The notes below the pieces were generated by a model that did no database searches, was not told the DNA's origin, and was given only the letters and a program-made list of their open reading frames with translations. This document shows, one piece after another, positions 1 through 64,000 of a stretch of 64,000 nucleotides of DNA (positions are counted from its first letter, which is position 1; every line of letters starts with the position of its first letter). This stretch comes from Acidimicrobiaceae bacterium. GTDB taxonomy: Bacteria > Actinomycetota > Acidimicrobiia > Acidimicrobiales > Poriferisodalaceae. The stretch is taken from assembly GCA_026713105.1 (NCBI GenBank), contig JAPOPC010000072.1, positions 1 to 64,000 of the forward strand, given 5' to 3'. The position numbers and the translations under genes were made by a program.

Positions 1-842
1 AGGACCTGCACGCAGACGTGGTCGGCACCGGCGTCGAAATGGGCGTCCACGCGGGCTTTGACGTCGTCTTCGGTGCCCCAGGCCACGATGGCGTCGACGA
101 GCTTGTCGGACGGGCCGCCGTCGGGGCCGCCGTCGACGTCGACCTGGGTGAAGCCCAGCCGCAGCAGGTTGTTGGCGTAGTTCGGCAGGCCCAGGTAGAT
201 GGCCATGTTCTTGCGGGCAAGCGCGCGGGCGGAGTCGGCGTTGGTGTCCAGGATGGCCATCTGCTCGGGGTAGAGCGCTGCGTCGGGGCCCATGGTCTCC
301 CGGGCAACTGCGGTGTGCTCGGGCGGCACGAAGTACGGGTGGGCGCCGGCCGTCGCGGTCGCCGACAGCTCCAGCATCTTGGGGCCGAGCGCGGCCAGCA
401 CGATCTCGGGCAGCTCCTGGGGGCCATGTGCCATGAAGCGGGCCTTGCCCATGCGTTCGAGGTACTCACGCATGTAGCTGAGCGGCCGGGAGTAGTCGTG
501 CTTGCGGATGTACTCCACCAGGTGGTGGTGGCTGACACCGAGGCCCAACAGGAAGCGTCCCGGGTAGGCCTCGTCGATGGTGCGCAGCGTGTTGGCCATC
601 GTCATGGGATCGCGGGCGTAGATGTTGGCGATGCCGGTCGCGATCTTGATGGTGCTGGTGCCTTCCAGCAGGCGGGCAGCCGCCACGAACGGGTCACGCC
701 CGACGGCCTCGGGAACCCAGAATGCGCCGTAGCCGAGTTCCTCAGCCTCAGCGACAAATTCCACGCCTTGCGCGGACGGCAGTGCGTCGAGCACCCCCGT
801 CCAGATGCCGATACGTCCCAGATCAATGCTTCCCATGCTCAT
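1..842 (-). CDS. LLM class F420-dependent oxidoreductase (3' end cut off by window edge)
   Basis: The reading frame starts at ATG 842 (MSMGSIDLGRIGIWTGVLDA) and stays open to the left edge, giving about 280 residues without a stop; a second in-frame ATG lies at 836. The translation has the luciferase-like TIM-barrel pattern: an N-terminal strand, then EELGYGAFWVPEA, IKIATGIANIYARDP, and PGRFLLGLGVSHH. This resembles the actinobacterial F420-dependent subfamily that oxidises or reduces small organic substrates using F420. The substrate cannot be told from sequence. No clear ribosome-binding site precedes the start. The C-terminal end lies outside the window. Confidence 0.85.
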   Translation of the reverse strand, partial: MSMGSIDLGRIGIWTGVLDALPSAQGVEFVAEAEELGYGAFWVPEAVGRDPFVAAARLLEGTSTIKIATGIANIYARDPMTMANTLRTIDEAYPGRFLLGLGVSHHHLVEYIRKHDYSRPLSYMREYLERMGKARFMAHGPQELPEIVLAALGPKMLELSATATAGAHPYFVPPEHTAVARETMGPDAALYPEQMAILDTNADSARALARKNMAIYLGLPNYANNLLRLGFTQVDVDGGPDGGPSDKLVDAIVAWGTEDDVKARVDAHFDAGADHVCVQV

Positions 843-911
843 GGGCCGTGACGCTACCCCCGCCGCTGAAGAACCGTCAGGGCAAGTTCGTGCCTGAAGC
901 GAGATGGCGGG

Positions 912-1430
912 TCAGTCGAGGCGGCGGAGGTCGCCCATGTAGCGAACTCGGCGGTCGAGGTAGTTCTGCACGCCGGGCAGGATGAGCGGGGCGGTGTCGA
1001 CGCCCTCGCGGATCTTTGCGGGGGTGCCGACGGCGATGGCTCCCGGTGGGACCTTCATGCCTCCTGGCACCACGGCACCGGCGCCCACTAGCGCCCGCTC
1101 ACCGACTTCGGCGTCGTGCAGCACGATCGCCCCGGTGCCGATGAGCGCCTCGTCGTGCACGACGCCGCCCTCGATGTGGGCCAGGTGGCCGATGGTGCAG
1201 CGCTCCCCCACCGTGGTCGACCATTCCTCGGTCACGTGCAGCACGGCGTTGTCCTGCACTGAGGTGCCGGCGCCTACGACGATGTCGTTGTCGTCGCCGC
1301 GCAGCACCGCGCCCGACCAGATCGACGCCTCGGCGCCGATCGTCACCCTGCCGATGATGATCGCCTCGGGCATCACGAAGGCGTCGGGATGGATGTCGGG
1401 CTCGTAGTCGCCAAGCGCATAGATAGGCAC
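912..1430 (-). CDS. gamma-carbonic anhydrase family protein (left-handed beta-helix)
   Basis: This 172-residue protein starts at GTG 1430 (MPIYALGDYEPDIHPDAFV). It shows hexapeptide-repeat periodicity throughout and the three metal-site histidines expected of the family: one in AVLHVTEE and two in TIGHLAHIEG. The length matches the gamma-carbonic anhydrase/YrdA/CaiE-like group. Proteins of this group bind a divalent metal as trimers. Many have bicarbonate-related activity, but some act as acyltransferase-like proteins, so the exact activity is uncertain. It is transcribed divergently from the oligopeptidase gene, with a small perfect dyad in the 72-base space between them. Confidence 0.85.
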   Translation of the reverse strand: MPIYALGDYEPDIHPDAFVMPEAIIIGRVTIGAEASIWSGAVLRGDDNDIVVGAGTSVQDNAVLHVTEEWSTTVGERCTIGHLAHIEGGVVHDEALIGTGAIVLHDAEVGERALVGAGAVVPGGMKVPPGAIAVGTPAKIREGVDTAPLILPGVQNYLDRRVRYMGDLRRLD

Positions 1431-1466
1431 GCCGTCACGCTAGTGGTCAGCCTCTGAATTCATGGA

Positions 1467-1484
1467 GCCGCTGCGCACAGCGGC
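1467..1484. promoter_or_regulatory. perfect 7-bp dyad in divergent intergenic region
   Basis: GCCGCTG, four bases (CGCA), then CAGCGGC form a perfect inverted repeat. It sits between the divergently transcribed carbonic anhydrase and oligopeptidase genes, a position that fits an operator for both promoters or an RNA hairpin in a leader. No repressor gene lies next to it, so its role is inferred from position only. Confidence 0.3.
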
Positions 1485-1502
1485 CGGTACGGTGCGCACT
1501 CC

Positions 1503-3596
1503 ATGACGCAGCCTCCGGTGGCACCGCAGCGGCCCCACATCCGGCGCATTCACGGCACCGAGACCGCAGACCCGTGGCACTGGCTGCGCGACCGGGACGA
1601 CCCCGCCGTGCAGGACTATCTCGAGGCCGAAAATGCCTACACCGAGGCAGCGGCGGCGCACCTGGCCGAGCTGCGCGAGCAGATCTTCAACGAGATCAAG
1701 GGACGCACCAAGGAGACCCACCAGTCGCTGCCGACACCGAAGGACGACTGGGAGTACCGGGCGCGCACGGTGGAAGGCCAGCAGTACGTCATCCACGTGC
1801 GACGACCCCGCGGCGGCGGCGACGATGACGAGGCGGTGCTGCTCGACGAGAACGAGCTGGCCGAGGGCCACGACTACTTCGCCGTCGGCGACCTGGCTGC
1901 CAGTCCCGACCACCGCCTGCTCGCCTACACCGTCGACACCGACGGCGACGAGAAGTACGCACTGACCATCGTCGACATTGCGAGCGGCGAAGTGCTCGAC
2001 GGCCCCGATGTGCCTGCTCCCGACTGCGGGCTCACCGACCTCAGCTACGGGCTGGTGTGGGCGAACGACAACTCGACGCTGTTCGCCGTGCGCACCGACC
2101 CAGCCCAGCGCCCGAACCGGGTCATCCGCCACGTCGTGGGCACCGACCCCGCCGACGACGTCGAGGTGTACCGGGAAGACGACGAGCGGTTCTGGGTGGG
2201 CGTCGGGGCCTCTCGCAGCGAGCGGTACATCGGCATCGGATGCGAGTCGAAGACCACCTCTGAGCACCGGCTGCTCGACGCCGACAATCCGACCTCAGCG
2301 CTGCTGCTGGTGCAGGAGCGTCGAGAGGGCATCGAGTACGGCGTCGACCACCAAGACGATCGCCTGCTCATCGTGACCAATGACGGCGCCGAGGATTTCC
2401 GTCTCTTGGAGGCACCACTGCCGACCGATTCCGGGGGCGAGGGCCTGCCGTGGCGAGAGCTCATCGGTGCCCGGCCAGGCATCCGGCTGGACGGCGTGGA
2501 CTGCTTCGCCGATTTCGCCGTCGTTCACGAGCGCAAGGACGGCCTGGTGACGATGCGCGTCCACGACACCAGTAAGGCCAGCGAAGAACTCCCGCTGGGT
2601 CCGGGAGTCGAAATCGAGATGCCCGAGCCTGTCTACGAAGCAGGAGGCGGCTCGAACGCCGAATACGAGACCGAGCGGTACCGCTTCGGCTACACGTCGA
2701 TGGTCACGCCGCCGTCGATCTTCGAGCTGGACCTCGACAGCGCCGAGCGAGAGCTGCTCGACCAGCTTCCGGTGCTCGGCGACGTCGATCTGACCGCATA
2801 CCGAACTGAGCGAATCAGGGCAACTGCGCCCGACGGCACCGAAGTCCCCATCAGCATGGTGTGGAAGCCGAGCGCCGTGCGTTGGCCTGCGCCGTGCCTG
2901 CTGTACGGCTATGGCGCGTACGAGATGCCGATGCCGGCATCGTTCTCGACGGCGCGGCTGTCGCTGCTCGACCGGGGAGTTCTCTTCGCCATTGCCCATG
3001 TCCGAGGCGGCGGCGAGCTCGGCCGACCTTGGTACGAAGGCGGCAAGCTGGCCAACAAGTCGAACACGTTCGACGACTTCGCCGCGTGCGCCGCACACCT
3101 CGCCGCAACCGACTGGGCCGACCCAGCACGGATCGTCGCCCGTGGCGGCAGCGCCGGCGGATTGCTGATGGGCGCCATGGCGAACCGCCATCCGGAGCTG
3201 TTCTGCGGCATCGTCGCCGAGGTGCCGTTCGTGGATGTGCTGAACACGATGCTCGATCCCGACATCCCGCTGACAGTCACCGAATACGACGAGTGGGGCG
3301 ACCCCAACGATCCGGAAGTCTTCGAGACCATCCGGTCGTACGCGCCCTACGAGAACGTGGAAGCCGTCGACCATCCGGCTTTGCTCGTGACCGCAGGGCT
3401 CAACGACCCGCGGGTGCAGTACTGGGAGCCAGCGAAGTGGGTCGCCAAGCTGCGAGCGACGACGACCTCGACCAAGCCGATCCTGCTGCGCACCGAGATG
3501 GGGGCCGGCCACGGCGGACCGTCAGGCCGCTACGACGCCTGGCGTGACGAGGCCTTCATTCTCGCCTTCATCTGCGACGTGCTCGACGTGGCGTAA
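1503..3596 (+). CDS. ptrB: oligopeptidase B / S9A family serine peptidase
   Basis: The 697-residue product has the prolyl oligopeptidase layout: an N-terminal beta-propeller (about residues 60-420, starting after the DPWHWLRDRDDP signature) and a C-terminal alpha/beta-hydrolase domain. The catalytic triad is visible: Ser550 in GGSAGG, Asp635 in LNDPRVQYWEP, and His670 in GAGHGGPSG. The length and the GSAGG plus DPRV motifs fit oligopeptidase B, a cytoplasmic enzyme that cuts short peptides after basic residues. The last codons (GTG GCG TAA) are part of a tandem repeat that continues past the stop. Confidence 0.92.
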   Translation: MTQPPVAPQRPHIRRIHGTETADPWHWLRDRDDPAVQDYLEAENAYTEAAAAHLAELREQIFNEIKGRTKETHQSLPTPKDDWEYRARTVEGQQYVIHVRRPRGGGDDDEAVLLDENELAEGHDYFAVGDLAASPDHRLLAYTVDTDGDEKYALTIVDIASGEVLDGPDVPAPDCGLTDLSYGLVWANDNSTLFAVRTDPAQRPNRVIRHVVGTDPADDVEVYREDDERFWVGVGASRSERYIGIGCESKTTSEHRLLDADNPTSALLLVQERREGIEYGVDHQDDRLLIVTNDGAEDFRLLEAPLPTDSGGEGLPWRELIGARPGIRLDGVDCFADFAVVHERKDGLVTMRVHDTSKASEELPLGPGVEIEMPEPVYEAGGGSNAEYETERYRFGYTSMVTPPSIFELDLDSAERELLDQLPVLGDVDLTAYRTERIRATAPDGTEVPISMVWKPSAVRWPAPCLLYGYGAYEMPMPASFSTARLSLLDRGVLFAIAHVRGGGELGRPWYEGGKLANKSNTFDDFAACAAHLAATDWADPARIVARGGSAGGLLMGAMANRHPELFCGIVAEVPFVDVLNTMLDPDIPLTVTEYDEWGDPNDPEVFETIRSYAPYENVEAVDHPALLVTAGLNDPRVQYWEPAKWVAKLRATTTSTKPILLRTEMGAGHGGPSGRYDAWRDEAFILAFICDVLDVA

Positions 3597-3645
3597 GCCA
3601 CGCGCAGGCAACACGGGTGGCGTAAGCCACGCGCAGGCAAGACCG
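3588..3645 (+). repeat. 29-bp tandem repeat spanning the ptrB stop codon, hairpin in each unit
   Basis: Two adjacent 29-base units occupy 3588-3616 and 3617-3645, identical over their first 24 bases. Unit 1 contains the last two codons and TAA stop of ptrB, so the 3' end of the gene has been copied downstream. Each unit carries the hairpin GTGGC-GTAA-GCCAC, a 5-bp stem closed by a GNRA-type tetraloop. The repeat lies between two convergent genes, where a bidirectional terminator would be expected. It resembles, in placement but not in sequence, the repeats at 6770 and 58588. Confidence 0.85.
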
Positions 3646-3659
3646 TCGGCGTGACGCAC

Positions 3660-4034
3660 TCAGAACAGGGCCGCGACAGCGAGCACCGCCAGCCCGCCGT
3701 TGCGCAGCAGCGAGCCAGCGCCCACCGGCTTCGCCGACCAGCGGCCGAAGCAGGCACACGCCGGCCGTTCCGAGGCCGGCTGCCGCAGCACCCGCGCCAG
3801 CGCTGCGCTGAACGCCGCCAACAGCCCCAGCGCCAGCCACGCCGGCCACGGCTCGGCCAGACCGGCGGCGAGGCCGGCACCCAGCACGATCTCAGCCGGA
3901 GCAATGAACCAGACCGACCAGCGGGGCGCCCCCATCGCTTGCGCAGCACCCGGCCAAGACGGATCACGCAGCTTCAGCGCTCCCGACGCCAGGAACAGCA
4001 CGCCGAGTACGACGCGAGCGACGGTGCCAATCAC
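3660..4034 (-). CDS. MauE/DoxX-like membrane protein
   Basis: This 124-residue protein has four hydrophobic segments, starting with IGTVARVVLGVLFLASGALK, the opening pattern of the DoxX/MauE family. The loop ACACFGRWSAKPVG holds the C-x-C-F-G motif typical of MauE-like proteins, which are linked to thiol redox chemistry in the envelope. It is convergent with ptrB and separated from it by the tandem repeat. A flavin reductase gene lies just upstream on the same strand (about 36 bases away), so the two may be cotranscribed. Its partner protein is unknown. Confidence 0.75.
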   Translation of the reverse strand: MIGTVARVVLGVLFLASGALKLRDPSWPGAAQAMGAPRWSVWFIAPAEIVLGAGLAAGLAEPWPAWLALGLLAAFSAALARVLRQPASERPACACFGRWSAKPVGAGSLLRNGGLAVLAVAALF

Positions 4035-4070
4035 CTGACCGCTCGATCACCGAACCACGCCGCACCGCCT

Positions 4071-4583
4071 TCAGGCAAAGGTGCCGTAGCCGCCCTTCCA
4101 GAACAGCAGTGGGTCCTTCGCATCGAGCACCTCGAGCTCCACCACCCGGCCGACCACGATGTCATGGTCACCGCCGTCGTACACCGCCTCGATGGTGCAG
4201 TCGATGTAGGCGATCGAGCCGTCGATAATTGGTGCGCCCGTCGGCCCCGGATGCCACTCGACATCGGCGAATTTGTCGTCGGCCCGGCTGGCCATGACGC
4301 CGCAGGTGGCCATCTGGTCCTGAGCCATGATGTTCACGCAGAAGCTGCCCGCAGCACGGATGTCCCCCCACGAAGACGAGTCCTTGGTGGGCAGAAACGC
4401 CACGAGCGGCGGGTCCAGCGACACCGACGTGAACGAGCCGATGGCCATGCCGATCGGCCGGCCCTCGTTCACGGCAGTCACGGCCGTCACGCCTGTCGGG
4501 AAGTGCCCCAGAACGTCCCGGAAGAGCCTGCTGTCGATGGTCGGCTGGTCGCTTGCGTCAGTCACGGCTGCAACCCTAGACAC
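4071..4583 (-). CDS. flavin reductase family protein (FMN-binding split barrel)
   Basis: This 170-residue protein starts at GTG 4583. It shows the flavin reductase domain: FRDVLGHFPTGVTAVTA near the N-terminus, IGMAIGSFTSVSLDPPLVAFLP as the flavin-binding segment, FCVNIMA, and the C-terminal HDIVVGRVVELEV. Members reduce flavin with NAD(P)H and pass it to a partner monooxygenase. Several luciferase-like monooxygenases are encoded nearby, for example at 48837-50207, but none is adjacent, so the partner is not known. It is divergent from the thioredoxin-fold gene at 4662, with 78 bases between. Confidence 0.85.
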   Translation of the reverse strand: MSRVAAVTDASDQPTIDSRLFRDVLGHFPTGVTAVTAVNEGRPIGMAIGSFTSVSLDPPLVAFLPTKDSSSWGDIRAAGSFCVNIMAQDQMATCGVMASRADDKFADVEWHPGPTGAPIIDGSIAYIDCTIEAVYDGGDHDIVVGRVVELEVLDAKDPLLFWKGGYGTFA

Positions 4584-4661
4584 GGCGCTGGGGCAGTTTC
4601 CCCGCCCCGAGGCGCTTGGGGCCCTCGGTCGGGCTGCGATGGCCGTATGTAGCCTCCGACC

Positions 4662-6176
4662 ATGACTTCGAGCGCTGGCGGCGACACCTCAAACGGCGAG
4701 GCGGCAAGCGCCCCGCACGACGGCTTGGTGGCCGTGGTGAAGCGGGACTGCCCGACGTGCGAGCTCGTCGAACCGGTGCTTGCAGACATCGAGGCCCGCA
4801 GCTCGCTCACCGTGTACACCCAGGACGATCCCGCCTTCCCCGAGGCGGTCTCCGCCAAGGTGCACGACGACGACCTCGGGTTCTCCTGGCATCACGACAT
4901 CGAGACCGTCCCGACGCTCATGCGTTTTGCCGGCGGCGACGAGGCCGGCCGCATCGTGGGTTGGTCACGGCCCGAATGGGAAGCCTTCACCGAGCTGACC
5001 GCACTTGGCAGCGACTTGCCCGAACATCGCCCCGGCTGCGGCTCGCTGTCGGTCGATCCAGCCCACGCCGACGCCTTGGAAGCTCGTTTCGGGAGCTCAG
5101 GACTCAGTGCTCGCCGCGTCGAGTTCGGCAGCCAGGAGGACATCCACGAGGCGATGTACGACCGCGGCTGGTCAGACGGCCTGCCGCTCGTGCCCCCGAC
5201 TGCCGAACGGGTGGCCGCCATGCTGGCGGGAACGTCGCGCGCAGCCGGCGACATGGTGGCCAACGTCGCACCGGATCTTGCCGACTGCACCGTCGAGAAG
5301 GCCGCCGTCAATGCCGTGATGGCCGGCTGCCAGCCCGAGTACTTCCCCGTTGTGCTCGCAGCGCTGACCGCCGTCTGCAACGACACGTTCAACATGCACG
5401 GGATGCTGGCCACCACCATGCCGGTCGGACCGGTCTTCATCGTCAACGGCCCGATCGCCCGCCAGATCGGCATGAACAGCGGGATGAACGTGTTCGGCCA
5501 GGGCAACCGCGCCAACAGCACGATCGGTCGGGCCGTGCAGTTGATCGTGCGCAACGTCGGCGGCGGACGCCCCGGCGGGGTGGACCGGGCTGCCCTGGGC
5601 CAGCCGGGCAAGGTGGGCTTCTGCTTCGCCGAGATCGAAGGCGTGGACGAAGCTGCGACGGCGAATGGCGATGGAAGTGCCAGCTGGGACCCATTGTGCA
5701 CCGACTTCGGTTTCGAAGCCGGAACCAACACCGTCACAGCGTTCCCCGGCGAGGCACCCCGCTCGGTGGTCGACCAGCTCTCACGCGATCCCGAGTCGCT
5801 GGCCCGCACCATGGCCGCCGCGCTGAACGTAATCCATCACCCGAAGCTGGTCCTGGGCTTCGATGCGATCCTGGCGGTAGCGCCCGACCACTCCCGCGTG
5901 TTCATCGACAGCGGCTGGTCCCGCCAGCAGATCGCCGAGCGCATCAACGAGCTGACGACCCGACCTGGCGCCGAGCTGGTGCGCGGAGCAGGCGGCATCG
6001 CCGAAGGCGTCCCCGAGTTCCTGGCCGAGACCGACCTGCCCAAGTTCCGAGAGGGCGGCTTGCACCTCGTGCACTGCGGCGGCGGCGCTGGGCTCTTCTC
6101 CGCAGTTATCGGCGGCTGGGTGAACGGCGAAGTAGGCGCTCAGCCTGTCTGCGTAGAGATCGATCCCTGGCGCTAG
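4662..6176 (+). CDS. thioredoxin-fold protein, likely partner of the UGSC selenoprotein
   Basis: This 504-residue protein has a thioredoxin-like N-terminal part (about residues 20-110) with a C30-P-T-C33 redox pair in VVKRDCPTCELVEPVL and a cis-Pro region (ETVPTLMRF). The larger C-terminal part (about 150-504) begins MYDRGWSDGLPLVPPT and contains long conserved-looking stretches (VEKAAVNAVMAGCQPEYFPVVLAAL, CNDTFNMHG, PVGPVFIVNGPIARQ). I do not recognise this part as a named enzyme. The selenoprotein gene begins 86 bases downstream on the same strand, so the two probably form an operon. Redox exchange between CPTC and the UGSC motif is inference. Confidence 0.7.
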   Translation: MTSSAGGDTSNGEAASAPHDGLVAVVKRDCPTCELVEPVLADIEARSSLTVYTQDDPAFPEAVSAKVHDDDLGFSWHHDIETVPTLMRFAGGDEAGRIVGWSRPEWEAFTELTALGSDLPEHRPGCGSLSVDPAHADALEARFGSSGLSARRVEFGSQEDIHEAMYDRGWSDGLPLVPPTAERVAAMLAGTSRAAGDMVANVAPDLADCTVEKAAVNAVMAGCQPEYFPVVLAALTAVCNDTFNMHGMLATTMPVGPVFIVNGPIARQIGMNSGMNVFGQGNRANSTIGRAVQLIVRNVGGGRPGGVDRAALGQPGKVGFCFAEIEGVDEAATANGDGSASWDPLCTDFGFEAGTNTVTAFPGEAPRSVVDQLSRDPESLARTMAAALNVIHHPKLVLGFDAILAVAPDHSRVFIDSGWSRQQIAERINELTTRPGAELVRGAGGIAEGVPEFLAETDLPKFREGGLHLVHCGGGAGLFSAVIGGWVNGEVGAQPVCVEIDPWR

Positions 6177-6262
6177 CACGGCTCGTTCGCCGGAGAGGTC
6201 TGCAGATCAGCGGCTACAGTCGGTCCGAACGTGCCCACCGGATCCAACCCAGGGGGAACCAC

Positions 6263-6781
6263 ATGAGCACTGTTGTCTTGGACCCCACGAACGAAGCAGC
6301 GCCTTCGCATCGCGAGCGTGTGGCCCGACCCGACAAGCTGGACGGCCTCACCGTCGGGCTGCTGGATATCAGCAAGCCCCGCGGCGACCGCTTCCTGAAT
6401 CGGCTGGAGGAGCGGCTGACCGAGCGTGGACTGCGGGTCGAGCGCTACTCAAAGCCCACGTTCACCAAGCCGGCGCCTGTCGACCTGCGCCACGAGATTG
6501 CCACCAAGTGCGACGTGGTGATCGAAGCGCTAGCCGATTGAGGCAGTTGCACGTCGTGCAGTGTGCACGACATCGCTGATCTGGAACGCCGCGGCATCCC
6601 GGCTGTCTTCGTAGCCACCGTCCAATTCATTGACGGGGCCGAGGTGCAGGGCAAGGCGCTCGGCTTCGACCCCGCGGCCGTGTGGGTGGAGCATCCCATC
6701 CAAGACCGCACCGACGATGAAATGGTCTCCATCGCCGACAAAGCCTTCGACGAGCTGATTGAACAGCTCGTAGCTGCTTGA
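6263..6781 (+). CDS. UGSC family selenoprotein, TGA at 6539-6541 read as selenocysteine
   Basis: Starting at ATG 6263, with AGGGGGA seven bases upstream, the frame reads MSTVVLDPTNEA to ALAD, meets TGA at codon 93, and continues in the same frame to a second TGA at 6779-6781. The sequence across the break is ALAD-U-GSCTSCSVHD, exactly the U-G-S-C motif that names the UGSC family, followed by a further Cys at 99. Downstream residues (IADLERRGIPAVFVATVQFIDGAEVQGKALGF) match an intact protein of 172 residues. A SECIS-like hairpin follows the TGA. The family's function is unknown; a thiol/selenol redox role is inferred. A plain gene caller would stop at 6541 or start at 6563. Confidence 0.93.
6539..6571 (+). 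promoter_or_regulatory. bacterial SECIS-like element of the UGSC selenoprotein
   Basis: After the TGA there are 11 bases, then GTCGTGCA (6553-6560), loop GTG, and TGCACGAC (6564-6571), a perfect 8-bp stem. If drawn with 7 bp, the loop is AGTGT and contains GU. The 11-base spacing from UGA to the upper stem and the GU in the loop are the known requirements for SelB recognition in bacteria. The element lies inside the coding sequence, as bacterial SECIS elements do. Confidence 0.8.
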
Positions 6782-6854
6782 GCTACGAGCCATAGAGCAC
6801 GGCGTAGCTGCTTGAGCTACGAGCCATAGAGCACGGCGTAGCTGCTTGAGCTAG
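6770..6854 (+). repeat. 34-bp tandem repeat (2.5 copies) spanning the selenoprotein stop codon
   Basis: Units lie at 6770-6803 and 6804-6837, identical, with a third partial copy at 6838-6854. Unit 1 contains the last codons and the TGA stop of the UGSC gene; the partial copy runs into the stop codon of mutY, which ends at 6851 on the other strand. Each unit holds the hairpin GTAGCT-GCTTG-AGCTAC (6-bp stem). The repeat fills the whole space between two convergent genes and probably acts as a bidirectional terminator. There is no T-tract. Confidence 0.85.
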
Positions 6855-7759
6855 CCAAGCCGGAGCTGGTCGCCATCTGCGGTGACCAAGCCCTCCGCAA
6901 TCAATCCATCGATGAGCCGGTAAGCCCGGGTTTCATCGCGTCCGAGCCTCATCGCCTCAGCAGCCTGGGATCGCTTGATTGCACCGCCGGATAGCGCGGC
7001 CAGCAGGCGACCCCTGGCTTGGCGGTCGCTGCCTTCGAACGGCGCTTGCCGCGCACTGACCCCAGCGCTGCGATCAGCCGGGTCAGGTGAGTCCGACCCC
7101 GCCCACGCGCACCACCGCTCGACAGGGCACTCGCCACAGCTCGGGTCTCGCTTGGTGCAAACCCGTGCGCCGAGATCCATCATCGCCTGGTTCCATCGCC
7201 AGCCCTCGCCCGCAGGCACCAGTTCGTCGGCGAGCTGTTGGGCTTCCGCCCCGCTGAGCCGGCGGCCCGTCCATCGGGCCAGGATGCGGCCCACGTTGGT
7301 ATCAACCACACCGGCGTCGATGCCGAAGGCGAACGCCTGCACGGCCCGAGCGGTGTAGGGACCTACGCCAGGCAGCCTCAGCAGGCTGTCCAGATCGACG
7401 GGCAGCTCACCGCCGTGATCGGAGGAGATGACCTTCGCCGCGTGCCACAGGTTGCGAGCGCGCCGGGGATAGCCCAAACCCTGCCAGGCAGCCAGAACGT
7501 CAGACAGCTCCGCTTGTGCGAAGTGCCCAGGCGTGGGCCAGCGCTCAGCAAACAACTCGAAGTAGGGCAGCACGCGATCAACCTGGGTCTGCTGCAGCAT
7601 GACCTCCGAGACCAGCACGAGCCACGGATCGCGCGTGCACCGCCACGGCAAGTCCCGTCGCTCGGTCGCCCACCACTGGAGCAAATCGGCGTGGCGCGAG
7701 CCATGCGCATCCGGCACGGTGCAGCGCTCGCCGCGCTTATCTCGTTCAGCGCGGATCAC
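6851..7759 (-). CDS. mutY: A/G-specific adenine DNA glycosylase
   Basis: This 302-residue protein removes adenine mispaired with 8-oxoguanine. The helix-hairpin-helix-GPD core (about residues 25-200) is clear: LVSEVMLQQTQVDRVLPYF, the hairpin LPGVGPYTARAVQAF, and the catalytic Asp in AGVVDTNVGRIL. A 4Fe-4S cluster site with the family spacing C-x6-C-x2-C-x5-C is seen in CTKRDPSCGECPVERWC. The C-terminal part is a short winged-helix-like region instead of the NUDIX-type domain of E. coli MutY. Its stop codon overlaps the tandem repeat. The MaoC gene lies 35 bases upstream on the same strand. Confidence 0.92.
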   Translation of the reverse strand: MIRAERDKRGERCTVPDAHGSRHADLLQWWATERRDLPWRCTRDPWLVLVSEVMLQQTQVDRVLPYFELFAERWPTPGHFAQAELSDVLAAWQGLGYPRRARNLWHAAKVISSDHGGELPVDLDSLLRLPGVGPYTARAVQAFAFGIDAGVVDTNVGRILARWTGRRLSGAEAQQLADELVPAGEGWRWNQAMMDLGARVCTKRDPSCGECPVERWCAWAGSDSPDPADRSAGVSARQAPFEGSDRQARGRLLAALSGGAIKRSQAAEAMRLGRDETRAYRLIDGLIAEGLVTADGDQLRLG

Positions 7760-7794
7760 GCCACGCTCATCCCAGCTCGGCGTGGAGCGGCAGC

Positions 7795-8316
7795 TCAGCC
7801 CTGCCCGACTGCAGCCTCGTCGCTGTAGGGGAAGCGTCGCTCAGGCGAGGCATCCCGCTTCCAGATCATCACCTTGCGCCGGAAGTAACAGACCTCTTCG
7901 GATCGCTGGTTGACTGCCCGAGTCTCGACCGTCACCACACCCCGGTCGGGCCGTGAACTCGACTCCCGCTTGTCGAGCACCTTGGTGACGGCATAGATGG
8001 TGTCGCCGTGGAAGGTCGGGCGCGAGTGCGTCAGCGTCTCGACCTCAAGGTTGGCGATGGCCGCACCGCTGACGTCGGGCACGCTCATACCCAGCACCAG
8101 CGAGTACACGAGATTGCCGACCACGACATTCTTGCCGTGCACGGTCTCGTGCTGGGCGAACCACTCGTTGGTGTGCAGCGGGTGGTGGTTCATGGTGATC
8201 ATGCAAAAGAGGTGATCGTCGGCCTCGGTGATCGTCTTGCCCGGCCAGTGCCGGTACACGTCGCCGATCTCGAAATCCTCGAAATAGCGCCCGAACGGGC
8301 GGTCATGGACGGTCAC
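7795..8316 (-). CDS. MaoC family dehydratase
   Basis: This 173-residue hot-dog-fold protein begins at GTG 8316, with GGAGGT about six bases upstream deciding the start. FEIGDVYRHWPGKTITEADDHLFCMITMNHHPLHTNEWFA carries the MaoC hydratase motif (Asp and His of the catalytic pair in the D-x4-x-HP region), followed by VVGNLVYSLVLGM. Such enzymes hydrate enoyl-CoA thioesters. It is divergent from an acyl-CoA dehydrogenase (129 bases between), which supports a role in acyl-CoA degradation. The exact CoA substrate is not evident. Confidence 0.87.
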   Translation of the reverse strand: MTVHDRPFGRYFEDFEIGDVYRHWPGKTITEADDHLFCMITMNHHPLHTNEWFAQHETVHGKNVVVGNLVYSLVLGMSVPDVSGAAIANLEVETLTHSRPTFHGDTIYAVTKVLDKRESSSRPDRGVVTVETRAVNQRSEEVCYFRRKVMIWKRDASPERRFPYSDEAAVGQG

Positions 8317-8445
8317 GGGAACCTCCGTGCGGTGGTTTGGAGCAGTGGTGCTGGTTGGTGGGTCGAGTCATCGTACGGCGCACGGCTCGCGGCTACCGGG
8401 CTGCGGCGGGGTCGCTTGCGGGAGTCGGCTTTAGCCTGTGCGGCT

Positions 8446-10059
8446 GTGACGACGACGGGGACAATCGCTGGGACGGCTGCGGCACCTGCCGAGCCGGATA
8501 TGCGGGCGGCGGCTGACGCGCTGGCGGCGGGCACCGACGCCGTGAGCCGAGCCTGCGCGCACGCGGTCGGCAAGGGTGACGATCACCAGTGCTTCCTCTA
8601 CGACCTGGCGCACACCGCTTCGGCACTGCGCATCTGCGAATCGTTGCTCGACTGGGGCGCGCTGGGCGACGCCGAGGCCCGCCTCGCGTGCGGCTTCATC
8701 GCCGACGCGCTCGGCGAGTTCTACGCCCGGCTGTTCGCCCGCGAGTCTCAGTGGGGCCTCGAAGCGAGCGCACTCGACGGTGCCCGCGACTTCATGGCTG
8801 CCTACCGCGACCCCGCCTACGTCGCCACGCTCGCCGAGCTCGCGCCGCCCAGCCACCTCGACGAAGACTTCGAACTCGTCGCGGAGACGTTCCGCCGCTT
8901 CGGCGAGGACAAGATCGTACCCGCCGCCGAGCACATCCACCGCGGCGACACCGACATCCCCGAAGACCTCATCGCGGGCCTCGCCGAGCTCGGCTGCTTC
9001 GGCCTGTCGGTGCCCGAGGAATACGGCGGCTTCGCCTCAGGCTCTGAGAGCGACTACCTGGGCATGGTCATCGCCACCGAGGAACTGTCACGGGCATCGC
9101 TGGGTGCGGGCGGCTCGCTCATCACCCGGCCCGAGATCCTCACGCGGGCGCTGGAACGCGGCGGCACCGAGGAGCAGAAGAAGCACTGGTTCCCCCAGAT
9201 CGCCGCCGGCGAGACCATGGTTGCGGTCGCCGTCACCGAGCCCGATTACGGCAGCGACGTGGCCAACCTAGTCGTGTCGGCGACGCCCACCGAGGGCGGT
9301 TGGCTGATCTCGGGCACCAAGACGTGGTGCACGTTCGCGGGCCGGGCCGACGTGCTGATGCTGCTGGCCCGCACCGACCCCGACCGGCGCAAAGCGCACC
9401 GGGGCCTCAGCCTGTTCATCGTGCCCAAGCCCCAGGCGGAGGGTCACGACTTCCAATTCACCGACGAGCGGGGCGGCACTATCGAGGGCCGGGCGATCGC
9501 CACGCTCGGCTACCGGGGCATGCACAGCTTCGAGATTGCCTTCGACGACTGGTTCGTGCCCGCAGAGAATCTCATCGGCGGCGACGACGGCATCGGGCAG
9601 GGCTTCTACCTGCAGATGGCCGGGTTCGAGAACGGTCGGCTGCAGACGGCGGCACGGGCCGTGGGCGTCATGCAGGCGGCCTATGACGAGGCGCGTTCCT
9701 ACGCGGCCGAGCGCAAGGTGTTCGGCCAGCCGATCGCCGAGTACCAGCTCACGCAGGCGAAGCTGGGCCGCATGGCCGCGATCATCGCCGCGGCCCGCCA
9801 GTACAGCCACGAGGTGGCCCGCATGATGGCGCGAGGCGGCGGGGCGCTGGAGGCGTCGATGATCAAGGCGTACGTCTGCAAGGCCGCCGAGTGGGTGACC
9901 CGTGAGGCACAGCAGATCCACGGCGGATTCGGCTTCGCCGAGGAATACACGGTGAGTCGGCTGTTCGTCGACGCCCGGGTGCTGTCGATCTTCGAGGGCG
10001 CGGATGAGACGCTGTGCCTCAAGGTGATCGCGCGGCGGCTGCAGACCCAGAGCGCCTGA
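8446..10059 (+). CDS. acyl-CoA dehydrogenase family protein
   Basis: The protein is 537 residues from GTG 8446 (VTTTGTIAGTAAAPAEPDMR). The frame is open further upstream, but that part overlaps the MaoC gene and is not protein-like. After a helical N-terminal extension of about 130 residues comes the standard fold. FAD and substrate binding appear in VAVAVTEPDYGSDVANL, GTKTWCTFAGRADVLMLLART and GYRGMHSFEIAFDDWFVP. The C-terminal helices carry GQPIAEYQLTQAKLGRMAA and QQIHGGFGFAEEYTVSRLF, then a putative base region FEGADETL. It probably oxidises an acyl-CoA thioester, passing electrons to ETF. The substrate is unknown. Confidence 0.87.
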   Translation: MTTTGTIAGTAAAPAEPDMRAAADALAAGTDAVSRACAHAVGKGDDHQCFLYDLAHTASALRICESLLDWGALGDAEARLACGFIADALGEFYARLFARESQWGLEASALDGARDFMAAYRDPAYVATLAELAPPSHLDEDFELVAETFRRFGEDKIVPAAEHIHRGDTDIPEDLIAGLAELGCFGLSVPEEYGGFASGSESDYLGMVIATEELSRASLGAGGSLITRPEILTRALERGGTEEQKKHWFPQIAAGETMVAVAVTEPDYGSDVANLVVSATPTEGGWLISGTKTWCTFAGRADVLMLLARTDPDRRKAHRGLSLFIVPKPQAEGHDFQFTDERGGTIEGRAIATLGYRGMHSFEIAFDDWFVPAENLIGGDDGIGQGFYLQMAGFENGRLQTAARAVGVMQAAYDEARSYAAERKVFGQPIAEYQLTQAKLGRMAAIIAAARQYSHEVARMMARGGGALEASMIKAYVCKAAEWVTREAQQIHGGFGFAEEYTVSRLFVDARVLSIFEGADETLCLKVIARRLQTQSA

Positions 10060-10106
10060 GAGGCTGCGCCGCGGATCGGTTCGCTGGCACGGGATAGCTT
10101 CGGCGC

Positions 10107-10898
10107 GTGCACCCGATCGAGCACCTGCGCTATGTGGCGCGTGCGGGCGACCTGTCCCAAGACGTGCTGGTGCGCGAGACGGCATCGGCACTGGGCGCGC
10201 TGGCGTCTGACCCGCTGGAGCTGGTCACCGTGTGCCGTCGGATTCTCGACAAGTACCCGATCGCTGGGGCGCTGTGGTCGATGGCGGCTCGGGTGTGCAC
10301 GTCTGCGCAGCCCTACCGGGCTGCACGCGAGTTCTCGTCCGAGCTGCGCGCCGACGACACCGCTCATCACGCTGCCGATGCGCTGCCTGCCGATGCGACG
10401 GTCTGCCTGCTGGGTTGGCCCGACCTTGCCGCCGAAGGACTGGGGCGACGATCGGACGTGACCGTGCGCGTCATCGACGCCTACGGCGAGGGTGCCGGCC
10501 TGGCACGGCGGCTCGCCGGCAACGGCTGCGACGTGACCGACGTGCCGCTCGCCGGCTTGGCGGCTGCGTGCTCGAACGCAGATGTGATCCTGGTGGAGGC
10601 CGCCGTCGCTGGGCCCGAAGCGGTGATCGCAGCGGGCGGCTCCCACGCTGCCGCCGCTGTCGGGTACGTGTCGGGGGTCGACGTCTGGTGCATCGCCGGG
10701 CAGGGTCGCGCACTGCCCCGGCAGTTCTTCGAGGCCGCAGCGAGCACCGTCGCAGATGAGCCGTGGGAGTGCGACGAGGAAGTGGTGCCGCTCGGCCTGT
10801 TCAGCCACGTCGTCGGCCCAAACGGCGTCGAGCCCGCCGCCGGCTGGCAGCGCGCCGATTGCCCGCTCGCCGCCGAATTGCTTCGCCCTGCAATCTGA
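10107..10898 (+). CDS. initiation factor 2B-like (eIF-2B/MtnA fold) protein
   Basis: This 263-residue protein starts at GTG 10107. The C-terminal half resembles the Rossmann-like core of the eIF-2B/methylthioribose-1-phosphate isomerase superfamily: ADVILVEAAVAGPEAVIAAGGSHAAAAVGYVSGVDVWCIAGQGRALP corresponds to the segment containing the catalytic Asp region in MtnA. The N-terminal half is helical. Bacterial members of this group are sugar-phosphate isomerases, but the active-site Asp is not clearly present (DVILVEAAVAG in place of a GxDAI motif), so it may lack that activity. It lies 13 bases before a thioredoxin-like gene, suggesting cotranscription. Confidence 0.55.
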   Translation: MHPIEHLRYVARAGDLSQDVLVRETASALGALASDPLELVTVCRRILDKYPIAGALWSMAARVCTSAQPYRAAREFSSELRADDTAHHAADALPADATVCLLGWPDLAAEGLGRRSDVTVRVIDAYGEGAGLARRLAGNGCDVTDVPLAGLAAACSNADVILVEAAVAGPEAVIAAGGSHAAAAVGYVSGVDVWCIAGQGRALPRQFFEAAASTVADEPWECDEEVVPLGLFSHVVGPNGVEPAAGWQRADCPLAAELLRPAI

Positions 10899-10911
10899 AA
10901 CCTGGTGAACC

Positions 10912-11439
10912 GTGGCCGAGCCGACCGGGAGCGCTAGTTTGCCTGCCGTGCTTGACGCGCCATCCACCGACATCAAGCTCGAGACGCTCTCCGGCCACAC
11001 CCACACGCTGGGCGAATGGCTGGTGGTGTTCAACCTCATGGGCGTCGTCATCGACCCCTACACCCACCAGAGCGGCTGGATACTGCCGACTGCATCGCGC
11101 CTGTTCCTGGTCTACGAAGAGGCCGACGTGCGCTGCGCCTTCGTGGTGTGCAGCGATGCGGAAGGCGCCCGCAGCTTCCTCGGCCGCTTCGCCGACGAGC
11201 ACTTCGTGCTGCTCGACCCCGAGCGCGAGTTCGTGCGCTCGCTCGGCCTCGAGCGGCTGCCGGCCCTCGTGCACCTCGCCCAGGACGCCAGCGTGCTCGG
11301 CTCGGCCCAGGGCTGGAATGCGGCCGAATGGTCCGACGTCATCGACGGCGTCGAAGACGCCATGGACTGGCGGGCACGGCCGGTGCTGCCCACCGCCGAA
11401 GACCCGGGCAACTTCGAAGGCACTCCCGCCCTGGGATAA
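10912..11439 (+). CDS. thioredoxin-like fold protein of unknown function
   Basis: The protein is 175 residues from GTG 10912; GTG 10948 is an equally possible start giving 163 residues. The pattern DIKLETLSGHTHTLGEWLVVFNLMG, then FLVYEEADVRCAFVVCSDAEGARSFLGRF, then a cis-Pro-like LPALVHLAQD suggests a peroxiredoxin/TlpA-like thioredoxin fold. However, no CxxC pair is present, and the two Cys residues are far from the usual site. Function is therefore not assigned. It follows the IF-2B-like gene closely and is convergent with the diguanylate cyclase. Confidence 0.6.
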   Translation: MAEPTGSASLPAVLDAPSTDIKLETLSGHTHTLGEWLVVFNLMGVVIDPYTHQSGWILPTASRLFLVYEEADVRCAFVVCSDAEGARSFLGRFADEHFVLLDPEREFVRSLGLERLPALVHLAQDASVLGSAQGWNAAEWSDVIDGVEDAMDWRARPVLPTAEDPGNFEGTPALG

Positions 11440-11444
11440 CCCGG

Positions 11445-11466
11445 CCCGCTCGGCGACCTCAGCGGG
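11445..11466. terminator. hairpin between convergent genes
   Basis: CCCGCT (11445-11450), ten bases, then AGCGGG (11461-11466) form a perfect 6-bp stem in the 19-base space between the thioredoxin-like gene and the diguanylate cyclase, overlapping the latter's stop codon. There is no T-tract. Its position between convergent genes suggests a terminator, but the evidence is limited. Confidence 0.35.
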
Positions 11467-12109
11467 AGTCGAGGCGGGCGCGCAACCGAATGGGCGACGG
11501 CGGTCCCCCGCTGATCGGCAGTTCCTCGCGGATGCGTTTGCTGTGGTACATCGCTCGGTCAGCGCGGGCGATGAGATGCTCGGCATCGCGCGTGGTGGCG
11601 TCAGAGGCTGCCGTCCCGATGCTGATGCTCGCATACACCGCGACCAAGCCGTGCTGGTCCGCACCGACCTGTGCGTCGTCGAGCAGGATCGCCGGCGACA
11701 CGGCTTCGCGCAGCCTGAGCGCGATGCGGTCCATGTCCGCGCGCGTTCGCACTCCATCGCAGATCACGAGGAATTCGTCACCTCCGAGACGTGTGACCAC
11801 ATCGGACGGTCGCAGCGCATTGCGCAGGCGCGCCGCCACATGCTGCAGCACATGATCGCCGACGGCATGACCGTGATTGTCGTTGACGTCCTTGAGCCCG
11901 TCGACATCGCAGAACGCGACACCAACGACGTAGTCGCCCCGCCGGGGCCGGCGCAGCAGCCCATCGAGATGCCGCAAGGCGTCCTTGCGGCTCACGGCTC
12001 CGGTCAGCGAGTCGATCTTGGCGGTGCGCCCACTCTTGGCGCCCCACAGCGCACCGAGCGCGAAGCACATGATTCCGGCAGCGGCGAGTGCCGCGACGAT
12101 CACGCTCAT
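11459..12109 (-). CDS. diguanylate cyclase (GGDEF domain) with single membrane anchor
   Basis: This 216-residue protein makes the second messenger c-di-GMP from two GTP. One hydrophobic segment (about residues 3-24) anchors it, followed directly by the GGDEF domain: DSLTGAVSRKDAL, FCDVDGLKDVNDNHGHAVGDHVL, and an intact GGDEF at residues 109-113. An RxxD inhibitory site (RPSD, residues 100-103) sits five residues before GGDEF, so product feedback inhibition is likely. No sensory domain is present beyond the anchor. AGGGGAT lies six bases before the ATG. Confidence 0.9.
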   Translation of the reverse strand: MSVIVAALAAAGIMCFALGALWGAKSGRTAKIDSLTGAVSRKDALRHLDGLLRRPRRGDYVVGVAFCDVDGLKDVNDNHGHAVGDHVLQHVAARLRNALRPSDVVTRLGGDEFLVICDGVRTRADMDRIALRLREAVSPAILLDDAQVGADQHGLVAVYASISIGTAASDATTRDAEHLIARADRAMYHSKRIREELPISGGPPSPIRLRARLDSR

Positions 12110-12187
12110 CGTCTATCCCCTGGGTTCTTCCACGCCCGCTCACAGGGCGATTCATCCGACAGAACCCAGACCGTTGTACCGCGCACC

Positions 12188-12982
12188 TCAGCGTGCTGTC
12201 CAGCCCCCGTCCACCATCAGCGAGCTGCCGGTCACGTAACTGCTGGCCTCGCTGGCCAGGAACAGCAGCGCCCCGTCCAGCTCGTGGGTGTGCCCGGGCC
12301 GCCGCATCGGGGCGTTTCGGCTGATCCACGCCATCGAGCGATCGTCGTCGAACATCGGTGCGGTCAGCTCGGTCTCGAAGTAGCCGGGACACAGGGCGTT
12401 CACCCGTACACCCCGGGTCGCCCACTGCACGGCCAAGTCGCGGGTCAGGTTCACCAGGCCGGCCTTCGAAGCCGCATAGGCGGGCTGCAGATTCGGTGCC
12501 GAGGCCACGTGCCCGTGCACCGACGCCACGTTGATGATGCTGCCTGCGGCTTCTCTGGCGATGATGTCGGCGGCCACGAGGCCCGCCAGCAAGAAGCATG
12601 CGTTCAGGTTGATGTCGACCACGTGCCGAAAGCTCTCCACGTCGGCCTGCTCGCCGGGGTTGATGGCGTCGCTCACGCCGGCATTGTTGACCAGCACATC
12701 AACCTTGCCGTAGTGGTCGATGGTTCGGGCGACAAGGTCGCGGCAGGCATCGTCGTCGCCGACATCGCATGAGATCGCCAGCGCGTCGGGCAGTCGCGAC
12801 GCCAGTGATTCGAGCCGATCCGCCCGCCGCGCGGCAACGACCACTTGAGCCCCCGCCGCGGCGAATACCTCGGCGAACCGAACGCCGAACCCGCTCGATG
12901 CGCCTGTCACTAGGCACACCTGCCCCTCGAGCCGGAACGGTGCCACCAAGTCGATCTGCCCGTTCGCTGCGGTCTCGTTCAT
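12188..12982 (-). CDS. SDR family oxidoreductase
   Basis: The protein is 264 residues starting at ATG 12982 (MNETAANGQIDLVAPF), chosen because AGAGGAA lies about seven bases upstream; the frame extends further upstream but without family similarity. Classical short-chain dehydrogenase motifs are present: cofactor loop GASSGFG, NNAG, the active-site Ser in IINVASVHG, and Y-A-A-S-K. The end reads YVTGSSLMVDGGW, as in FabG-like enzymes. It reduces or oxidises a carbonyl/hydroxyl with NAD(P)H; the substrate is unknown. It is divergent from the LLM gene at 13113. Confidence 0.88.
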   Translation of the reverse strand: MNETAANGQIDLVAPFRLEGQVCLVTGASSGFGVRFAEVFAAAGAQVVVAARRADRLESLASRLPDALAISCDVGDDDACRDLVARTIDHYGKVDVLVNNAGVSDAINPGEQADVESFRHVVDINLNACFLLAGLVAADIIAREAAGSIINVASVHGHVASAPNLQPAYAASKAGLVNLTRDLAVQWATRGVRVNALCPGYFETELTAPMFDDDRSMAWISRNAPMRRPGHTHELDGALLFLASEASSYVTGSSLMVDGGWTAR

Positions 12983-13112
12983 TGACGTTCCTCTTCTGGC
13001 ACTGGGGTGGGACTCCAGCGCCAGAGCGTACGGCGCTGAGATGTGCGAATGGGAAGTGCAGTCCAAGTGCCGCCCCGGCCACGCACGGCCCAAGTGCCCT
13101 AGCGTGTGGGCC

Positions 13113-14009
13113 ATGAAGATCCGGATCGGCTTCGGGCTGGGCACGCGCAGCTTCACCAACGACCACGCCACCTTCGACCCGTTCGTGGACGCGCTCGAGG
13201 ACAACGGCTTCGACTCGCTGTGGCTGAGCGAGCGGCTCGGCGGCGAATGCCCCGATCCGATCGTGGGCTTGGCCTACGCCGCGGGTCGCACCAAGCGCAT
13301 GAAGTTCGGCATGTCGGTGCTGGTGCTGCCCGGCCGCAACCTCGCAGTGCTGGCCAAGGAGCTCGCCAGCCTCGACCGCCTCTCCGACGGCAGGCTGCTG
13401 CCGGCGTTCGGACTGGGCGTCGCCGACGTGCATGAGCAGGCCGCGTTCGGCGTCGAGCGCCGCCAGCGGGCGAAGATGTTCAACGAGGCCCTGCCGCTGC
13501 TCAAGCGCTTCTGGGAGGACGAGCCCGTCACGCACCACGGCGACTGGTACGACTACGACGAAGTGTCGCTGCTGCCCAAGCCGGCGCAGAAGCCCATGGA
13601 CATCTGGCTGGGCGGAGCGGCCGAAGTCGAGTTGCGCCGCTGCGGGCGCTTCGGCGACGGGTGGCTGCCGTCGTTCTGCACGCCCGACATCGCGGCCGCA
13701 GGCTGGAAGATCGTGAACGAGGCCGCCGACGAGCACGAGCGCTGGATCGACCCGGAGCACTTCGGCGTCCTCGTCCCGTACACCCACGGCGAGATGACCG
13801 CCGGCTACCAGGCGATCCTCGAACGTCGTGCACCCGGCATCGATCCGAGCGAGATTATCCCGACCGGCTGGGACGGCCTGCGCGACCAACTCCAGCGATT
13901 CATCGAGGTCGGCGCGTCCAAGTTCGTGCCGATCCTGGTCGGCGAACCCGAAGACTGGTTCGCCGAACTCGAAGGCGTCGCCAAGGCCGTCCTCCCGCTG
14001 CAGAACTAG
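13113..14009 (+). CDS. LLM class flavin-/F420-dependent oxidoreductase
   Basis: This 298-residue protein starts at ATG 13113 (MKIRIGFGLGTRSFTNDHATF), because the family always begins with this first barrel strand; an upstream in-frame ATG at 13041 would add an unrelated tail. Typical luciferase-like segments follow: NGFDSLWLSERLGGECPDPIVGLAYAAGRT, KFGMSVLVLPGRNLAVLAKELASLDRLSDGRL, and the phosphate-binding IWLGGAAEVELRRCGRFGDGWLPS. The natural substrate and cofactor (FMN or F420) cannot be read from the sequence. It converges on the dehydrogenase at 14030. Confidence 0.88.
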   Translation: MKIRIGFGLGTRSFTNDHATFDPFVDALEDNGFDSLWLSERLGGECPDPIVGLAYAAGRTKRMKFGMSVLVLPGRNLAVLAKELASLDRLSDGRLLPAFGLGVADVHEQAAFGVERRQRAKMFNEALPLLKRFWEDEPVTHHGDWYDYDEVSLLPKPAQKPMDIWLGGAAEVELRRCGRFGDGWLPSFCTPDIAAAGWKIVNEAADEHERWIDPEHFGVLVPYTHGEMTAGYQAILERRAPGIDPSEIIPTGWDGLRDQLQRFIEVGASKFVPILVGEPEDWFAELEGVAKAVLPLQN

Positions 14010-14029
14010 CCCCGCAGAAGCGCTCGGCG

Positions 14030-14881
14030 TCAGCCAGCGTTATCGGGCGACGCGTTTTCGACCGCCGCTGCGGGACTCAGCAGTGCCTCGAGCATCTGCT
14101 CAACGGAGGCACTTCGGGCGTTCTTGAAGGCTTCGAGACGTTCGTACACCTCGCTCGCGGCACGGTGGAAGCCGTCTGGCAGACCTGCCGCGGCGAACGT
14201 TTCTGCTATTTCGTCCATCTCGCCCACCCAGCGCCATGCCTTGGGGGCGACAGCAATGGACGTGTACGCCAACCGCTGCGACAGGCCGCTCTGCGACAAG
14301 GCCCACTCGGCGGTTAGCTCGTCGGACACGCCCTCGGCTGCCGCCAGCGCCGCCACCGCCATCAAGAGGGCACTCGTGCCCTTGGTCCACGACGCGTAGG
14401 CCATCTTCAGCGCCGAGGCAGCACCCGGCTCGCCTCCGGCCAGTACTCGGGCGTCCAGCGCGGAGCCTTCGAATCGTGCGGCTACCCGGTCGGCCGAAGC
14501 TCCCGACAAGTACAGGCGGGTCGTTCCATGCTCCCGCACCGGCGGGCCGATCAGGCTGCCGTCGACGAAGTCCTCGAATCGTTCGGCAATGCGGCGGGCG
14601 GTTGCCGGCGAGACGGCGTTGGCATCGACGTAGCAGCCCACAAATCCGGCATCAGCCACTGAGCCAGCCAGCGCCTCGGCTCCGTGAGGCGGGCAGACCG
14701 AGATCACTATGTCCGCAGCGGCGACGAGCGACTTGAGGTCACCAGCGTCGATGAGGTCGACATCGGCCGCTCGCGTGCGGGTCGCCGCCGAACGGCCCTC
14801 GCCGGCCCACAGCACCGTGCCGCCGCACGCAGCCGCCACGGTCGCGCCCATAGCCCCGGGGTGCAGGATCCCAGTGCTCAC
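14030..14881 (-). CDS. NAD(P)-dependent 6PGDH-like oxidoreductase with DUF1932 C-terminal domain
   Basis: This 283-residue protein starts at GTG 14881, overlapping the livF stop by GTGA, so it is the last gene of the liv operon. The N-terminal Rossmann domain has GILHPGAMGATVA (a GxMG loop typical of beta-hydroxyacid dehydrogenases) and VVISVCPPHGAEAL. The C-terminal part (about 170-270) with GAASALKMAYASWTKGTSALLMAVAALA matches the DUF1932 domain. The Lys in KMAYASWTKG is the likely catalytic residue. Its place at the end of an amino acid importer operon suggests it acts on a compound brought in by that transporter (inference). Confidence 0.8.
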   Translation of the reverse strand: MSTGILHPGAMGATVAAACGGTVLWAGEGRSAATRTRAADVDLIDAGDLKSLVAAADIVISVCPPHGAEALAGSVADAGFVGCYVDANAVSPATARRIAERFEDFVDGSLIGPPVREHGTTRLYLSGASADRVAARFEGSALDARVLAGGEPGAASALKMAYASWTKGTSALLMAVAALAAAEGVSDELTAEWALSQSGLSQRLAYTSIAVAPKAWRWVGEMDEIAETFAAAGLPDGFHRAASEVYERLEAFKNARSASVEQMLEALLSPAAAVENASPDNAG

Positions 14882-15639
14882 GACGAGTCGGAGTCGTCCT
14901 TGCCGCCGCCCAGATAGGACGTGCGCAGGGCCGGGTTGGCCAGCAGTGCCTCGGCCGTGTCGTCGAGCACGACTCGGCCGGTCTGCAGCACCCAGCCCCG
15001 ATCCGCGATGCCGAGCGCCATGTTGGCGTTCTGCTCCACCATGAACACGGTCATGCCGGCCTCGTGAATCTGTGAGATCAACTCGAAGTTCTGCTGCACC
15101 AGCGTCGGTGCGAGACCCATGGATGGCTCATCCATCAGCAGCACGCGGGGCTGGGACATGAGGGCGCGGCCGATGGCCACCATCTGCTGCTCGCCGCCTG
15201 ACAGCGTGCCCGCCTTCTGGCCGAGACGCTCTTTGACACGTGGGAACAGCTCGAAGACTCGCTCCAGGTCGGATGCAACCGCGTCAGAGTCCTTACGGAG
15301 GTAAGCGCCGAGCTGCAGGTTCTCCCGCACCGTGAGCCGCTTGAACAGCCGTCGGTTCTCGGGGACCATCGTGACGCCGCGGGCGACCAGATAGCTCGTG
15401 GGCCGGCCATTGACGACTTCGCCGTCGAGCACCACCTCTCCTGAGGTGGGCGTCAGCATTCCCAGCAGCGTCTTCAGCGTCGTCGACTTGCCGCTGGCGT
15501 TGCCGCCCAGCAGGCATACCAGCTCGCCGGCGTAGATCGACAGGTTCACGTCGCGCAGGGCATGGACGGCGCCATAGTGCGCGTTCACCTTGCGCATCTC
15601 CAGCAGCGGCACCGCCCGATCGGGGGGATCCTGGCTCAT
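14878..15639 (-). CDS. livF: branched-chain amino acid ABC transporter, ATP-binding protein LivF
   Basis: This 253-residue ATPase has a Walker A GNASGKST, the ABC signature LSGGEQQMVAIGRAL, and Walker B VLLMDEPSMGLAP. The last of these, with TLVQQNFELI, is typical of LivF. It overlaps livG by ATGA at its start and the DUF1932 gene by GTGA at its end. It acts with LivG at the inner face of the LivHM channel. Walker A has an Ala-Ser pair in place of the usual GAGKST, which is common in LivF. Confidence 0.93.
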   Translation of the reverse strand: MSQDPPDRAVPLLEMRKVNAHYGAVHALRDVNLSIYAGELVCLLGGNASGKSTTLKTLLGMLTPTSGEVVLDGEVVNGRPTSYLVARGVTMVPENRRLFKRLTVRENLQLGAYLRKDSDAVASDLERVFELFPRVKERLGQKAGTLSGGEQQMVAIGRALMSQPRVLLMDEPSMGLAPTLVQQNFELISQIHEAGMTVFMVEQNANMALGIADRGWVLQTGRVVLDDTAEALLANPALRTSYLGGGKDDSDSS

Positions 15640-16445
15640 GTCGCCGCGGCTGCTCCGTGTCCGAGATATGCCTGGATCACCAGTGGGTCGACCGAGACGT
15701 CGTCATAGTCACCCTCGGCGATCTTGACCCCATGGTCGAGCACGATCACCCGGTCCGACACCTCGCGGACCACCTCCATGTCGTGCTCGATGACCACGAT
15801 GGCGAAGCCCCACTCGTCGCGTAACCGCCCGATCAGGCCGGTCAGCTCGGCCGACTCGGTGGGGTTCATGCCCGCCACGGGCTCGTCCAGCAGGATCAGC
15901 TTGGGCTGGGTGGCCATGGCCCGGGCAATCTCGAGGCGCCGCCGGTTGGCGTACGACAGCGTGAACGCGGGCTGGTCGTAGCGATAGCCCGTGAGCCGGC
16001 TCCCGAAGAACGACAGCACCTGCTTGCCCCGCTCGGCAATTTCCTCCTCCTCGCGGCGGAAGGCCTTCGTCCACAGCAGCGCCCCCACGACGCTTTGGCG
16101 GGTCCGGCAGTGCTGGGAAACCATGACGTTCTCAAGCACGGTCATGTTGGCGAACAGTCGGACGTTCTGAAATGTGCGGGCGATGCCGCGTGCGGTCACC
16201 CGGTTGGGGTCAAGGCCGATGAGCGACTCTCCCTCGAAGCGGATGTCGCCCTCCGAGGCCGACACGGTGGCCGTGATGGCGTTGAACAGCGTGGTCTTGC
16301 CGGCGCCGTTCGGCCCGATCACCGAGACGATCTCACCTGGATACACGGCCAGATCCAGCCCGTCGAGCGCTGTGAGGCCGCCGAAGTCGACGCTGAGGCC
16401 GCTCGTTTCCAGTATCGGCTGCTCTGCCGGGTCGCCGCTGCTCAT
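15636..16445 (-). CDS. livG: branched-chain amino acid ABC transporter, ATP-binding protein LivG
   Basis: This 269-residue ATPase has Walker A GPNGAGKTT (about residue 44), the Q-loop in TFQNVRLF, and Walker B LILLDEPVAGMNPTE, the last being a LivG hallmark. The long insert around SVVGALLWTKAFRREEEEI is also LivG-like. The ABC signature is altered: FTLSYANRRRLEIARAM (residues 161-177) replaces the usual LSYGxQRRLEIARAL, losing the signature Gly. It overlaps livM and livF by ATGA at each end. Function as a transporter ATPase is otherwise expected. Confidence 0.92.
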   Translation of the reverse strand: MSSGDPAEQPILETSGLSVDFGGLTALDGLDLAVYPGEIVSVIGPNGAGKTTLFNAITATVSASEGDIRFEGESLIGLDPNRVTARGIARTFQNVRLFANMTVLENVMVSQHCRTRQSVVGALLWTKAFRREEEEIAERGKQVLSFFGSRLTGYRYDQPAFTLSYANRRRLEIARAMATQPKLILLDEPVAGMNPTESAELTGLIGRLRDEWGFAIVVIEHDMEVVREVSDRVIVLDHGVKIAEGDYDDVSVDPLVIQAYLGHGAAAAT

Positions 16446-18325
16446 GACTCCCCCACAGCCGTCCGCCCAGCCGCGGCGCCGTTGTTGTCGTCGGCTGTCT
16501 CATCCTCGTCGGTCTGGCCTCGCAGCCAGGCGTCTTGGGCCATCTCCTCCTGATGCAGCTCACGGGTGCGGCGCACGCTCGGGATGAGCCCCTCGGGCCG
16601 GGCCAGCATCATCCACACCAGCAGCGCCCCGTAGATCAGCAGCTTGAACTCGGAGAACTCGGCCAGCAGGCCTGGCTGTTTGGGCCCGCCCAGCACGCCG
16701 ATCAGCACTGCCGAACCGGCGATGACGCCGACGATGCTGCCCATCCCGCCGAAGATGACTACCACCAGGATGACAATCGAAACCAGGATCAGGAAGCTGG
16801 CGGGGAACACCGAGCCGACCTTCGCCGAGAAGATCGCCCCGCTGAACGAGCCGAGTACCGCACCCACCACGAAGGCCAGCAGCTTGACGTTGACCGTGTT
16901 GATGCCCATGGCCTCGGCCACGGTCTCGTCCTCGCGCACCGCCATCCAGGCCCGCCCGATGCGCGATCGCTCCAGCCGCCACGAGACATAGATCGCAATC
17001 GCGCAGAACGCCAGCACCAGATAGAAGACGCTGCGCGGATCGGTGCCCGACACCTCAGCGAGGCCGAAGATCTCCGCACCGGGAATGTTGGTGATGCCCT
17101 GCGAGCCGCCGAACCAGCCCGACAGCCAGTCCGACAGGAACAGCAGCCGGATGATCTCGCCGAAGCCGAGCGTGACAATGGCGAGATAGTCGCCGCGCAT
17201 GCGGATGACCGGCGCGCCGATGAACAGCCCGACCAGCCCGGTCAGGATCACGACGCCGATGAGGGCAACGAACCATGGCAGCTCGGGGTTGATCCGCGGT
17301 GAGGCAGCCGCGGTGAGCACTGCAGCGCTGTAGCTGCCGACGGCGAAGAACGCCACGTAACCCAGGTCCAAGATGCCGGCGAGCCCGACCACCACGTTCA
17401 GACCCAGCGCCAGCAGCACGAACAGGCCCACGTTGGCCAGCAGCTCGTTGGTGAGCTTGCCCGCGAACATCGGCAGGATCACCAGCACCGCGCCGGTAGC
17501 CAGGATCAGCCCGAGATGCGCTCGGGTGCGGGCCGGGCCTTCGAGCGAGTCGATATGGGCCTTTGCCCCCTTGACGCGGCCGCGTCCGACCACGGCGAGC
17601 ACGGCCGACCCGATCGCCAAAGCGATCGCGCCGGTGACGGTCAGCCCGCCCCGGGGGGCGTAGAACCACTCGACCGGCCCTTCGAGACCCATCCCCTCGG
17701 CCAAGTCGGTGGTCAGCGATTCCAAGACTGCAGCGCCGAACAGCGTGAGCACCACCGTCCACAGAATCCGCTTGGCAAGCGGCGGTACCACACGTAGCAG
17801 CCCGCCCAAGGCGCCGATCACCGCGCCCACAGCGAGCCAGATCACCACCGCGAACGCGGTGCCGCGGTTGAACGCCAGCAGGTCCGCCAGGATCGGGCTC
17901 CAGTTGACCAGCGGCTCGCGCAGGTCGAAGTTGGCAATCAGGATCGCCAGCAGCGACAGCCCCCCGCCGACCACCGCGCCGCACGCAGCCCCGCCGACCA
18001 CCTCATAGGTGCCGGGTCGGTGGAACGGCACACCCTCGCGGCGGACCTGATACCCGACGCGGCTTCCCACAGCGAACGGCAGGACCACAAGCGACAGGTA
18101 CCCCAGACTGAGGATGCCCTCGATGATCGCCCGGCCGTCGAGCTTGACGGGCATGTTGGACAGCGAGATGAAGATCTGCCCGACGGCGCCCACCGCACCC
18201 ATGCGGGCGATGCGGCCCCAGTCCTGCGCGAATGGCGGGCGCGGCGGCGAGTCATTGCTGGCTGTGCTCGCCGCGGGCCCCGGCGGCGGCTGCGGCCCAG
18301 TTTCGGACGGCACAGTGAGGTTCAT
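16442..18325 (-). CDS. livM: branched-chain amino acid ABC transporter permease LivM with long N-terminal extension
   Basis: At 627 residues this is roughly twice the usual size of LivM. The conserved permease core is the C-terminal part (about residues 290-590): NVGLFVLLALGLNVVVGLAGILDLGYVAFFAVGSYSAA, then RMRGDYLAIVTLGFGEIIRL and GRAWMAVREDETVAEAMGINTVNVKLLAF, the EAA-like loop. The first part holds a Pro-rich cytoplasmic start and about five to six extra hydrophobic segments. The extreme C-terminus is acidic and Asp/Glu/Asn-rich. It overlaps livH and livG by ATGA. Confidence 0.92.
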   Translation of the reverse strand: MNLTVPSETGPQPPPGPAASTASNDSPPRPPFAQDWGRIARMGAVGAVGQIFISLSNMPVKLDGRAIIEGILSLGYLSLVVLPFAVGSRVGYQVRREGVPFHRPGTYEVVGGAACGAVVGGGLSLLAILIANFDLREPLVNWSPILADLLAFNRGTAFAVVIWLAVGAVIGALGGLLRVVPPLAKRILWTVVLTLFGAAVLESLTTDLAEGMGLEGPVEWFYAPRGGLTVTGAIALAIGSAVLAVVGRGRVKGAKAHIDSLEGPARTRAHLGLILATGAVLVILPMFAGKLTNELLANVGLFVLLALGLNVVVGLAGILDLGYVAFFAVGSYSAAVLTAAASPRINPELPWFVALIGVVILTGLVGLFIGAPVIRMRGDYLAIVTLGFGEIIRLLFLSDWLSGWFGGSQGITNIPGAEIFGLAEVSGTDPRSVFYLVLAFCAIAIYVSWRLERSRIGRAWMAVREDETVAEAMGINTVNVKLLAFVVGAVLGSFSGAIFSAKVGSVFPASFLILVSIVILVVVIFGGMGSIVGVIAGSAVLIGVLGGPKQPGLLAEFSEFKLLIYGALLVWMMLARPEGLIPSVRRTRELHQEEMAQDAWLRGQTDEDETADDNNGAAAGRTAVGES

Positions 18326-19431
18326 GTCCGATCCTCCGCAGGCAACCGCTCGCCGAACAGGCCGGCGGGCTTCACCAGCAACACGATGATGAGCATCGAG
18401 AACGCAACCGCGTCACGCAGCTGCGACACGCCGCTCACGCCCAGCGGCTCCAAGATCAGCAGCGGCCCGACCGACTCGGCCACGCCGATCGACAGCCCGC
18501 CCGCCATCGCACCACCCAGATGCCCGATGCCGCCCACCACCGCAGCACTGAACGCTTTGATGCCCGGCAGGAAACCCGTCGTGTGGATGACGCTGCGAAA
18601 CAGGATCCCCCACAGGATCCCAGCCATCCCCGCCATGGCACCGCCCACCGCAAACACCTTCACGATGGTGCGGTTCACGTCGATGCCCATGAGCGCCGCT
18701 ATCTCGGCATCTTCGGCCACGGCACGCATCGCCTTGCCGGTCTTGGTGCGGTCGACGTAGTACCACAGCGCTGCCATCGACAGCGCGGCCACGACCACCA
18801 CCAGGATCTTCGCCCCCTCAATCTGCAGGAACGTGTGCTTGGCCTTCAGCCAGTCCGGCACGTCGGGGTAGGACTTGCTGGCGGGCCCCAGCAGCACCAC
18901 GGAAGCGTTCTGCAGGAAGAACGACACGCCGATCGAGGTGATCAACGGGATCAGCCGCGGCGAGCCGCGCAGCGGGCGGTACGCGACCCGCTCCATGATC
19001 ACCGCCGTCAGCGACGACACGATGATCGACACGACCACGATGAACACCAGCGAGCCGATGAAGTTCGACTCCCACAGCCCGGCGTCGGCCAGCTTGTTCG
19101 AGGTGATCATGCCGGTCATGGCGCCCACCATGAACACCTCGCCATGGGCGAAGTTGATGAACCCCAGCACGCCGTAGACCATCGAGTAGCCCAGCGCGAT
19201 CAGCCCGTACATCGAGCCCTGGGCAATGCCCGATACGACCAGCCCCCGGAACTGGGCGCCGGTCAGGCCGGTCGCATCGGGATTCGCCCATTGGGCGAAC
19301 GGATTGTCGGGGTTGATCTCCTGGGCAATGAAGGCCGCGAAGCCGACAGCGAGGACGATCAGCACCGCCACCCGGATGACGGTGAGGAACCAGTCGACCC
19401 GGGTGCGGGGCCGCAGCAGTCGGGCGCGCAC
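18322..19431 (-). CDS. livH: branched-chain amino acid ABC transporter permease LivH
   Basis: This 369-residue membrane protein has the LivH core QFRGLVVSGIAQGSMYGLIALGYSMVYGVLGFINFAHGEVFMVGA and a C-terminal loop GKAMRAVAEDAEIAALMGIDVNRTIVKVFAVG, which contacts the ATPase. There is one extra N-terminal membrane segment (VIRVAVLIVLAVGFAAFIAQEI) before the core. Together with LivM it forms the channel. It follows livK by about 23 bases and overlaps livM by ATGA. Confidence 0.93.
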   Translation of the reverse strand: MRARLLRPRTRVDWFLTVIRVAVLIVLAVGFAAFIAQEINPDNPFAQWANPDATGLTGAQFRGLVVSGIAQGSMYGLIALGYSMVYGVLGFINFAHGEVFMVGAMTGMITSNKLADAGLWESNFIGSLVFIVVVSIIVSSLTAVIMERVAYRPLRGSPRLIPLITSIGVSFFLQNASVVLLGPASKSYPDVPDWLKAKHTFLQIEGAKILVVVVAALSMAALWYYVDRTKTGKAMRAVAEDAEIAALMGIDVNRTIVKVFAVGGAMAGMAGILWGILFRSVIHTTGFLPGIKAFSAAVVGGIGHLGGAMAGGLSIGVAESVGPLLILEPLGVSGVSQLRDAVAFSMLIIVLLVKPAGLFGERLPAEDRT

Positions 19432-19454
19432 CGCCTAGAGCTTTCCTCCTCGGC

Positions 19455-20819
19455 TCACGGTGCGAAGGAGAACACCACGTTGTCCATGCTGGCCTCGGCG
19501 TTGTCCTCACCGCCGATGTTCTGCACGACGGTGATGCGAGCCGCACCGCAGTCGCCGAAGTCGTCGCAGTTGATCGTGCCGATCAAGCCGCTGTAACCCT
19601 CAACGCTGTTGAGGTGGTCGCGGATGCCTTGGCGGTCGACCTGCAGGTTGCCGTCGGCATCGACGTAGGAGGCAGCCGCGATTGCGTCCAGCAGCAGCGT
19701 GGTCGCGTCGTAGCCGTGCGCCCAGAACGGCGCTGCCGGAGACTCGCCCCAGCGCTCCTCGTAGACGGCCAGGAAGTCTTGCGCCGTCTTGCCGGTGCTC
19801 TGGTTGACGTTCTCGCCGAAGCGTGTGTCCGGACCCGAGAAGTACATGCCCGCGGTCTGCGACAGTGCCAGGTAGTTGGTGTTGAGCAGCCCGTCAGCGG
19901 CCAGCAGCACCGTGTTCTCCAGTCCGGAGACTCCCGGCGCCTGGTCGGCGATGAAGTCGCCGGCCGGCTGGAAAATCGGGAAGAACAGCGCCTCGGGACC
20001 GCCCGCAGCGATCTCGGTCAGCACCGGCACCATGTCGGTGTCTTCCTTGTTGACCGCTGAGAACCCGGTCATGGTGCCGCCCTCGGCCTCGAAGGCGTCG
20101 GCGAAGGCTTGCGCGAGTCCCTGGGTGTAGGGGTCGCCATCGTGGATTGCCGCGGCCGTGGTCAGCCCCAGCTCGCCGAAGACGAACTTCGCCATCGCGG
20201 CGCCCTGGAACAGGTCGTTGTGAGCTGTGCGGTAGTAGCCGACGTTGTAGTTGTCGCCCGGCGTGCCCGCCAGGTCCGACGTGAGCGCGGGCGACGTGTT
20301 GCCGCCCGAAATCAGCACCATGCCGGCGTTGGTGATGAGCGGGGCCGCCGCCACCGCAGCTCCCGAGCACGACGTGCCGATGACGCCGAGCACATCTTCG
20401 TCAGCCACGATGATCTGGGCCGCAGCCTGACCACCGTCGTTAGAGCAGAGATCGTCGAGCCCGGTGCCGAGATCAACATCGAAGCCGTGAACGGGGCCGT
20501 AGTCCTCGATGGCCAGCATGACTGCACGTTCGAGCGGCAGTCCGAAGAAGGCAACATCGCCGGTAATTGCATTGAGCGAGCGGATCTGGACCGCGCCGCC
20601 CGATTCGACCGAGACGACTCCGAGCGAGCCGTCGCCGAGATGGTCCATCATCTCGTCTTCGGGAGTCTCGGTGGCGGCCGGCGCCTCGGTGGCAGCCGGT
20701 GCCTCAGTCGCTGCGGGAGCAGTCGTGGTCTCCGCATCGTCGCCGTCGCCGCCGCACGCAGCGGCAAACAGCGAGAGCGCGAACAGCGCCGCCACCAGCG
20801 TCAATAGCTTTCGTTTCAT
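19455..20819 (-). CDS. livK: branched-chain amino acid ABC transporter substrate-binding lipoprotein
   Basis: This 454-residue protein begins with a lipoprotein signal peptide, MKRKLLTLVAALFALSLFAAAC, whose Cys22 would be lipidated, then a Thr/Ala/Pro/Glu-rich linker (residues about 30-58) that holds the domain off the membrane. The rest is a type I periplasmic-binding fold: DVAFFGLPLERAVMLAIEDYG, LGVIGTSCSGAAVAAAPLI, LISGGNTSPALTS. GGGGAGGA about eight bases before the ATG is the ribosome-binding site. It is the first gene of the liv operon, so it probably sets ligand choice; the ligand could also be another amino acid or amide. Confidence 0.9.
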   Translation of the reverse strand: MKRKLLTLVAALFALSLFAAACGGDGDDAETTTAPAATEAPAATEAPAATETPEDEMMDHLGDGSLGVVSVESGGAVQIRSLNAITGDVAFFGLPLERAVMLAIEDYGPVHGFDVDLGTGLDDLCSNDGGQAAAQIIVADEDVLGVIGTSCSGAAVAAAPLITNAGMVLISGGNTSPALTSDLAGTPGDNYNVGYYRTAHNDLFQGAAMAKFVFGELGLTTAAAIHDGDPYTQGLAQAFADAFEAEGGTMTGFSAVNKEDTDMVPVLTEIAAGGPEALFFPIFQPAGDFIADQAPGVSGLENTVLLAADGLLNTNYLALSQTAGMYFSGPDTRFGENVNQSTGKTAQDFLAVYEERWGESPAAPFWAHGYDATTLLLDAIAAASYVDADGNLQVDRQGIRDHLNSVEGYSGLIGTINCDDFGDCGAARITVVQNIGGEDNAEASMDNVVFSFAP

Positions 20820-20859
20820 GCGCGAATCCTCCCCGTTGAGTCATCTTGGCGAGCCTGCA

Positions 20860-20870
20860 CAAGATTCTTG
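20860..20870. promoter_or_regulatory. short palindrome upstream of the liv operon
   Basis: CAAGATTCTTG is a perfect 5-bp dyad around a single base in the 141-base divergent space between livK and the EamA gene, about 40 bases before the livK start. Its position suits a regulator-binding site for one or both genes. No regulator gene is adjacent, and the site is short enough to be chance. Confidence 0.25.
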
Positions 20871-20960
20871 CGCGACCGGCGCTCGCGGCCTCAGCCATCG
20901 GCTTCGTGCACAAGTGCCAGCGTGGTTTGCCAAGCTGAATGCGTCTCGCCCAGACCCTAG

Positions 20961-21866
20961 ATGACGCCTGTCATCGGAAGGTACCCATTGAGCGCATCTG
21001 TCGGACGCAGTTGGGGGGCGGGCAGGATCTCGCCCGAGGCGCTGTTCGCCGTCGGTGCGGTGTCGCAGTATCTCGGCGCCGCTACGGCGTTCGAGTTGTT
21101 TGATGACATGGGGCCGGGCACCGTCGCACTGCTGAGAGTCGCGGGCGCCGGCGCGGTGCTCGTCGTGCTGCGGCGTTCGTGGCGGCGGCACTGGTCGCGT
21201 ATCGAGCTGGCGTGGACGGCTGCGTTCGGCGTCGCCCTGGCATCGATGAACCTGTTCTTCTACCTCGCCATCGAGCGCGTGCCGCTCGGCAACTCGGTCG
21301 CCATCGAGTTCATCGGCCCGATCGCCGTCGCCGCATTCGGCACCCGCACACTGAGGTCGGGCTGGGCACTGGCGCTGGCGATCGCCGGGGTTGTGGTGCT
21401 GGCCGGTTTCGCGCCGCCCGAGGCCCAGCTCGGGGCGCTGTTCTCGCTGGTCGCGGGGACGCTGTGGGCGGGCTACATCATTCTGGGGCACCGGGTGGCC
21501 CGCTCGGGCATGGCGGTTGACGGGTTGGGCGTCGGCATGCTCATCGGCGCCGTCGTCATCAGCCCAGCCGGATTCGGCGGCCTCGATGCCGGGGTGGGAG
21601 CACCGCTGCTGCTGTTGGGCGGCGTCGCAGCGGGCGTGCTGTCGAACGTCATTCCCTACGGCATCGACCAGCTCGTGATGCAGCGTCTCCCACGGGCACG
21701 ATTTGCGCTGCTGCAAGCGCTGCTGCCCGTGACGGCAACGCTGATCGGGCTGGTGTGGCTTTCCCAGGTTCCGAACGTGCGTGACGTGGCAGGCATCGCG
21801 GCGGTGATCGCCGCCATCGTCATCAACCGCGAGTCCGATTCCGCGCCGGGCGACGTAGTTCCGTGA
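20961..21866 (+). CDS. EamA/RhtA-type drug/metabolite exporter
   Basis: This 301-residue membrane protein has about ten hydrophobic segments and two EamA repeats. The stretches GPGTVALLRVAGAGAVLVVLRRSW, NLFFYLAIERVPLGNSVAIEFIGPIAVAAFG and SNVIPYGIDQLVMQRLPRARFALLQALLPVTATLIGL closely follow RhtA, the threonine/homoserine exporter. It is divergent from the liv importer operon, which makes an amino acid export role reasonable but unproven. The start at ATG 20961 lacks a clear ribosome-binding site; TTG 20989 lies just inside the frame. Confidence 0.85.
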   Translation: MTPVIGRYPLSASVGRSWGAGRISPEALFAVGAVSQYLGAATAFELFDDMGPGTVALLRVAGAGAVLVVLRRSWRRHWSRIELAWTAAFGVALASMNLFFYLAIERVPLGNSVAIEFIGPIAVAAFGTRTLRSGWALALAIAGVVVLAGFAPPEAQLGALFSLVAGTLWAGYIILGHRVARSGMAVDGLGVGMLIGAVVISPAGFGGLDAGVGAPLLLLGGVAAGVLSNVIPYGIDQLVMQRLPRARFALLQALLPVTATLIGLVWLSQVPNVRDVAGIAAVIAAIVINRESDSAPGDVVP

Positions 21867-21926
21867 TGCTCGCTGACCCGGCGCTGCAGCGGCGTCCAGC
21901 TCGTGGTCGCTGCGCTCGCCGACCGC

Positions 21927-22685
21927 TCAGAACAGCGGGTTGCGCCAGGTGGACGCCGCCGCCAGCGCTCCTGCGAACGAGGCTGAGCCGATGAGTGCCA
22001 GCAAGCCCCAGACCGCGAGGGGCGATCGGCGCATCCGTGTGTCGACAGGCTCGCCCGACAGCCGCTCGGCAAGTGTGGGCGGCTGCCGCCGCCGGCTCGT
22101 GTCGCCGATCGCAAAGCCGGACAGCACGCCCGCCACCAGACCACCGAGATGGCCGCCGATGGAAATGCCCGGAATGAGAAATGAGATGAGGACGTTGATG
22201 ATGATCAGGCTGCCCAGTCCGTCCCGCCACGGATTGCCGCCGCGCAGGTACTCCACGACGAAGGCCGCTCCCATCAGGCCGTACACGGCGCCGGAAGCCC
22301 CTACCACAAAGGCGTCGGGCCGCAACAGCAAAGCGCCGGCGGATCCCCCGAGCAGCGACACGACATAGATCCCGGCCAGCAGCGCCGGGCCGACGAAGCG
22401 CTCGAGGCGCCTGCCCAGCAGGTACAGCACCAACATGTTGAACAAGAGGTGCCGCAGATCGGCGTGCAGGAAGGTGCCGGTGACGATCCGCCACCACTCG
22501 CCGAACTCGGCGATGTAGGGGCCGGCAGTGCCGAAACCGTCGAGGACCGAGAACCGCAGCGAGCTGCGGGAAAACGGCAGGACCCGCGCCAGCTCATGGG
22601 TCAGAAAGAAGACCACTACCGAGACGGCGCCGAGCACGACCGTCGCCGCCGGCTGCCCGCCGCGTCGAACACCAAGCCCGCGCAC
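21927..22685 (-). CDS. rhomboid family intramembrane serine protease
   Basis: The rhomboid core is unmistakable: WWRIVTGTFLHADLRHLLFNMLVLYLLGRRLE carries the HxxxN loop motif, VVGASGAVYGLMGA the catalytic Ser (GASG), and GISIGGHLGGLVAGVLSG the catalytic His. Six membrane helices are present. The frame is open to 22784, but the first 33 codons there lie in a GC-rich 30-bp tandem repeat (PVCTRLH twice). I prefer GTG 22685, preceded by AGGG, giving 252 residues. It cuts substrates within the membrane; targets are unknown. Confidence 0.85.
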   Translation of the reverse strand: MRGLGVRRGGQPAATVVLGAVSVVVFFLTHELARVLPFSRSSLRFSVLDGFGTAGPYIAEFGEWWRIVTGTFLHADLRHLLFNMLVLYLLGRRLERFVGPALLAGIYVVSLLGGSAGALLLRPDAFVVGASGAVYGLMGAAFVVEYLRGGNPWRDGLGSLIIINVLISFLIPGISIGGHLGGLVAGVLSGFAIGDTSRRRQPPTLAERLSGEPVDTRMRRSPLAVWGLLALIGSASFAGALAAASTWRNPLF

Positions 22686-22721
22686 GGCCCTGAACCCTAC
22701 GAGTTGCGCTGGTGCGAGCCA

Positions 22722-22781
22722 GTGCAGGCGGGTGCACACGGGCACGGGCTGGTGCAGGCGGGTGCAGACGGGTGCAGGCCG
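22722..22781. repeat. 30-bp tandem repeat upstream of the rhomboid gene
   Basis: Two direct 30-base units (22722-22751 and 22752-22781) share GTGCAGGCGGGTGCA and differ at a few later positions. The repeat lies in the divergent space between the rhomboid gene and the AlkD-like gene and is translated only if the upstream rhomboid start at 22784 is used. It is most likely a leader or promoter-region expansion. Confidence 0.7.
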
Positions 22782-22837
22782 CACTAGCTTGACCTTGGCC
22801 GGGAAGCTCGTCCGGGTTGGCCGAAGGACTAGGAGCT

Positions 22838-23569
22838 ATGTCGACGCTGCAGGATGTCATGGCGCAATTGCAGCTCGCCGGTACAGCGCAGAATCGCAAG
22901 GTGTAAGCCCGCCACGGCGCCGCTGAGCCGATGTTCGGAGTCAGCTACAAGGACTTGGGCCGCATCGCCAAGCCGCTGGGGACCGACCAGTCGCTGGCCG
23001 TCGACTTGTGGGACTCGGGCAATCACGACGCCCGCGTGCTGGCGCTGCGCATCGCCGATGCCGCGGCGATGACCAAGACGCGAGCACGGCGCTGGCTGCG
23101 CGACGTCGACAACTACATCTTGGCCGAGGCGCTCGGCGGTCTGCTCGCGCAGTCGCCGCATGCACGCGCGCTCAGCGACGAGTGGCGGGATTCGCCCCGT
23201 GAGTGGCCCGCCTCGGTGGGCTGGTTCATCGTGACCTGCACTGCCGAGCAGACCGACGTGTGGTCAACCAGCGAGCTGCGAGATTTCGTCTCACAGATCG
23301 AATCGGAGATCGACGAACGGCCGAACCGGGTGCGTCACGAGATGAACGGTGCGCTCATCGCGATTGCGTTGAGAGACGACAACTTGCGACGCTCGGTGCT
23401 CGAATTGGACAGCCGCATCGGCCCCATCGTGGTGGACCACGGCGAGACGGGCTGCAAGACGCCCGCCATCGCGCCCTACATCGATCGCACGCTGGCGCAT
23501 CGGCGCAAGATGGCGGAGCGGCGGGCCCAAAAAGCCGCGGCCAAGGCGGCTGCCAAAGTCAGCGTCTAG
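22838..23569 (+). pseudogene. DNA alkylation repair (AlkD-like) gene with in-frame TAA at codon 23
   Basis: From ATG 22838, with AGGAG just upstream, the frame reads MSTLQDVMAQLQLAGTAQNRKV then TAA (22904-22906), then continues in frame ARHGAAEPMFGVSYKDLGRIAKPLGTDQ to 23569. AlkD-type proteins normally read ...RKVYARHGA, so one Tyr codon appears to have become TAA. The rest (VDLWDSGNHDARVLALRIAD, then HEAT-like helices) looks intact through 212 residues from ATG 22931. That restart would lack the first helix. It may be a pseudogene, a sequencing error, or a gene using the internal start. The stop overlaps the SulP stop as CTAG. Confidence 0.8.
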
Positions 23570-25275
23570 CTGTCGTCGCCGGCGTCGTCGGGCTCTTCGG
23601 GCCCATCCAGAAGGCGGCGAGCGACGACCCGAGCACCGTCGAGATCATCGACGAATTGATCGGCGGGAACACTGCCGAGCACGTTGAGCTCCCTGACGCT
23701 CGTCGCCTGCGTCCCCGAGAGGCCCATCACGATGCAGTTCGCCCCCGAGTCCACGGCGACAGCGACGAGCTGGCCGACCATGTAGGCAGCGCTGTCGTCC
23801 ATGTACCGCGTGTCGGTGAAGTCGAAGATCACCACCTCGTGCTCGGCCACGTCGGCGTTGATGGTGTTGAACAGCTTGATGGACGACGCCGCCGTGTAGG
23901 CGCCGCGCAACGAGAGCAGACCCGTGCGCGCTGCGAACGGGTCGGGGCCGTCGAGGTCGAAGCTGGGCAGTGCCGGCTCGCCATCGTCGGCATCGGGCAC
24001 GTTGAGGAACGTCATATCGAGCAAGGGAGTGGAGACCACGTTGTCGAGCTCGAAGCCTTCGAACTGCCGGGCACCGGTCATGGCTGCGGCGATCAGCCCG
24101 GCCGCAACCGCAACGACGAGGTCGGACACGATCGACAGGCCCAGCGTGAGGGCCATCACGCCGTACTGGTCGAGGTGTGTCCGCCGCACCCTCGTCACGT
24201 ACTTCCAGTCGACGATGTCGAAGCCGATCTTGATGAGGATGCCGGCGAGCACCGCATGCGGGATGACTTCCGCGTAGCGTCCGAGGCCCAGCACCAGAGC
24301 GAGCAGCACGAGTGCGCACAGCACGCCCGAGACCCGCGAACGCCCGCCCGCCCGGACGTTCGCCACCGTGGCCGAGGTTGCCCCGGCGCCGGGAACCGCG
24401 CCGATGAATGCCGCCAGGACATTGGCCGCGCCGATGCCGATCAGCTCGCGATTCGGGCTGTGCTGATCGCGCGTCATCGAGTCGGCGACCATGGCCGTCA
24501 GCAGGCTGTTGATCGAGCCGAGCAGTGCCAAGGTCACCGCCGGCGCCAAGGCGCTGCCGATGTCGGCCCAGTCGAAGGAGGGCAGCTGCAGCTCGGGCAG
24601 CCCCGAGGGCACGTCGCCGATGACTTCCACATCGTCGATCCACAGCACGCTCACGATCGTGCCGATGAGCAGCGCCGCAACGGACGGCGGCAGCACCCGG
24701 CTCAGCCGCTGCGGCCAGAACAAGCACACCACGATGGTGACCACGCCCAGCGTCAAGGCCCCCACGCCGAGATTGCCGATTGCGTCGGGAAGCGCGGAGA
24801 TCGAGGCCGTCACCCCGCCGAGGGCAACCTCGCTGCCCAGCAGCGGCAGCAGCTGCACCACGATGATGATCAGCCCGACCCCGGAGGTGAAGCCCGACAC
24901 CACCGGGTACGGCGTGTAGGCCACGTAGCTGCCCAGCTTCAGCGAGCCGAGCAAGACTTGCACGACGCCGGCGAGCACCACGATGGCGAGTGCCTTGGCC
25001 AGATCCTCGCCGGCGTAGCCGATGACGACCACCGACATCGCCACCGACAGCGGCGCCGTGGGGCCCGAGATCTGCGTCTGGGTGCCGCCCGAGAGCGACG
25101 CCAGCAGCCCGACGGCAATGGCGCCGTACAGGCCGGCGATCGCGCCGAGGCCCGAGGCCACGCCGAACGCCAGCGACAGCGGCAACATGACTACCGCAGC
25201 GGTGAGCCCGCCGAAGACGTCCCCCCGCAGCCGTTCCCCGCTGTATTTGAGCGTCGGCATCTTCAGCGTTGGCAT
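23566..25275 (-). CDS. SulP family inorganic anion transporter with STAS domain
   Basis: This 569-residue protein has the SulP membrane core (about residues 15-410), starting LRGDVFGGLTAAVVMLPLSLAFGVASGLGAIAGLYGAI with the transport signature SGPTAPLSVAMSVV and GAVPGAGATSATVANVRAGGRSRVSG. A cytoplasmic STAS domain (about 455-555) follows with FDFTDTRYMDDSAAYMVGQL. SulP proteins move sulfate, bicarbonate or similar anions, often with sodium or protons. A paralogue lies at 58725-60368. The N-terminus MPTLKMPTLK comes from a 15-bp tandem duplication, so ATG 25275 and ATG 25260 are both possible starts. Confidence 0.92.
   Translation of the reverse strand: MPTLKMPTLKYSGERLRGDVFGGLTAAVVMLPLSLAFGVASGLGAIAGLYGAIAVGLLASLSGGTQTQISGPTAPLSVAMSVVVIGYAGEDLAKALAIVVLAGVVQVLLGSLKLGSYVAYTPYPVVSGFTSGVGLIIIVVQLLPLLGSEVALGGVTASISALPDAIGNLGVGALTLGVVTIVVCLFWPQRLSRVLPPSVAALLIGTIVSVLWIDDVEVIGDVPSGLPELQLPSFDWADIGSALAPAVTLALLGSINSLLTAMVADSMTRDQHSPNRELIGIGAANVLAAFIGAVPGAGATSATVANVRAGGRSRVSGVLCALVLLALVLGLGRYAEVIPHAVLAGILIKIGFDIVDWKYVTRVRRTHLDQYGVMALTLGLSIVSDLVVAVAAGLIAAAMTGARQFEGFELDNVVSTPLLDMTFLNVPDADDGEPALPSFDLDGPDPFAARTGLLSLRGAYTAASSIKLFNTINADVAEHEVVIFDFTDTRYMDDSAAYMVGQLVAVAVDSGANCIVMGLSGTQATSVRELNVLGSVPADQFVDDLDGARVVARRLLDGPEEPDDAGDDS
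25246..25275 (-). repeat. 15-bp tandem duplication of the SulP start codon region
   Basis: Two adjacent 15-base units (25275-25261 and 25260-25246) both encode MPTLK, beginning with ATG, and differ at three third-codon positions. The duplication gives the gene two start codons in one frame. No strong ribosome-binding site favours either. Confidence 0.75.
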
Positions 25276-25304
25276 GTCAACGCCGATTCAGGCCGACCGC
25301 CCGA

Positions 25305-26084
25305 CTACTGGCCGAGGAAGGTGTCCAACGCCGCGAGCACGACGGCCTTGTCCGGATCCACGAAGACATGGGTCGCGCCCGAGCTGTAGAGGGAATCGCC
25401 GATGCGCACCAGGACGCCGTAACGATTGACGGGAAGCCCCTGGAAGGTAGCCGTGTAGTCGGTGCCGAACGACTCGTCGCCCAGACCCGGGTCGTCGCCG
25501 AGAGTGAAGGCACCCACCGCACCGGTCGCCGGCTCGGCGAACTCACCGCAAGCGACGACCTCACTGATGTAGTTGTTCAAGGCCTCCGAAGCCACTTCGG
25601 GTGATTCGAAGCGGCTGATCGAGACATCCAGGAAGGGTCCCGTCAGCGGATCGGCGGCCCAGACCGACTCGGAATATGCCACCGGCACGATCCCGCCGTA
25701 GGCCGTAGTGCCGGGACAGGTCTCGGCACGCGGAGTGTTGGTCGCGACCTGCAGGACGTCAAAGCCCTCGGGAGTCTGGCCCTCCAGCAGCGCGCCCTCG
25801 ATGGCGGGAGGGAGCGCGTTCGCTGCCGGCGCAGCCTCGGTGGTGGGCGGCGGCGCCTCGGTGGTCGCAGGCGGCGCCTCAGTTGTCGGGGCCGGTGCCT
25901 CAGTCGTGGGCGGGGGCGGTGCCTCTGTCGTGGGCGGCGGCGGCGCCTCAGTCGTGGCAACGGTTGTGGGCGCGGCGGTCGTCGCCGCTGCCGCTTCGGT
26001 GGCGGGAGGCGGGTCGTCGTCAGAGCCGCCGCACGCGGCAGCTACCAGGGCAAGCACAACGAATAAAGCAGAGATGCGTCGCAT
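25305..26084 (-). CDS. lipoprotein with Thr/Pro/Glu linker and a conserved C-terminal domain
   Basis: The 259-residue product has a lipobox LVAAAC (Cys18), then a low-complexity linker (residues about 25-90) built from TTEAPPPP repeats, typical of surface lipoproteins that cross a wall. The C-terminal domain (97-259) has two Cys (123 and 179) and the block DPGLGDESFGTDY. The same domain, without gaps and with the same Cys spacing, forms the C-terminus of the lipase-like protein at 28291-30093; 96 of 163 positions are identical by hand count. I do not recognise it as a named domain. The SulP gene follows on the same strand after 29 bases. Confidence 0.8.
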   Translation of the reverse strand: MRRISALFVVLALVAAACGGSDDDPPPATEAAAATTAAPTTVATTEAPPPPTTEAPPPPTTEAPAPTTEAPPATTEAPPPTTEAAPAANALPPAIEGALLEGQTPEGFDVLQVATNTPRAETCPGTTAYGGIVPVAYSESVWAADPLTGPFLDVSISRFESPEVASEALNNYISEVVACGEFAEPATGAVGAFTLGDDPGLGDESFGTDYTATFQGLPVNRYGVLVRIGDSLYSSGATHVFVDPDKAVVLAALDTFLGQ

Positions 26085-26127
26085 AGGGGCAGACTACGAC
26101 CTGCAGCGATGTGAAAAGAGGTGCACA

Positions 26128-26976
26128 GTGAAATTCGGGATGACACTGGCCAACACGGGCCCCAACGTCGAGGGCGAATCGGCGATCGGGTACGCGCAAG
26201 CGGCAGAGGCAGCCGGCTTCGAGTCGCTGTGGACGGTCGAGCACGTCGTGGTGCCGGAGGGCTACCAGACGCCGTACCCGTACGCCGAAGACGGCAAGAT
26301 GCCCGGCAAGCGCGACGACATCGACATTCCAGACCCCTTGATGTGGATGGCTTTCGTCGCCTCGGTCACGTCGGAGATCAAGCTGGGAACCGGGATTCTC
26401 ATCGTGCCGCAGCGCAACTTCGCCGTCACCGCAAAGGCCGTGGCGACGCTTGATCGGCTCTCGGGCGGCCGGGTGCTGTTCGGCATCGGCGCCGGGTGGA
26501 TGAAAGAGGAGTTCGACGCGCTCGGCGTGCGATTCGAAGACCGCGGCTACATCACCGACGAGCATCTCGGCGCGTACCGCGCGCTCTGGCACCAGGACGT
26601 CTGCTCGTTCGAGGGCGAGCACGTCTCGTTCGACCGCGTGTATTGCCGGCCCCAACCGCGAGGGAACATCCCGATCATTGTCGGCGGCGACAGCAAGCGC
26701 GCCGCGCGGCGGGCGGGCGAGTTCGGCGACGGGTTCTTCCCGGTGTCGGGTGACCTTGAGGAGATGGCGATGCTCTTCGACCACGCGAAGCGCTGCGCGG
26801 AGACGGCCGGGCGAGACCCCGACAGGCTCGACTTCACGACAATCGGGGCGGCTACTCCCGAGTGGGTCGAGAAGTACGCAGCAATCGGCGTGACGCGGCT
26901 CATCACCAATCCGATGTCGCGGTCCAAGTTCGATGACTTCAGCCGGGACATCATCACCGCGTACGCCGACGCTTAG
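26128..26976 (+). CDS. LLM class F420-dependent oxidoreductase
   Basis: This 282-residue protein starts at GTG 26128 (MKFGMTLANTGPNVEGESAIGYAQAAEAAGF), supported by AGAGGTG just upstream; the longer frame to the left is the shadow of the lipoprotein gene. Family segments: FESLWTVEHVVVPEGYQTPYPY, KLGTGILIVPQRNFAVTAKAVATLDRLSGGRVLFGIGAGW, and the cofactor phosphate site PIIVGGDSKRAARRAGEFGDGFFP. These fit the F420-dependent TIGR03619-like group. The M18 aminopeptidase begins eight bases later, so the two are probably one operon. The substrate is unknown. Confidence 0.88.
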   Translation: MKFGMTLANTGPNVEGESAIGYAQAAEAAGFESLWTVEHVVVPEGYQTPYPYAEDGKMPGKRDDIDIPDPLMWMAFVASVTSEIKLGTGILIVPQRNFAVTAKAVATLDRLSGGRVLFGIGAGWMKEEFDALGVRFEDRGYITDEHLGAYRALWHQDVCSFEGEHVSFDRVYCRPQPRGNIPIIVGGDSKRAARRAGEFGDGFFPVSGDLEEMAMLFDHAKRCAETAGRDPDRLDFTTIGAATPEWVEKYAAIGVTRLITNPMSRSKFDDFSRDIITAYADA

Positions 26977-26983
26977 AGCCCGC

Positions 26984-28267
26984 ATGCTCGAAGCCCTGTT
27001 CGACTACATCGAGGCGTCGCCGTCGCCGTATCACGCCGCCGCGGTGGCTGCGGAGCGGTTGAGGACTGCTGGTCTCGCCGAAGCCAGGCGCAGCGACGAC
27101 TGGGGCGAACTCGACCTCACGGCTGGATTTGCAGTTCGAGACGGCGGCACAGTTGTCGCAGCTCGTGCTGGTGCCCGTGTCGATCCCGATCGTTTGCGCT
27201 TCATCGTGATCGGTGCGCATACCGACAGCCCCAACCTGCGTCTGCGTCCCGTGCCGGACGCAGACGCGCTCGGCTATCAACAGCTCGGCGTGGAGATCTA
27301 CGGCGGAGTCCTGCTCAACTCCTGGCTGGACCGGGATCTGGGTCTGTCTGGGCGGATCGTGGTGCGCGACGGGACCGGCGACAGCCCGGCAACGGTGCTG
27401 TGGCGCTGCGACCGGGCGCTGATGCGCGTGCCGCAGCTCGCGATCCATCTTGATCGAGACGTGAACGACGGTCTGAAGCTGGACCGCCAGCAGCACATGA
27501 CCCCGGTGTGGGGGCTCGGCGAGCCGAGCGCGGACGGATTCCGTGAGTTTCTTGCCGCCGATCTCGACGTCGAGCCCGACGCAGTGCTGGCGTGGGATGT
27601 CATGGCGCACGATCTCACCCCGCCAGCCCGGCTAGGCCGACACGGCGAGATGTACGCAGCCGCTCGGATCGACAACCTGGCTTCGTGCCATGCAGCTATC
27701 GAGGCGTTGGCCGGGCTCGAGGCCGTGCCGGCGAACACGGCAGCGGTCGTCGTGCTGTTCGACCACGAGGAGATCGGCAGCGACTCTGCTACCGGCGCCG
27801 GCAGCCCGATCTTGGCCGATGCGCTGGAGCGCATCGCTCACAGCCTCGGCGGCGACCGCGAGCAGTACCTGCGAGCGGTGGCCCGTTCGCTGTGCGTGTC
27901 AGCCGACGGGGCCCACGCCGTGCATCCGAACTATCCCGAGCGCCACGAGCCCGCACACGTGCCAGTGCTGAACGGCGGCCCGGTCATCAAGACGAATGCA
28001 AACGTGCGCTACGCCACCGATGCACGCACCCACGCCCGCTTCGCGGTGGCATGCGATGCGGCCGGTGTGCCGCACCAGGTGTATTCGCACCGTGGCAACC
28101 TGCCGTGCGGCTCGACCATCGGGCCGATAACGGCCTCCCGGCTGGGCATGAGCGTGGTCGATGTGGGCTCGCCGCAGCTGTCGATGCACTCCGCCCGCGA
28201 ACTCGGCGGCAGTGACGACCCGGCGATGCTGACCGCTGCGCTCGGCGTCTTCCTCGCCAACGGCTAG
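26984..28267 (+). CDS. M18 family aminopeptidase
   Basis: This 427-residue metalloprotease starts at ATG 26984 (MLEALFDYIEASPSPYHAAAVAAERL), the normal M18 beginning; an in-frame ATG at 26933 lies inside the preceding gene. Zinc ligands and catalytic residues are visible: IGAHTDSPNLRLRP (His and Asp), ARIDNLASCHAAIEAL (Asp), FDHEEIGSDSATGAGS (Glu-Glu pair), and the C-terminal SPQLSMHSARE (His). Members cut N-terminal, often acidic or neutral, residues from peptides as large cytoplasmic dodecamers. It is convergent with the lipase-like gene. Confidence 0.92.
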   Translation: MLEALFDYIEASPSPYHAAAVAAERLRTAGLAEARRSDDWGELDLTAGFAVRDGGTVVAARAGARVDPDRLRFIVIGAHTDSPNLRLRPVPDADALGYQQLGVEIYGGVLLNSWLDRDLGLSGRIVVRDGTGDSPATVLWRCDRALMRVPQLAIHLDRDVNDGLKLDRQQHMTPVWGLGEPSADGFREFLAADLDVEPDAVLAWDVMAHDLTPPARLGRHGEMYAAARIDNLASCHAAIEALAGLEAVPANTAAVVVLFDHEEIGSDSATGAGSPILADALERIAHSLGGDREQYLRAVARSLCVSADGAHAVHPNYPERHEPAHVPVLNGGPVIKTNANVRYATDARTHARFAVACDAAGVPHQVYSHRGNLPCGSTIGPITASRLGMSVVDVGSPQLSMHSARELGGSDDPAMLTAALGVFLANG

Positions 28268-28268
28268 C

Positions 28269-28284
28269 GCCGCGTCCCTGCGGC
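28269..28284. terminator. hairpin between convergent aminopeptidase and lipase genes
   Basis: GCCGC, six bases, GCGGC form a 5-bp GC stem within the 23 bases that separate the two convergent stop codons. There is no T-tract. The position is right for a shared terminator, but the hairpin is short. Confidence 0.35.
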
Positions 28285-28290
28285 GGCCCC

Positions 28291-30093
28291 TCAGAGGCCG
28301 AGGATGGCGTTGAGTGCCCCCATCACCGCAGCGATGTCCGGATCGACGAACAGGGCCGCGAGCCCTGAGCCGTAGAGCGTGTCGCCGATGCGCACCGCGG
28401 CGCTGTAGCGGTTCACGGGGAATCCGGCCACGACGCCCGCGTAGTCGACTCCGAACGACTCGTCGCCGAGGCCGGGGTCTGCTCCTGGACTGAACGACCC
28501 CAGCGCCGTCGTGGCTGGATCCACGAACTCGCCGCATGCGATCAATTCGGCGCCGAAACTCTCAATGGCCGCCGAGGCCGCGTCGGCCGATTCGAAGCGG
28601 GCAACCCAGACATCGAGGAACGGTCCCGTCGTGGGGTCTCGGACCCAGACAGCTCCCGAGTACGCAATCGGCTCGGCGCCACCGAACGCCGCGGTGCCGG
28701 GGCAGGTTTCCGCAATGGGCGTCGTGGTCTCGCTGAACAGGTTGTCGAGACCCTCCGGTGCTGAGCCTTCGAGCAGCGTGCCGTCGACCGCCGCCGGTGT
28801 CTGCGCAGCCGCTTCGATCGCAGCGAGATCAGGATCGACATAGTCGCAGCCATGCGGCTCTGCGACGCCGTCGAGCCGGTCAGCTGCCCAGCCGAGCGTG
28901 TCTTCCATGGACGTGAAGGTTGTGTCGACATGCCCGCCGTTGGGGTACACCGCGAGCGTCACCTGGGTGCCCTGCGAGCAGTACACGCCATGCAGGTCAC
29001 GGACGAGCTCCGGCAGAACGACGGCGTCGGCCCAGCCCTGCACGAACAGCACGGGCGCATCGGCGACGGGCGTCCCGCCGGGCTGATTGGCGGCGAGCAC
29101 CTCGGCCAGCGGGCCGACCGGCTTGACGCCGTCCCAGCCGCTGGGGTTTCGCATCGCGTCGGCATCGAACTCAAAGAAGGTCTCGAAGACGGTGCCGAGG
29201 CAGGCTTCCTCGACGACTCCCATCTGGTCGATGGCGCCGGCTGAGAAGTAGTCCTCAAGATTCAATTCGTCATAGTTGGCTGCCATGGCGAAGGCCGCCA
29301 TGACAGCGAAGCCTTGCGCCGTGGTGCCCACCGTGTCCATGAGACGGCTCATGCCGGTAGCAGGGGCGGCGGCGACGACCCCGGCGAGATCCAGTTCGGG
29401 TGCGTATGAGGCTGCCATCTGGCCGGCCCACAATGCGGCGTGGCCACCTTGGGACAAGCCCCACACGAGGTAACGCTCGCTGGCGCCCAGCTCCATCTGG
29501 CGCACGGCTCGCACGATGTCGAGGGTGCTGCGACCCTCGCTGCTGCCCACCAAGTACGGGTGGACGCCCGGCGTCCCCAGACCCTCATAATCGGTGGCCG
29601 CCACAATGTGACCCGCGCCGGCAATCGCCATCGGGATCTCAGAACCGACCGGATGTGTCGCTGATGGCGCGCAGACGTCTGCCACGCCGGTCGTGCCGTG
29701 GGCCCACGAGATGATCGGCGAATTGGCGGGCATGCCGGGCGGCGCGAAGACCAGCCCGCTCACCTCGACGAGGTCGCCCGTCATTCCGGTCGAGAGATAC
29801 GTGATGCGCCAGCCGTTCAGTTGACCCGCGTCAATGGCTTCCGCCGACAGCAGGTCACCTGGGGCGGGCTCGTCGGGCACTGTGGTCGTCGACGGTGGTG
29901 CCGCTGTGGTCGTGGGCGACGGTGCCACTGTGGTGGTGGCAGCGACAGGCGCCGTCGTGGTGGGTGCGACGTCAGCGATGGTCGTTGCGGCGGCTTCGGC
30001 GGCCGTGGTTTCCGCAGAGGAGTCCGTTGAGGTGTCGCTGCACGCAGCAGCAACCAGCGCGAGCGCCACAAGCGGCGCGAAGAGGCGTTTCAT
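28291..30093 (-). CDS. secreted lipase-like alpha/beta-hydrolase lipoprotein with extra C-terminal domain
   Basis: This 600-residue lipoprotein (lipobox LVAAAC, Cys18) has a Thr/Ala/Pro linker (about 20-78). Residues 85-430 form an alpha/beta-hydrolase resembling the secretory lipase group. Ser214 lies in GLSQGG, Asp356 in VQGWADAVV and His388 in YPNGGHVD, a plausible triad; AHGTTGVADVCAPS forms the oxyanion-hole region. Residues 438-600 repeat the domain of the lipoprotein at 25305-26084, with Cys464 and Cys520 conserved. It probably hydrolyses an ester or lipid outside the cell. The partner domain may bind a ligand or the envelope (inference). Confidence 0.85.
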   Translation of the reverse strand: MKRLFAPLVALALVAAACSDTSTDSSAETTAAEAAATTIADVAPTTTAPVAATTTVAPSPTTTAAPPSTTTVPDEPAPGDLLSAEAIDAGQLNGWRITYLSTGMTGDLVEVSGLVFAPPGMPANSPIISWAHGTTGVADVCAPSATHPVGSEIPMAIAGAGHIVAATDYEGLGTPGVHPYLVGSSEGRSTLDIVRAVRQMELGASERYLVWGLSQGGHAALWAGQMAASYAPELDLAGVVAAAPATGMSRLMDTVGTTAQGFAVMAAFAMAANYDELNLEDYFSAGAIDQMGVVEEACLGTVFETFFEFDADAMRNPSGWDGVKPVGPLAEVLAANQPGGTPVADAPVLFVQGWADAVVLPELVRDLHGVYCSQGTQVTLAVYPNGGHVDTTFTSMEDTLGWAADRLDGVAEPHGCDYVDPDLAAIEAAAQTPAAVDGTLLEGSAPEGLDNLFSETTTPIAETCPGTAAFGGAEPIAYSGAVWVRDPTTGPFLDVWVARFESADAASAAIESFGAELIACGEFVDPATTALGSFSPGADPGLGDESFGVDYAGVVAGFPVNRYSAAVRIGDTLYGSGLAALFVDPDIAAVMGALNAILGL

Positions 30094-30179
30094 CTTCGAA
30101 CCCTACGGCTTTGGCTGTCGCCGCTCGGACGCGCCGACCATCAGGCGATCGGGATGATTTCGAGGCGGTCGGCTTCGCC

Positions 30180-30929
30180 TCAGCCGTGGTGCAGGTGGTC
30201 GTCGAGGTGTGAGCAGTCGTTGAAACGGCGCAGCACCCAGTCGCCGTCGCAGCGCACGACCTGGGTGACCGAGCAGTTGTCGGAACCGCCGAACGAGAAC
30301 GGCGTCGACCCGGTGATGTGCGCCAGCACGGCACCGATGACGCCGCCGTGTACGCATGCGGCCACGAGCTGGTCAGGGTGCGCGTCGGCGATGCGGCCCA
30401 GCGCACCCATGCACCGTCCGATGAGCTGCTCGTTCGACTCAGCTCCCGGGATGACGTCCCAGCGCCGCTCGATGTGCAGCCGTTCGTACAGCGGATGGTT
30501 CTCGGCTGCAAACTGGCGGATTTTCCCGCCATCCCACTCCCCCAAGGCCACCTCGCGCAGGTCGGGCTCGACGGTGGGGGCCATGTCCAGCCGCTCGGCC
30601 AGGGGAGCGAACGTCTGGTGTGTGCGCTGCAGCGATGACACGTAGAGCGCATCGATCGGTTCTTCCGCCAGCCGGCGGGCCATCATCGCAGCCTGGCTAT
30701 GCCCCGCCGGGGCCAGCGCCGGATTGCCCTGGGTGCCCAGCATCGGGAACGGCTCGCCGGGAATGAACGCCTGCGACGCACCGTGGCGCACCAACAGCAC
30801 TTCGGTGGCGCCAGGCGGCCGGATCCACCGCTGCTGCTCGAACTGGCGCACCTCGGTGTCGGAGGCCGCTAGGTCGTAGTCGTCGTAGACCTCGCCGTCT
30901 GCTGCGAGGTTGTCCTCGAATTGGGTCAC
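30180..30929 (-). CDS. histidine phosphatase family protein
   Basis: This 249-residue protein has the phosphoglycerate mutase-like fold: the catalytic LVRHGAS motif near residue 47, SSLQRTHQTFAPLAE, the acid/base Glu in LREVALGEWDGG, and the second His in AACVHGGVIGAVLAH. An N-terminal acidic tail of about 35 residues precedes the fold. Members remove phosphate from small molecules or proteins through a phosphohistidine; the substrate is not evident. It lies downstream of amtB on the same strand, about 87 bases away. Confidence 0.87.
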   Translation of the reverse strand: MTQFEDNLAADGEVYDDYDLAASDTEVRQFEQQRWIRPPGATEVLLVRHGASQAFIPGEPFPMLGTQGNPALAPAGHSQAAMMARRLAEEPIDALYVSSLQRTHQTFAPLAERLDMAPTVEPDLREVALGEWDGGKIRQFAAENHPLYERLHIERRWDVIPGAESNEQLIGRCMGALGRIADAHPDQLVAACVHGGVIGAVLAHITGSTPFSFGGSDNCSVTQVVRCDGDWVLRRFNDCSHLDDHLHHG

Positions 30930-31016
30930 GGCGGCAAGCTAGCCCCGGCAGTGCCGTCGCCGGCGCAGGGACCGGCGGTGACTTGTATCCGACGCTCGAT
31001 TGGCCCGCGATACGGG

Positions 31017-32216
31017 CTACTCGATCTGGTAGGCAGCTTCGCCGTGGTCGCTGACGTCGATGCCGGCCATCTCCACCTCCGCGGAGACCCGGATGCCCAT
31101 GGTGGACTTGATCACCGTTGCGATGATCCATGTGGCCGCAAACGAGTAGACGGTGACCACAGCGATCGACAGGACCTGGTTCCACAGCAACACGCCGCCA
31201 CCGAAGAACACCCCGTCGATGAAGTCGCCGCCGGGCACCGCAGACGAGTCAGCGAGGAAGCCGAGCAGGATGCCGCCGACGGCGCCGCCCACCCAGTGGA
31301 TGCCGACCACGTCGAGGCTGTCGTCGAATCCGACCCGGAACTTGGCTTCGATCGCGAAGAAGCAGACGACGCCGGCGATCGCGCCGAACGCCAGCGAATG
31401 CATCGAGCCGACGAAGCCCGCTGCGGGCGTGATGGCCACGAGCGCCGCCACGACGCCCGAGGCGATGCCGATGGTCGACACCCGCTGGTGCCGTGCGTAC
31501 TCGGCGAACGCCCAGCCGACCATGCCGGCTGCTGCGGCGATGAACGTGTTGACGAATGCCTGCGCCGCAGCGCCGTCGGCCGCCAGCGCCGAGCCGGCGT
31601 TGAACCCGAACCAGCCGAACCACAGGATGCCTGCGCCCAGCATGACGAACGGCACGTTGTGGGGCACCGGCCGGTTGTCGGGCCAGCCTGAGCGCTTGCC
31701 GACCACCAGCGCCAGCGCCATGGCTGCTGCGCCGGCGTTCACGTGGATGGCCGTGCCGCCAGCGAAGTCGTGGGCCGGCAGGTTGAAGATCCAGCCGTCA
31801 GCGCCGTACACCCAGTACACGACCGGCGAGTACACGAGCAGCGACCACACCGGGACGAACACCATCCAGGCAGAGAACTTCATGCGGTCCGCGACGGCGC
31901 CCGAGATGAGCGCCGGGGTGATGGCGGCGAACGTCATGAGGAAGGCGAACGTGGCGAGCCCTTCGGCGTCGTGAATGCCGGCCATTCCCATCAACGAGAA
32001 GTCGCCGATGATCGGCAGGCCGCTCTCGCCTGCCGCGAGGCTGAAGCCCACGAGCACCCAGATCACCGGCACGATGCCGAGGCACCACATGTTCATGTTG
32101 AGCATGTTCAGTGCGTTCTTGGCACGGACCATGCCGCCGTAGAACAGGGCCAGGCCCGGAACCATGAACAGCACCAATGCCGCTGCTGTCAGTACCCAGG
32201 CGATGTTGCCTTCCAT
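31017..32216 (-). CDS. amtB: ammonium transporter
   Basis: This 399-residue membrane protein starts at ATG 32216, with AGGAG eight bases upstream; a TTG one codon earlier is less likely. It has eleven hydrophobic segments and Amt signatures: FYGGMVRAKNALNMLNMNMW, the twin pore histidines in TAIHVNAGAAAMAL and VVGIHWVGGAVGG, and FGWFGFNAGSAL. There is no signal peptide, and no glnK lies next to it, unlike the usual glnK-amtB pair. It conducts ammonium or ammonia into the cell under nitrogen limitation. Confidence 0.94.
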   Translation of the reverse strand: MEGNIAWVLTAAALVLFMVPGLALFYGGMVRAKNALNMLNMNMWCLGIVPVIWVLVGFSLAAGESGLPIIGDFSLMGMAGIHDAEGLATFAFLMTFAAITPALISGAVADRMKFSAWMVFVPVWSLLVYSPVVYWVYGADGWIFNLPAHDFAGGTAIHVNAGAAAMALALVVGKRSGWPDNRPVPHNVPFVMLGAGILWFGWFGFNAGSALAADGAAAQAFVNTFIAAAAGMVGWAFAEYARHQRVSTIGIASGVVAALVAITPAAGFVGSMHSLAFGAIAGVVCFFAIEAKFRVGFDDSLDVVGIHWVGGAVGGILLGFLADSSAVPGGDFIDGVFFGGGVLLWNQVLSIAVVTVYSFAATWIIATVIKSTMGIRVSAEVEMAGIDVSDHGEAAYQIE

Positions 32217-32350
32217 CAATTTTCTCCTCGTCGCGCGTCAGCGCGCCAGCGGACACCCTGGGGCTGATCCGCACATCATGGCAGGTCAACCGCCCCGACA
32301 CTGGCTTCGCCAAGGCCCAAGACTGTGCCTGCTCGTCGGGCCCGAATGAC

Positions 32351-33550
32351 CTAGTCAGCGCCGACGGATGCGGTGTCTAGCGCAGCCCCGAGATCGTCCG
32401 CCAAGTCCGAGATCGTCTCGAGCCCGACCGACAGCCGGACCAAGTCGTCGGGCACCTCGAGGGCCGAACCGGCAGCCGACGCATGGGTCATGGCGCCGGG
32501 ATGCTCGATCAGCGATTCGACCGCGCCCAGCGACTCCGCCAGCGTGAACACCCTCGTCGAGGTGACGACGCGCTCGGCTGCGTCACGCCCGCCGTGCAGC
32601 CGGAACGACACCATGCCGCCAAAGCCGCTCATCTGCCTGCAGGCGACGTCGTGGCCGAGGTGATCGGGGAGTCCCGGATACAGCACCGAACGCACTGCGG
32701 GGTGCCCTTCGAGTAGCTCGACGATTGCTTGCGCACTCGCACCGTGGCGGTCCATGCGCACGCCGAGGGTCTTGACGCCGCGCAGCGTCATGTAGCAGTC
32801 GAACGGGCTAGGCACGGCGCCCACGGCATTCTGGGTGAACACCAGGTGATCAGCCAGCTCGTCGTCGTTGGTTGCCACGAAGCCGCCCACGACATCGCTG
32901 TGGCCGCCGAGATACTTGGTGGCCGAGTGCACCACGGCATCCGCGCCGAGCGCGAGCGGCTGCTGCAGGTACGGCGTGGCGAACGTGTTGTCCACCACGA
33001 CGATGCCGCCCAGCTCGTGCGTGACGGCACAGATGGCCTCGATGTCGAAGACCGTGAGCAGCGGGTTGGTGGGCGACTCCAGCCACACCATGCGCGTGCT
33101 GGGCGTCCAGGCGTCGCGGATCTTGTCGGGAGCGGTGAGATCGGCTGCCGCCATGCCGATGCCGGCGTTGCCGAACACCGTGTCGATCAGCCGGAAGGTG
33201 CCGCCGTAGGCGTCGTCGCCGAGCAGCAGGCTGTCACCGGGCCGCAGCACCCGAAGCAGCGCATCCGATGCCGCCAGCCCGCTGGCGAAGGCGAACCCGT
33301 GACGGGCCCCCTCCAACGATGCGACGCACACCTGGTAGGCGTGACGGGTCGGGTTGCCGGTGCGGCCGTACTCATAGCCATGACGGGGCTGGCCGACAGC
33401 TTCCTGGGCAAAGGTCGTGGCCAGCGAGATCGGTGTGACGACTGCGCCGGTGTACGGGTCGTGCGGCTGACCAGCCCGGATCGCCCGCGTCTCAAAACCG
33501 AACTCGTCAGGATCCTCGAAGCCCGACATCTGCGGGTCACCGCCCAGCAT
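32351..33550 (-). CDS. cystathionine gamma-lyase/gamma-synthase family PLP enzyme
   Basis: This 399-residue fold-type I PLP enzyme shows GYEYGRTGNPTRHAYQVCVASLEG, the cofactor-binding FASGLAASDALLRVL, VWLESPTNPLLTVFDI, and the PLP lysine in HSATKYLGGHSDVVGG. Three in-frame ATGs exist (33556, 33550, 33529). I chose 33550 because GGGGGA lies about seven bases upstream and the ATG overlaps the stop of the preceding gene as TGATG. Next to a cystathionine beta-synthase-type gene, the pair suggests reverse transsulfuration from homocysteine to cysteine, though gamma-synthase activity cannot be excluded. Confidence 0.9.
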   Translation of the reverse strand: MLGGDPQMSGFEDPDEFGFETRAIRAGQPHDPYTGAVVTPISLATTFAQEAVGQPRHGYEYGRTGNPTRHAYQVCVASLEGARHGFAFASGLAASDALLRVLRPGDSLLLGDDAYGGTFRLIDTVFGNAGIGMAAADLTAPDKIRDAWTPSTRMVWLESPTNPLLTVFDIEAICAVTHELGGIVVVDNTFATPYLQQPLALGADAVVHSATKYLGGHSDVVGGFVATNDDELADHLVFTQNAVGAVPSPFDCYMTLRGVKTLGVRMDRHGASAQAIVELLEGHPAVRSVLYPGLPDHLGHDVACRQMSGFGGMVSFRLHGGRDAAERVVTSTRVFTLAESLGAVESLIEHPGAMTHASAAGSALEVPDDLVRLSVGLETISDLADDLGAALDTASVGAD

Positions 33551-34602
33551 CAGCATTCCCCCTGTTCACCCGGCGGGCTGACGTCGACCTCGTGGCCCGG
33601 CTGCAACCCGCGGGACTCCAGCCAGTCGTCGTCGAAGACGCGGCTGAGGTAGCCGCGTCCCGAATCGGGAATGAGCGTGACCACCAGCGATTCGCCAGCG
33701 AGGCCCGCAGCGTCAAGCTCGGCGGCGACGCGCAGCGCGCCGGTCACCGCAGTGCCGCCAGAGCCGCCGACAAGCAGGCCCTCGGTGCTGGTCACTCGCC
33801 GGGCCATGGCGAACGAGTCGGCATCGGTCACCGGCAGCACCCGATCAACGATCTTGGCGTGGTAGGTGGTGGGCCAGAAGTCCTCGCCGATGCCCTCCAC
33901 GAGATAGGGGCTCCCGTCGCCGCCTGCGTAGACCGACTCGGGCGGGTCGGCCACGATGACCTCGATCGCCGGGTTCTGCTCTTTGAGGAAGCGGCCGACA
34001 CCGCTGACGGTGCCGCCGGTGCCTGCGCCGGCCACGAAGTGGGTGACCCGCCCGCCGGTCTGGGCCCAGATCTCGGGACCGGTGGTCTCGTAGTGCGCCC
34101 GGGGGTTGTTCTGGTTCGAGTACTGGTCGGGCGAGAAGGCCCGGGGTGTTTCGGTGCGCAGCCGCGCCGCAGTGGAGTAGTACGAGCGCGGGTCTTCGGG
34201 ATCGACCTTGGCCGGGCACACCACGACCTCGGCGCCATAGGCACGCAGCAGAGCCACCTTCTCGGGCGCCACCTTGTCGGTGCACACGAACAAGCAGCGA
34301 TAGCCCCGCTGGGCGGCCACAACAGCCAGGCCCACGCCGGTGTTGCCAGAAGTGGGCTCCACGATGGTGTCGCCGGGTTGCAGGCTCCCGTCAGCCTCGG
34401 CGGCGTCGATCATGGCGACAGCGGCACGGTCCTTCACTGATCCACCGGGGTTGGCGGTTTCGAGCTTGGCCACCACCGGGGTAGCGATGTCGGGCGCCAC
34501 GCGACCCAGTCGCACCAAGGGCGTTTGACCGACGAGATCGAGCACCGAAGGCGCTATGTCCAGGCCCTCGAGGGCCCCGGGCATCGGACCGGAGTCAGTC
34601 AC
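33550..34602 (-). CDS. cystathionine beta-synthase / cysteine synthase family protein
   Basis: The protein is 350 residues from GTG 34602; ATG 34584 is also possible, while the frame's first ATG at 34665 gives a tail unlike the family. It is a fold-type II PLP enzyme: LVGQTPLVRLGRV, the PLP lysine in NPGGSVKDRAA, EPTSGNTGVGLAVVAAQRGYRCLFV, and the phosphate cradle GAGTGGTVSGVGRFLKE. There are no C-terminal CBS regulatory domains. It is translationally coupled to the cystathionine lyase-type gene, so it probably condenses serine and homocysteine; O-acetylserine use is the alternative. Confidence 0.88.
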   Translation of the reverse strand: MTDSGPMPGALEGLDIAPSVLDLVGQTPLVRLGRVAPDIATPVVAKLETANPGGSVKDRAAVAMIDAAEADGSLQPGDTIVEPTSGNTGVGLAVVAAQRGYRCLFVCTDKVAPEKVALLRAYGAEVVVCPAKVDPEDPRSYYSTAARLRTETPRAFSPDQYSNQNNPRAHYETTGPEIWAQTGGRVTHFVAGAGTGGTVSGVGRFLKEQNPAIEVIVADPPESVYAGGDGSPYLVEGIGEDFWPTTYHAKIVDRVLPVTDADSFAMARRVTSTEGLLVGGSGGTAVTGALRVAAELDAAGLAGESLVVTLIPDSGRGYLSRVFDDDWLESRGLQPGHEVDVSPPGEQGEC

Positions 34603-34732
34603 GGCGTCACAGCCTACGAAGGGTGAACTCGACACGCCGCTGCGTCGAGACTGGTGCGGGAACACCGCTCAGGACGGCCGGTTTGCACACAAATCGACAT
34701 GCCCACCATCGCTGCGCAACATTGCCAGCGGG

Positions 34733-35671
34733 TCAGGCGGCCGGGGAAACCAGCTCGGCAAATGGGGACAGCTCGGTGTTGAGCAGCTCAACTCCGCCTT
34801 CGGGCAGTACCGAGACTTCGTGCCACAGGCGCAGCTTGGGCGGGCGGCCGAGGAGCTGGACCGTCGAGAGGAACGAGTGGAAGATCGCCAGGTGCGTGGA
34901 GTGCGAACGCGACCACGCCTCGAGCGACTCCAAGTCTTCGAACCAACCCACGAAGCTGGTCGACTCCAAGTCTTCGCCGTCAATGGTCTGCTCCCGCAGG
35001 AAGCGGCTGGAGATGCAGCCGGTGTCAGGGTTGCGGGCTAGGAAGTCGATGCCAGCCCGCAGCTTCGGCTCGATGTCGGTGAAGTACATCTCCCGCTCGT
35101 CGTCGAGGCATTCGTCCCATTTCTGACCCGACCGGATGAGGCACAAGTTGGCCGGCAGCGGCGACCCCGGCGCCGCCTCGAAGGGATCCTCAGCACTGGC
35201 CGCCATGCGATCGCGTGCGGCGCCCCAGTAGTCGTGCAGCTCGGTGAGATCCACCGAGGTCAGGTTGCGCACGCCCGGCAGCGGTCGCTTCGTCCCCGCA
35301 ATCGTCTCCCAGCGCTCTGCGGGGATGATCGCCGTCTCGCAGTAGACACCCGGTCGGTCGAGCGTTTCGCAGCCGTCGCGCCAGCGCTCGTAGACCGCCG
35401 GGTCCACCCAGTAGGCCATGAAGACTGTCTCGATGTCGCCTTGGGCCTCCGCGGCGTCGTCGCCCTCGTCGGTGAAGTTGACGATCCGGGCACGCTCGAG
35501 GTGGTCAGGTCGATCTTCGTCATCGGTCAGCGCCGCGTGCAGCTCGGCCAATGTCTCCGCGTTGCCGGGCCCCTTCGAGAAGATCATCGAATAAGCCGTC
35601 AGCTCAGGAAAATCGACGACGCACCACGCGGGAGCACTCGGCGTGTGCCCCTCGGGCCGGTTCGCTGCCAT
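34733..35671 (-). CDS. aldoxime dehydratase (phenylacetaldoxime dehydratase family, haem enzyme)
   Basis: This 312-residue protein matches the haem-containing dehydratase family that turns aldoximes into nitriles. Compared with the known aldoxime dehydratases, it keeps the axial haem His (H260 in SHSTHLAIF), the catalytic His (H284 in RLWHEVSVL), the Arg in NLCLIRSGQKW (R180) and the Ser in GCISSRF (S221). The spacing of HDYWGAARDR and LDDEREMYFTDIEPKL also fits. It starts 49 bases after the indolepyruvate oxidoreductase stop on the same strand, so both may be cotranscribed. No nitrilase or nitrile hydratase is in the window. Confidence 0.88.
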   Translation of the reverse strand: MAANRPEGHTPSAPAWCVVDFPELTAYSMIFSKGPGNAETLAELHAALTDDEDRPDHLERARIVNFTDEGDDAAEAQGDIETVFMAYWVDPAVYERWRDGCETLDRPGVYCETAIIPAERWETIAGTKRPLPGVRNLTSVDLTELHDYWGAARDRMAASAEDPFEAAPGSPLPANLCLIRSGQKWDECLDDEREMYFTDIEPKLRAGIDFLARNPDTGCISSRFLREQTIDGEDLESTSFVGWFEDLESLEAWSRSHSTHLAIFHSFLSTVQLLGRPPKLRLWHEVSVLPEGGVELLNTELSPFAELVSPAA

Positions 35672-35719
35672 CAGCCAGCAGGTGCCGTCATACTGCGGCG
35701 GCCGCTCGGCGAGTTCCGC

Positions 35720-38700
35720 TCAGGCGCCGAGTTCGGCGGCGCGGGCCCGGAACTGCTCGACGTTGGCTTCCTTGATGTCCTCGTAGCCGCGGATCATGTC
35801 GGGAAGCTCGGCAATCTCGACGGCACGGGCGTACGCGGCACTGTCACCGCTCGTCAACGTGTCGAGCGCCCGGGAGATCATCCCTCGGTACTCGTCGATC
35901 AGCTCCCGCTCCATCTTGCGATGAGCGGTCTTGCCGAAGATGTCGAGCGCCCCGCCGCGCAGGCCCTTCATCCGCGCCAGGAGGGCGAACGCAACGTCAC
36001 CTGACCGGCCGAGGCCGATCTTCTTCTCGACGCCCATGCGCCGCATGATCGGCGGGTGCAGCTTATAGGTGACCTCGGTCTTGTCGCCGAACTGGTCGCG
36101 CACTGCCTGCTGGAAGGACTTGTTGCGATGCAGGCGGGCAACTTCGTACTCGTCCTTGTACGCCATCAGCTTGTGCAGGTACCGGGCCACGGTCTCGCTG
36201 AGCGCTGTGTCGCCGCCCGCAGCAGCCTCGGCCTCGCGCACCTCGGCCACGAACTCGGCATAGGCCGCCGCGTAGTCGACGCTCTGGTACCCCACCAGGT
36301 CGGGCACACGGATGCGCAGCAGCCGGGCCAGTTCCTCGGACGGATCGGAGACCGCGTCGATGAGCTTCTGCTCACGCTTCGACGGGCCACTGTCGCGCCT
36401 CACACGGCCGACACGGTCAACGTGGAGCGTCGCCATGAAGTCTGGGTCGAGCACGATCTTGCGGCCGATGCGGAACGCCTGGGTGTTCATCTCGACGGCA
36501 ACGCCGTTGAGCTCGATGGCCCGCTCGATCGCCGAAGCGCTGATGGGCACCACGCCCGACTGGTAGGCGGCGCCGAGCACCAGCACGTTGGCCGGCATGT
36601 GCGAACGGAACAGGTTGTCCGACAGCGTGCCTGCATCAAAGTAGATATTGCGCTCGGGCGTGGTGGCATCGTCGATGGAACGCTGGAACTCGGTCCACTC
36701 CGGGAACTCCGCTGAGGTGTCGCGCACCATCGCGCTGGTCGGCACCTTCGACGAGGACACCAGCGCAACCGTGCGGCCAGCCTGCGCCTTTTCGAGGTTG
36801 ACCGGGTTGGTGCCCGACAGCAGGTCGAACACGATGTAGGCATCGGCCTCACCGGTCCCGACTTTGTTGGCCGCTCCCGCATCACCGCCGTCATGACCGT
36901 TGGCGTCGGGAGTGCTGCCGAGGCGACGGATCTTCAGGTTCGACACCACCGGGCCGCCCTTTTGGGCAAGCCCCGTCTGGTCGAGCCCGTTGGCCTGCTT
37001 GCCGTCGAGCAGCGCCGCAGTGGCGAGCATCTGGTTGACGGTCACCACGCCGGTGCCGCCGATGCCCATCATCAGCACGTTGCCCTCGTCAAGCCGATCC
37101 GGCTCGGGCAAGTCGTCGCCGATCTCGTCCACGGCTGCGGTTGCCTTCGTGGGCACCTTGCCGCCGGGCACCACCTCGATGAACGCCGGGCAGTCGCCGT
37201 CAAGGCAGGTGAAGTCTTTGTTGCACGAGGACTGGTGAATCTGGGTCTTGCGGCCGAACTCGGTCTCGATCGGCTGCACGCTGAGGCAGCTCGACTTCTC
37301 GCCGCAATCGCCGCAGCCTTCACAGACCGCCTCGTTGATGAACACCCGCGTCTTGGGCTCGGCCACCTTGCCGCGCTTGCGGTCGCGGCGGAGCTCGGCC
37401 GCGCACGCCTGGTCGTAGATGAGCACGGTGCAGCCCTCGATGTCACGCAGCACCCGCTGCGCTTCGTCGAGACGGTCACGGTGCCAGACGTCGGTGTCGG
37501 GCGCGAACTGCGCGTCTGAGGGGTACTTGGAGGGATCGTCGGCAACGACCATCACCTTGGCCACACCCTCGGCATGCAGGGAACGAGTCAGCTCCGGCAC
37601 CTCCATGCCGCCGTCCACGTCTTGGCCGCCCGTCATGGCGACCGCTGCGTTGTAGAGGATCTTGTAGGTGACGTTGGTGCCTGCCGCTATGGCCTGGCGC
37701 ACGGCCAGCGAGCCAGAGTGGTGGAACGTGCCGTCGCCGATGTTCTGGAAGCGGTGATCCATCGTCACGAACGGCGCTGCACCGACCCACTGAACGCCCT
37801 CGCCGCCCATCTGAGTGGTGCCGCGGACGTTGCGGGTGGGCGTCATGGCTGCCATGCCGTGGCAGCCGATGCCGCCGCCGGCCTCGGAGCCCTCAGGAAC
37901 CCACGTCGAGCGATTGTGCGGGCAGCCCGAGCAGAAGCCCGGGGTGCGGCCTGCGGCCTTGGCCCCGTCTTTGGTGGTCACCGCGAGCGGGATCGTGATG
38001 CGCTCGGGCACTGCAGGGCCGATGCCGTCGCCGCCGAAACGGTCCACGAGGAACGGGCGGATCTTGCGGGCGATGAGATCAGCGTCCATCTCGCCATGGC
38101 CGGGGAACCAGAAGCCGTCGGAGGCGTCGCGCTTGCCCAGGATGCGCGGGGCATCGGGCGTGCCGTAGAGGATCTCGCGCGCCAGCGTCTCGATGACCGA
38201 GCGCTTCTCCTCGACCACGACGATCACGTCGAGCCCGCGGGCGAACTCGCGCAGGCTGGTGGGCTCGAGGGGCCACACCACTGTCGGCTTGAAGATGCGG
38301 ATGCCGCGGCGAGACAGCTCTGCCTCGCTGAGACCCATGCGGTCGAGCGCCTCGCGCAGGTCGTAGTAGGTCTTGCCGGCCGCGACCAAGCCCACCTTGG
38401 CGTCGGGGCTGGTGACGGTCTGGCGGTTGAGCTTGTTCTGCGCCACGAACTTGTCGACTGCAACCATGCGGCCCTCATGGATCTCGAGTTCCATGCGCAC
38501 AGCATTGGGGCCGAACAAGGCGTCTTGCTGGGTGTGTGCCCAGGGCTTGCCTTCCCATTCGAAGGCAGGGCGCGTGGCACTCACCCGTCCTGGGCCGACT
38601 TCGACGGTCGAGTAGCCGTCGGCCACATTGGTGACGATCTTCAGCGCCGACCAGAAGCCCGAGTAACGGGACAGCTCGTAGCCCCAGCGGCCGTAGTCGA

Positions 38701-39238
38701 TGACTTCCTGGACCGAGCCGGGGTACAGGATCGGCGTCTGGAAGTGAATGAGCACCGGCTCGGACTCCGACGCCAGCGTGGACGACTTGGAGGCCGGGTC
38801 GTCGCCCGCTACGAGCAGCACGCCGCCCTTGGGATCGACGCCGCAGACATTCGCATGCTTGATGGCGTCGCCAGAGCGGTCTACTCCGGGCGCCTTGCCG
38901 TACCACATGCCCAGCACGCCGTCGTAGATGCCTTGGAAGTTGCGGTTGGCGAGCTGGCTGCCCCACACGGTTGTTGCGCCGAGATCCTCGTTGAGCCCGG
39001 GCACGAAGCTGATGTTGTTCTGCTTCAGCTCCTCGGCATTGCCGGTCATCAGCGCGTCGATGCCGCCCAGCGGCGAGCCGCGGTATCCCGACACCATCGC
39101 CGCGTTGTTGAACCCGTCTCGGCGGTCGGCGCGCAACTGGTCGAGCAGCACCCGCAGCAGGGCCTGCACACCTGACATTGCGACATCGCCTTCGGCGCGG
39201 TCGAAGCGGTCCTCGAGCTTGAAGTCTGCGAGTGCCAT
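35720..39238 (-). CDS. indolepyruvate ferredoxin oxidoreductase, fused subunits
   Basis: This protein of 1172 residues starts at ATG 39238, preceded by AGGGGGA; an ATG eight codons earlier is less well placed. It fuses the thiamine-diphosphate and 2-oxoacid-oxidising parts: SGYRGSPLGGIDALM at the N-terminus, the ThDP-binding region around GIGCHGMAAMTPTRNVRGTTQMGGEG, a Cys cluster ACEGCGDCGEKSSC plus CNKDFTCLDGDC for iron-sulfur binding, and the gamma domain GIGGTGVVTVNQMLATAALLDGK. It converts aryl or branched 2-oxoacids to acyl-CoA with ferredoxin as acceptor, in amino acid breakdown. Confidence 0.92.
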   Translation of the reverse strand: MALADFKLEDRFDRAEGDVAMSGVQALLRVLLDQLRADRRDGFNNAAMVSGYRGSPLGGIDALMTGNAEELKQNNISFVPGLNEDLGATTVWGSQLANRNFQGIYDGVLGMWYGKAPGVDRSGDAIKHANVCGVDPKGGVLLVAGDDPASKSSTLASESEPVLIHFQTPILYPGSVQEVIDYGRWGYELSRYSGFWSALKIVTNVADGYSTVEVGPGRVSATRPAFEWEGKPWAHTQQDALFGPNAVRMELEIHEGRMVAVDKFVAQNKLNRQTVTSPDAKVGLVAAGKTYYDLREALDRMGLSEAELSRRGIRIFKPTVVWPLEPTSLREFARGLDVIVVVEEKRSVIETLAREILYGTPDAPRILGKRDASDGFWFPGHGEMDADLIARKIRPFLVDRFGGDGIGPAVPERITIPLAVTTKDGAKAAGRTPGFCSGCPHNRSTWVPEGSEAGGGIGCHGMAAMTPTRNVRGTTQMGGEGVQWVGAAPFVTMDHRFQNIGDGTFHHSGSLAVRQAIAAGTNVTYKILYNAAVAMTGGQDVDGGMEVPELTRSLHAEGVAKVMVVADDPSKYPSDAQFAPDTDVWHRDRLDEAQRVLRDIEGCTVLIYDQACAAELRRDRKRGKVAEPKTRVFINEAVCEGCGDCGEKSSCLSVQPIETEFGRKTQIHQSSCNKDFTCLDGDCPAFIEVVPGGKVPTKATAAVDEIGDDLPEPDRLDEGNVLMMGIGGTGVVTVNQMLATAALLDGKQANGLDQTGLAQKGGPVVSNLKIRRLGSTPDANGHDGGDAGAANKVGTGEADAYIVFDLLSGTNPVNLEKAQAGRTVALVSSSKVPTSAMVRDTSAEFPEWTEFQRSIDDATTPERNIYFDAGTLSDNLFRSHMPANVLVLGAAYQSGVVPISASAIERAIELNGVAVEMNTQAFRIGRKIVLDPDFMATLHVDRVGRVRRDSGPSKREQKLIDAVSDPSEELARLLRIRVPDLVGYQSVDYAAAYAEFVAEVREAEAAAGGDTALSETVARYLHKLMAYKDEYEVARLHRNKSFQQAVRDQFGDKTEVTYKLHPPIMRRMGVEKKIGLGRSGDVAFALLARMKGLRGGALDIFGKTAHRKMERELIDEYRGMISRALDTLTSGDSAAYARAVEIAELPDMIRGYEDIKEANVEQFRARAAELGA

Positions 39239-39400
39239 CGAATCCCCCTGATCCGCCGTCATGGCTTCCTGCGGAGGCTACCCGTCAGCCCAAAAGCCTG
39301 CCCGGGAGGTGAGGGCGCCGGAGGCCGGGGCCCGAGCAGCCCGTGAGCGACAGCGAACAAGAGCGGGAAGCATGAGGCGTTGCGACGGCTCGCTGATTGA

Positions 39401-40702
39401 TCAGCGCTTCGGCAGCAAGACCGGGCGCGGGAGCGTGAAGGCCAAGCCGAGCGCGCAGGCATTCGAGGCGGCAGCCATGGAGAACGTCCAGCCGTAGCCG
39501 CCGGTGGTGCCGAGCAGCAGCTGAGCGACGTAGGGGCCCACGGCGGCGAACGATCCGGCTGTCGCGAAGAAGCGTCCCACGATCGCGCCGGCGTTGGTGC
39601 GGCCGAAGTAGTCGGCGACCAGTGCCGGGAACACCGCCACGCTGCCGCCGTAGGACAGGCCGAACGCGATTGACGAGGCATAGAGCAGCACCAGCCCGTC
39701 GGACACCGCGATGCCGACGAAGGAGAACGTCTCCACTGCCAATGCCAGCATCACGGCGCGGCGACGGTCGATGCGGTCCGACAGCGGGCCGGTCACGATG
39801 CGCCCGACCAGCCCGCCGATGCCGATGGAGCTGATGACGCCTGCCGACCACAGCGGTGAGAAGCCGAGGCTTCGGGCGTACTGAACGCCATGCGCGAAGG
39901 GCACGAACACCACGACGAACGTCAGGGCGAACATGCCGAAGATGCGCCAGAACACCGAATTGCGCCACGCTTGGGCAGCGGTCCATGCAGTTGCGGGATT
40001 CTCGCCGTCCGGTTCGCTCGTGCGTTCGGCGTCCACGACGAATGCAGTCGGCTGGGATGCGACCCGCGACCGCCTGAGCGGGCGCCCGGCAGGATCGGGC
40101 GTGCGCCCATCGGGCCGCTGACCGATCGACTCGGGGTCGCGCACGAACACCATCGCGGTCGCCGCCATGAGCACGCCGCCCACCACCGCCATCACCGCGA
40201 TGGCGGTCCGCCATCCGTATTGGGAGACGAGCCAGGCGGCGATCGGCGGCGCAACGATCCCTCCTGCGCTCCCGCCAGAGCCGACGATGCCGGTCGCCAG
40301 CCCACGCCGGTCGGTGAACCAGCGCACGACGGTGGCGTTCGCAGGCACCCACGACGACGACATCCCGAGGGGGGCGATCACCGCAAGACCGATGAACACC
40401 ACGGCCAGGCTCCCTGCGGCTGACAGCACCAGGTAACCCGCTGCGAGCAGCGCCGCGCCCAAGGCAATGACCTTGCGCGGGCCGAACCGGTCGGTGAGCT
40501 GCCCCGTGAAGGCGCTGGCGGCGCTGTAGGCGAGGATGTAGGAGGCATACGCCAGCTGCAGCCACGTTGCCGACCAGCCCTTGTCTGCGCTGATGGCCCC
40601 CTCGAAGGTGCCGTAGCTGAACTGGATGCCGTAGACGATGAACAGCACCCAGAAGCCGGCCCACGCCACGCGCCAGCCGTGGAACGGCTGGCCGATCAGC
40701 AT
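39401..40702 (-). CDS. MFS transporter, oxalate/formate antiporter-like
   Basis: This protein of 433 residues from ATG 40702 (MLIGQPFHGWRVAWAGFWVLFIVYG) has twelve hydrophobic segments in two halves with a hydrophilic middle loop of about 50 residues. TDRFGPRKVIALGAALLAAGY is the MFS loop motif and GLSYGGSVAVFPALVADYFG resembles the oxalate:formate antiporter subfamily, which carries monocarboxylates. The ORF extends further upstream, but that part is Arg-rich and unlike the family. It lies between a selenoprotein gene and the 2-oxoacid oxidoreductase on one strand, so it may carry a carboxylic acid used by these enzymes (inference). Confidence 0.85.
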   Translation of the reverse strand: MLIGQPFHGWRVAWAGFWVLFIVYGIQFSYGTFEGAISADKGWSATWLQLAYASYILAYSAASAFTGQLTDRFGPRKVIALGAALLAAGYLVLSAAGSLAVVFIGLAVIAPLGMSSSWVPANATVVRWFTDRRGLATGIVGSGGSAGGIVAPPIAAWLVSQYGWRTAIAVMAVVGGVLMAATAMVFVRDPESIGQRPDGRTPDPAGRPLRRSRVASQPTAFVVDAERTSEPDGENPATAWTAAQAWRNSVFWRIFGMFALTFVVVFVPFAHGVQYARSLGFSPLWSAGVISSIGIGGLVGRIVTGPLSDRIDRRRAVMLALAVETFSFVGIAVSDGLVLLYASSIAFGLSYGGSVAVFPALVADYFGRTNAGAIVGRFFATAGSFAAVGPYVAQLLLGTTGGYGWTFSMAAASNACALGLAFTLPRPVLLPKR

Positions 40703-40860
40703 GCGTCGACCGGGGCGTGGACAGCCATCGCAGCTGCGCCAGCCGCGCACCGGCGCGACGCCAAGCATGCCGCTGCGTCAGACGGTGGGGCGGCAGGCGA
40801 AGTCACGGGGAAGGCTCTGGGGTGATACGAGCGCCGCAGCGGTCGGCTGCGGTCACATCG

Positions 40861-42006
40861 CTACATGTCGCCGGGCGTGATGTAGAACCAGATGGGGTGC
40901 TTCTCGCCGGCATCGGCCATGGACTTGCGGGCAGCCAGGATGGCGCGGCCGGCTTCCGTCGAGGTGAAGAACCACCGGGCGCCGGCCCACGCGGCGGGTG
41001 CGTGCTCGGCGAGTGCCAGTGCAGCCGTCTCGTAGTAGCCGCGGATGTCCTGGGCCACACGCGCGGGAATGCCCGGAATGCCGGCTTCCTTCCATGGGGT
41101 GCCCTCGGCAACATTGATGAACGACTGCACCGCTGCGGGAATGTCGTCCGCGCTGACGGTGCGGCCTGCGCCTGTCCTGTTGCCGAGCTTGGCCACTGCC
41201 CGGTCGTAGGCGGGCCGCAGTCCGTTGGCCTCGTCCACGGCGGGGTGCAGGCTGGGATCGTGACGCGGAGGCAGCTCGCACGACATGGTCTCGGTGCCGT
41301 CGTCGGTGATGGACTCGGCGAACTTCTCCACGACCGGTTCGGGCGAGCGCAGCAGCCCGAAGGCGTGGGCGAGGACCCGATGCTGGAAATCGGCGTCGTT
41401 GGGCTTGCCGAGCGGGCGGCCCAGCGGGAATTCGCACCAGAGCCCCCGGGGCGGGGCCGTGCCCTGGATGTGGGCGCCGATGGAGCCCAGCGCCACCGTG
41501 GCGATTCCGGCTTCCTCGAAGACGTGGGCGAGCGTACTCACGGTACGCGTGCACAACGGTCAGACAGGGGTGAACAGAGCGACGTCCACCTCCTGGTCGC
41601 GGAGGAACTTTGCGCCCGCAGGCCCGGAGTCCATCCGGACTGCCGAGAGGTCGAACTGGTTGCCCGCATAGGACAGGTGGATGTCGGAAACCTTGCCGAT
41701 CGTGCCGTCGGCTGCGAGCTCATCGAGACGGTCGATCGGGAACACCGTGTTGAGGTCGAGCGCGATGCCGGTGGCGTCGAAGTTAGGGCTCCAGTGGCCG
41801 CACATGTAGTCGCGGCGGCTGCCGTCGAGCACGCGGTAGCCGGTGTCCATCGGTGCGAAATCGTCCTGGTCGGGATGGTGCAGCGAGGCGGAGGTCACGA
41901 TCGCGACCGTGGCCTCGGCCAACGGTGGGGGCGTCGCGAACGCAGTTGTCTCGAAGTCGGGCATCTCGAGCCCGCCGGTCAGTGCCTTGACATCGGAATC
42001 GGCCAT
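40861..42006 (-). CDS. GrdB/PrdB-family selenoprotein, TGA at 41562-41560 read as selenocysteine
   Basis: Two adjacent frames (42006-41560 and 41556-40861) are one gene. From ATG 42006 the frame reads MADSDVKALTGG to VDVALFTPV, meets TGA at codon 149, and continues in the same frame PLCTRTVSTLAHVFEEAGIATVALGSIG. The junction V-U-PLC gives a U-x-x-C redox motif (Sec149, Cys152), as in the selenoprotein B family of glycine/betaine/sarcosine/proline reductases, where Cys-containing relatives read VCPLCTRT. The full length is 381 residues. A SECIS-like hairpin follows. The substrate is unknown; it is unlikely to be a full glycine reductase because GrdA and GrdC/D genes are not seen here. Confidence 0.92.
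41532..41562 (-). promoter_or_regulatory. bacterial SECIS-like element of the GrdB/PrdB-like selenoprotein
   Basis: Reading the minus strand, TGA is followed by 11 bases and then GCGTAC (41548-41543), loop CGTGA, and GTACGC (41537-41532), a perfect 6-bp stem. The 11-base distance is the same as in the UGSC gene at 6539, and the loop again contains GU. The stem lies within coding sequence immediately after the U-x-x-C motif. Confidence 0.78.
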
Positions 42007-42058
42007 GGCGGCAACGCTAGGACTTGCGACAATGCCTTGCTCGGGAGGTGCGCCCGCT

Positions 42059-42131
42059 GCGGAGGCGGCAGGACCCTCTGCTCCAGCGATCCGGCAGGTC
42101 GCAACGTCGCAGAGTCTCCTGCCGCCTCCGC
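42059..42131. terminator. long inverted repeat between SDR and selenoprotein genes
   Basis: The arms GCGGAGGCGGCAGGA (42059-42073) and TCCTGCCGCCTCCGC (42117-42131) are perfect 15-bp complements. After a two-base internal loop on each side, CTCTGC and GCAGAG add six more pairs, leaving a loop of about 27 bases. It lies in the 157-base space downstream of the SDR gene and upstream of the selenoprotein gene on the same strand. It may be the SDR terminator, an attenuator in the selenoprotein leader, or a small mobile repeat. No T-tract is present. Confidence 0.6.
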
Positions 42132-42163
42132 TGCTATGGCATCTGTGTCAATCGGTTCAAGTG

Positions 42164-42940
42164 CTAGGCGGGTTGTTCCAGGTTGAGGGAGCGTTGGCGG
42201 AGGCGGCGCATTCCTCGGAGCCAGCGGTCTGGGTCGGAGGCTTTGCGTTCTACGTAGGTCTGGGCCTCTGGGTGGGACAGGATGAGGAATCGCTCTTCGG
42301 CCATGGCCTCGGTGATGACTTCGGCAACGAATTCGGGTTCGACGATGCCGTCGGTACCGCCGTCGGCGAGTCGCTGCGGGGCCATGGCCGTGTTGACGCC
42401 TTGGGGGCACAGCACCGACACGCGGATGCCGTCGTCGCCGTGGAGAATTGCTTCCATCTCGGCCAGCTTGATGCAGGCAGCCTTGGTGACCGAGTACGGC
42501 GCCGAGCCCATCGCAGCCAGCAAACCGGCTGCGCTGGCGGTGTGGACCAGGTAGCCCTCGCCTCGGGCAAGCATCGAGGGCAGCACTGCACGAGCTGCGT
42601 ACACGTGGCTCATGACGTGCAGCTCCCACTGGGACTGCCATGCGTCGTTTGACGCGACCACCCCGCCTTCGGCACCAGCGCCTGCATTGGAGAAGAACAC
42701 GTCGATCGGGCCGTGTGCATCGAGCGTTTGCTCTACGAGGCTTGTGACGGCGGCCTCGTCGGTGACGTCCAACCCGACGCCTTCGCAGCCGAGTTCGGCT
42801 GCCACTGCGCCAGCAGCATCAGCGTTGTAGTCGGCGACGACCACATGGCGGGCGCCCTGCGCCAGCCAATGGCGAGCGGTAGCGGAACCGATGCCGCCGC
42901 CTCCCCCGGTGATGATCGCTACTCGATCGCGCAGTTCCAT
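42164..42940 (-). CDS. SDR family oxidoreductase
   Basis: This 258-residue short-chain dehydrogenase has the cofactor loop GGGGGIGSATARHWL, the catalytic Ser in LVHTASAAG, and Y-S-V-T-K. It has an Asp after the second strand (VVADYNADAAGA), which favours NAD over NADP. GGAG lies eight bases before the ATG. The substrate is not evident. The stop codon is followed by the long inverted repeat that precedes the selenoprotein gene. Confidence 0.87.
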   Translation of the reverse strand: MELRDRVAIITGGGGGIGSATARHWLAQGARHVVVADYNADAAGAVAAELGCEGVGLDVTDEAAVTSLVEQTLDAHGPIDVFFSNAGAGAEGGVVASNDAWQSQWELHVMSHVYAARAVLPSMLARGEGYLVHTASAAGLLAAMGSAPYSVTKAACIKLAEMEAILHGDDGIRVSVLCPQGVNTAMAPQRLADGGTDGIVEPEFVAEVITEAMAEERFLILSHPEAQTYVERKASDPDRWLRGMRRLRQRSLNLEQPA

Positions 42941-43028
42941 GCCCCGTGCTCCTGGTTCAGCCTCTCGGCGTTGTGAACCGGATCAGTGTCGCGCGGCGCA
43001 GCGGCTCGTGACGGGGTCTGGAGCCGTC

Positions 43029-43943
43029 TCAGTCGGCTGCGGCTGTCGCGGGCTCTGCGGTGCCGATGCCGCCGACTTCCTCGCCGTCGTCGATGGCCTT
43101 GATCCGAGCCGCGTACGCGGTCTCGGCGAGGCGCTCGGCGCCCAGGTGCCGGCCGGGGCTGGCGCCGTCGACATGGCCCATGATCCCCCGGTACAGGCTG
43201 AACCCGCACAGGGCTGCCAGCTCTTCGGGCATGTCGCGGACGTCATCGGGCGCGAGGCTGTAGTACTGATTCTGCTGCTGACGCATCCAGCCCCGGCAGT
43301 ACTGCACGCTGATTCCCAGGCGCCAGTCGTCTTCGGAGGTGTTGGCGCCGCCACAGTGCCAGGTGCCGCCGTTCACCACCAGCACTGAGCCGGCCGGCAT
43401 CTCGGCGGCGATGTACTCGGGCTTCTCGCCCGGCTGGGGCTCGTGGTCGAAGCGATGCGAGCCGGGCACCAGGCGGGTGGCGCCGTTGGAATCGGTGAAG
43501 TCAGTGAACGCCCAGATGGTCGTGACCATGAAAGGCGGGCGGGGCCGCGGCACGTCGATCTGATCCACGAGGCCGTCGTCGGAGTGCAGGCCCTGGTGCA
43601 CCTCGCCGGGGCCGATGTGCATGCACGTGGTGCCCGACAGGATCGCCCCCGGCTCCATCAGCTTCTGCGGGAACGGCAGCACATTGCGGTGGATCGGCAG
43701 CTTCCAGAACGAGCGGTCCTTGTGCAGCAGGTTGTACATGCGCTTGGTGGCGAACCCCTCGATGCGGTTTCCCTTCGGTTCGACGTTCAGCTCGTCTTCG
43801 ACCCGCGCGACGGTCTCGCGGATCTCGCTGACCAATGCAGGTTCGATGGCGTTCTCGACGATGCAGTAGCCGTTCTCTTCCACTTCGTCGAGATAGCGCT
43901 GAAGCTCAGTTTCGTTCGCCGTGAGGTCCAAGGTTCCGCTCAT
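43029..43943 (-). CDS. phytanoyl-CoA dioxygenase (PhyH) family protein
   Basis: This 304-residue non-haem iron, 2-oxoglutarate-dependent oxygenase shows the H-x-D pair in QGLHSDDGLVDQ, the distal His in VVNGGTWHCGGAN, and the Arg that binds 2-oxoglutarate in DDWRLGISVQY. NGATRLVPGSHRFD is the typical PhyH strand. Members hydroxylate varied small molecules, so the name does not fix the substrate. It lies between an SDR and a glycosyltransferase, all on one strand, but with gaps that do not prove an operon. Confidence 0.87.
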   Translation of the reverse strand: MSGTLDLTANETELQRYLDEVEENGYCIVENAIEPALVSEIRETVARVEDELNVEPKGNRIEGFATKRMYNLLHKDRSFWKLPIHRNVLPFPQKLMEPGAILSGTTCMHIGPGEVHQGLHSDDGLVDQIDVPRPRPPFMVTTIWAFTDFTDSNGATRLVPGSHRFDHEPQPGEKPEYIAAEMPAGSVLVVNGGTWHCGGANTSEDDWRLGISVQYCRGWMRQQQNQYYSLAPDDVRDMPEELAALCGFSLYRGIMGHVDGASPGRHLGAERLAETAYAARIKAIDDGEEVGGIGTAEPATAAAD

Positions 43944-43970
43944 GACACCAGTCTCGCAGGATGGGAGCGC

Positions 43971-46900
43971 TCAGGCCTCTTCGACACCGGCGAAGCGCAG
44001 GTCGCAGCCGTCGCGCACCTCGCTGGCCCGTCCCAGGAAGTGGCTGTCCTCGACGTTCCAGGTGTGCTCGTCGCCGTGGCGCACTCGCAGGTAGCCGGCG
44101 CCGTGGGTCCAGTAGATGCGACCGCCGGCCAGCGTGACGTCGTGGGCCAGGGCGATGTCGACCCGGCGCGGCACGCGTCGCCAGCCGCCGGCGGCTTCGA
44201 GATCGTGCCTTGAGATCATGAGCACGCCGCCCGAGACCCCAACGAACGGGATGTAGCGCTCGGAGAACTTCTGGCGGTTCTGGTCGCGCACGGTCGTGTC
44301 GAGCCGTTCGAGGTACACGTACTCGGCGGACTTGCCGATCAGCTCGGCGCCGGAGTACTCGTGGGCGAGCACCAGGTCACCGATGTGCTCGGCGCCGTAG
44401 TAGTCGTCGTCGTCCATCTTGGTGACCAACGACCCGCCGGCCGCTTCCGCAGCAGCTCGCAGCACCCCGCCGAGAGTCTGCGCGCCGTCGACGCGGACGA
44501 TCTGCAGGGAGTGGCCGAGGTCGCCGGCCAGTGCTTGGATCTCGGGGTCACTGTCGAAGCCGTCGCCGTGCAGGGCGAGCACGAGCTCGATGCGGGGGTA
44601 GGTCTGGCGGGCGACAGTCGTGATGACATCGGCCACGCGGTCCGGCCGCCGTGTCGGGGCCAGGATCGACACTTCGGGCGGCTGAGCGCTGACACCGGTC
44701 GACGCAAGGATCTGGCGGGCCCGGCTGCGCAGCGAGTGGTCACGCAGCGCGCAGCGACGCATCTCGATGCTGAGCTGCTCGCGGCGGTGGGCGTCGGCAT
44801 CGACGACCTCGCCCGACGCCATCAGGTCGTGCAGCTCCGGCCCGAGCGTCGCTGCGAGCGCCGGATCCGGCGCGTCGATGTGCACCAGCACGCCGGCTGC
44901 GGCCAGCGCCGCCAGCGCACCTGCCCGTTCGGTGTGATGGCGATGATCGGCAGCCCGGTCGACCACGTGATGTCGGGAACGCAGCTCGCTGAGCAGCTCG
45001 CCGCCGATCTGCAGGCTGAACACCGATCCGCGTTCGGGCGACAGCACCGAGCGCAGCGCTGCGCTCTCGGGCTCGCACTCAGCGGACCAGCCGACCGGGT
45101 TGACTGCCTCTGGGTTGAAGGCCTGCACGCTGGCCCCCTCCGGCAGCTCGGCAAGCACCGCGACCACCGGCGGACGTTCGAGCGTGCTGGTGCGCAGAGC
45201 CGCCTGCGCCACGCGGTCCGAGTCAGCCAGCAGCACGTCGACGTGGTGGTCGCCGCCGTCGCCGACGTGAGGCGCCACTCGGGTGGAGGCGGCGAGCACC
45301 GAAGACGCGGTACGACCGGCTGCCGAGAAGTTGGCGCCGAGCGGGTAGCGCGCCAGGCGTTGGACGTAGCGCTGACTGCGGGCCTGCAGTCCCAGCCAGA
45401 TCCTGATCGCCTTGCGCGCGCGACGGGGCCATTGCCTGCGCACGCGACGCAGCGTGAAACGCAGCCGGCGAACTCGCCAGCGGATGCCGCGTCCAATCCA
45501 GCGAAGGTTCCGCAGCCGCCAGCCGACGGCGCGAAGCACGGTGCCGACGAAAGAGGCGAAATCCTTCGGGTGGCGAATTCGACGCAGTCCGGCGCCCAGC
45601 GTCGCCAGGTGCCGGCGCGTTCGGGCCCACAGCCGCAGGAATCGCCTGGCGGGACCGTGCAGCTTGCCGGCAAGCCAGCCCTGGGGCTTGGCCTCTTGAG
45701 TGACGAGGAGGCTGTCGACGTCCAGTTCGATGACAGTGCCAAATTCGGCCACTGTGCGGCCCGAGCGGCGGGCACGGTGGATGGCCCAGCCGCGGGTGAT
45801 GCCGACCCGGTGACCTGAGGCCAGGTCCGACTCGCCGGCGGCCGCGGTGCCGAGCTGGTTCTGGAGACGGCCGAGCATCCGGGGGCGGACCTGGGCGCCA
45901 GCAGGCACCCGCACGTGAAAGGCCGCTGCGGGGTGTGCGAGGGCTGCACCGCCGGCATCGCCCACGCTGACGCGCGGGTCGGGGTCGAGCAGGCGGCGGA
46001 GCCGTTCGAACGCCTCGCCGGGCCGCTCGTCGACCCACACGACCAGGTCGTGGATGTCGCTTGCCAGCACCTGTTCGACGGTGTCCAGCACGTCGGTTTC
46101 GTCGTTGTGCCCGGGCTCGACCGTCACCACGAACTGCGGGATTGTGTAGGAGCGGCCCGGGGGTGAGGTGCGCAGCCGACGGTCTGGGATGAGGTGCGAG
46201 AGCTTGTCGCGCTGCTGGGTGAGACTGATCGTTTCATCCTCGCTGAGCACCGCTCCAGCGCCTTGGTGCCAGCACAGAGCAGCGCGTTCGGGCACCAGCA
46301 CCGCCCCCAACGCGTAAGCACGCCAGCCGAACTCGATGTCCTCCGAGCCCCATTGCGTGAACGACTCGTCGAAGCTCCCTGCGGACTCAAAGAGCTTCTT
46401 CGACACCGCGAAGTTGCCGCCGGTGACCACCCGGAACACGTCGTCGGCATCCGAGGCGAGGTCGTCGGTCACCTCCATCCGGCGCTCGATCCACTCGGGG
46501 TGCTGAATCGGCCGACCGGAGAAGAGATCGGCGAGCGTGCCGGGCCGGTCGCGCACGTCGGGCGCCCCGATGCCGTCCACTTCGACGTGGCGGCGGAATC
46601 CCAGCGTGAGCAAGTCGCTGGCGGCGTGGTGCCAGTGGGCGTGGGCGGCGAGCCAATCGGCCTCGGGGACCATGTCGCAGTCGAGGAAGACCAGCACATC
46701 GCCCTGCGCGGCACGGGCGCCGTTGTTGCGAGCCCGTGCCAGGCCGAAGCCGAGATCTTCCTGGTGGACCACTCGCAGGCTCAACCGGCTCGGACCCGCT
46801 GCGTCGGGGGCTCGAAGCTCAAGCGCAGCCAAGTCGAGGGGCGGATCGGACCCGTCATCCACCACGATGACCTCGAAGAGGTCCAGGGGGTAGGTCTGGC

Positions 46901-47102
46901 GCTCGAGTCCAGCCAGCGTCAGCGCGAGCGCCTTCGGCGCCTCGTAATAGGGGACGACCACCGTCACCGGCAGCAGCGGCTCGAACACGTCCAGCGGGGC
47001 CACCCCCAGCGAGCGCCAGTCGTTACCCCGCACGTCGGCGGGCGGCGGCGTGGGACGGTGTGGAGGCAGCGTGAACAAGGGCGGTCCGTTGCGGTCAGAC
47101 AT
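43971..47102 (-). CDS. large protein with two GT2 glycosyltransferase domains
   Basis: The protein is 1043 residues from ATG 47102; the frame is open to 47231, but that part overlaps the divergent ABC permease gene. The first GT-A domain (about residues 45-290) has TVVVPYYEAPKALALTLAGLERQTYP, VIVVDDGSD, a D-x-D in VFLDCDMVPEADW and GGNFAVSKKLFESAGSFDE. A second GT2-like domain (about 815-1035) has EVSILAPTRRPDRVADVITTVARQTYP and TKMDDDDYYG. Between them lies an Arg-rich stretch (about 485-585) and a linker. It is divergent from a polysaccharide-type ABC exporter and probably builds the sugar chain it exports. Confidence 0.87.
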   Translation of the reverse strand: MSDRNGPPLFTLPPHRPTPPPADVRGNDWRSLGVAPLDVFEPLLPVTVVVPYYEAPKALALTLAGLERQTYPLDLFEVIVVDDGSDPPLDLAALELRAPDAAGPSRLSLRVVHQEDLGFGLARARNNGARAAQGDVLVFLDCDMVPEADWLAAHAHWHHAASDLLTLGFRRHVEVDGIGAPDVRDRPGTLADLFSGRPIQHPEWIERRMEVTDDLASDADDVFRVVTGGNFAVSKKLFESAGSFDESFTQWGSEDIEFGWRAYALGAVLVPERAALCWHQGAGAVLSEDETISLTQQRDKLSHLIPDRRLRTSPPGRSYTIPQFVVTVEPGHNDETDVLDTVEQVLASDIHDLVVWVDERPGEAFERLRRLLDPDPRVSVGDAGGAALAHPAAAFHVRVPAGAQVRPRMLGRLQNQLGTAAAGESDLASGHRVGITRGWAIHRARRSGRTVAEFGTVIELDVDSLLVTQEAKPQGWLAGKLHGPARRFLRLWARTRRHLATLGAGLRRIRHPKDFASFVGTVLRAVGWRLRNLRWIGRGIRWRVRRLRFTLRRVRRQWPRRARKAIRIWLGLQARSQRYVQRLARYPLGANFSAAGRTASSVLAASTRVAPHVGDGGDHHVDVLLADSDRVAQAALRTSTLERPPVVAVLAELPEGASVQAFNPEAVNPVGWSAECEPESAALRSVLSPERGSVFSLQIGGELLSELRSRHHVVDRAADHRHHTERAGALAALAAAGVLVHIDAPDPALAATLGPELHDLMASGEVVDADAHRREQLSIEMRRCALRDHSLRSRARQILASTGVSAQPPEVSILAPTRRPDRVADVITTVARQTYPRIELVLALHGDGFDSDPEIQALAGDLGHSLQIVRVDGAQTLGGVLRAAAEAAGGSLVTKMDDDDYYGAEHIGDLVLAHEYSGAELIGKSAEYVYLERLDTTVRDQNRQKFSERYIPFVGVSGGVLMISRHDLEAAGGWRRVPRRVDIALAHDVTLAGGRIYWTHGAGYLRVRHGDEHTWNVEDSHFLGRASEVRDGCDLRFAGVEEA

Positions 47103-47188
47103 CCGTCGCCGGACATCACTCAGCGGCGTGAGTATGCCTCCGCTGACCGCCCCGCCCTGCACGGGGGCCACAGGAGGTCGTTCGTAGG

Positions 47189-48049
47189 ATGACCTGCATG
47201 GACGCCGACGGCTCCGGTGCCGGCGATGCAACGGTGAGACCGCTCATCGACTTGACATCACGGCCGTCGACGCTGACCTATCTGCGCGAGGCGTGGCGGC
47301 GGCGTGAGTTCGCCATCGTGGTGCCCGCACAGGATCTGCGGGCCCAGAACATGGACACCACGCTGGGTCAGCTCTGGCACCTGGTGAATCCGGCGCTGCT
47401 GGTCGGCGTGTACTTCCTGGTGTTCGGCGTGATCATCGACACGAAACGCGGGGTCGACAACTTTCTGGGCTACCTCATCGTCGGCGTCGTGCTGTTCCAT
47501 CTGACCCAACGCGTCACGCTGGAAGCGTCCGGCTCGATCACCCAGAACCTGGGCCTCATCCGTTCGATCCAATTCCCGCGCATCCTGCTGCCCGCAGCGT
47601 CGGTGAACGGCCAGACTGCGGCGTTCGTGCCCGCGCTGGTGCTGGCGCTGCTGGCGGTGCTGGCGACCGGCGAGCTGCCGACGCTGCGATGGTTCGTCCT
47701 GCCGGCCGTGCTGGTGGCGCAGTTCGCCTTCAACTTCGGGGTCGCGCTGTTGGTAGCCCGCATTGGGACGACGATGCCGGATCTGCGCCAGATCCTGCCG
47801 CACCTGTTCCGGCTGCTGTTCTACGGCTCGGGCGTGATCTTCAGCGTCGACGCGTTCGTGCAGAGCACAGCGTGGCGGCGGGCCTTCGCGCTCAACCCGA
47901 TCTACGACGTGATCACTTGCGCCCGCTGGTGCCTGCTGGGCGAGCCGGTGGATCTGTGGGTTGTGGCTGGACTGGCGGTGTGGTGCATCGTGATGCCGGC
48001 TGTGGGGTTCGTCGTGTTCCACCGGTCCGAGCAGAGGCTGGGCGCGTGA
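47189..48049 (+). CDS. ABC-2 type polysaccharide/polyol phosphate export permease
   Basis: This 286-residue permease starts at ATG 47189; AGGAGG lies 11 bases upstream. It has six hydrophobic segments and the TagG/Wzm pattern: RDLRAQNMDTTLGQLWHLVNPALLVGVYFLVFG near the start (VVPAQDLRAQ form), FLGYLIVGVVLFHLTQ, and LNPIYDVITCARWCLLGEPVD near the C-terminus. It forms the membrane channel with the ATPase encoded next. The substrate is probably a surface glycan made by the divergent glycosyltransferase. Confidence 0.88.
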   Translation: MTCMDADGSGAGDATVRPLIDLTSRPSTLTYLREAWRRREFAIVVPAQDLRAQNMDTTLGQLWHLVNPALLVGVYFLVFGVIIDTKRGVDNFLGYLIVGVVLFHLTQRVTLEASGSITQNLGLIRSIQFPRILLPAASVNGQTAAFVPALVLALLAVLATGELPTLRWFVLPAVLVAQFAFNFGVALLVARIGTTMPDLRQILPHLFRLLFYGSGVIFSVDAFVQSTAWRRAFALNPIYDVITCARWCLLGEPVDLWVVAGLAVWCIVMPAVGFVVFHRSEQRLGA

Positions 48050-48795
48050 GCGATCCGACTGTCACGGTCGAGGTGCGCGAGGCTCACGTCAGTTACCGGG
48101 TGTTCGAAGAGCCTGCCATGGGCCTCAAGCAGGGCTTCGCCCGGGGACGGATGCGCCGCCAGTACCGCATGATCCCGGCAGTTCAGGGCGTGACACTCAA
48201 TCTGCACGAGCACGAGACCCTGGGCCTGATCGGGCCGAACGGTGCGGGCAAGTCGACGCTGCTCGCTGCGATGACCGGTCTGCTGCCCCTGCGCTCGGGC
48301 AGCATCCGAGGACGGTCGCGGCCGTCGCTGCTCGGCGTGTCGTCGGTGCTGCGGCCGGCATTGTCAGGCCGGCGCAACATTCTGATCGGCGGGCTGGCGC
48401 TGGGTTTCACCCGCGCCGAGGTCGAGCGCCGGATGGACGAGATCATCGACTTCGCCGGGTTGCGTGCCGCCATCGACCGCCCGATGCGGACGTATTCCGC
48501 GGGAATGCGCGCCCGGCTGCGCTTCGCCATCGCCACGGCGCGGATACCCGAGATCCTGCTGATCGACGAGGCGCTGACTGTGGGTGACGAGGAGTTCCGG
48601 CGGCTGGCGGCCGAGCGCATCGACGACGTGCGCTCAGCGGCTGGCTCGGTCGTGCTGGTCACCCACAACATGAACGAGATCCGGCGATTCTGCGACCGGG
48701 TGGTCTGGCTGGACGAGGGCCGCATCCGGGCAGTCGGCGAGCCCGCCGAGATCGTCGATGGCTACCTCTCGGCCCCCAGCTCCAACTCCCGCTGA
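48046..48795 (+). CDS. ABC transporter ATP-binding protein, Wzt/TagH type
   Basis: This 249-residue ATPase starts at GTG 48046, overlapping the permease stop by GTGA. Walker A is GPNGAGKST, the signature is TYSAGMRARLRFAIAT (the Y-S-x-G-M form seen in polysaccharide exporters), and Walker B is EILLIDEALTVGD. The N-terminal VSYRVFEEPAMGLKQGFARGRMRRQYRMIPAVQGV is the gate-helix region found in this group. It has no C-terminal carbohydrate-binding domain, unlike E. coli O9a Wzt. Confidence 0.9.
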   Translation: MSDPTVTVEVREAHVSYRVFEEPAMGLKQGFARGRMRRQYRMIPAVQGVTLNLHEHETLGLIGPNGAGKSTLLAAMTGLLPLRSGSIRGRSRPSLLGVSSVLRPALSGRRNILIGGLALGFTRAEVERRMDEIIDFAGLRAAIDRPMRTYSAGMRARLRFAIATARIPEILLIDEALTVGDEEFRRLAAERIDDVRSAAGSVVLVTHNMNEIRRFCDRVVWLDEGRIRAVGEPAEIVDGYLSAPSSNSR

Positions 48796-48836
48796 AGACT
48801 CGGGCGGCTCGCAGCCTGGGGTGCGAGACTGACCCC

Positions 48837-50207
48837 GTGGCTGCGGGGGCGGGGGTGAACGGCTCGGGCCGGCGCATCATCCTGAACGCGTTCACGATGA
48901 ACTGCGTCGGTCACATCCAGCAGGGCCTGTGGAGGCGCGACGACACCCGCCAGCGCGAATACACCTCGCTCGAGCCGTGGCTGGAACTTGCCCGCATCTG
49001 CGAGGCGGGCTGCTTCGACGCCATCTTCCTGGCGGACGTGATCGGGCTCTACGACACGTACCGAGGCAGCCCCGACACGTCGCTGCGCGAGGCCATGCAG
49101 GTGCCCGTGAACGACCCGATGCTGCTGATCCCAGCCATGGCAACGGTCACCGAGCACCTCGGGTTCGCCTTCACCAGCAACGTGCTGCAGGCGCACCCAT
49201 TCACGTTCTCCCGCCAGATCTCCACGCTCGACCACCTCACCGGCGGGCGCGTGGCCTGGAACGTTGTGACCTCGTACCTGCAGAACGGTGCGCAAAGCCT
49301 CGGTTACCCCCGGCTGCCCAAGCACGACACGCGCTACGAGCGCGCCGAGGACTACTTGGACGTCTGCTACAAGCTCTGGGAGGGCAGCTGGTCCGACGAT
49401 GCCGTGGTGGCCGACACCGAACGCGGCGTCTACACCGACCCCGACCGCGTCCGCCCGATCGACCACGAGGGCCCGTACTACTCGGTGGCCGGGCCTCACT
49501 TGTCGGAGCCGTCACCGCAGCGCACGCCGGTGATCTACCAGGCCGGTTCGTCGGACCGGGGGCGGGACTTCGCAGCGAAGCACGCCGAGTGCGCCTTCGT
49601 CGTGGGGGGCTCACGAGGCCTCGGACGCGTTGCCGAAGACATCCGGCGCAGGGTGAGCGCTGCGGGGCGTCATCCCGACGATGTGAAGATCATCGCGGGC
49701 CTGTCCCCCATCGTCGGCGGGACGGAAGCCGAGGCGAAGGCCAAGCACGCCGACTACCTCGAGACGCTCTCGGTGGAAGCGGGTCTGGCGCACCTGAGCG
49801 GCAATCTCAATGTCGATCTCAGCCACATCGACCCCGACCAGCCGCTCGAATCGCTGCGCACCGAAGGAGTGCGCGGGACGGTCAAGGCCCTGCTGGATTC
49901 CGCGCGGCCGGGCACCCGAACCTTCGGCGACCTCATCAAGCTGAACATGGCCGGGCAGTTCCTGGTGGGCTCACCCGAGCAGGTCGCCGATGGCATGGCG
50001 CGCCGGCTGGACCAAGGCGTCGACGGTTTCAACTTGGTGTATGCCACCACCCCAGGCACATTCGTGGACTTCATCGAAGGGGTCGTCCCAGTGCTGCGCG
50101 AGCGAGGTCTCGTGCAGCGGGAATACCAGCCGGGAACGCTGCGCGAGAAGCTCTTCGGCCGCAGGCGCCTGCCCGACACCCACTACAGCGCCGGTTTCCG
50201 CCAATAG
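48837..50207 (+). CDS. LLM class flavin-dependent monooxygenase (NtaA/SnaA/DszA family)
   Basis: This protein of 456 residues from GTG 48837 (GTG 48855 also possible) is longer than the F420-type enzymes, as expected for the NtaA/SnaA/DszA group. Hallmarks: ILNAFTMNCVGHIQQGLWR, FDAIFLADVIGLYDTYRGSPDTSLREAMQVPVNDPMLLIPAMA, FTFSRQISTLDHLTGGRVAWNVVTSYL, and PVIYQAGSSDRGRDFAAKHAECAFV. These enzymes use reduced FMN from a separate flavin reductase and oxygen to attack C-N or C-S compounds. A flavin reductase is encoded at 4071-4583 but not adjacent. The substrate is unknown. Confidence 0.9.
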   Translation: MAAGAGVNGSGRRIILNAFTMNCVGHIQQGLWRRDDTRQREYTSLEPWLELARICEAGCFDAIFLADVIGLYDTYRGSPDTSLREAMQVPVNDPMLLIPAMATVTEHLGFAFTSNVLQAHPFTFSRQISTLDHLTGGRVAWNVVTSYLQNGAQSLGYPRLPKHDTRYERAEDYLDVCYKLWEGSWSDDAVVADTERGVYTDPDRVRPIDHEGPYYSVAGPHLSEPSPQRTPVIYQAGSSDRGRDFAAKHAECAFVVGGSRGLGRVAEDIRRRVSAAGRHPDDVKIIAGLSPIVGGTEAEAKAKHADYLETLSVEAGLAHLSGNLNVDLSHIDPDQPLESLRTEGVRGTVKALLDSARPGTRTFGDLIKLNMAGQFLVGSPEQVADGMARRLDQGVDGFNLVYATTPGTFVDFIEGVVPVLRERGLVQREYQPGTLREKLFGRRRLPDTHYSAGFRQ

Positions 50208-50245
50208 CCGAAGCTGCGGCCCTCCATCAGGCTGCTGCGAGGGGA

Positions 50246-51058
50246 TCAGCCGGCCTGCGTGGCCCGGGACGGTCCCCGCAACGTGACGCCGCCGTCCACG
50301 ACCAGCGTGTGGCCCGTGATGTAGCGGGCTTCGTCGGTGCACAGGAACCGTACCGCTGCTCCCACGTCCCAGCCGTTGCCTTCGATGCGCAGCACGCTGG
50401 CCCGCCGGCGAGCCTCGGCAAGTTCGGGAGGCATGTCGTCGCCTCCGACGAGCGGTGTGCGCACGGGACCCGGCGCGACACAGTTCACCCGGACGCCGTC
50501 AGCGCCGTGGTCGACGGCCATAGCCGACGTGAGGGCCATGATCGCCCCCTTCGAGGTCGAATACGCCGTCATACCGCGAGGACGCAGGGCCGAAATCGAC
50601 GAGATATTGACGACCGCTCCCCCGCTTGAGTGGGAGATCATCGCCGGGATTGCATGCCGGGATGCGAGCACCATCGAGGTCAGGTTCACGTCCATGACCC
50701 GCTCCCAGCGGTCCACGTCCTCGGTGACCACCGTTCCGCTGCTGCCGATGCCGACGTTGTTCACGAGAATGTCCAGCCGACCCCAGCGCTCCAACGCCGC
50801 CTGGGTCATGGCCTCGCAGTCGGATTCGACGGTCACATCGGCGCCGATCGCAATGGCGCCGCCGCCTTCGGCGCTGATCATGTCGACGGTGGCCGCGGCG
50901 AGATCGGGCTTGCGATCCACCGCCAGCACATGCGCCCCGGCCTCGGCCAGCAGGATCGCGGCGGCCCGTCCATTGCCGATTCCGTCGCCCCGCGCCCCCG
51001 CACCGGTGACGATCGCCACCCGCCCGCTCAGATCTGCGCTCGCCCGTACCCCGCTCAT
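50246..51058 (-). CDS. SDR family oxidoreductase
   Basis: This 270-residue protein has a slightly long cofactor loop, GAGARGDGIGNGRAAAILL, then VLAVDRKPD (an Asp that favours NAD), NNVGIGSS, the Ser in VVNISSISALRPRG, and Y-S-T-S-K. The end is YITGHTLVVDGGVTL. It is convergent with the monooxygenase gene and divergent from panB (57 bases). Its substrate is not evident. Confidence 0.87.
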   Translation of the reverse strand: MSGVRASADLSGRVAIVTGAGARGDGIGNGRAAAILLAEAGAHVLAVDRKPDLAAATVDMISAEGGGAIAIGADVTVESDCEAMTQAALERWGRLDILVNNVGIGSSGTVVTEDVDRWERVMDVNLTSMVLASRHAIPAMISHSSGGAVVNISSISALRPRGMTAYSTSKGAIMALTSAMAVDHGADGVRVNCVAPGPVRTPLVGGDDMPPELAEARRRASVLRIEGNGWDVGAAVRFLCTDEARYITGHTLVVDGGVTLRGPSRATQAG

Positions 51059-51115
51059 CTGAACAGTGTCTCATTGGCGGGCATCCCGAGACGGGCCCAG
51101 CAGTACGCTCGCGGC

Positions 51116-51919
51116 ATGGCCGCTGGCGTCCGGGTGCCCGACATCCTGGCGAAGAAGCAGCAGGGCGAGCTGATCACGATGCTCACTGCTTACGACTTCA
51201 ACATGGCCCGCCTGCTGGACGCCTCCGGAGTCGACATGCTGCTGGTCGGAGACTCCCTGGGCATGGTGGTGCTGGGTTACCGCAACACCATCCCGGTCAC
51301 CCTCGACGACGTCGTTCACCACAGCGCAGCAGTGGCCCGTGGGGCCGAGCGGGCACTGGTCGTCGCGGACATGCCCTTTGGCACATGCCATTGCGGACCC
51401 GACGATGCGATGCGCGCCGCAGCGCGCCTCGTGCAAGAAGGCGGCGCGGCCGCGGTCAAGATCGAGGGCGGGCACCAGATCGCTGAGGTCGTTGCCCGCT
51501 TGACCGACGGTGGCATTCCCGTCATGGCGCACGTCGGGCTGCGGCCCCAGTCGGTGCACCAGCTCGGCGGGTTCCGGCGCCAAGCGCGCACCCGTTCCGA
51601 CGCCGAACTGCTGCTGCATGACGTCAAGACGCTTGCGGAAGCCGGCGCATTCTCAGTTGTGCTCGAGGCGATCCCCGATGACGTCGCGGCCGAGGCCACC
51701 ACAGCCTCGCCGATCCCTACGATCGGCATCGGCGCCGGCCCGCATTGCGACGGCCAGGTGCTCGTCAGCTACGACGTGCTCGGTCTGTACGACCGTGCCG
51801 TGCCCAAGTTTGCGAAGCAATACGCAGAACTCGGCCGTCACGTCACCCAGGCGGCACGGCAATTCGTAGACGAAGTGACTGCCCGGGAGTTCCCCCCGCC
51901 GCCAGAGCAACCGGTGTAG
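51116..51919 (+). CDS. panB: 3-methyl-2-oxobutanoate hydroxymethyltransferase
   Basis: The protein is 267 residues from ATG 51116 (MAAGVRVPDILAKKQQGELITMLTAYDFNMARLLD); the longer upstream frame is a shadow of the SDR gene. It adds a hydroxymethyl group from methylenetetrahydrofolate to 2-oxoisovalerate to give ketopantoate. Metal ligands and substrate sites appear in LLVGDSLGMVVLGYRNTIPVTLDDVVHH, VVADMPFGTCHCGPDDAM, VKIEGG, and the catalytic Glu region SVVLEAIPDDVA, then PTIGIGAGPHCDGQVLVSYDVLG. It lies eight bases before panC, forming a pantothenate operon. Confidence 0.96.
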   Translation: MAAGVRVPDILAKKQQGELITMLTAYDFNMARLLDASGVDMLLVGDSLGMVVLGYRNTIPVTLDDVVHHSAAVARGAERALVVADMPFGTCHCGPDDAMRAAARLVQEGGAAAVKIEGGHQIAEVVARLTDGGIPVMAHVGLRPQSVHQLGGFRRQARTRSDAELLLHDVKTLAEAGAFSVVLEAIPDDVAAEATTASPIPTIGIGAGPHCDGQVLVSYDVLGLYDRAVPKFAKQYAELGRHVTQAARQFVDEVTAREFPPPPEQPV

Positions 51920-51927
51920 CCAACTCC

Positions 51928-52785
51928 ATGGCCCTGCGGCGAGCCGACACCATCTCGCAACTCGACGATGCACTCAGCGACGCTCGGCGGGGTGGGCAGC
52001 GAATCGGATGCGTCCCGACGATGGGGGCACTGCACGCCGGCCACACGTCGCTGCTGGACCGGGCCCGCGCCGAATGCGACCTGGTCGTGGCGACGCTGTT
52101 CGTGAACCCGCTCCAGTTCGACCGAGCCGACGACCTCACCAACTACCCGCGCACGATGGAGGACGACCGCGCTATCTGCGAACGACACGGCACCGACGTG
52201 CTGTTCTGCCCGACGCCCGAGGTCATGTACCCCGGACCCCAACTCGTGACCGTGGATGCCACGCCGCTCGAGGGCTTCCTCTGCGGCGCCACCCGGCCGG
52301 GGCACTTCCGGGGCGTCGCCACCGTCGTGACCAAGCTGCTGAACCTCGTGGCACCAGAGCGGGCGTACTTCGGCCAGAAGGACTTCCAGCAGCTCGTGAT
52401 CATCCGCACGATGGTGCGTGACCTCAACATCGGGGTCGAGATCGTCGGATGCGAGACCGTGCGTGACGATGACGGCCTGGCGCTCAGCTCCCGCAACGCG
52501 CTGCTCAGCCCCAACCAGCGAGCGGTGGCTCCCCTGCTGGCCGCTGTCCTGAACGACACCAGCTCGGCGGTCGCCGCTGGCAATGGTGACGCCTCGAAGC
52601 TCATTGCCGCTGCACGGGCCACGCTGAGTGCAGAGCCGCAGTTCGAGATCGACTATTTCGAGATCGTCGATCCAGGGACGCTCGAACCCGTGAGCACCGT
52701 CACCGCTCCCGTGCGGATCGCCGCAGCCGCATATCTGGGCACGACGAGGCTGATCGACAACGTCGCCGCATCGCCGCCGGATTGA
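51928..52785 (+). CDS. panC: pantothenate synthetase
   Basis: The protein is 285 residues from ATG 51928; an upstream extension of the frame overlaps panB. It joins pantoate and beta-alanine with ATP. Nucleotidyl-transferase motifs are clear: PTMGALHAGHTSLLDRAR (the HIGH-like H-A-G-H), FVNPLQFDRADDLTNYPRT, RPGHFRGVATVVTKLLNLVAPERAYFGQKDFQQL, and the KMSKS-equivalent SSRNALLS. panD is not in this neighbourhood, so beta-alanine must come from elsewhere. Confidence 0.96.
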   Translation: MALRRADTISQLDDALSDARRGGQRIGCVPTMGALHAGHTSLLDRARAECDLVVATLFVNPLQFDRADDLTNYPRTMEDDRAICERHGTDVLFCPTPEVMYPGPQLVTVDATPLEGFLCGATRPGHFRGVATVVTKLLNLVAPERAYFGQKDFQQLVIIRTMVRDLNIGVEIVGCETVRDDDGLALSSRNALLSPNQRAVAPLLAAVLNDTSSAVAAGNGDASKLIAAARATLSAEPQFEIDYFEIVDPGTLEPVSTVTAPVRIAAAAYLGTTRLIDNVAASPPD

Positions 52786-52802
52786 TCAGGCGAGGCTGAT
52801 AC

Positions 52803-54119
52803 CTACTCGCCGCCACGGCGCAGCGTGCTGCGATCGTCCAGCGGCGTCCACGCATCGGCGTAGCCGTCCTGCAGCTCATCGAGTCCGGCTGCCCAGGCCG
52901 TGGGGATCCACGCGTAGCGGGATTCGAGCATGAAGACGAGCATGTCCGCCATCCGGCGGGGCTCCAGATCGGCCGTGGTGCCGGCGTCGTAGGCGTCGAT
53001 GTCGGGGCCGTGAGGCAGGAATGCGTTGTGGATGCTCACGCCGCCGGGCATGAAGCCCTCGAGCTTGGCGTCGTAGGTGCCTTCGATGAGCCCCATCAGC
53101 TCGCTCATCACGTTGGAGTGGTACCAGGGCGGCCGGAACGTGTGCTCCTGCACGGCCCAGCGCTCGCGGAACAGAACAAAGTCGACGTTGGCGGTGCCCG
53201 GAATGTCCGACGGCGACGTCAGCAGCGTCCAGATCGACGGCGCCGGATGGTCGAACAGCAGCGGTCCGAGCGGGCAGTAGTTGCGCAGGTCGTACTTGTA
53301 CGGGGCAAAGTTGCCGTGCCAGGCCACGACGTCGAGCGGCGAGTGCGGCAGGTGCGTCTCGAGCAGGCGGCCGTCGTGCTTGAAGACCAGCCGCGTGGGC
53401 CGGTCCTCGGCTTCGTAGCCGGCGACCGGGTACAGGAAGTCTCGCGGCATCGCCAACGCGTCCACGCCGATCAGCCCCGGGTCCGGCAGCCGGAACGGCG
53501 CCCCGTAGTTCTCGCACACATAGCCCCGGGCGGTCTCCTCCATGAGCTCGACACGGAATTTGACCGCACGGGGGATCGTCGCCATTTCAGCCGGCCCGAC
53601 GGTGAGCGTGCCCAACTCGGTGACGAGCCGCAGCGTCCCCAGCTGGGGCAGGATCAGCATCTCGCCGTCGGCGTTTGCGAACACTTCGTCTTCCATCGAA
53701 CGGTTGGCGAAGTACAGGTGCGTGGCTGCGCCGCATTGGGTGTGGGCGTCGCCATTTGCCGCCAGCGTGCAGAGGCCCTCCAGCCAGGTTCGGGGCTCAT
53801 CTCCGATCCCGACGGGGCTCCAGCGCAACTGCGCCACCGGCGGTGAGCCCTCGCGGCACGGAGAGGTGCGGATGTTGCCCGGGTCGATATCCGCGAGTGC
53901 GGTGATGTGGCGCACCGACGGGCGGATCCGGTACATCCACGTTCGCAGCGCATCGGCGCGTGCAACCGTGAATGCGCTGCCGGTCAACTGCTCGGTGTAC
54001 AGGTCATGCGCGACGCGCTGGGGGCTGTTCTGGCCGATCGGCAGCACTCCCGGTTCAGCCTCGGTTGTGTGCTCGTTGCCGAAGCCGCTCTGATACTCGA
54101 CGCCGAAATCATCCCCCAT
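52803..54119 (-). CDS. hmgA: homogentisate 1,2-dioxygenase
   Basis: This 438-residue protein opens the ring of homogentisate to maleylacetoacetate, a step in tyrosine breakdown. It begins YQSGFGNEHTTEAEPGVLPIGQNSPQ, the family hallmark. Iron ligands His334 and Glu340 (WYHSNVMSELMG) and His370 (NAFLPHGPD) have the same spacing as in the human enzyme. Other genes of the pathway (fahA, maiA, hpd) are not in the window, so it stands alone here. It is convergent with panC, 17 bases apart. Confidence 0.96.
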   Translation of the reverse strand: MGDDFGVEYQSGFGNEHTTEAEPGVLPIGQNSPQRVAHDLYTEQLTGSAFTVARADALRTWMYRIRPSVRHITALADIDPGNIRTSPCREGSPPVAQLRWSPVGIGDEPRTWLEGLCTLAANGDAHTQCGAATHLYFANRSMEDEVFANADGEMLILPQLGTLRLVTELGTLTVGPAEMATIPRAVKFRVELMEETARGYVCENYGAPFRLPDPGLIGVDALAMPRDFLYPVAGYEAEDRPTRLVFKHDGRLLETHLPHSPLDVVAWHGNFAPYKYDLRNYCPLGPLLFDHPAPSIWTLLTSPSDIPGTANVDFVLFRERWAVQEHTFRPPWYHSNVMSELMGLIEGTYDAKLEGFMPGGVSIHNAFLPHGPDIDAYDAGTTADLEPRRMADMLVFMLESRYAWIPTAWAAGLDELQDGYADAWTPLDDRSTLRRGGE

Positions 54120-54182
54120 AGATGCCAGCCTAGAACGGGACTGCGAAGCCCCTTTTTCGGATCGGGGAATGCTGGGGTTTGC

Positions 54183-55475
54183 TCAGATGACCGGGCGGCG
54201 TCGGCGCATGGTCATCGCGAGCACCGATGCGCCTGCGGCGCAGACCGCAAAGGCCAGCCAGACCGTCTCGAAACCGCCTGTCCACTCGATGACGTAGCCA
54301 GCAGCCAAGCCGCCGATGCTGAGCCCGGACATGAATCCGAGCATCACGATGCCCGACGCCCGCCCCGCCAGCGCGACGGGAACACCGGTGATGATGGCCA
54401 GCATTGCCACGGCGTTCCACGACATCATCGTGAAGCCCGCCAGCAGTGACATCGCCCACATCAGCGAACCGTGGACCGAGGTGGCCCCCAGCAACAGTGC
54501 CAAGGCAACCACCGTGAACGCAGACTGGATCGCTAGCGCGCTGGCCGGGCGGACCCGCGTCTCGGTGAGACGGGCCCACCAGATGCGCGACCCCGCCGCG
54601 GTGATGCCCGCAAGTGCACTGGCCATCCCGGCCCAGAAGTTGGTCCAGCCCAGCGCCTGCTCAGCGAAGAGAACCTGGAATCGGCCGACGCCTCCGACGA
54701 CGCCGCCCATCAGCAGCGAGAACCAGGTGATCTTTACGATGAACGAGCGCTCAGCGAGCGCCATTCGCACCGGTTGGGGGTGCATGGGCCTCACGGCGAA
54801 CACTGCGTCGGGCGGCGAGTCGTACTCGGGCTCACCATCGGCGCTCGGGCGGGCATCAGGCCGCATCCACAGCCCGATGCCGAGCGCGCACGCCAGCGCA
54901 ACGGCGCCGTAGACGCCGAACGCGGTTCGCCAACCGAACCAGACAGCCAGCGTCGGCAGCGTTGAGCCGGACAGGAAAATGCCGAACATGACGCCCGACT
55001 GCTTGAGACCGGTGATGGTGCCGCGGCGCCCTGGGGGCACGCGCTCGGCGATGAGCTTGTTGGTAGCCGGGTTGCACCAGCCTTGGCCGAGGCCGGCGAA
55101 CGCCGCCGACCCCATCAGCAGCCACAGGTCGGTAGCGAACGCCATGCCGAACATGCCCACACCTGCGGTGCTGATCGTCAGCACCGTCGAGAACTTCGGT
55201 CCCACGCGATCGGTCAGCCGGCCTGACAGCGGCGCGAACAGGGCCGCGACGATCGTGTTGGCGGTGAGGGCCACGCTGAAAGCACCCGTGGTGATGTCGA
55301 GAGCGCCGATGAGATCGACCGCCAACACCGCCGGCAGCATCATGGGGATCGGGCCGAGCACCATCGTGGCGACCAGCACGAAGTTCAGGCCGAGGCGTTG
55401 CATCGGGCTGTCGCCGGTCGATCCGGGCGCTGCAGGCGCGTCTGACGTTGCCCTTGCAGCGTCGCCCGTTGTCAT
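54183..55475 (-). CDS. MFS transporter
   Basis: This 430-residue membrane protein has a hydrophilic N-terminal tail of about 25 residues and twelve hydrophobic segments. The MFS motif LSGRLTDRVGPKFSTVLTISTAG lies between segments two and three, and RVPPGRRGTITGLKQSGVMFGIFLSG resembles cyanate/nitrate-type (CynX-like) carriers. The central loop (about 205-240) is long and acidic. It lies downstream of hmgA's start on the same strand, 63 bases away, so cotranscription with hmgA is possible. The substrate is unknown. Confidence 0.85.
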   Translation of the reverse strand: MTTGDAARATSDAPAAPGSTGDSPMQRLGLNFVLVATMVLGPIPMMLPAVLAVDLIGALDITTGAFSVALTANTIVAALFAPLSGRLTDRVGPKFSTVLTISTAGVGMFGMAFATDLWLLMGSAAFAGLGQGWCNPATNKLIAERVPPGRRGTITGLKQSGVMFGIFLSGSTLPTLAVWFGWRTAFGVYGAVALACALGIGLWMRPDARPSADGEPEYDSPPDAVFAVRPMHPQPVRMALAERSFIVKITWFSLLMGGVVGGVGRFQVLFAEQALGWTNFWAGMASALAGITAAGSRIWWARLTETRVRPASALAIQSAFTVVALALLLGATSVHGSLMWAMSLLAGFTMMSWNAVAMLAIITGVPVALAGRASGIVMLGFMSGLSIGGLAAGYVIEWTGGFETVWLAFAVCAAGASVLAMTMRRRRPVI

Positions 55476-55625
55476 CGACTGGCACCCTATGTCTGCTGCC
55501 CGACAACCGTGCGGCCGCTGTAACTCGGCACAGTTGTGTCGCCAGCCACACCTCGGTCAGCGACGAGGCATCAGCCGCACATTCCCACGAAGGCAGCGGC
55601 CGTCCAGAGTGCATAGCGTTCCAGC

Positions 55626-56639
55626 GTGAATTCTCCCCAGGTGTTGATTCCCGCCGACGACTACGAGCGGCTCGCCGACCGGCTGTCGGCGCTTGACCAC
55701 GACGTCGAGCCGCTGCTGTGGAGACGCGACGGAGTGAGCCTCCCTGACGGTTCGGCGATTGCAGACGCAGACGGAACGCCGATCGGCGAGGCTGGCTACG
55801 CACCCAGCGCCGCCTGCATCTCGATCGGGCTGCTGTTCGGCGGCGACCTAGCGCCCTTCGTCGAAGCCGCCCTCGCTCCGGGGACGCTGCGCTGGACGCA
55901 GGCATGTCTCGCCGGCACTGATGCGCCGCCTTTTCAGCAACTGCTGGCCGAAGGCGTGCAGCTGAGTCGCAGTGACGCTCCCAACGACGCCACCGCTGAG
56001 CACACGATGTCGCTGGTGCTCAGTACGTTCGGTGACTGGGCTGGGCGCATCGATCGGCGGCGGGCCGGAACGTGGCTGCAGGTGCCATGGCGGGAGGTGC
56101 GCGGCAGCCGCTGGCTCATCGTCGGATTCGGATCGATCGGCCGCAGGCTTGCCGCGCTCGCCCGACCCTTTGGCGCACTTGTTGTCGGCGCCCGCCGCAG
56201 CGTCGCTGATGACGCCGATCTCGCAGCCGCTGACGCGATGGTCACGATGGAGGCCGTGGCCGACGAGCTGCCGCTGGCCGATGTCGTCGTCCTGACCTGC
56301 CCGCTCACCGATGAGACGCGGGGGCTCGTCGACGCCGATTTCCTGGCGGCCATGCGCGGCGACGCTGTCCTGGTCAACGTTTCTCGGGGCCCCGTCATCG
56401 ACGCCGATGCGCTGCTGGCGTGGCTGGACGCGGACAACGAGGCCACCGCAGCGCTCGACGTCTTCGACACCGAGCCGCTGCCCGCTGAGAGCCCACTGTG
56501 GAATCACCCCAAGGTGGTGATGACCACCCACATCGGCGGTGCCGGCAGCGGCATGGCGGCCCGCAACGACGACCTGTTCGTCAGCCAGCTCGAGACGTTC
56601 CTCGCTGGCGATACGCCGCGCCTGCTCGTTGCGGGCTGA
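55626..56639 (+). CDS. D-2-hydroxyacid dehydrogenase (NAD-binding)
   Basis: The protein is 337 residues from GTG 55626. The Rossmann domain has WLIVGFGSIGRRLAALARPFGALVVGARRS. Catalytic Arg, Glu and His are in LVNVSRGPVIDADALL, ALDVFDTEPLPAESPLW and VMTTHIGGAG. The N-terminal catalytic half is poorly conserved, as is usual. It reduces a 2-oxoacid to a D-2-hydroxyacid or the reverse; the substrate is not evident. It is divergent from the MFS gene with 150 bases between. Confidence 0.88.
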   Translation: MNSPQVLIPADDYERLADRLSALDHDVEPLLWRRDGVSLPDGSAIADADGTPIGEAGYAPSAACISIGLLFGGDLAPFVEAALAPGTLRWTQACLAGTDAPPFQQLLAEGVQLSRSDAPNDATAEHTMSLVLSTFGDWAGRIDRRRAGTWLQVPWREVRGSRWLIVGFGSIGRRLAALARPFGALVVGARRSVADDADLAAADAMVTMEAVADELPLADVVVLTCPLTDETRGLVDADFLAAMRGDAVLVNVSRGPVIDADALLAWLDADNEATAALDVFDTEPLPAESPLWNHPKVVMTTHIGGAGSGMAARNDDLFVSQLETFLAGDTPRLLVAG

Positions 56640-56670
56640 ACCATGAGAGCTGGATTGTTGAGGCCCTGAC

Positions 56671-57738
56671 ATGAAGACAGAGACGTTGCTGCCGTTGGGC
56701 AAGCTCGATCCGGGACTACGCGCACCTGACGTGCCGCTCGATGTGACGACGATCGGCGAGGCCGCAGCACAGGTTGAGTCGCTCGGCTACGACGCCCTTG
56801 TCGTCGAAGAGACGAAAGACGACCCGTACCAACTGCTCGCCATGGCGGCAGTGGCGACCTCGACGCTGGGACTCGGCACGTCGGTGGCGATGGCGTTCCC
56901 CCGGTCCCCGACAGTCACCGCGCTGTCGGCTTGGACATTGCAGAAAGCCTCCGCAGGACGGGCGATCTTGGGGCTGGGCTCCCAGGTGCGCGGCCACATC
57001 CGCCGCCGCTACGGCATGGACTGGTCTGCGCCGGGCCCGTGGATGCGCGACTACGTCGGCGCGGTGCGTGCGGTGTGGCGCTGCTGGCAGGACCGCACTC
57101 CGCTGGAGTTCGAGAGCGAGCACTACAACCTCAACTTGATGGTGCCGCTGTTCGATCCCGGCCCGATCGACCATCCCGATATTCCCGTCCACATCGCAGC
57201 GATCAACCCGAACATGTGCGGCGTTGCCGGCGAGGTCGCTGACGGCGTCCGGCTGCACCCGGTGTGCTCGCCCCGCTACATCACCGAGGTCATGGCGCCT
57301 GCAGTGGCCCGAGGCGCCGAACGCGCTGGGCGTGACGCCGACGAAGTGGACTGGTGCATGAAGCCCCTGGTTGCTACGGCGCCCGACGAGGCGACGCTGG
57401 CCGTGGTGGCTCGCACGGTGCGCGAGCGCGTGGGCTTCTACCTCTCGACACCCGCCTACCGGGCAGCCTTCGATGTGCACGACTGGACCGACGAGGCAAA
57501 CCAGGCCGCAGTGCTGTCGAAGGCACAGCGATGGGACGAGATCTCGGCGATCGTGTCTGACGAGATGCTCCACACCATTGCCACCGTCGGCACCTACGAC
57601 CAGATCGGCCGGCTGCTCGCCGAGCGGTACGGCGCTCACATCGACCGCATCGAGTTCTCGATTCCCGTCAATACTCCCGACGACGGCGAGCAGCTCTCGG
57701 CAATCCTGGTCGAATTGGGCTCCGCAACCCGTCCGTGA
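56671..57738 (+). CDS. LLM class F420-dependent oxidoreductase
   Basis: This 355-residue luciferase-like protein opens with LDVTTIGEAAAQVESLGYDALVVEETKDDPYQLLAMAAVAT and continues LGLGTSVAMAFPRSPTVTALSAWTLQKASAGRAILGLGSQVRGHIRRRYG, the pattern of the TIGR03617-type actinobacterial F420 enzymes. PVHIAAINPNMCGVAGEVADGVRLHPVCSPRY is the cofactor region. It begins 31 bases after the dehydrogenase on the same strand and is followed by an SDR, so the three may act in one catabolic route (inference). Confidence 0.87.
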   Translation: MKTETLLPLGKLDPGLRAPDVPLDVTTIGEAAAQVESLGYDALVVEETKDDPYQLLAMAAVATSTLGLGTSVAMAFPRSPTVTALSAWTLQKASAGRAILGLGSQVRGHIRRRYGMDWSAPGPWMRDYVGAVRAVWRCWQDRTPLEFESEHYNLNLMVPLFDPGPIDHPDIPVHIAAINPNMCGVAGEVADGVRLHPVCSPRYITEVMAPAVARGAERAGRDADEVDWCMKPLVATAPDEATLAVVARTVRERVGFYLSTPAYRAAFDVHDWTDEANQAAVLSKAQRWDEISAIVSDEMLHTIATVGTYDQIGRLLAERYGAHIDRIEFSIPVNTPDDGEQLSAILVELGSATRP

Positions 57739-57851
57739 GCATTCGGTCTTCGGACGGCAAATCTCCGGGGGTCTAGGGTCTCGCCGTCGGCTCTTGCCAG
57801 TGGCAGGGCCACGTCAGTGGATGCAACAGCACAGCGATGGGGAGACAGCAG

Positions 57852-58595
57852 ATGGGTGTCCTGGACGGACGGGTGGCGATCATCACCGGCGGCGCACGAG
57901 GGCAGGGCGCCATCGAGGGCCAGCTCTTTGCAGACGAGGGCGCGACGGTGGTGCTCACCGACGTGCTCGACGACGAGGGCGGACGGACTGCCGCGGAGGT
58001 GGGGTGTGAGTACCTGCACCATGATGTGGCTTCGGAGGCCGATTGGGATGCGGTCGTCACCGATGTCGTGAATCGCCACGGTCGCATCGACGTCCTGGTG
58101 AACAATGCCGGCATCTTCCAGGGTGCGGGTCTCATGAACACATCGGCTGCCGACTTCGACCGCATGCTCGCAATCAACGCCCGAGGCGTCTTCTTGGGCA
58201 TGCAGAAGGTCGGTGCCGCCATGGCCGACGCCGAGACGGGCTCGATCGTCAACATCAGCTCGGTCGCCGGCCTCATGGGAACGATGGGATCGTTCGCGTA
58301 CAGCGCCAGCAAGTGGGCTGTACGAGGCATGACCAAGTCGGCTGCGAAAGAACTGGGCCGCCGCAACGTGCGGGTCAACTCGGTGCATCCCGGCTACATC
58401 GACACTGAGATGCTGGCCCAGACCAGCGTGTTCACCGAGGACGACGACCGCACCCGCCGAGTGCTGCGTCAGGTGCCGCTGGGCCGCATCGCCGAGCCCG
58501 CCGAAGTCGGCCGGGTGGTGCTGTTCCTGGCCTCGGACGCCAGCAGCTACTGCACCGGCCAGGAATTCACCGTCGATGGGGGAATGTTCGGCTGA
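57852..58595 (+). CDS. SDR family oxidoreductase
   Basis: The protein is 247 residues from ATG 57852 (MGVLDGRVAIITGGARGQGAIEGQLFADEGA). Motifs: cofactor loop GGARGQGA, an Asp in VVLTDVLDDEGG favouring NAD, NNAGIFQGAG, the Ser in IVNISSVAGLMG, and Y-S-A-S-K-W-A. This pattern resembles 3-alpha/20-beta-hydroxysteroid dehydrogenase-like members common in actinobacteria, although the steroid link is not shown by sequence alone. Its last codons and TGA lie in a 35-bp tandem repeat. Confidence 0.88.
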   Translation: MGVLDGRVAIITGGARGQGAIEGQLFADEGATVVLTDVLDDEGGRTAAEVGCEYLHHDVASEADWDAVVTDVVNRHGRIDVLVNNAGIFQGAGLMNTSAADFDRMLAINARGVFLGMQKVGAAMADAETGSIVNISSVAGLMGTMGSFAYSASKWAVRGMTKSAAKELGRRNVRVNSVHPGYIDTEMLAQTSVFTEDDDRTRRVLRQVPLGRIAEPAEVGRVVLFLASDASSYCTGQEFTVDGGMFG

Positions 58596-58666
58596 GCTTG
58601 CTCGGCCGAACCATCGGACACCTCGGCTGAGCTTGCTCGGACGAACCATCAGACACATCGGCTGAG
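58588..58666 (+). repeat. 35-bp tandem repeat (2 copies plus a partial) spanning an SDR stop codon
   Basis: Units start at 58588, 58623 and 58658, a strict 35-base period; the third is cut after about nine bases. Unit 1 contains the final codons and TGA stop of the SDR gene. Each full unit can fold TCGGCTGAG-CTTG-CTCGGCCGA, a 9-bp stem with a CUUG tetraloop; unit 2 has one mismatch. This is the third case in the window of a 3' end copied downstream with its hairpin. Here the next gene is co-directional, not convergent. Confidence 0.85.
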
Positions 58667-58724
58667 TGGTCCCGGGGCTGAACTACTGTGACCCGCGGGT
58701 GTATCCCACGCGGCGAGGTCTGAG

Positions 58725-60368
58725 ATGAACTACGACAGCGGAAATTTCCGTGCGGATCTCCGAGCCGGAATCGTCTCGGCGATTGTGGTGCTGCCCTTGG
58801 CACTTGCCTTCGGCGTGGTGTCGGGTCTGGGGCCCATCGCAGGTCTGTGGGGGGCGGTCGCCGTCGGCTTCATTGCCGCCGTCGCGGGCGGCACACGGGT
58901 GCAGATCTCCGCCGCGACGGCACCGGTGGCTCTGGCGGTGTCTTTCGTCCTCGTCAGGTATGCAGATTCACCGGTCGAGGCGCTGACCATCATCTTCATT
59001 GCGGGGATCATCCAAGTCCTGCTCGGGTTGTTGCGGATCGGCAACCTGTTCCAGTACACGCCCCACTCGGTGACGTCAGGCTTCGTCAGCGGTGTCGGGG
59101 TGATGGTGGTGCTGCTGCAAGTGCTGCCGTTCTTCGGCGCCGACCCGGTGCTGGGCAATCCGATCGACTCGATTCGCCACTGGGACGACGCGGCCCGCGA
59201 CATGGACTTCCACGCGCTCGGTGTGGCAGTCGCCACCTTCGTGATCTGCGCCGGGTGGCCGAAGCAGTGGCGCAAGTACGTGCCCTCAGCAGCTGGCGCC
59301 CTGGTGTGCGGAACCATCCTCGGCGCGTGGATCTTTGACGGAGCGCCGCGAATCTCAGAGGTAGTGGAAGCGCCGTCGTTCTGGGCCATGGAGATGCCGG
59401 GCGGCGGTTTCTGGACAGCCGTCGCGGCCGCCATGACCATTGCCCTCATCGGCTCGCTGAGCAGCCTGCTGAGCGCCTCGGCAGCCGATTCAATGACCGG
59501 TCACCAACACGACCCGAACCGTGAACTGCTGGGCGTGGGCATCGGCAATGCGGTAGCCGCAATGTTCGGCGGCCTGCCGGGTGCGGGATCACCAGGTGCC
59601 ACTCAGTCGAATATCCGGGCCGGAGCACAGACCCGTGTCTCGGGCGCCGTCTCCGCAGTGGTCGCACTCGTGCTGATCGTCGTGCTCTCCGGCCTCATCG
59701 ACAACGTCCCCTACGGCGTGTTGGCGGGCATCTTGCTGTGGCTTGGGCTCAGCCTCATCGACTGGCGACTGATCACCCACCTGTACCGGGTGCAGCCAGA
59801 GCACATGCTGGTCATGCTGCTGACGCTGGGCCTGACCGTGTTCGTCGACCTGCTCGTGGCCATCGCTGCGGGGATCGTCGTGGCAGCACTCGCTGCCAGC
59901 CGTCGCTTCGAGCGGCTCGAGCTCGACAGCGTTCTGTCGGTGCCGATGCTCGACGCTGTGTTCTTTGCCGACAGCGACCGGGTCGACATCACCCAGTTCG
60001 ATGCGTTTACCGCACGGGTCGGCATGGTGAAGATGCGTGGCAGCTTCACCGTTGCATCGTCGAACCGGCTGCGGATCGCCATCAGCAAGGACATCCAAGA
60101 GCACGAGGTCGTGATCCTCGATTTCTCCGAGACCAGCTACATCGACGACAGCGCTGCACTGGTAGTCGAGCAGCTCATCGACGCCGCCATGGAACACGAC
60201 ACCGAGTGCATCGTGATCGGGCTCGACAGCCTGCCCTCGGGAAGCCTGCAGTCGCTGGACGTGCTCCACCGGGTGCCCGGCGACCACTTCGTCGCAAGCT
60301 TTGACGACGCCCGCTTGATCGCTGCACGACTGCTCGAGATCAACATGGAGACCAGCTCGGACACCTGA
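58725..60368 (+). CDS. SulP family inorganic anion transporter with STAS domain (paralogue)
   Basis: The protein is 547 residues from ATG 58725, with GAGGT upstream. The membrane part opens FRADLRAGIVSAIVVLPLALAFGVVSGLGPIAGLWGAVAVG; ISAATAPVALAVSFVLVRYA and GGLPGAGSPGATQSNIRAGAQTRVSGAVSA are the transport-core segments. The STAS domain ends with LDFSETSYIDDSAALVVEQLIDAA. It is clearly a paralogue of the SulP at 23566-25275, with the same domain order and matching STAS blocks. Substrate (sulfate, bicarbonate or other) is not resolved. Confidence 0.92.
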   Translation: MNYDSGNFRADLRAGIVSAIVVLPLALAFGVVSGLGPIAGLWGAVAVGFIAAVAGGTRVQISAATAPVALAVSFVLVRYADSPVEALTIIFIAGIIQVLLGLLRIGNLFQYTPHSVTSGFVSGVGVMVVLLQVLPFFGADPVLGNPIDSIRHWDDAARDMDFHALGVAVATFVICAGWPKQWRKYVPSAAGALVCGTILGAWIFDGAPRISEVVEAPSFWAMEMPGGGFWTAVAAAMTIALIGSLSSLLSASAADSMTGHQHDPNRELLGVGIGNAVAAMFGGLPGAGSPGATQSNIRAGAQTRVSGAVSAVVALVLIVVLSGLIDNVPYGVLAGILLWLGLSLIDWRLITHLYRVQPEHMLVMLLTLGLTVFVDLLVAIAAGIVVAALAASRRFERLELDSVLSVPMLDAVFFADSDRVDITQFDAFTARVGMVKMRGSFTVASSNRLRIAISKDIQEHEVVILDFSETSYIDDSAALVVEQLIDAAMEHDTECIVIGLDSLPSGSLQSLDVLHRVPGDHFVASFDDARLIAARLLEINMETSSDT

Positions 60369-60391
60369 GTCCCCGCGCCTCACCGGCGACC

Positions 60392-60408
60392 GAGGCGCTC
60401 AACGCCTC
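60392..60408. terminator. hairpin between convergent SulP and ppk2 genes
   Basis: GAGGCG, loop CTCAA, CGCCTC form a perfect 6-bp GC-rich stem within the 50 bases between the two convergent stop codons. It is placed to serve both genes. No T-tract follows. Confidence 0.5.
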
Positions 60409-60418
60409 AGTCGAGGGC

Positions 60419-61315
60419 CTAGTACAGCTCGGGAACGAAGGTCTGGTCCGACATCGGCGGCCGCACGTAGCCGCCCGATGGGTTGCGCTCGGGCAGCTCA
60501 ACGTGCTCCCACGGAACGGCTTCGTAGGGAATCTGCGACAGCAGGTGGGCGATGCAGTTGAGCCGGGCTGCCCGTTTGTCGTCAGCATCGACGACGAACC
60601 ACGGCGCCTGCTTGATGTCGGTATGCGCGAACAGCGTGTCCTTGGCCCGAGAGAAATCCACCCAGCGCGTTCGGGCTTCGAGATCCATCGGGGACAGCTT
60701 CCAGCGCCTTGCGGGATCGGCGATACGGCTCTGAAAGCGGCGCTCCTGCTCCTCGTCGCTGACCGAGAACCAGTACTTGATCAGGACGATGCCCGAGCGC
60801 ACGATCATCCGCTCGAACTCGGGGCACGAGCGCAGGAACTCCTCGTATTCATCGTCGGTGCAGAAGCCCATGACCGGCTCGACGAGCCCGCGGTTGTACC
60901 AACTGCGGTCGAAGAGCACCATCTCGCCAGCCGCGGGCAGCTCCTCGACGTAGCGCTGGAACCACCATTGGGTCTTCTCACGGTCGCTGGGCGTCCCGAG
61001 GGCGACCACACGCACCACACGTGGGTTCAGCCGCTCGGTGATGCGCTTGATCGTGCTGCCCTTGCCAGCCGCGTCCCGTCCCTCGAAGATGACGACGACC
61101 TTGAGCCCCTTGTGGCGGATCCAACGCTGGAGGCGGGCCAACTCCTGCTGCAGCAGCTTGAGCTCCTGCTCGTACGTGCGACGAGACAGGCGACTCTTGC
61201 GCTTCGGTGGCCGTACAGGCGCCTCATCTTCCGGCTCGTAAGCGGAATTGACATCAGGCCCAGTGCCGGTCTCGCTTTGCGACGCAGCGCCTCCCGGTGC
61301 GGCCGTCGTCCCCAT
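60419..61315 (-). CDS. ppk2: polyphosphate kinase 2
   Basis: This 298-residue protein has an N-terminal hydrophilic tail of about 35 residues, then the PPK2 domain: Walker A GRDAAGKGS (79-87), the lid region GTPSDREKTQWWFQRY, Walker B VLFDRSWYNRGLVEPVMGF (Asp136), and KLSPMDLEARTRWVDFSRAKD. This is the single-domain class I form, which uses polyphosphate to phosphorylate nucleoside diphosphates (ADP to ATP or GDP to GTP). It is convergent with the SulP gene. Confidence 0.92.
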   Translation of the reverse strand: MGTTAAPGGAASQSETGTGPDVNSAYEPEDEAPVRPPKRKSRLSRRTYEQELKLLQQELARLQRWIRHKGLKVVVIFEGRDAAGKGSTIKRITERLNPRVVRVVALGTPSDREKTQWWFQRYVEELPAAGEMVLFDRSWYNRGLVEPVMGFCTDDEYEEFLRSCPEFERMIVRSGIVLIKYWFSVSDEEQERRFQSRIADPARRWKLSPMDLEARTRWVDFSRAKDTLFAHTDIKQAPWFVVDADDKRAARLNCIAHLLSQIPYEAVPWEHVELPERNPSGGYVRPPMSDQTFVPELY

Positions 61316-61390
61316 AGGTTCGGACAGTATCCGAGCGGCTCGCAGGACGAGGACCCGGGCGCTCAGAAGGGCTTGGCCGGCGCGTGCGCC

Positions 61391-62266
61391 TCAGTCGCTG
61401 CCGAACGCCACTGCGCCTCTGCGGTCGAGCACCGTGGCATACAGCATCCCGAAGATCACGACGACCGCACCCGCCACGGTGATGAACTCGGGATATTCGC
61501 TCAGGAATACGGCTGCCCAGAAGATGCCGGCCACGGTCTCCACCGGCGCGAACAGAGACACTTCGCTTGCGGGTGCGTACCTGGGTGCGTAGCTGTAGGA
61601 CAAGCGGCCAAGCGGGTTGCAGACCAGGCCCATGACCAGCATCGCGGCAAGCGCCTGTGCGTCCAGCGAGGTCGGATTGGCGACGAAGGCCGTGGGGATC
61701 ACCAACAGAACAGAGGCCAGGATCAAACCGACGACGCGACTCATGCCCTGATAGCGGCGCCAGATGACTGTGCTGGCGGCGAAGCAGATCACGGCGATGA
61801 GGGCCAGGAAATCACCCAGCAGGTTCGGCGAGCCCACCGATGTCGAGACCACCAGGCCGATGCCGACCACTGTGAGCACAATGCCCACCGCGACACGGGG
61901 AGACGTCCGCTCGCGCAAGCCGATCCATGCGAAGCCAGCGGCCAGCACCGGCGCGGATGCCACGATCGCGACCACGTTGGGGATCTCGGTGTGCGTGATC
62001 GCCGAGATAAAGGAGAGCTGGCTGACCGCGCCGAGCACGCCGATCGCCAGCAGCGGCTTCTTGTCGGCGCGAAGAGATGCCAGCGACTCTGCCGATCGGC
62101 GGATCGCCATCGCGCCGTACAGCACCAGCGACAGCACACCGACAATGAAGGCGATGTCGAGCGCGTCAGCCCCCGAGGTGCGCACCCACAGCGAATCGGT
62201 GGAGACCAGCAGCATGCCGAGGGCCGCGAGGCCCCAGCCAAGGCGTCGGCTGCCGTATCGGGCCAT
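61391..62266 (-). CDS. EamA family (DMT) transporter
   Basis: The protein is about 291 residues from ATG 62266 (an earlier ATG at 62290 adds eight residues). Ten hydrophobic segments and two EamA repeats are seen: LGWGLAALGMLLVSTDSLWVRTSG, SFISAITHTEIPNVVAIVASAPVLAAGFAWIGLRER, then LGDFLALIAVICFAASTVIWRRYQG and PASEVSLFAPVETVAGIFWAAVFLSEYP. The substrate is unknown; relatives export amino acids or other metabolites. Confidence 0.85.
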   Translation of the reverse strand: MARYGSRRLGWGLAALGMLLVSTDSLWVRTSGADALDIAFIVGVLSLVLYGAMAIRRSAESLASLRADKKPLLAIGVLGAVSQLSFISAITHTEIPNVVAIVASAPVLAAGFAWIGLRERTSPRVAVGIVLTVVGIGLVVSTSVGSPNLLGDFLALIAVICFAASTVIWRRYQGMSRVVGLILASVLLVIPTAFVANPTSLDAQALAAMLVMGLVCNPLGRLSYSYAPRYAPASEVSLFAPVETVAGIFWAAVFLSEYPEFITVAGAVVVIFGMLYATVLDRRGAVAFGSD

Positions 62267-62346
62267 CACGAGCGTCGGATTCCAGAGCATGTGGTGCCAA
62301 TGCAGGGTTTCACGTCATTCCACCGCAACTGCGGCCCAAAACTTGG

Positions 62347-63327
62347 TCACGAGGCCGGAGTGCCCAGATTGTGTGCCCCCAGCGCGCCCGTGGAAATGCG
62401 ACGGTGTACGAGCCTGGCCGCAGCCAAGTCTGACAGTGCAAAACCGACCGATTTGAACAGGGTGATCTCGTCGTCGGATGTGCGGCCCTGATGGCGGCCG
62501 GCGACGAGTGACGCCAGGTCAGCGGCGATATCGCTGGCCGAGATGACCCCGGCGTCGAGCGGTTGTGCCAGGTCTCCCGCCCCGACAGCGCCGTCAACGG
62601 TGTCGACGAACAGTGTCGCCGCCATGACGCTCGCATCGTCGGTCTCTCGCATGTCGGCCCGGAAGGACCCGACCAGATCGACGTGGGTTCCGGGCGCCAG
62701 GAGGTCGCCCCGCACCAGTGGGCTGGTGGAGCCAGTACCGCAAGAGATGACGTCGGCACGCTCGACGGCGTCGTCCAGCGATGTGGCCGGCTGTGCCGGC
62801 AGGTCGTGGTCGGCGAGTTGTTGTGCCGTGGCGGCGGCCCGCCGCGGGTTGCGGCCCCACACCTCGACAACTTCGAAGTCCCGAACGCCGGCGTGGGCGA
62901 GCGCCAGGTTCGGTGCGAGATTGCCGGTGCCGACCACAAGCAGGCGACGGGCGTCGGACCGGGCGAGGCGGTCGGCCGCGAGCGCCGAGACGGCTGCGGT
63001 GCGCCGCAGCGTGAGCTCGTCGCCGTCCAGCACTGCGCTGAGCTGCCCGGTCTGGCCGTCGAACAGCAGGTAGCCGGCGTTGATGGTCGGCACGTCGGTG
63101 CCTGCATTGGAGGGGTAGTAGGTCACGGCCTTCACCCCGAGAAGCTCGCGGTCGATCCAGGCGGGCATGACCAGCAGCGAGCCGGTGTCGCCATCGGGCA
63201 GGCCGACGTCGTGGATCTCTCGTTGCGGCACGTGTGCGGCGCCGTCGCCGAGCAATTCGGCGACGGCAGCCATCAGCTCATCCCACGGCGTGGCCTCTCG
63301 CACCGCCGCCGCGTCGAGCTGCAGCAT
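62347..63327 (-). CDS. ornithine cyclodeaminase/mu-crystallin family protein
   Basis: The protein is 326 residues from ATG 63327, which overlaps the stop of the preceding gene as TGATG; an ATG ten codons earlier lies inside that gene. Features: PAWIDRELLGVKAVTYYPSNAGTDVPTINAGYLLFDGQTGQLSAVLDGDELTLRRTAAVSALAADRLAR and the NAD loop LLVVGTGNLAPNLALAHAG followed by VEVWGRNPRRA. Family members include ornithine cyclodeaminase, alanine dehydrogenase and ketimine reductases, so the reaction is not fixed. Translational coupling to the GcvT-like gene suggests a joint role with an amine or one-carbon substrate. Confidence 0.88.
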   Translation of the reverse strand: MLQLDAAAVREATPWDELMAAVAELLGDGAAHVPQREIHDVGLPDGDTGSLLVMPAWIDRELLGVKAVTYYPSNAGTDVPTINAGYLLFDGQTGQLSAVLDGDELTLRRTAAVSALAADRLARSDARRLLVVGTGNLAPNLALAHAGVRDFEVVEVWGRNPRRAAATAQQLADHDLPAQPATSLDDAVERADVISCGTGSTSPLVRGDLLAPGTHVDLVGSFRADMRETDDASVMAATLFVDTVDGAVGAGDLAQPLDAGVISASDIAADLASLVAGRHQGRTSDDEITLFKSVGFALSDLAAARLVHRRISTGALGAHNLGTPAS

Positions 63328-64000
63328 CACCCAGATCCTGGACCTGGGCCATGCCAAACGACGCGCGGCAGCTGCTTGTCTTTGTCGACGAACGGCAGGG
63401 TGTCGACCGTCGCCGTGTGCGGCATGCCGTCGTAGTCGTGCAGAGACACCGACTTGGCGAACCAGTCGTCGCCGCCGAGCGGTTCGTCGAAACGCACGTA
63501 GCCGACGCCCATCTCCAGCGTGGGCGACCAGGTCCCGATGGTCACGTGGCCGACGTGCTGGTTCTCATAGCTGACGCCCATCTGGGGCTCTGGCATCGCT
63601 GTGGGGCACACGAGGCCGAACAGCAACTGGCTGCGGTCGGCTCGCTCCAGCGCCGCCTTGCCGATGAAGTCGTCTTTGTCGAGCCGGACGAATTGGCCCA
63701 GACCGGCGCCGTAGGGCGTCAGGTCCCGTTCGATGTCGCTGCCGTTGTCGAGGATTCCGGCTTCGATACGCCGAATCCCCATGGAGGCGCCGGTGCTGAA
63801 CTCCATGCCGAGCGGCTCGCCGCAGGCGAACAGGCCGTCCCACAGGGCGTCATAGTCGGTGGGCTCAGGCCCGCTGTTGGTGTAGATCTCGATGCCGACT
63901 TCGCCCGTCCAGCCGGTTCGAGACACCCACAGCGTCTGGCCGCAGATCTCGAAGAAACCGGCGCGGAAATACCGGAAGTCGGTCGTCAGCCCGCCGCCGA
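63327..64000 (-). CDS. GcvT/DmdA-like aminomethyltransferase family protein (5' end beyond window)
   Basis: The frame enters from the right edge (GGGLTTDFRYFRAGFFEICGQTLWVSRTGWTGEVGIEIY) and ends at 63327. It matches the C-terminal two-thirds of the folate-binding GcvT fold: SRTGWTGEVGIEIY, then MGIRRIEAGILDNGSDIERDLTPYGAGLGQFVRLDKDDFIGKAAL and GTWSPTLEMGVGYVRFDEP. The IRRIEAGILDNGSDI block is closer to DMSP demethylase (DmdA) than to glycine cleavage T proteins, but that is a judgement from a partial sequence. The substrate remains open. It is coupled by TGATG to the cyclodeaminase-like gene. Confidence 0.8.
   Translation of the reverse strand, partial: GGGLTTDFRYFRAGFFEICGQTLWVSRTGWTGEVGIEIYTNSGPEPTDYDALWDGLFACGEPLGMEFSTGASMGIRRIEAGILDNGSDIERDLTPYGAGLGQFVRLDKDDFIGKAALERADRSQLLFGLVCPTAMPEPQMGVSYENQHVGHVTIGTWSPTLEMGVGYVRFDEPLGGDDWFAKSVSLHDYDGMPHTATVDTLPFVDKDKQLPRVVWHGPGPGSG

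What the first reader, a model, noticed from the sequence alone, without database searches (positions are those of the whole stretch)
40861..42006. Second selenoprotein: GrdB/PrdB-like gene split in two by TGA
The frames 42006-41560 and 41556-40861 on the minus strand are in the same phase and separated only by TGA and two codons. The join reads FTPV-U-PLCTRTVSTLAH, giving U-x-x-C where relatives have C-x-x-C. These reductases are best known from anaerobic Stickland metabolism, so a member in a likely aerobic actinobacterium, without the other Grd/Prd subunits nearby, suggests a different substrate or role.
Basis: partly seen in the sequence, partly recalled or inferred. Interest (0 to 1): 0.85.

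Follow-up and report, generated by a model that had tools for sequence, protein, structure and literature searches.

The report
Orphan PrdB-like selenoprotein in aerobic bacterium
This gene makes a selenium-containing protein related to an enzyme part of anaerobic amino-acid fermentation, but it sits in a bacterium with oxygen-respiration genes in which the usual partner proteins were not found, so the common name 'proline reductase' probably does not fit and the real substrate is still unknown.

Summary
Window 42006-40861 (-) reads as one 381-residue protein with an in-frame TGA at codon 149 (TPV-U-PLC). The TGA is kept in all 30 copies fetched from related genomes (own included) and in the 80 best loci of a genome-collection scan. 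A hairpin 12-28 nt behind it covaries (97% of pairs formed in 107 distinct Sec genes, 62% in four Cys genes). The genome has SelA, SelB, SelD and tRNA-Sec. It is a selenoprotein.

It is a distant PrdB/GrdB homologue, not a recognised D-proline or glycine reductase: 108 bits to the PrdB model (cut-off 300). The pyruvoyl-partner family (GrdE/PrdA) and GrdA were not found in the genome; among 61 genomes both occur only in the same two. A conserved helical C-terminal part has no Pfam match, and a confident model (pLDDT 92.7) no solved counterpart. The subfamily spans Actinomycetota, Gammaproteobacteria and Binatota; all ten carriers tested have haem-copper oxidases. 'PrdB' selenoproteins are long known from marine metagenomes, labelled proline reductase. 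Best reading: a stand-alone Sec reductase using its U-x-x-C pair on an unidentified electrophilic substrate. New variant of a known kind.

The parts
40861..42006 (-). PrdB-like selenoprotein gene, 381 aa, Sec at residue 149 (subfamily A)
41560..41562 (-). in-frame TGA read as selenocysteine, first residue of U-x-x-C
41532..41548 (-). SECIS-type hairpin: 6-bp stem GCGTAC/GTACGC, loop CGTGA, 12-28 nt after the TGA
41344..41925 (-). PrdB-like core, residues 28-221, Sec149 just before helix 152-165
   Evidence: (TIGR04483 on residues 28-216)
40912..41244 (-). C-terminal all-helical part, residues 255-365, no Pfam match
   Evidence: (residues 216-381 scanned); conserved in A1 and A2
39401..40768 (-). 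MFS transporter (monocarboxylate/oxalate-formate type by best models, all below cut-offs), next gene downstream
   Evidence: cluster present in 27 of 80 loci
35720..39262 (-). indolepyruvate ferredoxin oxidoreductase family protein; neighbour in part of the family only
   Evidence: 23 of 80 loci
42164..42940 (-). short-chain dehydrogenase upstream
   Evidence: SDR cluster in 27 of 80 loci, which may include unrelated SDRs
43029..43943 (-). PhyH-family dioxygenase upstream
   Evidence: cluster in 21 of 80 loci

Best explanation
The gene encodes a selenoprotein that works as a stand-alone reductase built on the PrdB/GrdB core. Shown by sequence comparison: UGA at codon 149 is under selection as a sense codon with a covarying hairpin directly downstream, in a genome with SelA, SelB, SelD and tRNA-Sec. 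Inferred: the Sec149 selenolate, placed just before a helix, attacks an electrophilic centre of a small substrate; Cys152 then forms a selenenylsulfide with Sec149, and a cellular thiol or thioredoxin system resets it. Inferred: because no known pyruvoyl subunit (PrdA/GrdE) was found in the genome, the substrate is not activated as a pyruvoyl Schiff base as proposed for the Stickland reductases. It must be reactive already (for example a C-halogen, sulfonium or ammonium, disulfide or peroxide bond), and the helical C-terminal part probably lines the substrate pocket or replaces the partner subunit.
For: TGA in 30 of 30 and 80 of 80 copies. Mostly synonymous change downstream in 8 of 9 pairs. 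Hairpin paired 0.98 in subfamily A (76 distinct sequences), 0.92 in 31 other Sec genes, 0.62 in 4 Cys genes; all 107: 0.966 against a shuffle maximum of 0.812, with 96 cells (sequences, not events) changed on both sides. Codons under the hairpin are skewed (Arg CGT 74 of 81, Ser AGT 75 of 81, against 14% and 13% elsewhere in the same genes). SelB, tRNA-Sec, SelA, SelD. SelA over cut-off in 42 of 43 genomes with a match to the protein and 7 of 18 without (one of the 43, G045, matches only through its canonical GrdB-like gene), and in 17 of 17 genomes behind Gammaproteobacteria and Binatia loci. PF09338 in 0 of 24 chosen genomes, own included, and in 2 of 61, the same two that have GrdA. Sec149, Cys152 and Cys243 kept in 81 of 81 subfamily A sequences, Cys191 in 80 with one unread X. 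Model pLDDT 92.7, pTM 0.91. Haem-copper oxidase in 11 of 11 genomes tested, ten of them carriers.
Against: No substrate or activity is shown. The hairpin alone is not unusually stable (z -0.29 and -0.89), so the SECIS claim rests on comparison; within subfamily A alone variation is small (0.982 against a shuffle maximum of 0.974), and shuffles ignore relatedness. One Cys gene (L168) still keeps 5 of 6 pairs. One genome with the gene, G037, shows no SelA (84% complete). Cys-form genomes also have SelA. PF09338 covers known GrdE/PrdA; an unrelated partner would be missed, and many genomes are incomplete. Neighbours differ between phyla, so context names no pathway.
Confidence: 0.62

Rival explanations
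1. It is a D-proline (or glycine/betaine/sarcosine) reductase subunit whose partner has diverged or lies in an unassembled part.
For: TIGR04483 aligns over residues 28-216 at E 4.5e-31; the GRDB Pfam model is just over its cut-off (22.4 vs 22). U-x-x-C kept. The genome is 94% complete, so a missing gene is possible in one genome.
Against: 108 bits against a PrdB cut-off of 300; GrdB-type models also far below theirs. PF09338 not found in own genome nor in any of 24 chosen genomes, while the same search finds it beside a GrdB-like gene in G045. GrdA not found either. The GrdB-like gene of G045 sits on a 4.64-change branch in the tree (a branch that long is placed unsurely).
Confidence: 0.08
2. 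It is a general thiol redox protein (disulfide, sulfoxide or peroxide reduction) in which U-x-x-C works as in Sec-thioredoxin or peroxiredoxin-like proteins.
For: U-x-x-C between a strand and a helix; stand-alone gene with no fixed partner; Cys forms exist; haem-copper oxidases in carriers.
Against: No thioredoxin or peroxiredoxin domain in Pfam at E 0.001; many invariant or nearly invariant residues outside the motif (GHWSPNFD stretch, H110, R187, R197, C243, E259, D320, R322) and a conserved extra C-terminal part suggest a specific small substrate.
Confidence: 0.2
3. It is a Sec-dependent reductase of carbon-halogen bonds or similar, like the GrdB-related proteins proposed for monofluoroacetate in Synergistota.
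For: GrdB-like proteins have been proposed to cleave C-F (PMC10838667, passages); a selenolate without pyruvoyl partner suits an already reactive carbon.
Against: That operon has both grdB- and grdE-like genes, and the latter family was not found here; no dehalogenation gene was recognised among the neighbours scanned.
Confidence: 0.12
4. The TGA is a nonsense mutation, sequencing error or reassigned codon.
For: Only that the window itself shows a stop codon.
Against: TGA at the same codon in 30 of 30 and 80 of 80 copies; TGA ends other genes of the window, at 35720-35722 and 43971-43973; coding constraint and covarying hairpin downstream.
Confidence: 0.01

Closest known systems
PrdB, D-proline reductase selenoprotein (TIGR04483)
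   Same: Homologous core (residues 28-216 to model 26-215); Sec in U-x-x-C (motif of PrdB as given in PMC13188914)
   Different: 108 of 300 bits needed; 381 aa with a helical C-terminal part against a 238-position model; no PrdA-type partner found; carriers with haem-copper oxidases
GrdB/GrdF/GrdH, selenoprotein B of glycine, sarcosine and betaine reductase (PF07355, TIGR01918)
   Same: Weak homology to the C-terminal part of GrdB; Sec in U-x-x-C
   Different: Below NCBIfam cut-offs; position 155 is Thr where the review gives a third Cys (U-x-x-C-x-x-C); no GrdA or GrdE-type gene found
'Proline reductase PrdB' selenoproteins of Sargasso Sea and Global Ocean Sampling metagenomes
   Same: Probably the same broad group: U-x-x-C, abundant in marine samples (42 and 235 sequences)
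GrdB-like proteins proposed for monofluoroacetate reduction in Synergistota (PMC10838667)
   Same: GrdB relative given another substrate
   Different: Anaerobe, with a GrdE homologue in the operon

Membership tests
Bacterial selenoprotein | In-frame UGA conserved across homologues, or Cys in its place | tested here: met
   30 of 30 and 80 of 80 TGA; Cys in L159, L168, L178
Bacterial selenoprotein | SECIS hairpin directly downstream | tested here: met
   Covarying 6-bp stem; folding energy alone not unusual
Bacterial selenoprotein | SelA, SelB, SelD, tRNA-Sec in the genome | tested here: met
   All over cut-off
Bacterial selenoprotein | Sec detected in the protein | not testable with these tools
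   Needs mass spectrometry or 75-Se labelling
D-proline reductase PrdB (TIGR04483) | Score over the curated equivalog cut-off of 300 bits | tested here: not met
   108.1 bits
D-proline reductase | Pyruvoyl partner PrdA (PF09338; that this model covers PrdA is recalled) in the genome | tested here: not met
   No match in own genome (94% complete) nor in 24 of 24 chosen genomes; positive in G045, G057
D-proline reductase | Reduction of D-proline to 5-aminovalerate | not testable with these tools
   Needs an enzyme assay
GRDB Pfam family PF07355 | Score over the gathering cut-off | tested here: met
   22.4 against 22, residues 12-146 only
Glycine/betaine/sarcosine reductase selenoprotein B (TIGR01918) | Score over the curated cut-off 65.45 | tested here: not met
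   33.8 bits
Glycine reductase complex | GrdA selenoprotein in the genome | tested here: not met
   PF04723 in 2 of 61 genomes, not in own
Glycine reductase selenoprotein B | U-x-x-C-x-x-C motif (as given in PMC13188914) | tested here: not met
   U149, C152, but Thr at 155 in 80 of 81 sequences and Ala in 1

The most novel reading that the evidence does not exclude
A widespread class of pyruvoyl-independent, single-subunit selenoenzymes in aerobic bacteria of at least three phyla performs reductive cleavage on a metabolite other than D-proline or glycine, using a helical domain in place of the PrdA/GrdE subunit. The marine 'proline reductase' selenoproteins, 6.4% of marine selenoprotein genes in one survey (PMC9402790, one passage), are largely this class and have been misnamed for twenty years.
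Probability: 0.35. Interest if true: 0.8.

Novelty: new variant of a known kind. Interest (0 to 1): 0.55.

Why it matters
PrdB/GrdB chemistry is known from anaerobic fermentation. A Sec-dependent branch conserved in marine and other bacteria with haem-copper oxidases, in genomes where the partner subunits were not found, means that selenium is tied there to an unidentified reaction. 'PrdB' has been counted among the commonest marine selenoproteins since 2005 under a name that implies D-proline reduction; the partner test made here gives a simple reason to doubt that name, at least for this subfamily, and a defined protein to assay.

Tried and rejected
Chance, frameshift, pseudogene and codon reassignment: rejected on conservation and covariation. 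True D-proline or glycine reductase: rejected as the leading reading on partner searches and scores. The Rfam gathering scan of the window gave no match, so no described SECIS family helped. PDB sequence searches gave nothing significant (best E 0.12 by sequence, 0.17 by profile). Foldseek against PDB gave no match at E 0.001 for either model; the top hits (photocobilins, kinases; TM by query length 0.30 or less in the rows shown) I take as generic alpha/beta resemblance. Folding energy of the hairpin was not significant. Gene context: a run of PhyH, SDR, EamA transporter, this gene, MFS, indolepyruvate oxidoreductase, cystathionine beta-synthase-like and cystathionine gamma-synthase genes recurs in a set of Acidimicrobiia (in the window itself no EamA gene stands there). 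Gammaproteobacteria and Binatia copies have other and varied neighbours, with two partial echoes: a PhyH-family gene of 26-30% identity upstream in four gammaproteobacterial loci (L114, L116, L117, L123) and an MFS gene of 38% downstream in one Binatia locus (L115). I drew no pathway from this. Neighbours of the short relatives (YchF, DUF6391) were uninformative. Not searched: GrdC, GrdD, PrdC.

Full report
What was checked. The minus-strand frames 42006-41560 and 41556-40861 are one 381-residue reading frame with one TGA at codon 149, ending in TAG. The motif is TPV-U-PLC-TRTVSTLAH.

Is it translated through? In 61 genomes (own plus 60 relatives) 43 have a match to the protein. The 30 matches given as loci, own included, all have TGA at the aligned codon 149. 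A scan of genome contigs matched 255 stretches, 251 of them relatives; the best 80 were returned and all 80 have TGA there (two have N in the motif). The two sets overlap. Compared with the 93% identical L002, 69 of 88 changed codons downstream of the TGA are synonymous, and 38 of 44 upstream. Over nine pairs compared, synonymous changes outnumber the others downstream in eight; in one, L030, it is 78 against 80. In a search of 396 genomes of the phylum, 64 have matches at E 1e-10; by my count of the 79 rows listed, 72 carry at least one TGA and 7 none. Where the aligned residue was read and is not TGA it is Cys: L159 (full length, 44% identity), L168 and L178; a further Cys gene is L187.

SECIS. 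Starting 12 nt after the TGA is a 6-bp stem with a 5-nt loop. Over 81 sequences (79 distinct; the 80 loci and the window) all six pairs are kept in 70 distinct sequences and five in 9. Codon use under the stem departs from the rest of the same genes (CGT 74 of 81 Arg against 14%; AGT 75 of 81 Ser against 13%). Of 170 hits in all loci held, 111 distinct 48-nt stretches without N remained: 107 TGA, 4 TGC. Stem pairing was 0.98 in 76 close Sec genes, 0.92 in 31 other Sec genes (one of these is the GrdB-like gene of G045) and 0.62 in the 4 Cys genes, which keep 2, 4, 4 and 5 of 6 pairs; the full-length Cys relative keeps 2. Random re-pairing of the arms never exceeded 0.812 against 0.966 observed (2000 shuffles of each kind). 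Within the close family alone the margin is thin (0.982 against a maximum of 0.974), and these controls ignore relatedness. The loop's second base is G in 103 of 107. Against this, the hairpin's folding energy is not exceptional (z -0.29 and -0.89), and Rfam gave no match.

Machinery. Own genome: SelB over cut-off, SelA directly beside it, tRNA-Sec at 67 bits against a gathering score of 47 on the same contig (a second hit, 48.2 bits on another contig, also passes and may be another long-armed tRNA), SelD over cut-off and itself with one in-frame TGA. SelA over cut-off is in 42 of 43 genomes with a match to the protein and 7 of 18 without, in 20 of 20 further genomes picked for Sec or Cys forms, and in 17 of 17 genomes behind Gammaproteobacteria and Binatia loci. 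G037 is the one genome with the gene and no SelA match. Since Cys-form genomes also have SelA, loss of machinery does not explain the Cys forms.

What it is. PrdB (TIGR04483) is the best family, E 4.5e-31 but 108 bits against a cut-off of 300; GrdB-type models score lower and below theirs; the GRDB Pfam model is barely passed. Residues 216-381 have no Pfam match even at E 10. Two further PrdB-like TGA genes lie elsewhere in the genome, C44:54660-55253 and C86:6896-7474. A tree of the core (200 columns, quick search, no bootstrap) puts 34 rows of the close family, labelled Actinomycetota, Pseudomonadota, Binatota and, once, Planctomycetaceae, on one side of a branch with SH-aLRT 100, and the GrdB-like gene of G045 on a 4.64-change branch. 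In that script four rows that I had labelled A (L159 and three of the roughly 425-residue type) fall outside. MAG bins can be contaminated, so the single Planctomycetaceae label may be a binning error; copies on chromosome-level records of Pseudomonadales and Binatia (L113, L134, L137, L138) argue for real spread.

Partners. PF09338, the family of GrdE and PrdA (assignment recalled), occurs in 2 of 61 genomes (G045, G057), and GrdA in the same two. G045 has PF09338 and GrdA on the contig of its GrdB-like gene, so the search does find real systems. PF09338 is in 0 of 24 chosen genomes across phyla, own included (that call rang nowhere, so one search is its positive control, and completeness is not given for 17 of the 24). 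Haem-copper oxidase genes are in 11 of 11 genomes tested: ten carriers and G045.

Structure. With 12 sequences the model was moderate (pLDDT 75.5); with 44 it is confident (92.7, pTM 0.91): an alpha/beta core with Sec149 between strand 142-146 and helix 152-165, then helices from 255 to 374. No PDB match reached E 0.001. Sec149, Cys152, Cys243, Trp72, Ser73, Asp77, His110, Arg187, Arg197, Glu259, Asp320 and Arg322 are kept in all 81 close sequences.

Context. In a set of Acidimicrobiia a run of PhyH, SDR, EamA transporter, this gene, MFS, indolepyruvate oxidoreductase and two transsulfuration-type PLP enzymes recurs (clusters: MFS in 27, oxidoreductase in 23, PhyH in 21, EamA in 19 of 80 loci, many loci being short). 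The window has the run without the EamA gene. Gammaproteobacteria and Binatia copies have other neighbours, apart from a distant PhyH-family gene upstream in four gammaproteobacterial loci and a distant MFS gene in one Binatia locus. Context is lineage-specific and does not name the substrate.

Mechanism. Shown: Sec coding, U-x-x-C, no known partner found. From passages read: in the putative mechanism of D-proline reductase the substrate is a pyruvoyl adduct, Sec sits on another protein, and a cysteine thiolate attacks the selenoether; the review itself stresses that these steps are hypothetical (PMC10298544, passages). GrdB-like proteins have been proposed for C-F cleavage (PMC10838667, passages). 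Inferred: the present protein uses the same selenolate/cysteine pair without pyruvoyl activation on a substrate that is already electrophilic.

Against what is known. Proline reductase PrdB was the third most abundant known family in the Sargasso Sea set (42 genes; PMC1088965, passages), counted 235 sequences in GOS (PMC2398784, passages), and 'proline reductase' is 6.4% of marine selenoprotein genes in PMC9402790 (one passage). The 2026 inventory of 119 families lists one D-proline reductase row, TIGR04483, and one GrdB row (PMC13188914, section 7 parts 1-2 and passages). Passages of PMC12013277, PMC5029168, PMC9312934 and PMC1794560 add no partner test. In searches of open-licence papers (listings only, beyond the passages named) I saw no paper describing this subfamily or the missing partner; most subscription papers are not held.

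Noticed in passing
Only its translation was viewed; the family scan failed.
   Followed up: partly
G000:C31:10934-11878 (L195): The genome's SelD carries one in-frame TGA, so selenophosphate synthetase is probably itself a selenoprotein here.
   Followed up: partly
G000:C44:54660-55253 (L049) and G000:C86:6896-7474 (L050): Two more PrdB-like Sec genes of other subfamilies in the same genome; the second type ends in CLVCAGIDF/CLVCAGIDY in L050 and L059.
   Followed up: partly
G112: L186 and L187: One genome holds both a Sec (TGA) and a Cys version of the short PrdB-like protein.
   Followed up: no
G045:C77:18472-23294 (L192, L196): A canonical grd-type locus (PF09338, GrdB-like gene, GrdA with TGA) in a relative of the same order that also has haem-copper oxidases.
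   Followed up: partly
L047:3387-5723 (-): SelB frame of 778 aa in which the SelB model begins only at residue 203: extra N-terminal stretch or a wrong start.
   Followed up: no
window 34733-35671 (-): Haem-containing (aldoxime) dehydratase gene in the downstream run; its cluster is in 4 of the 80 loci only, those of close relatives.
   Followed up: no
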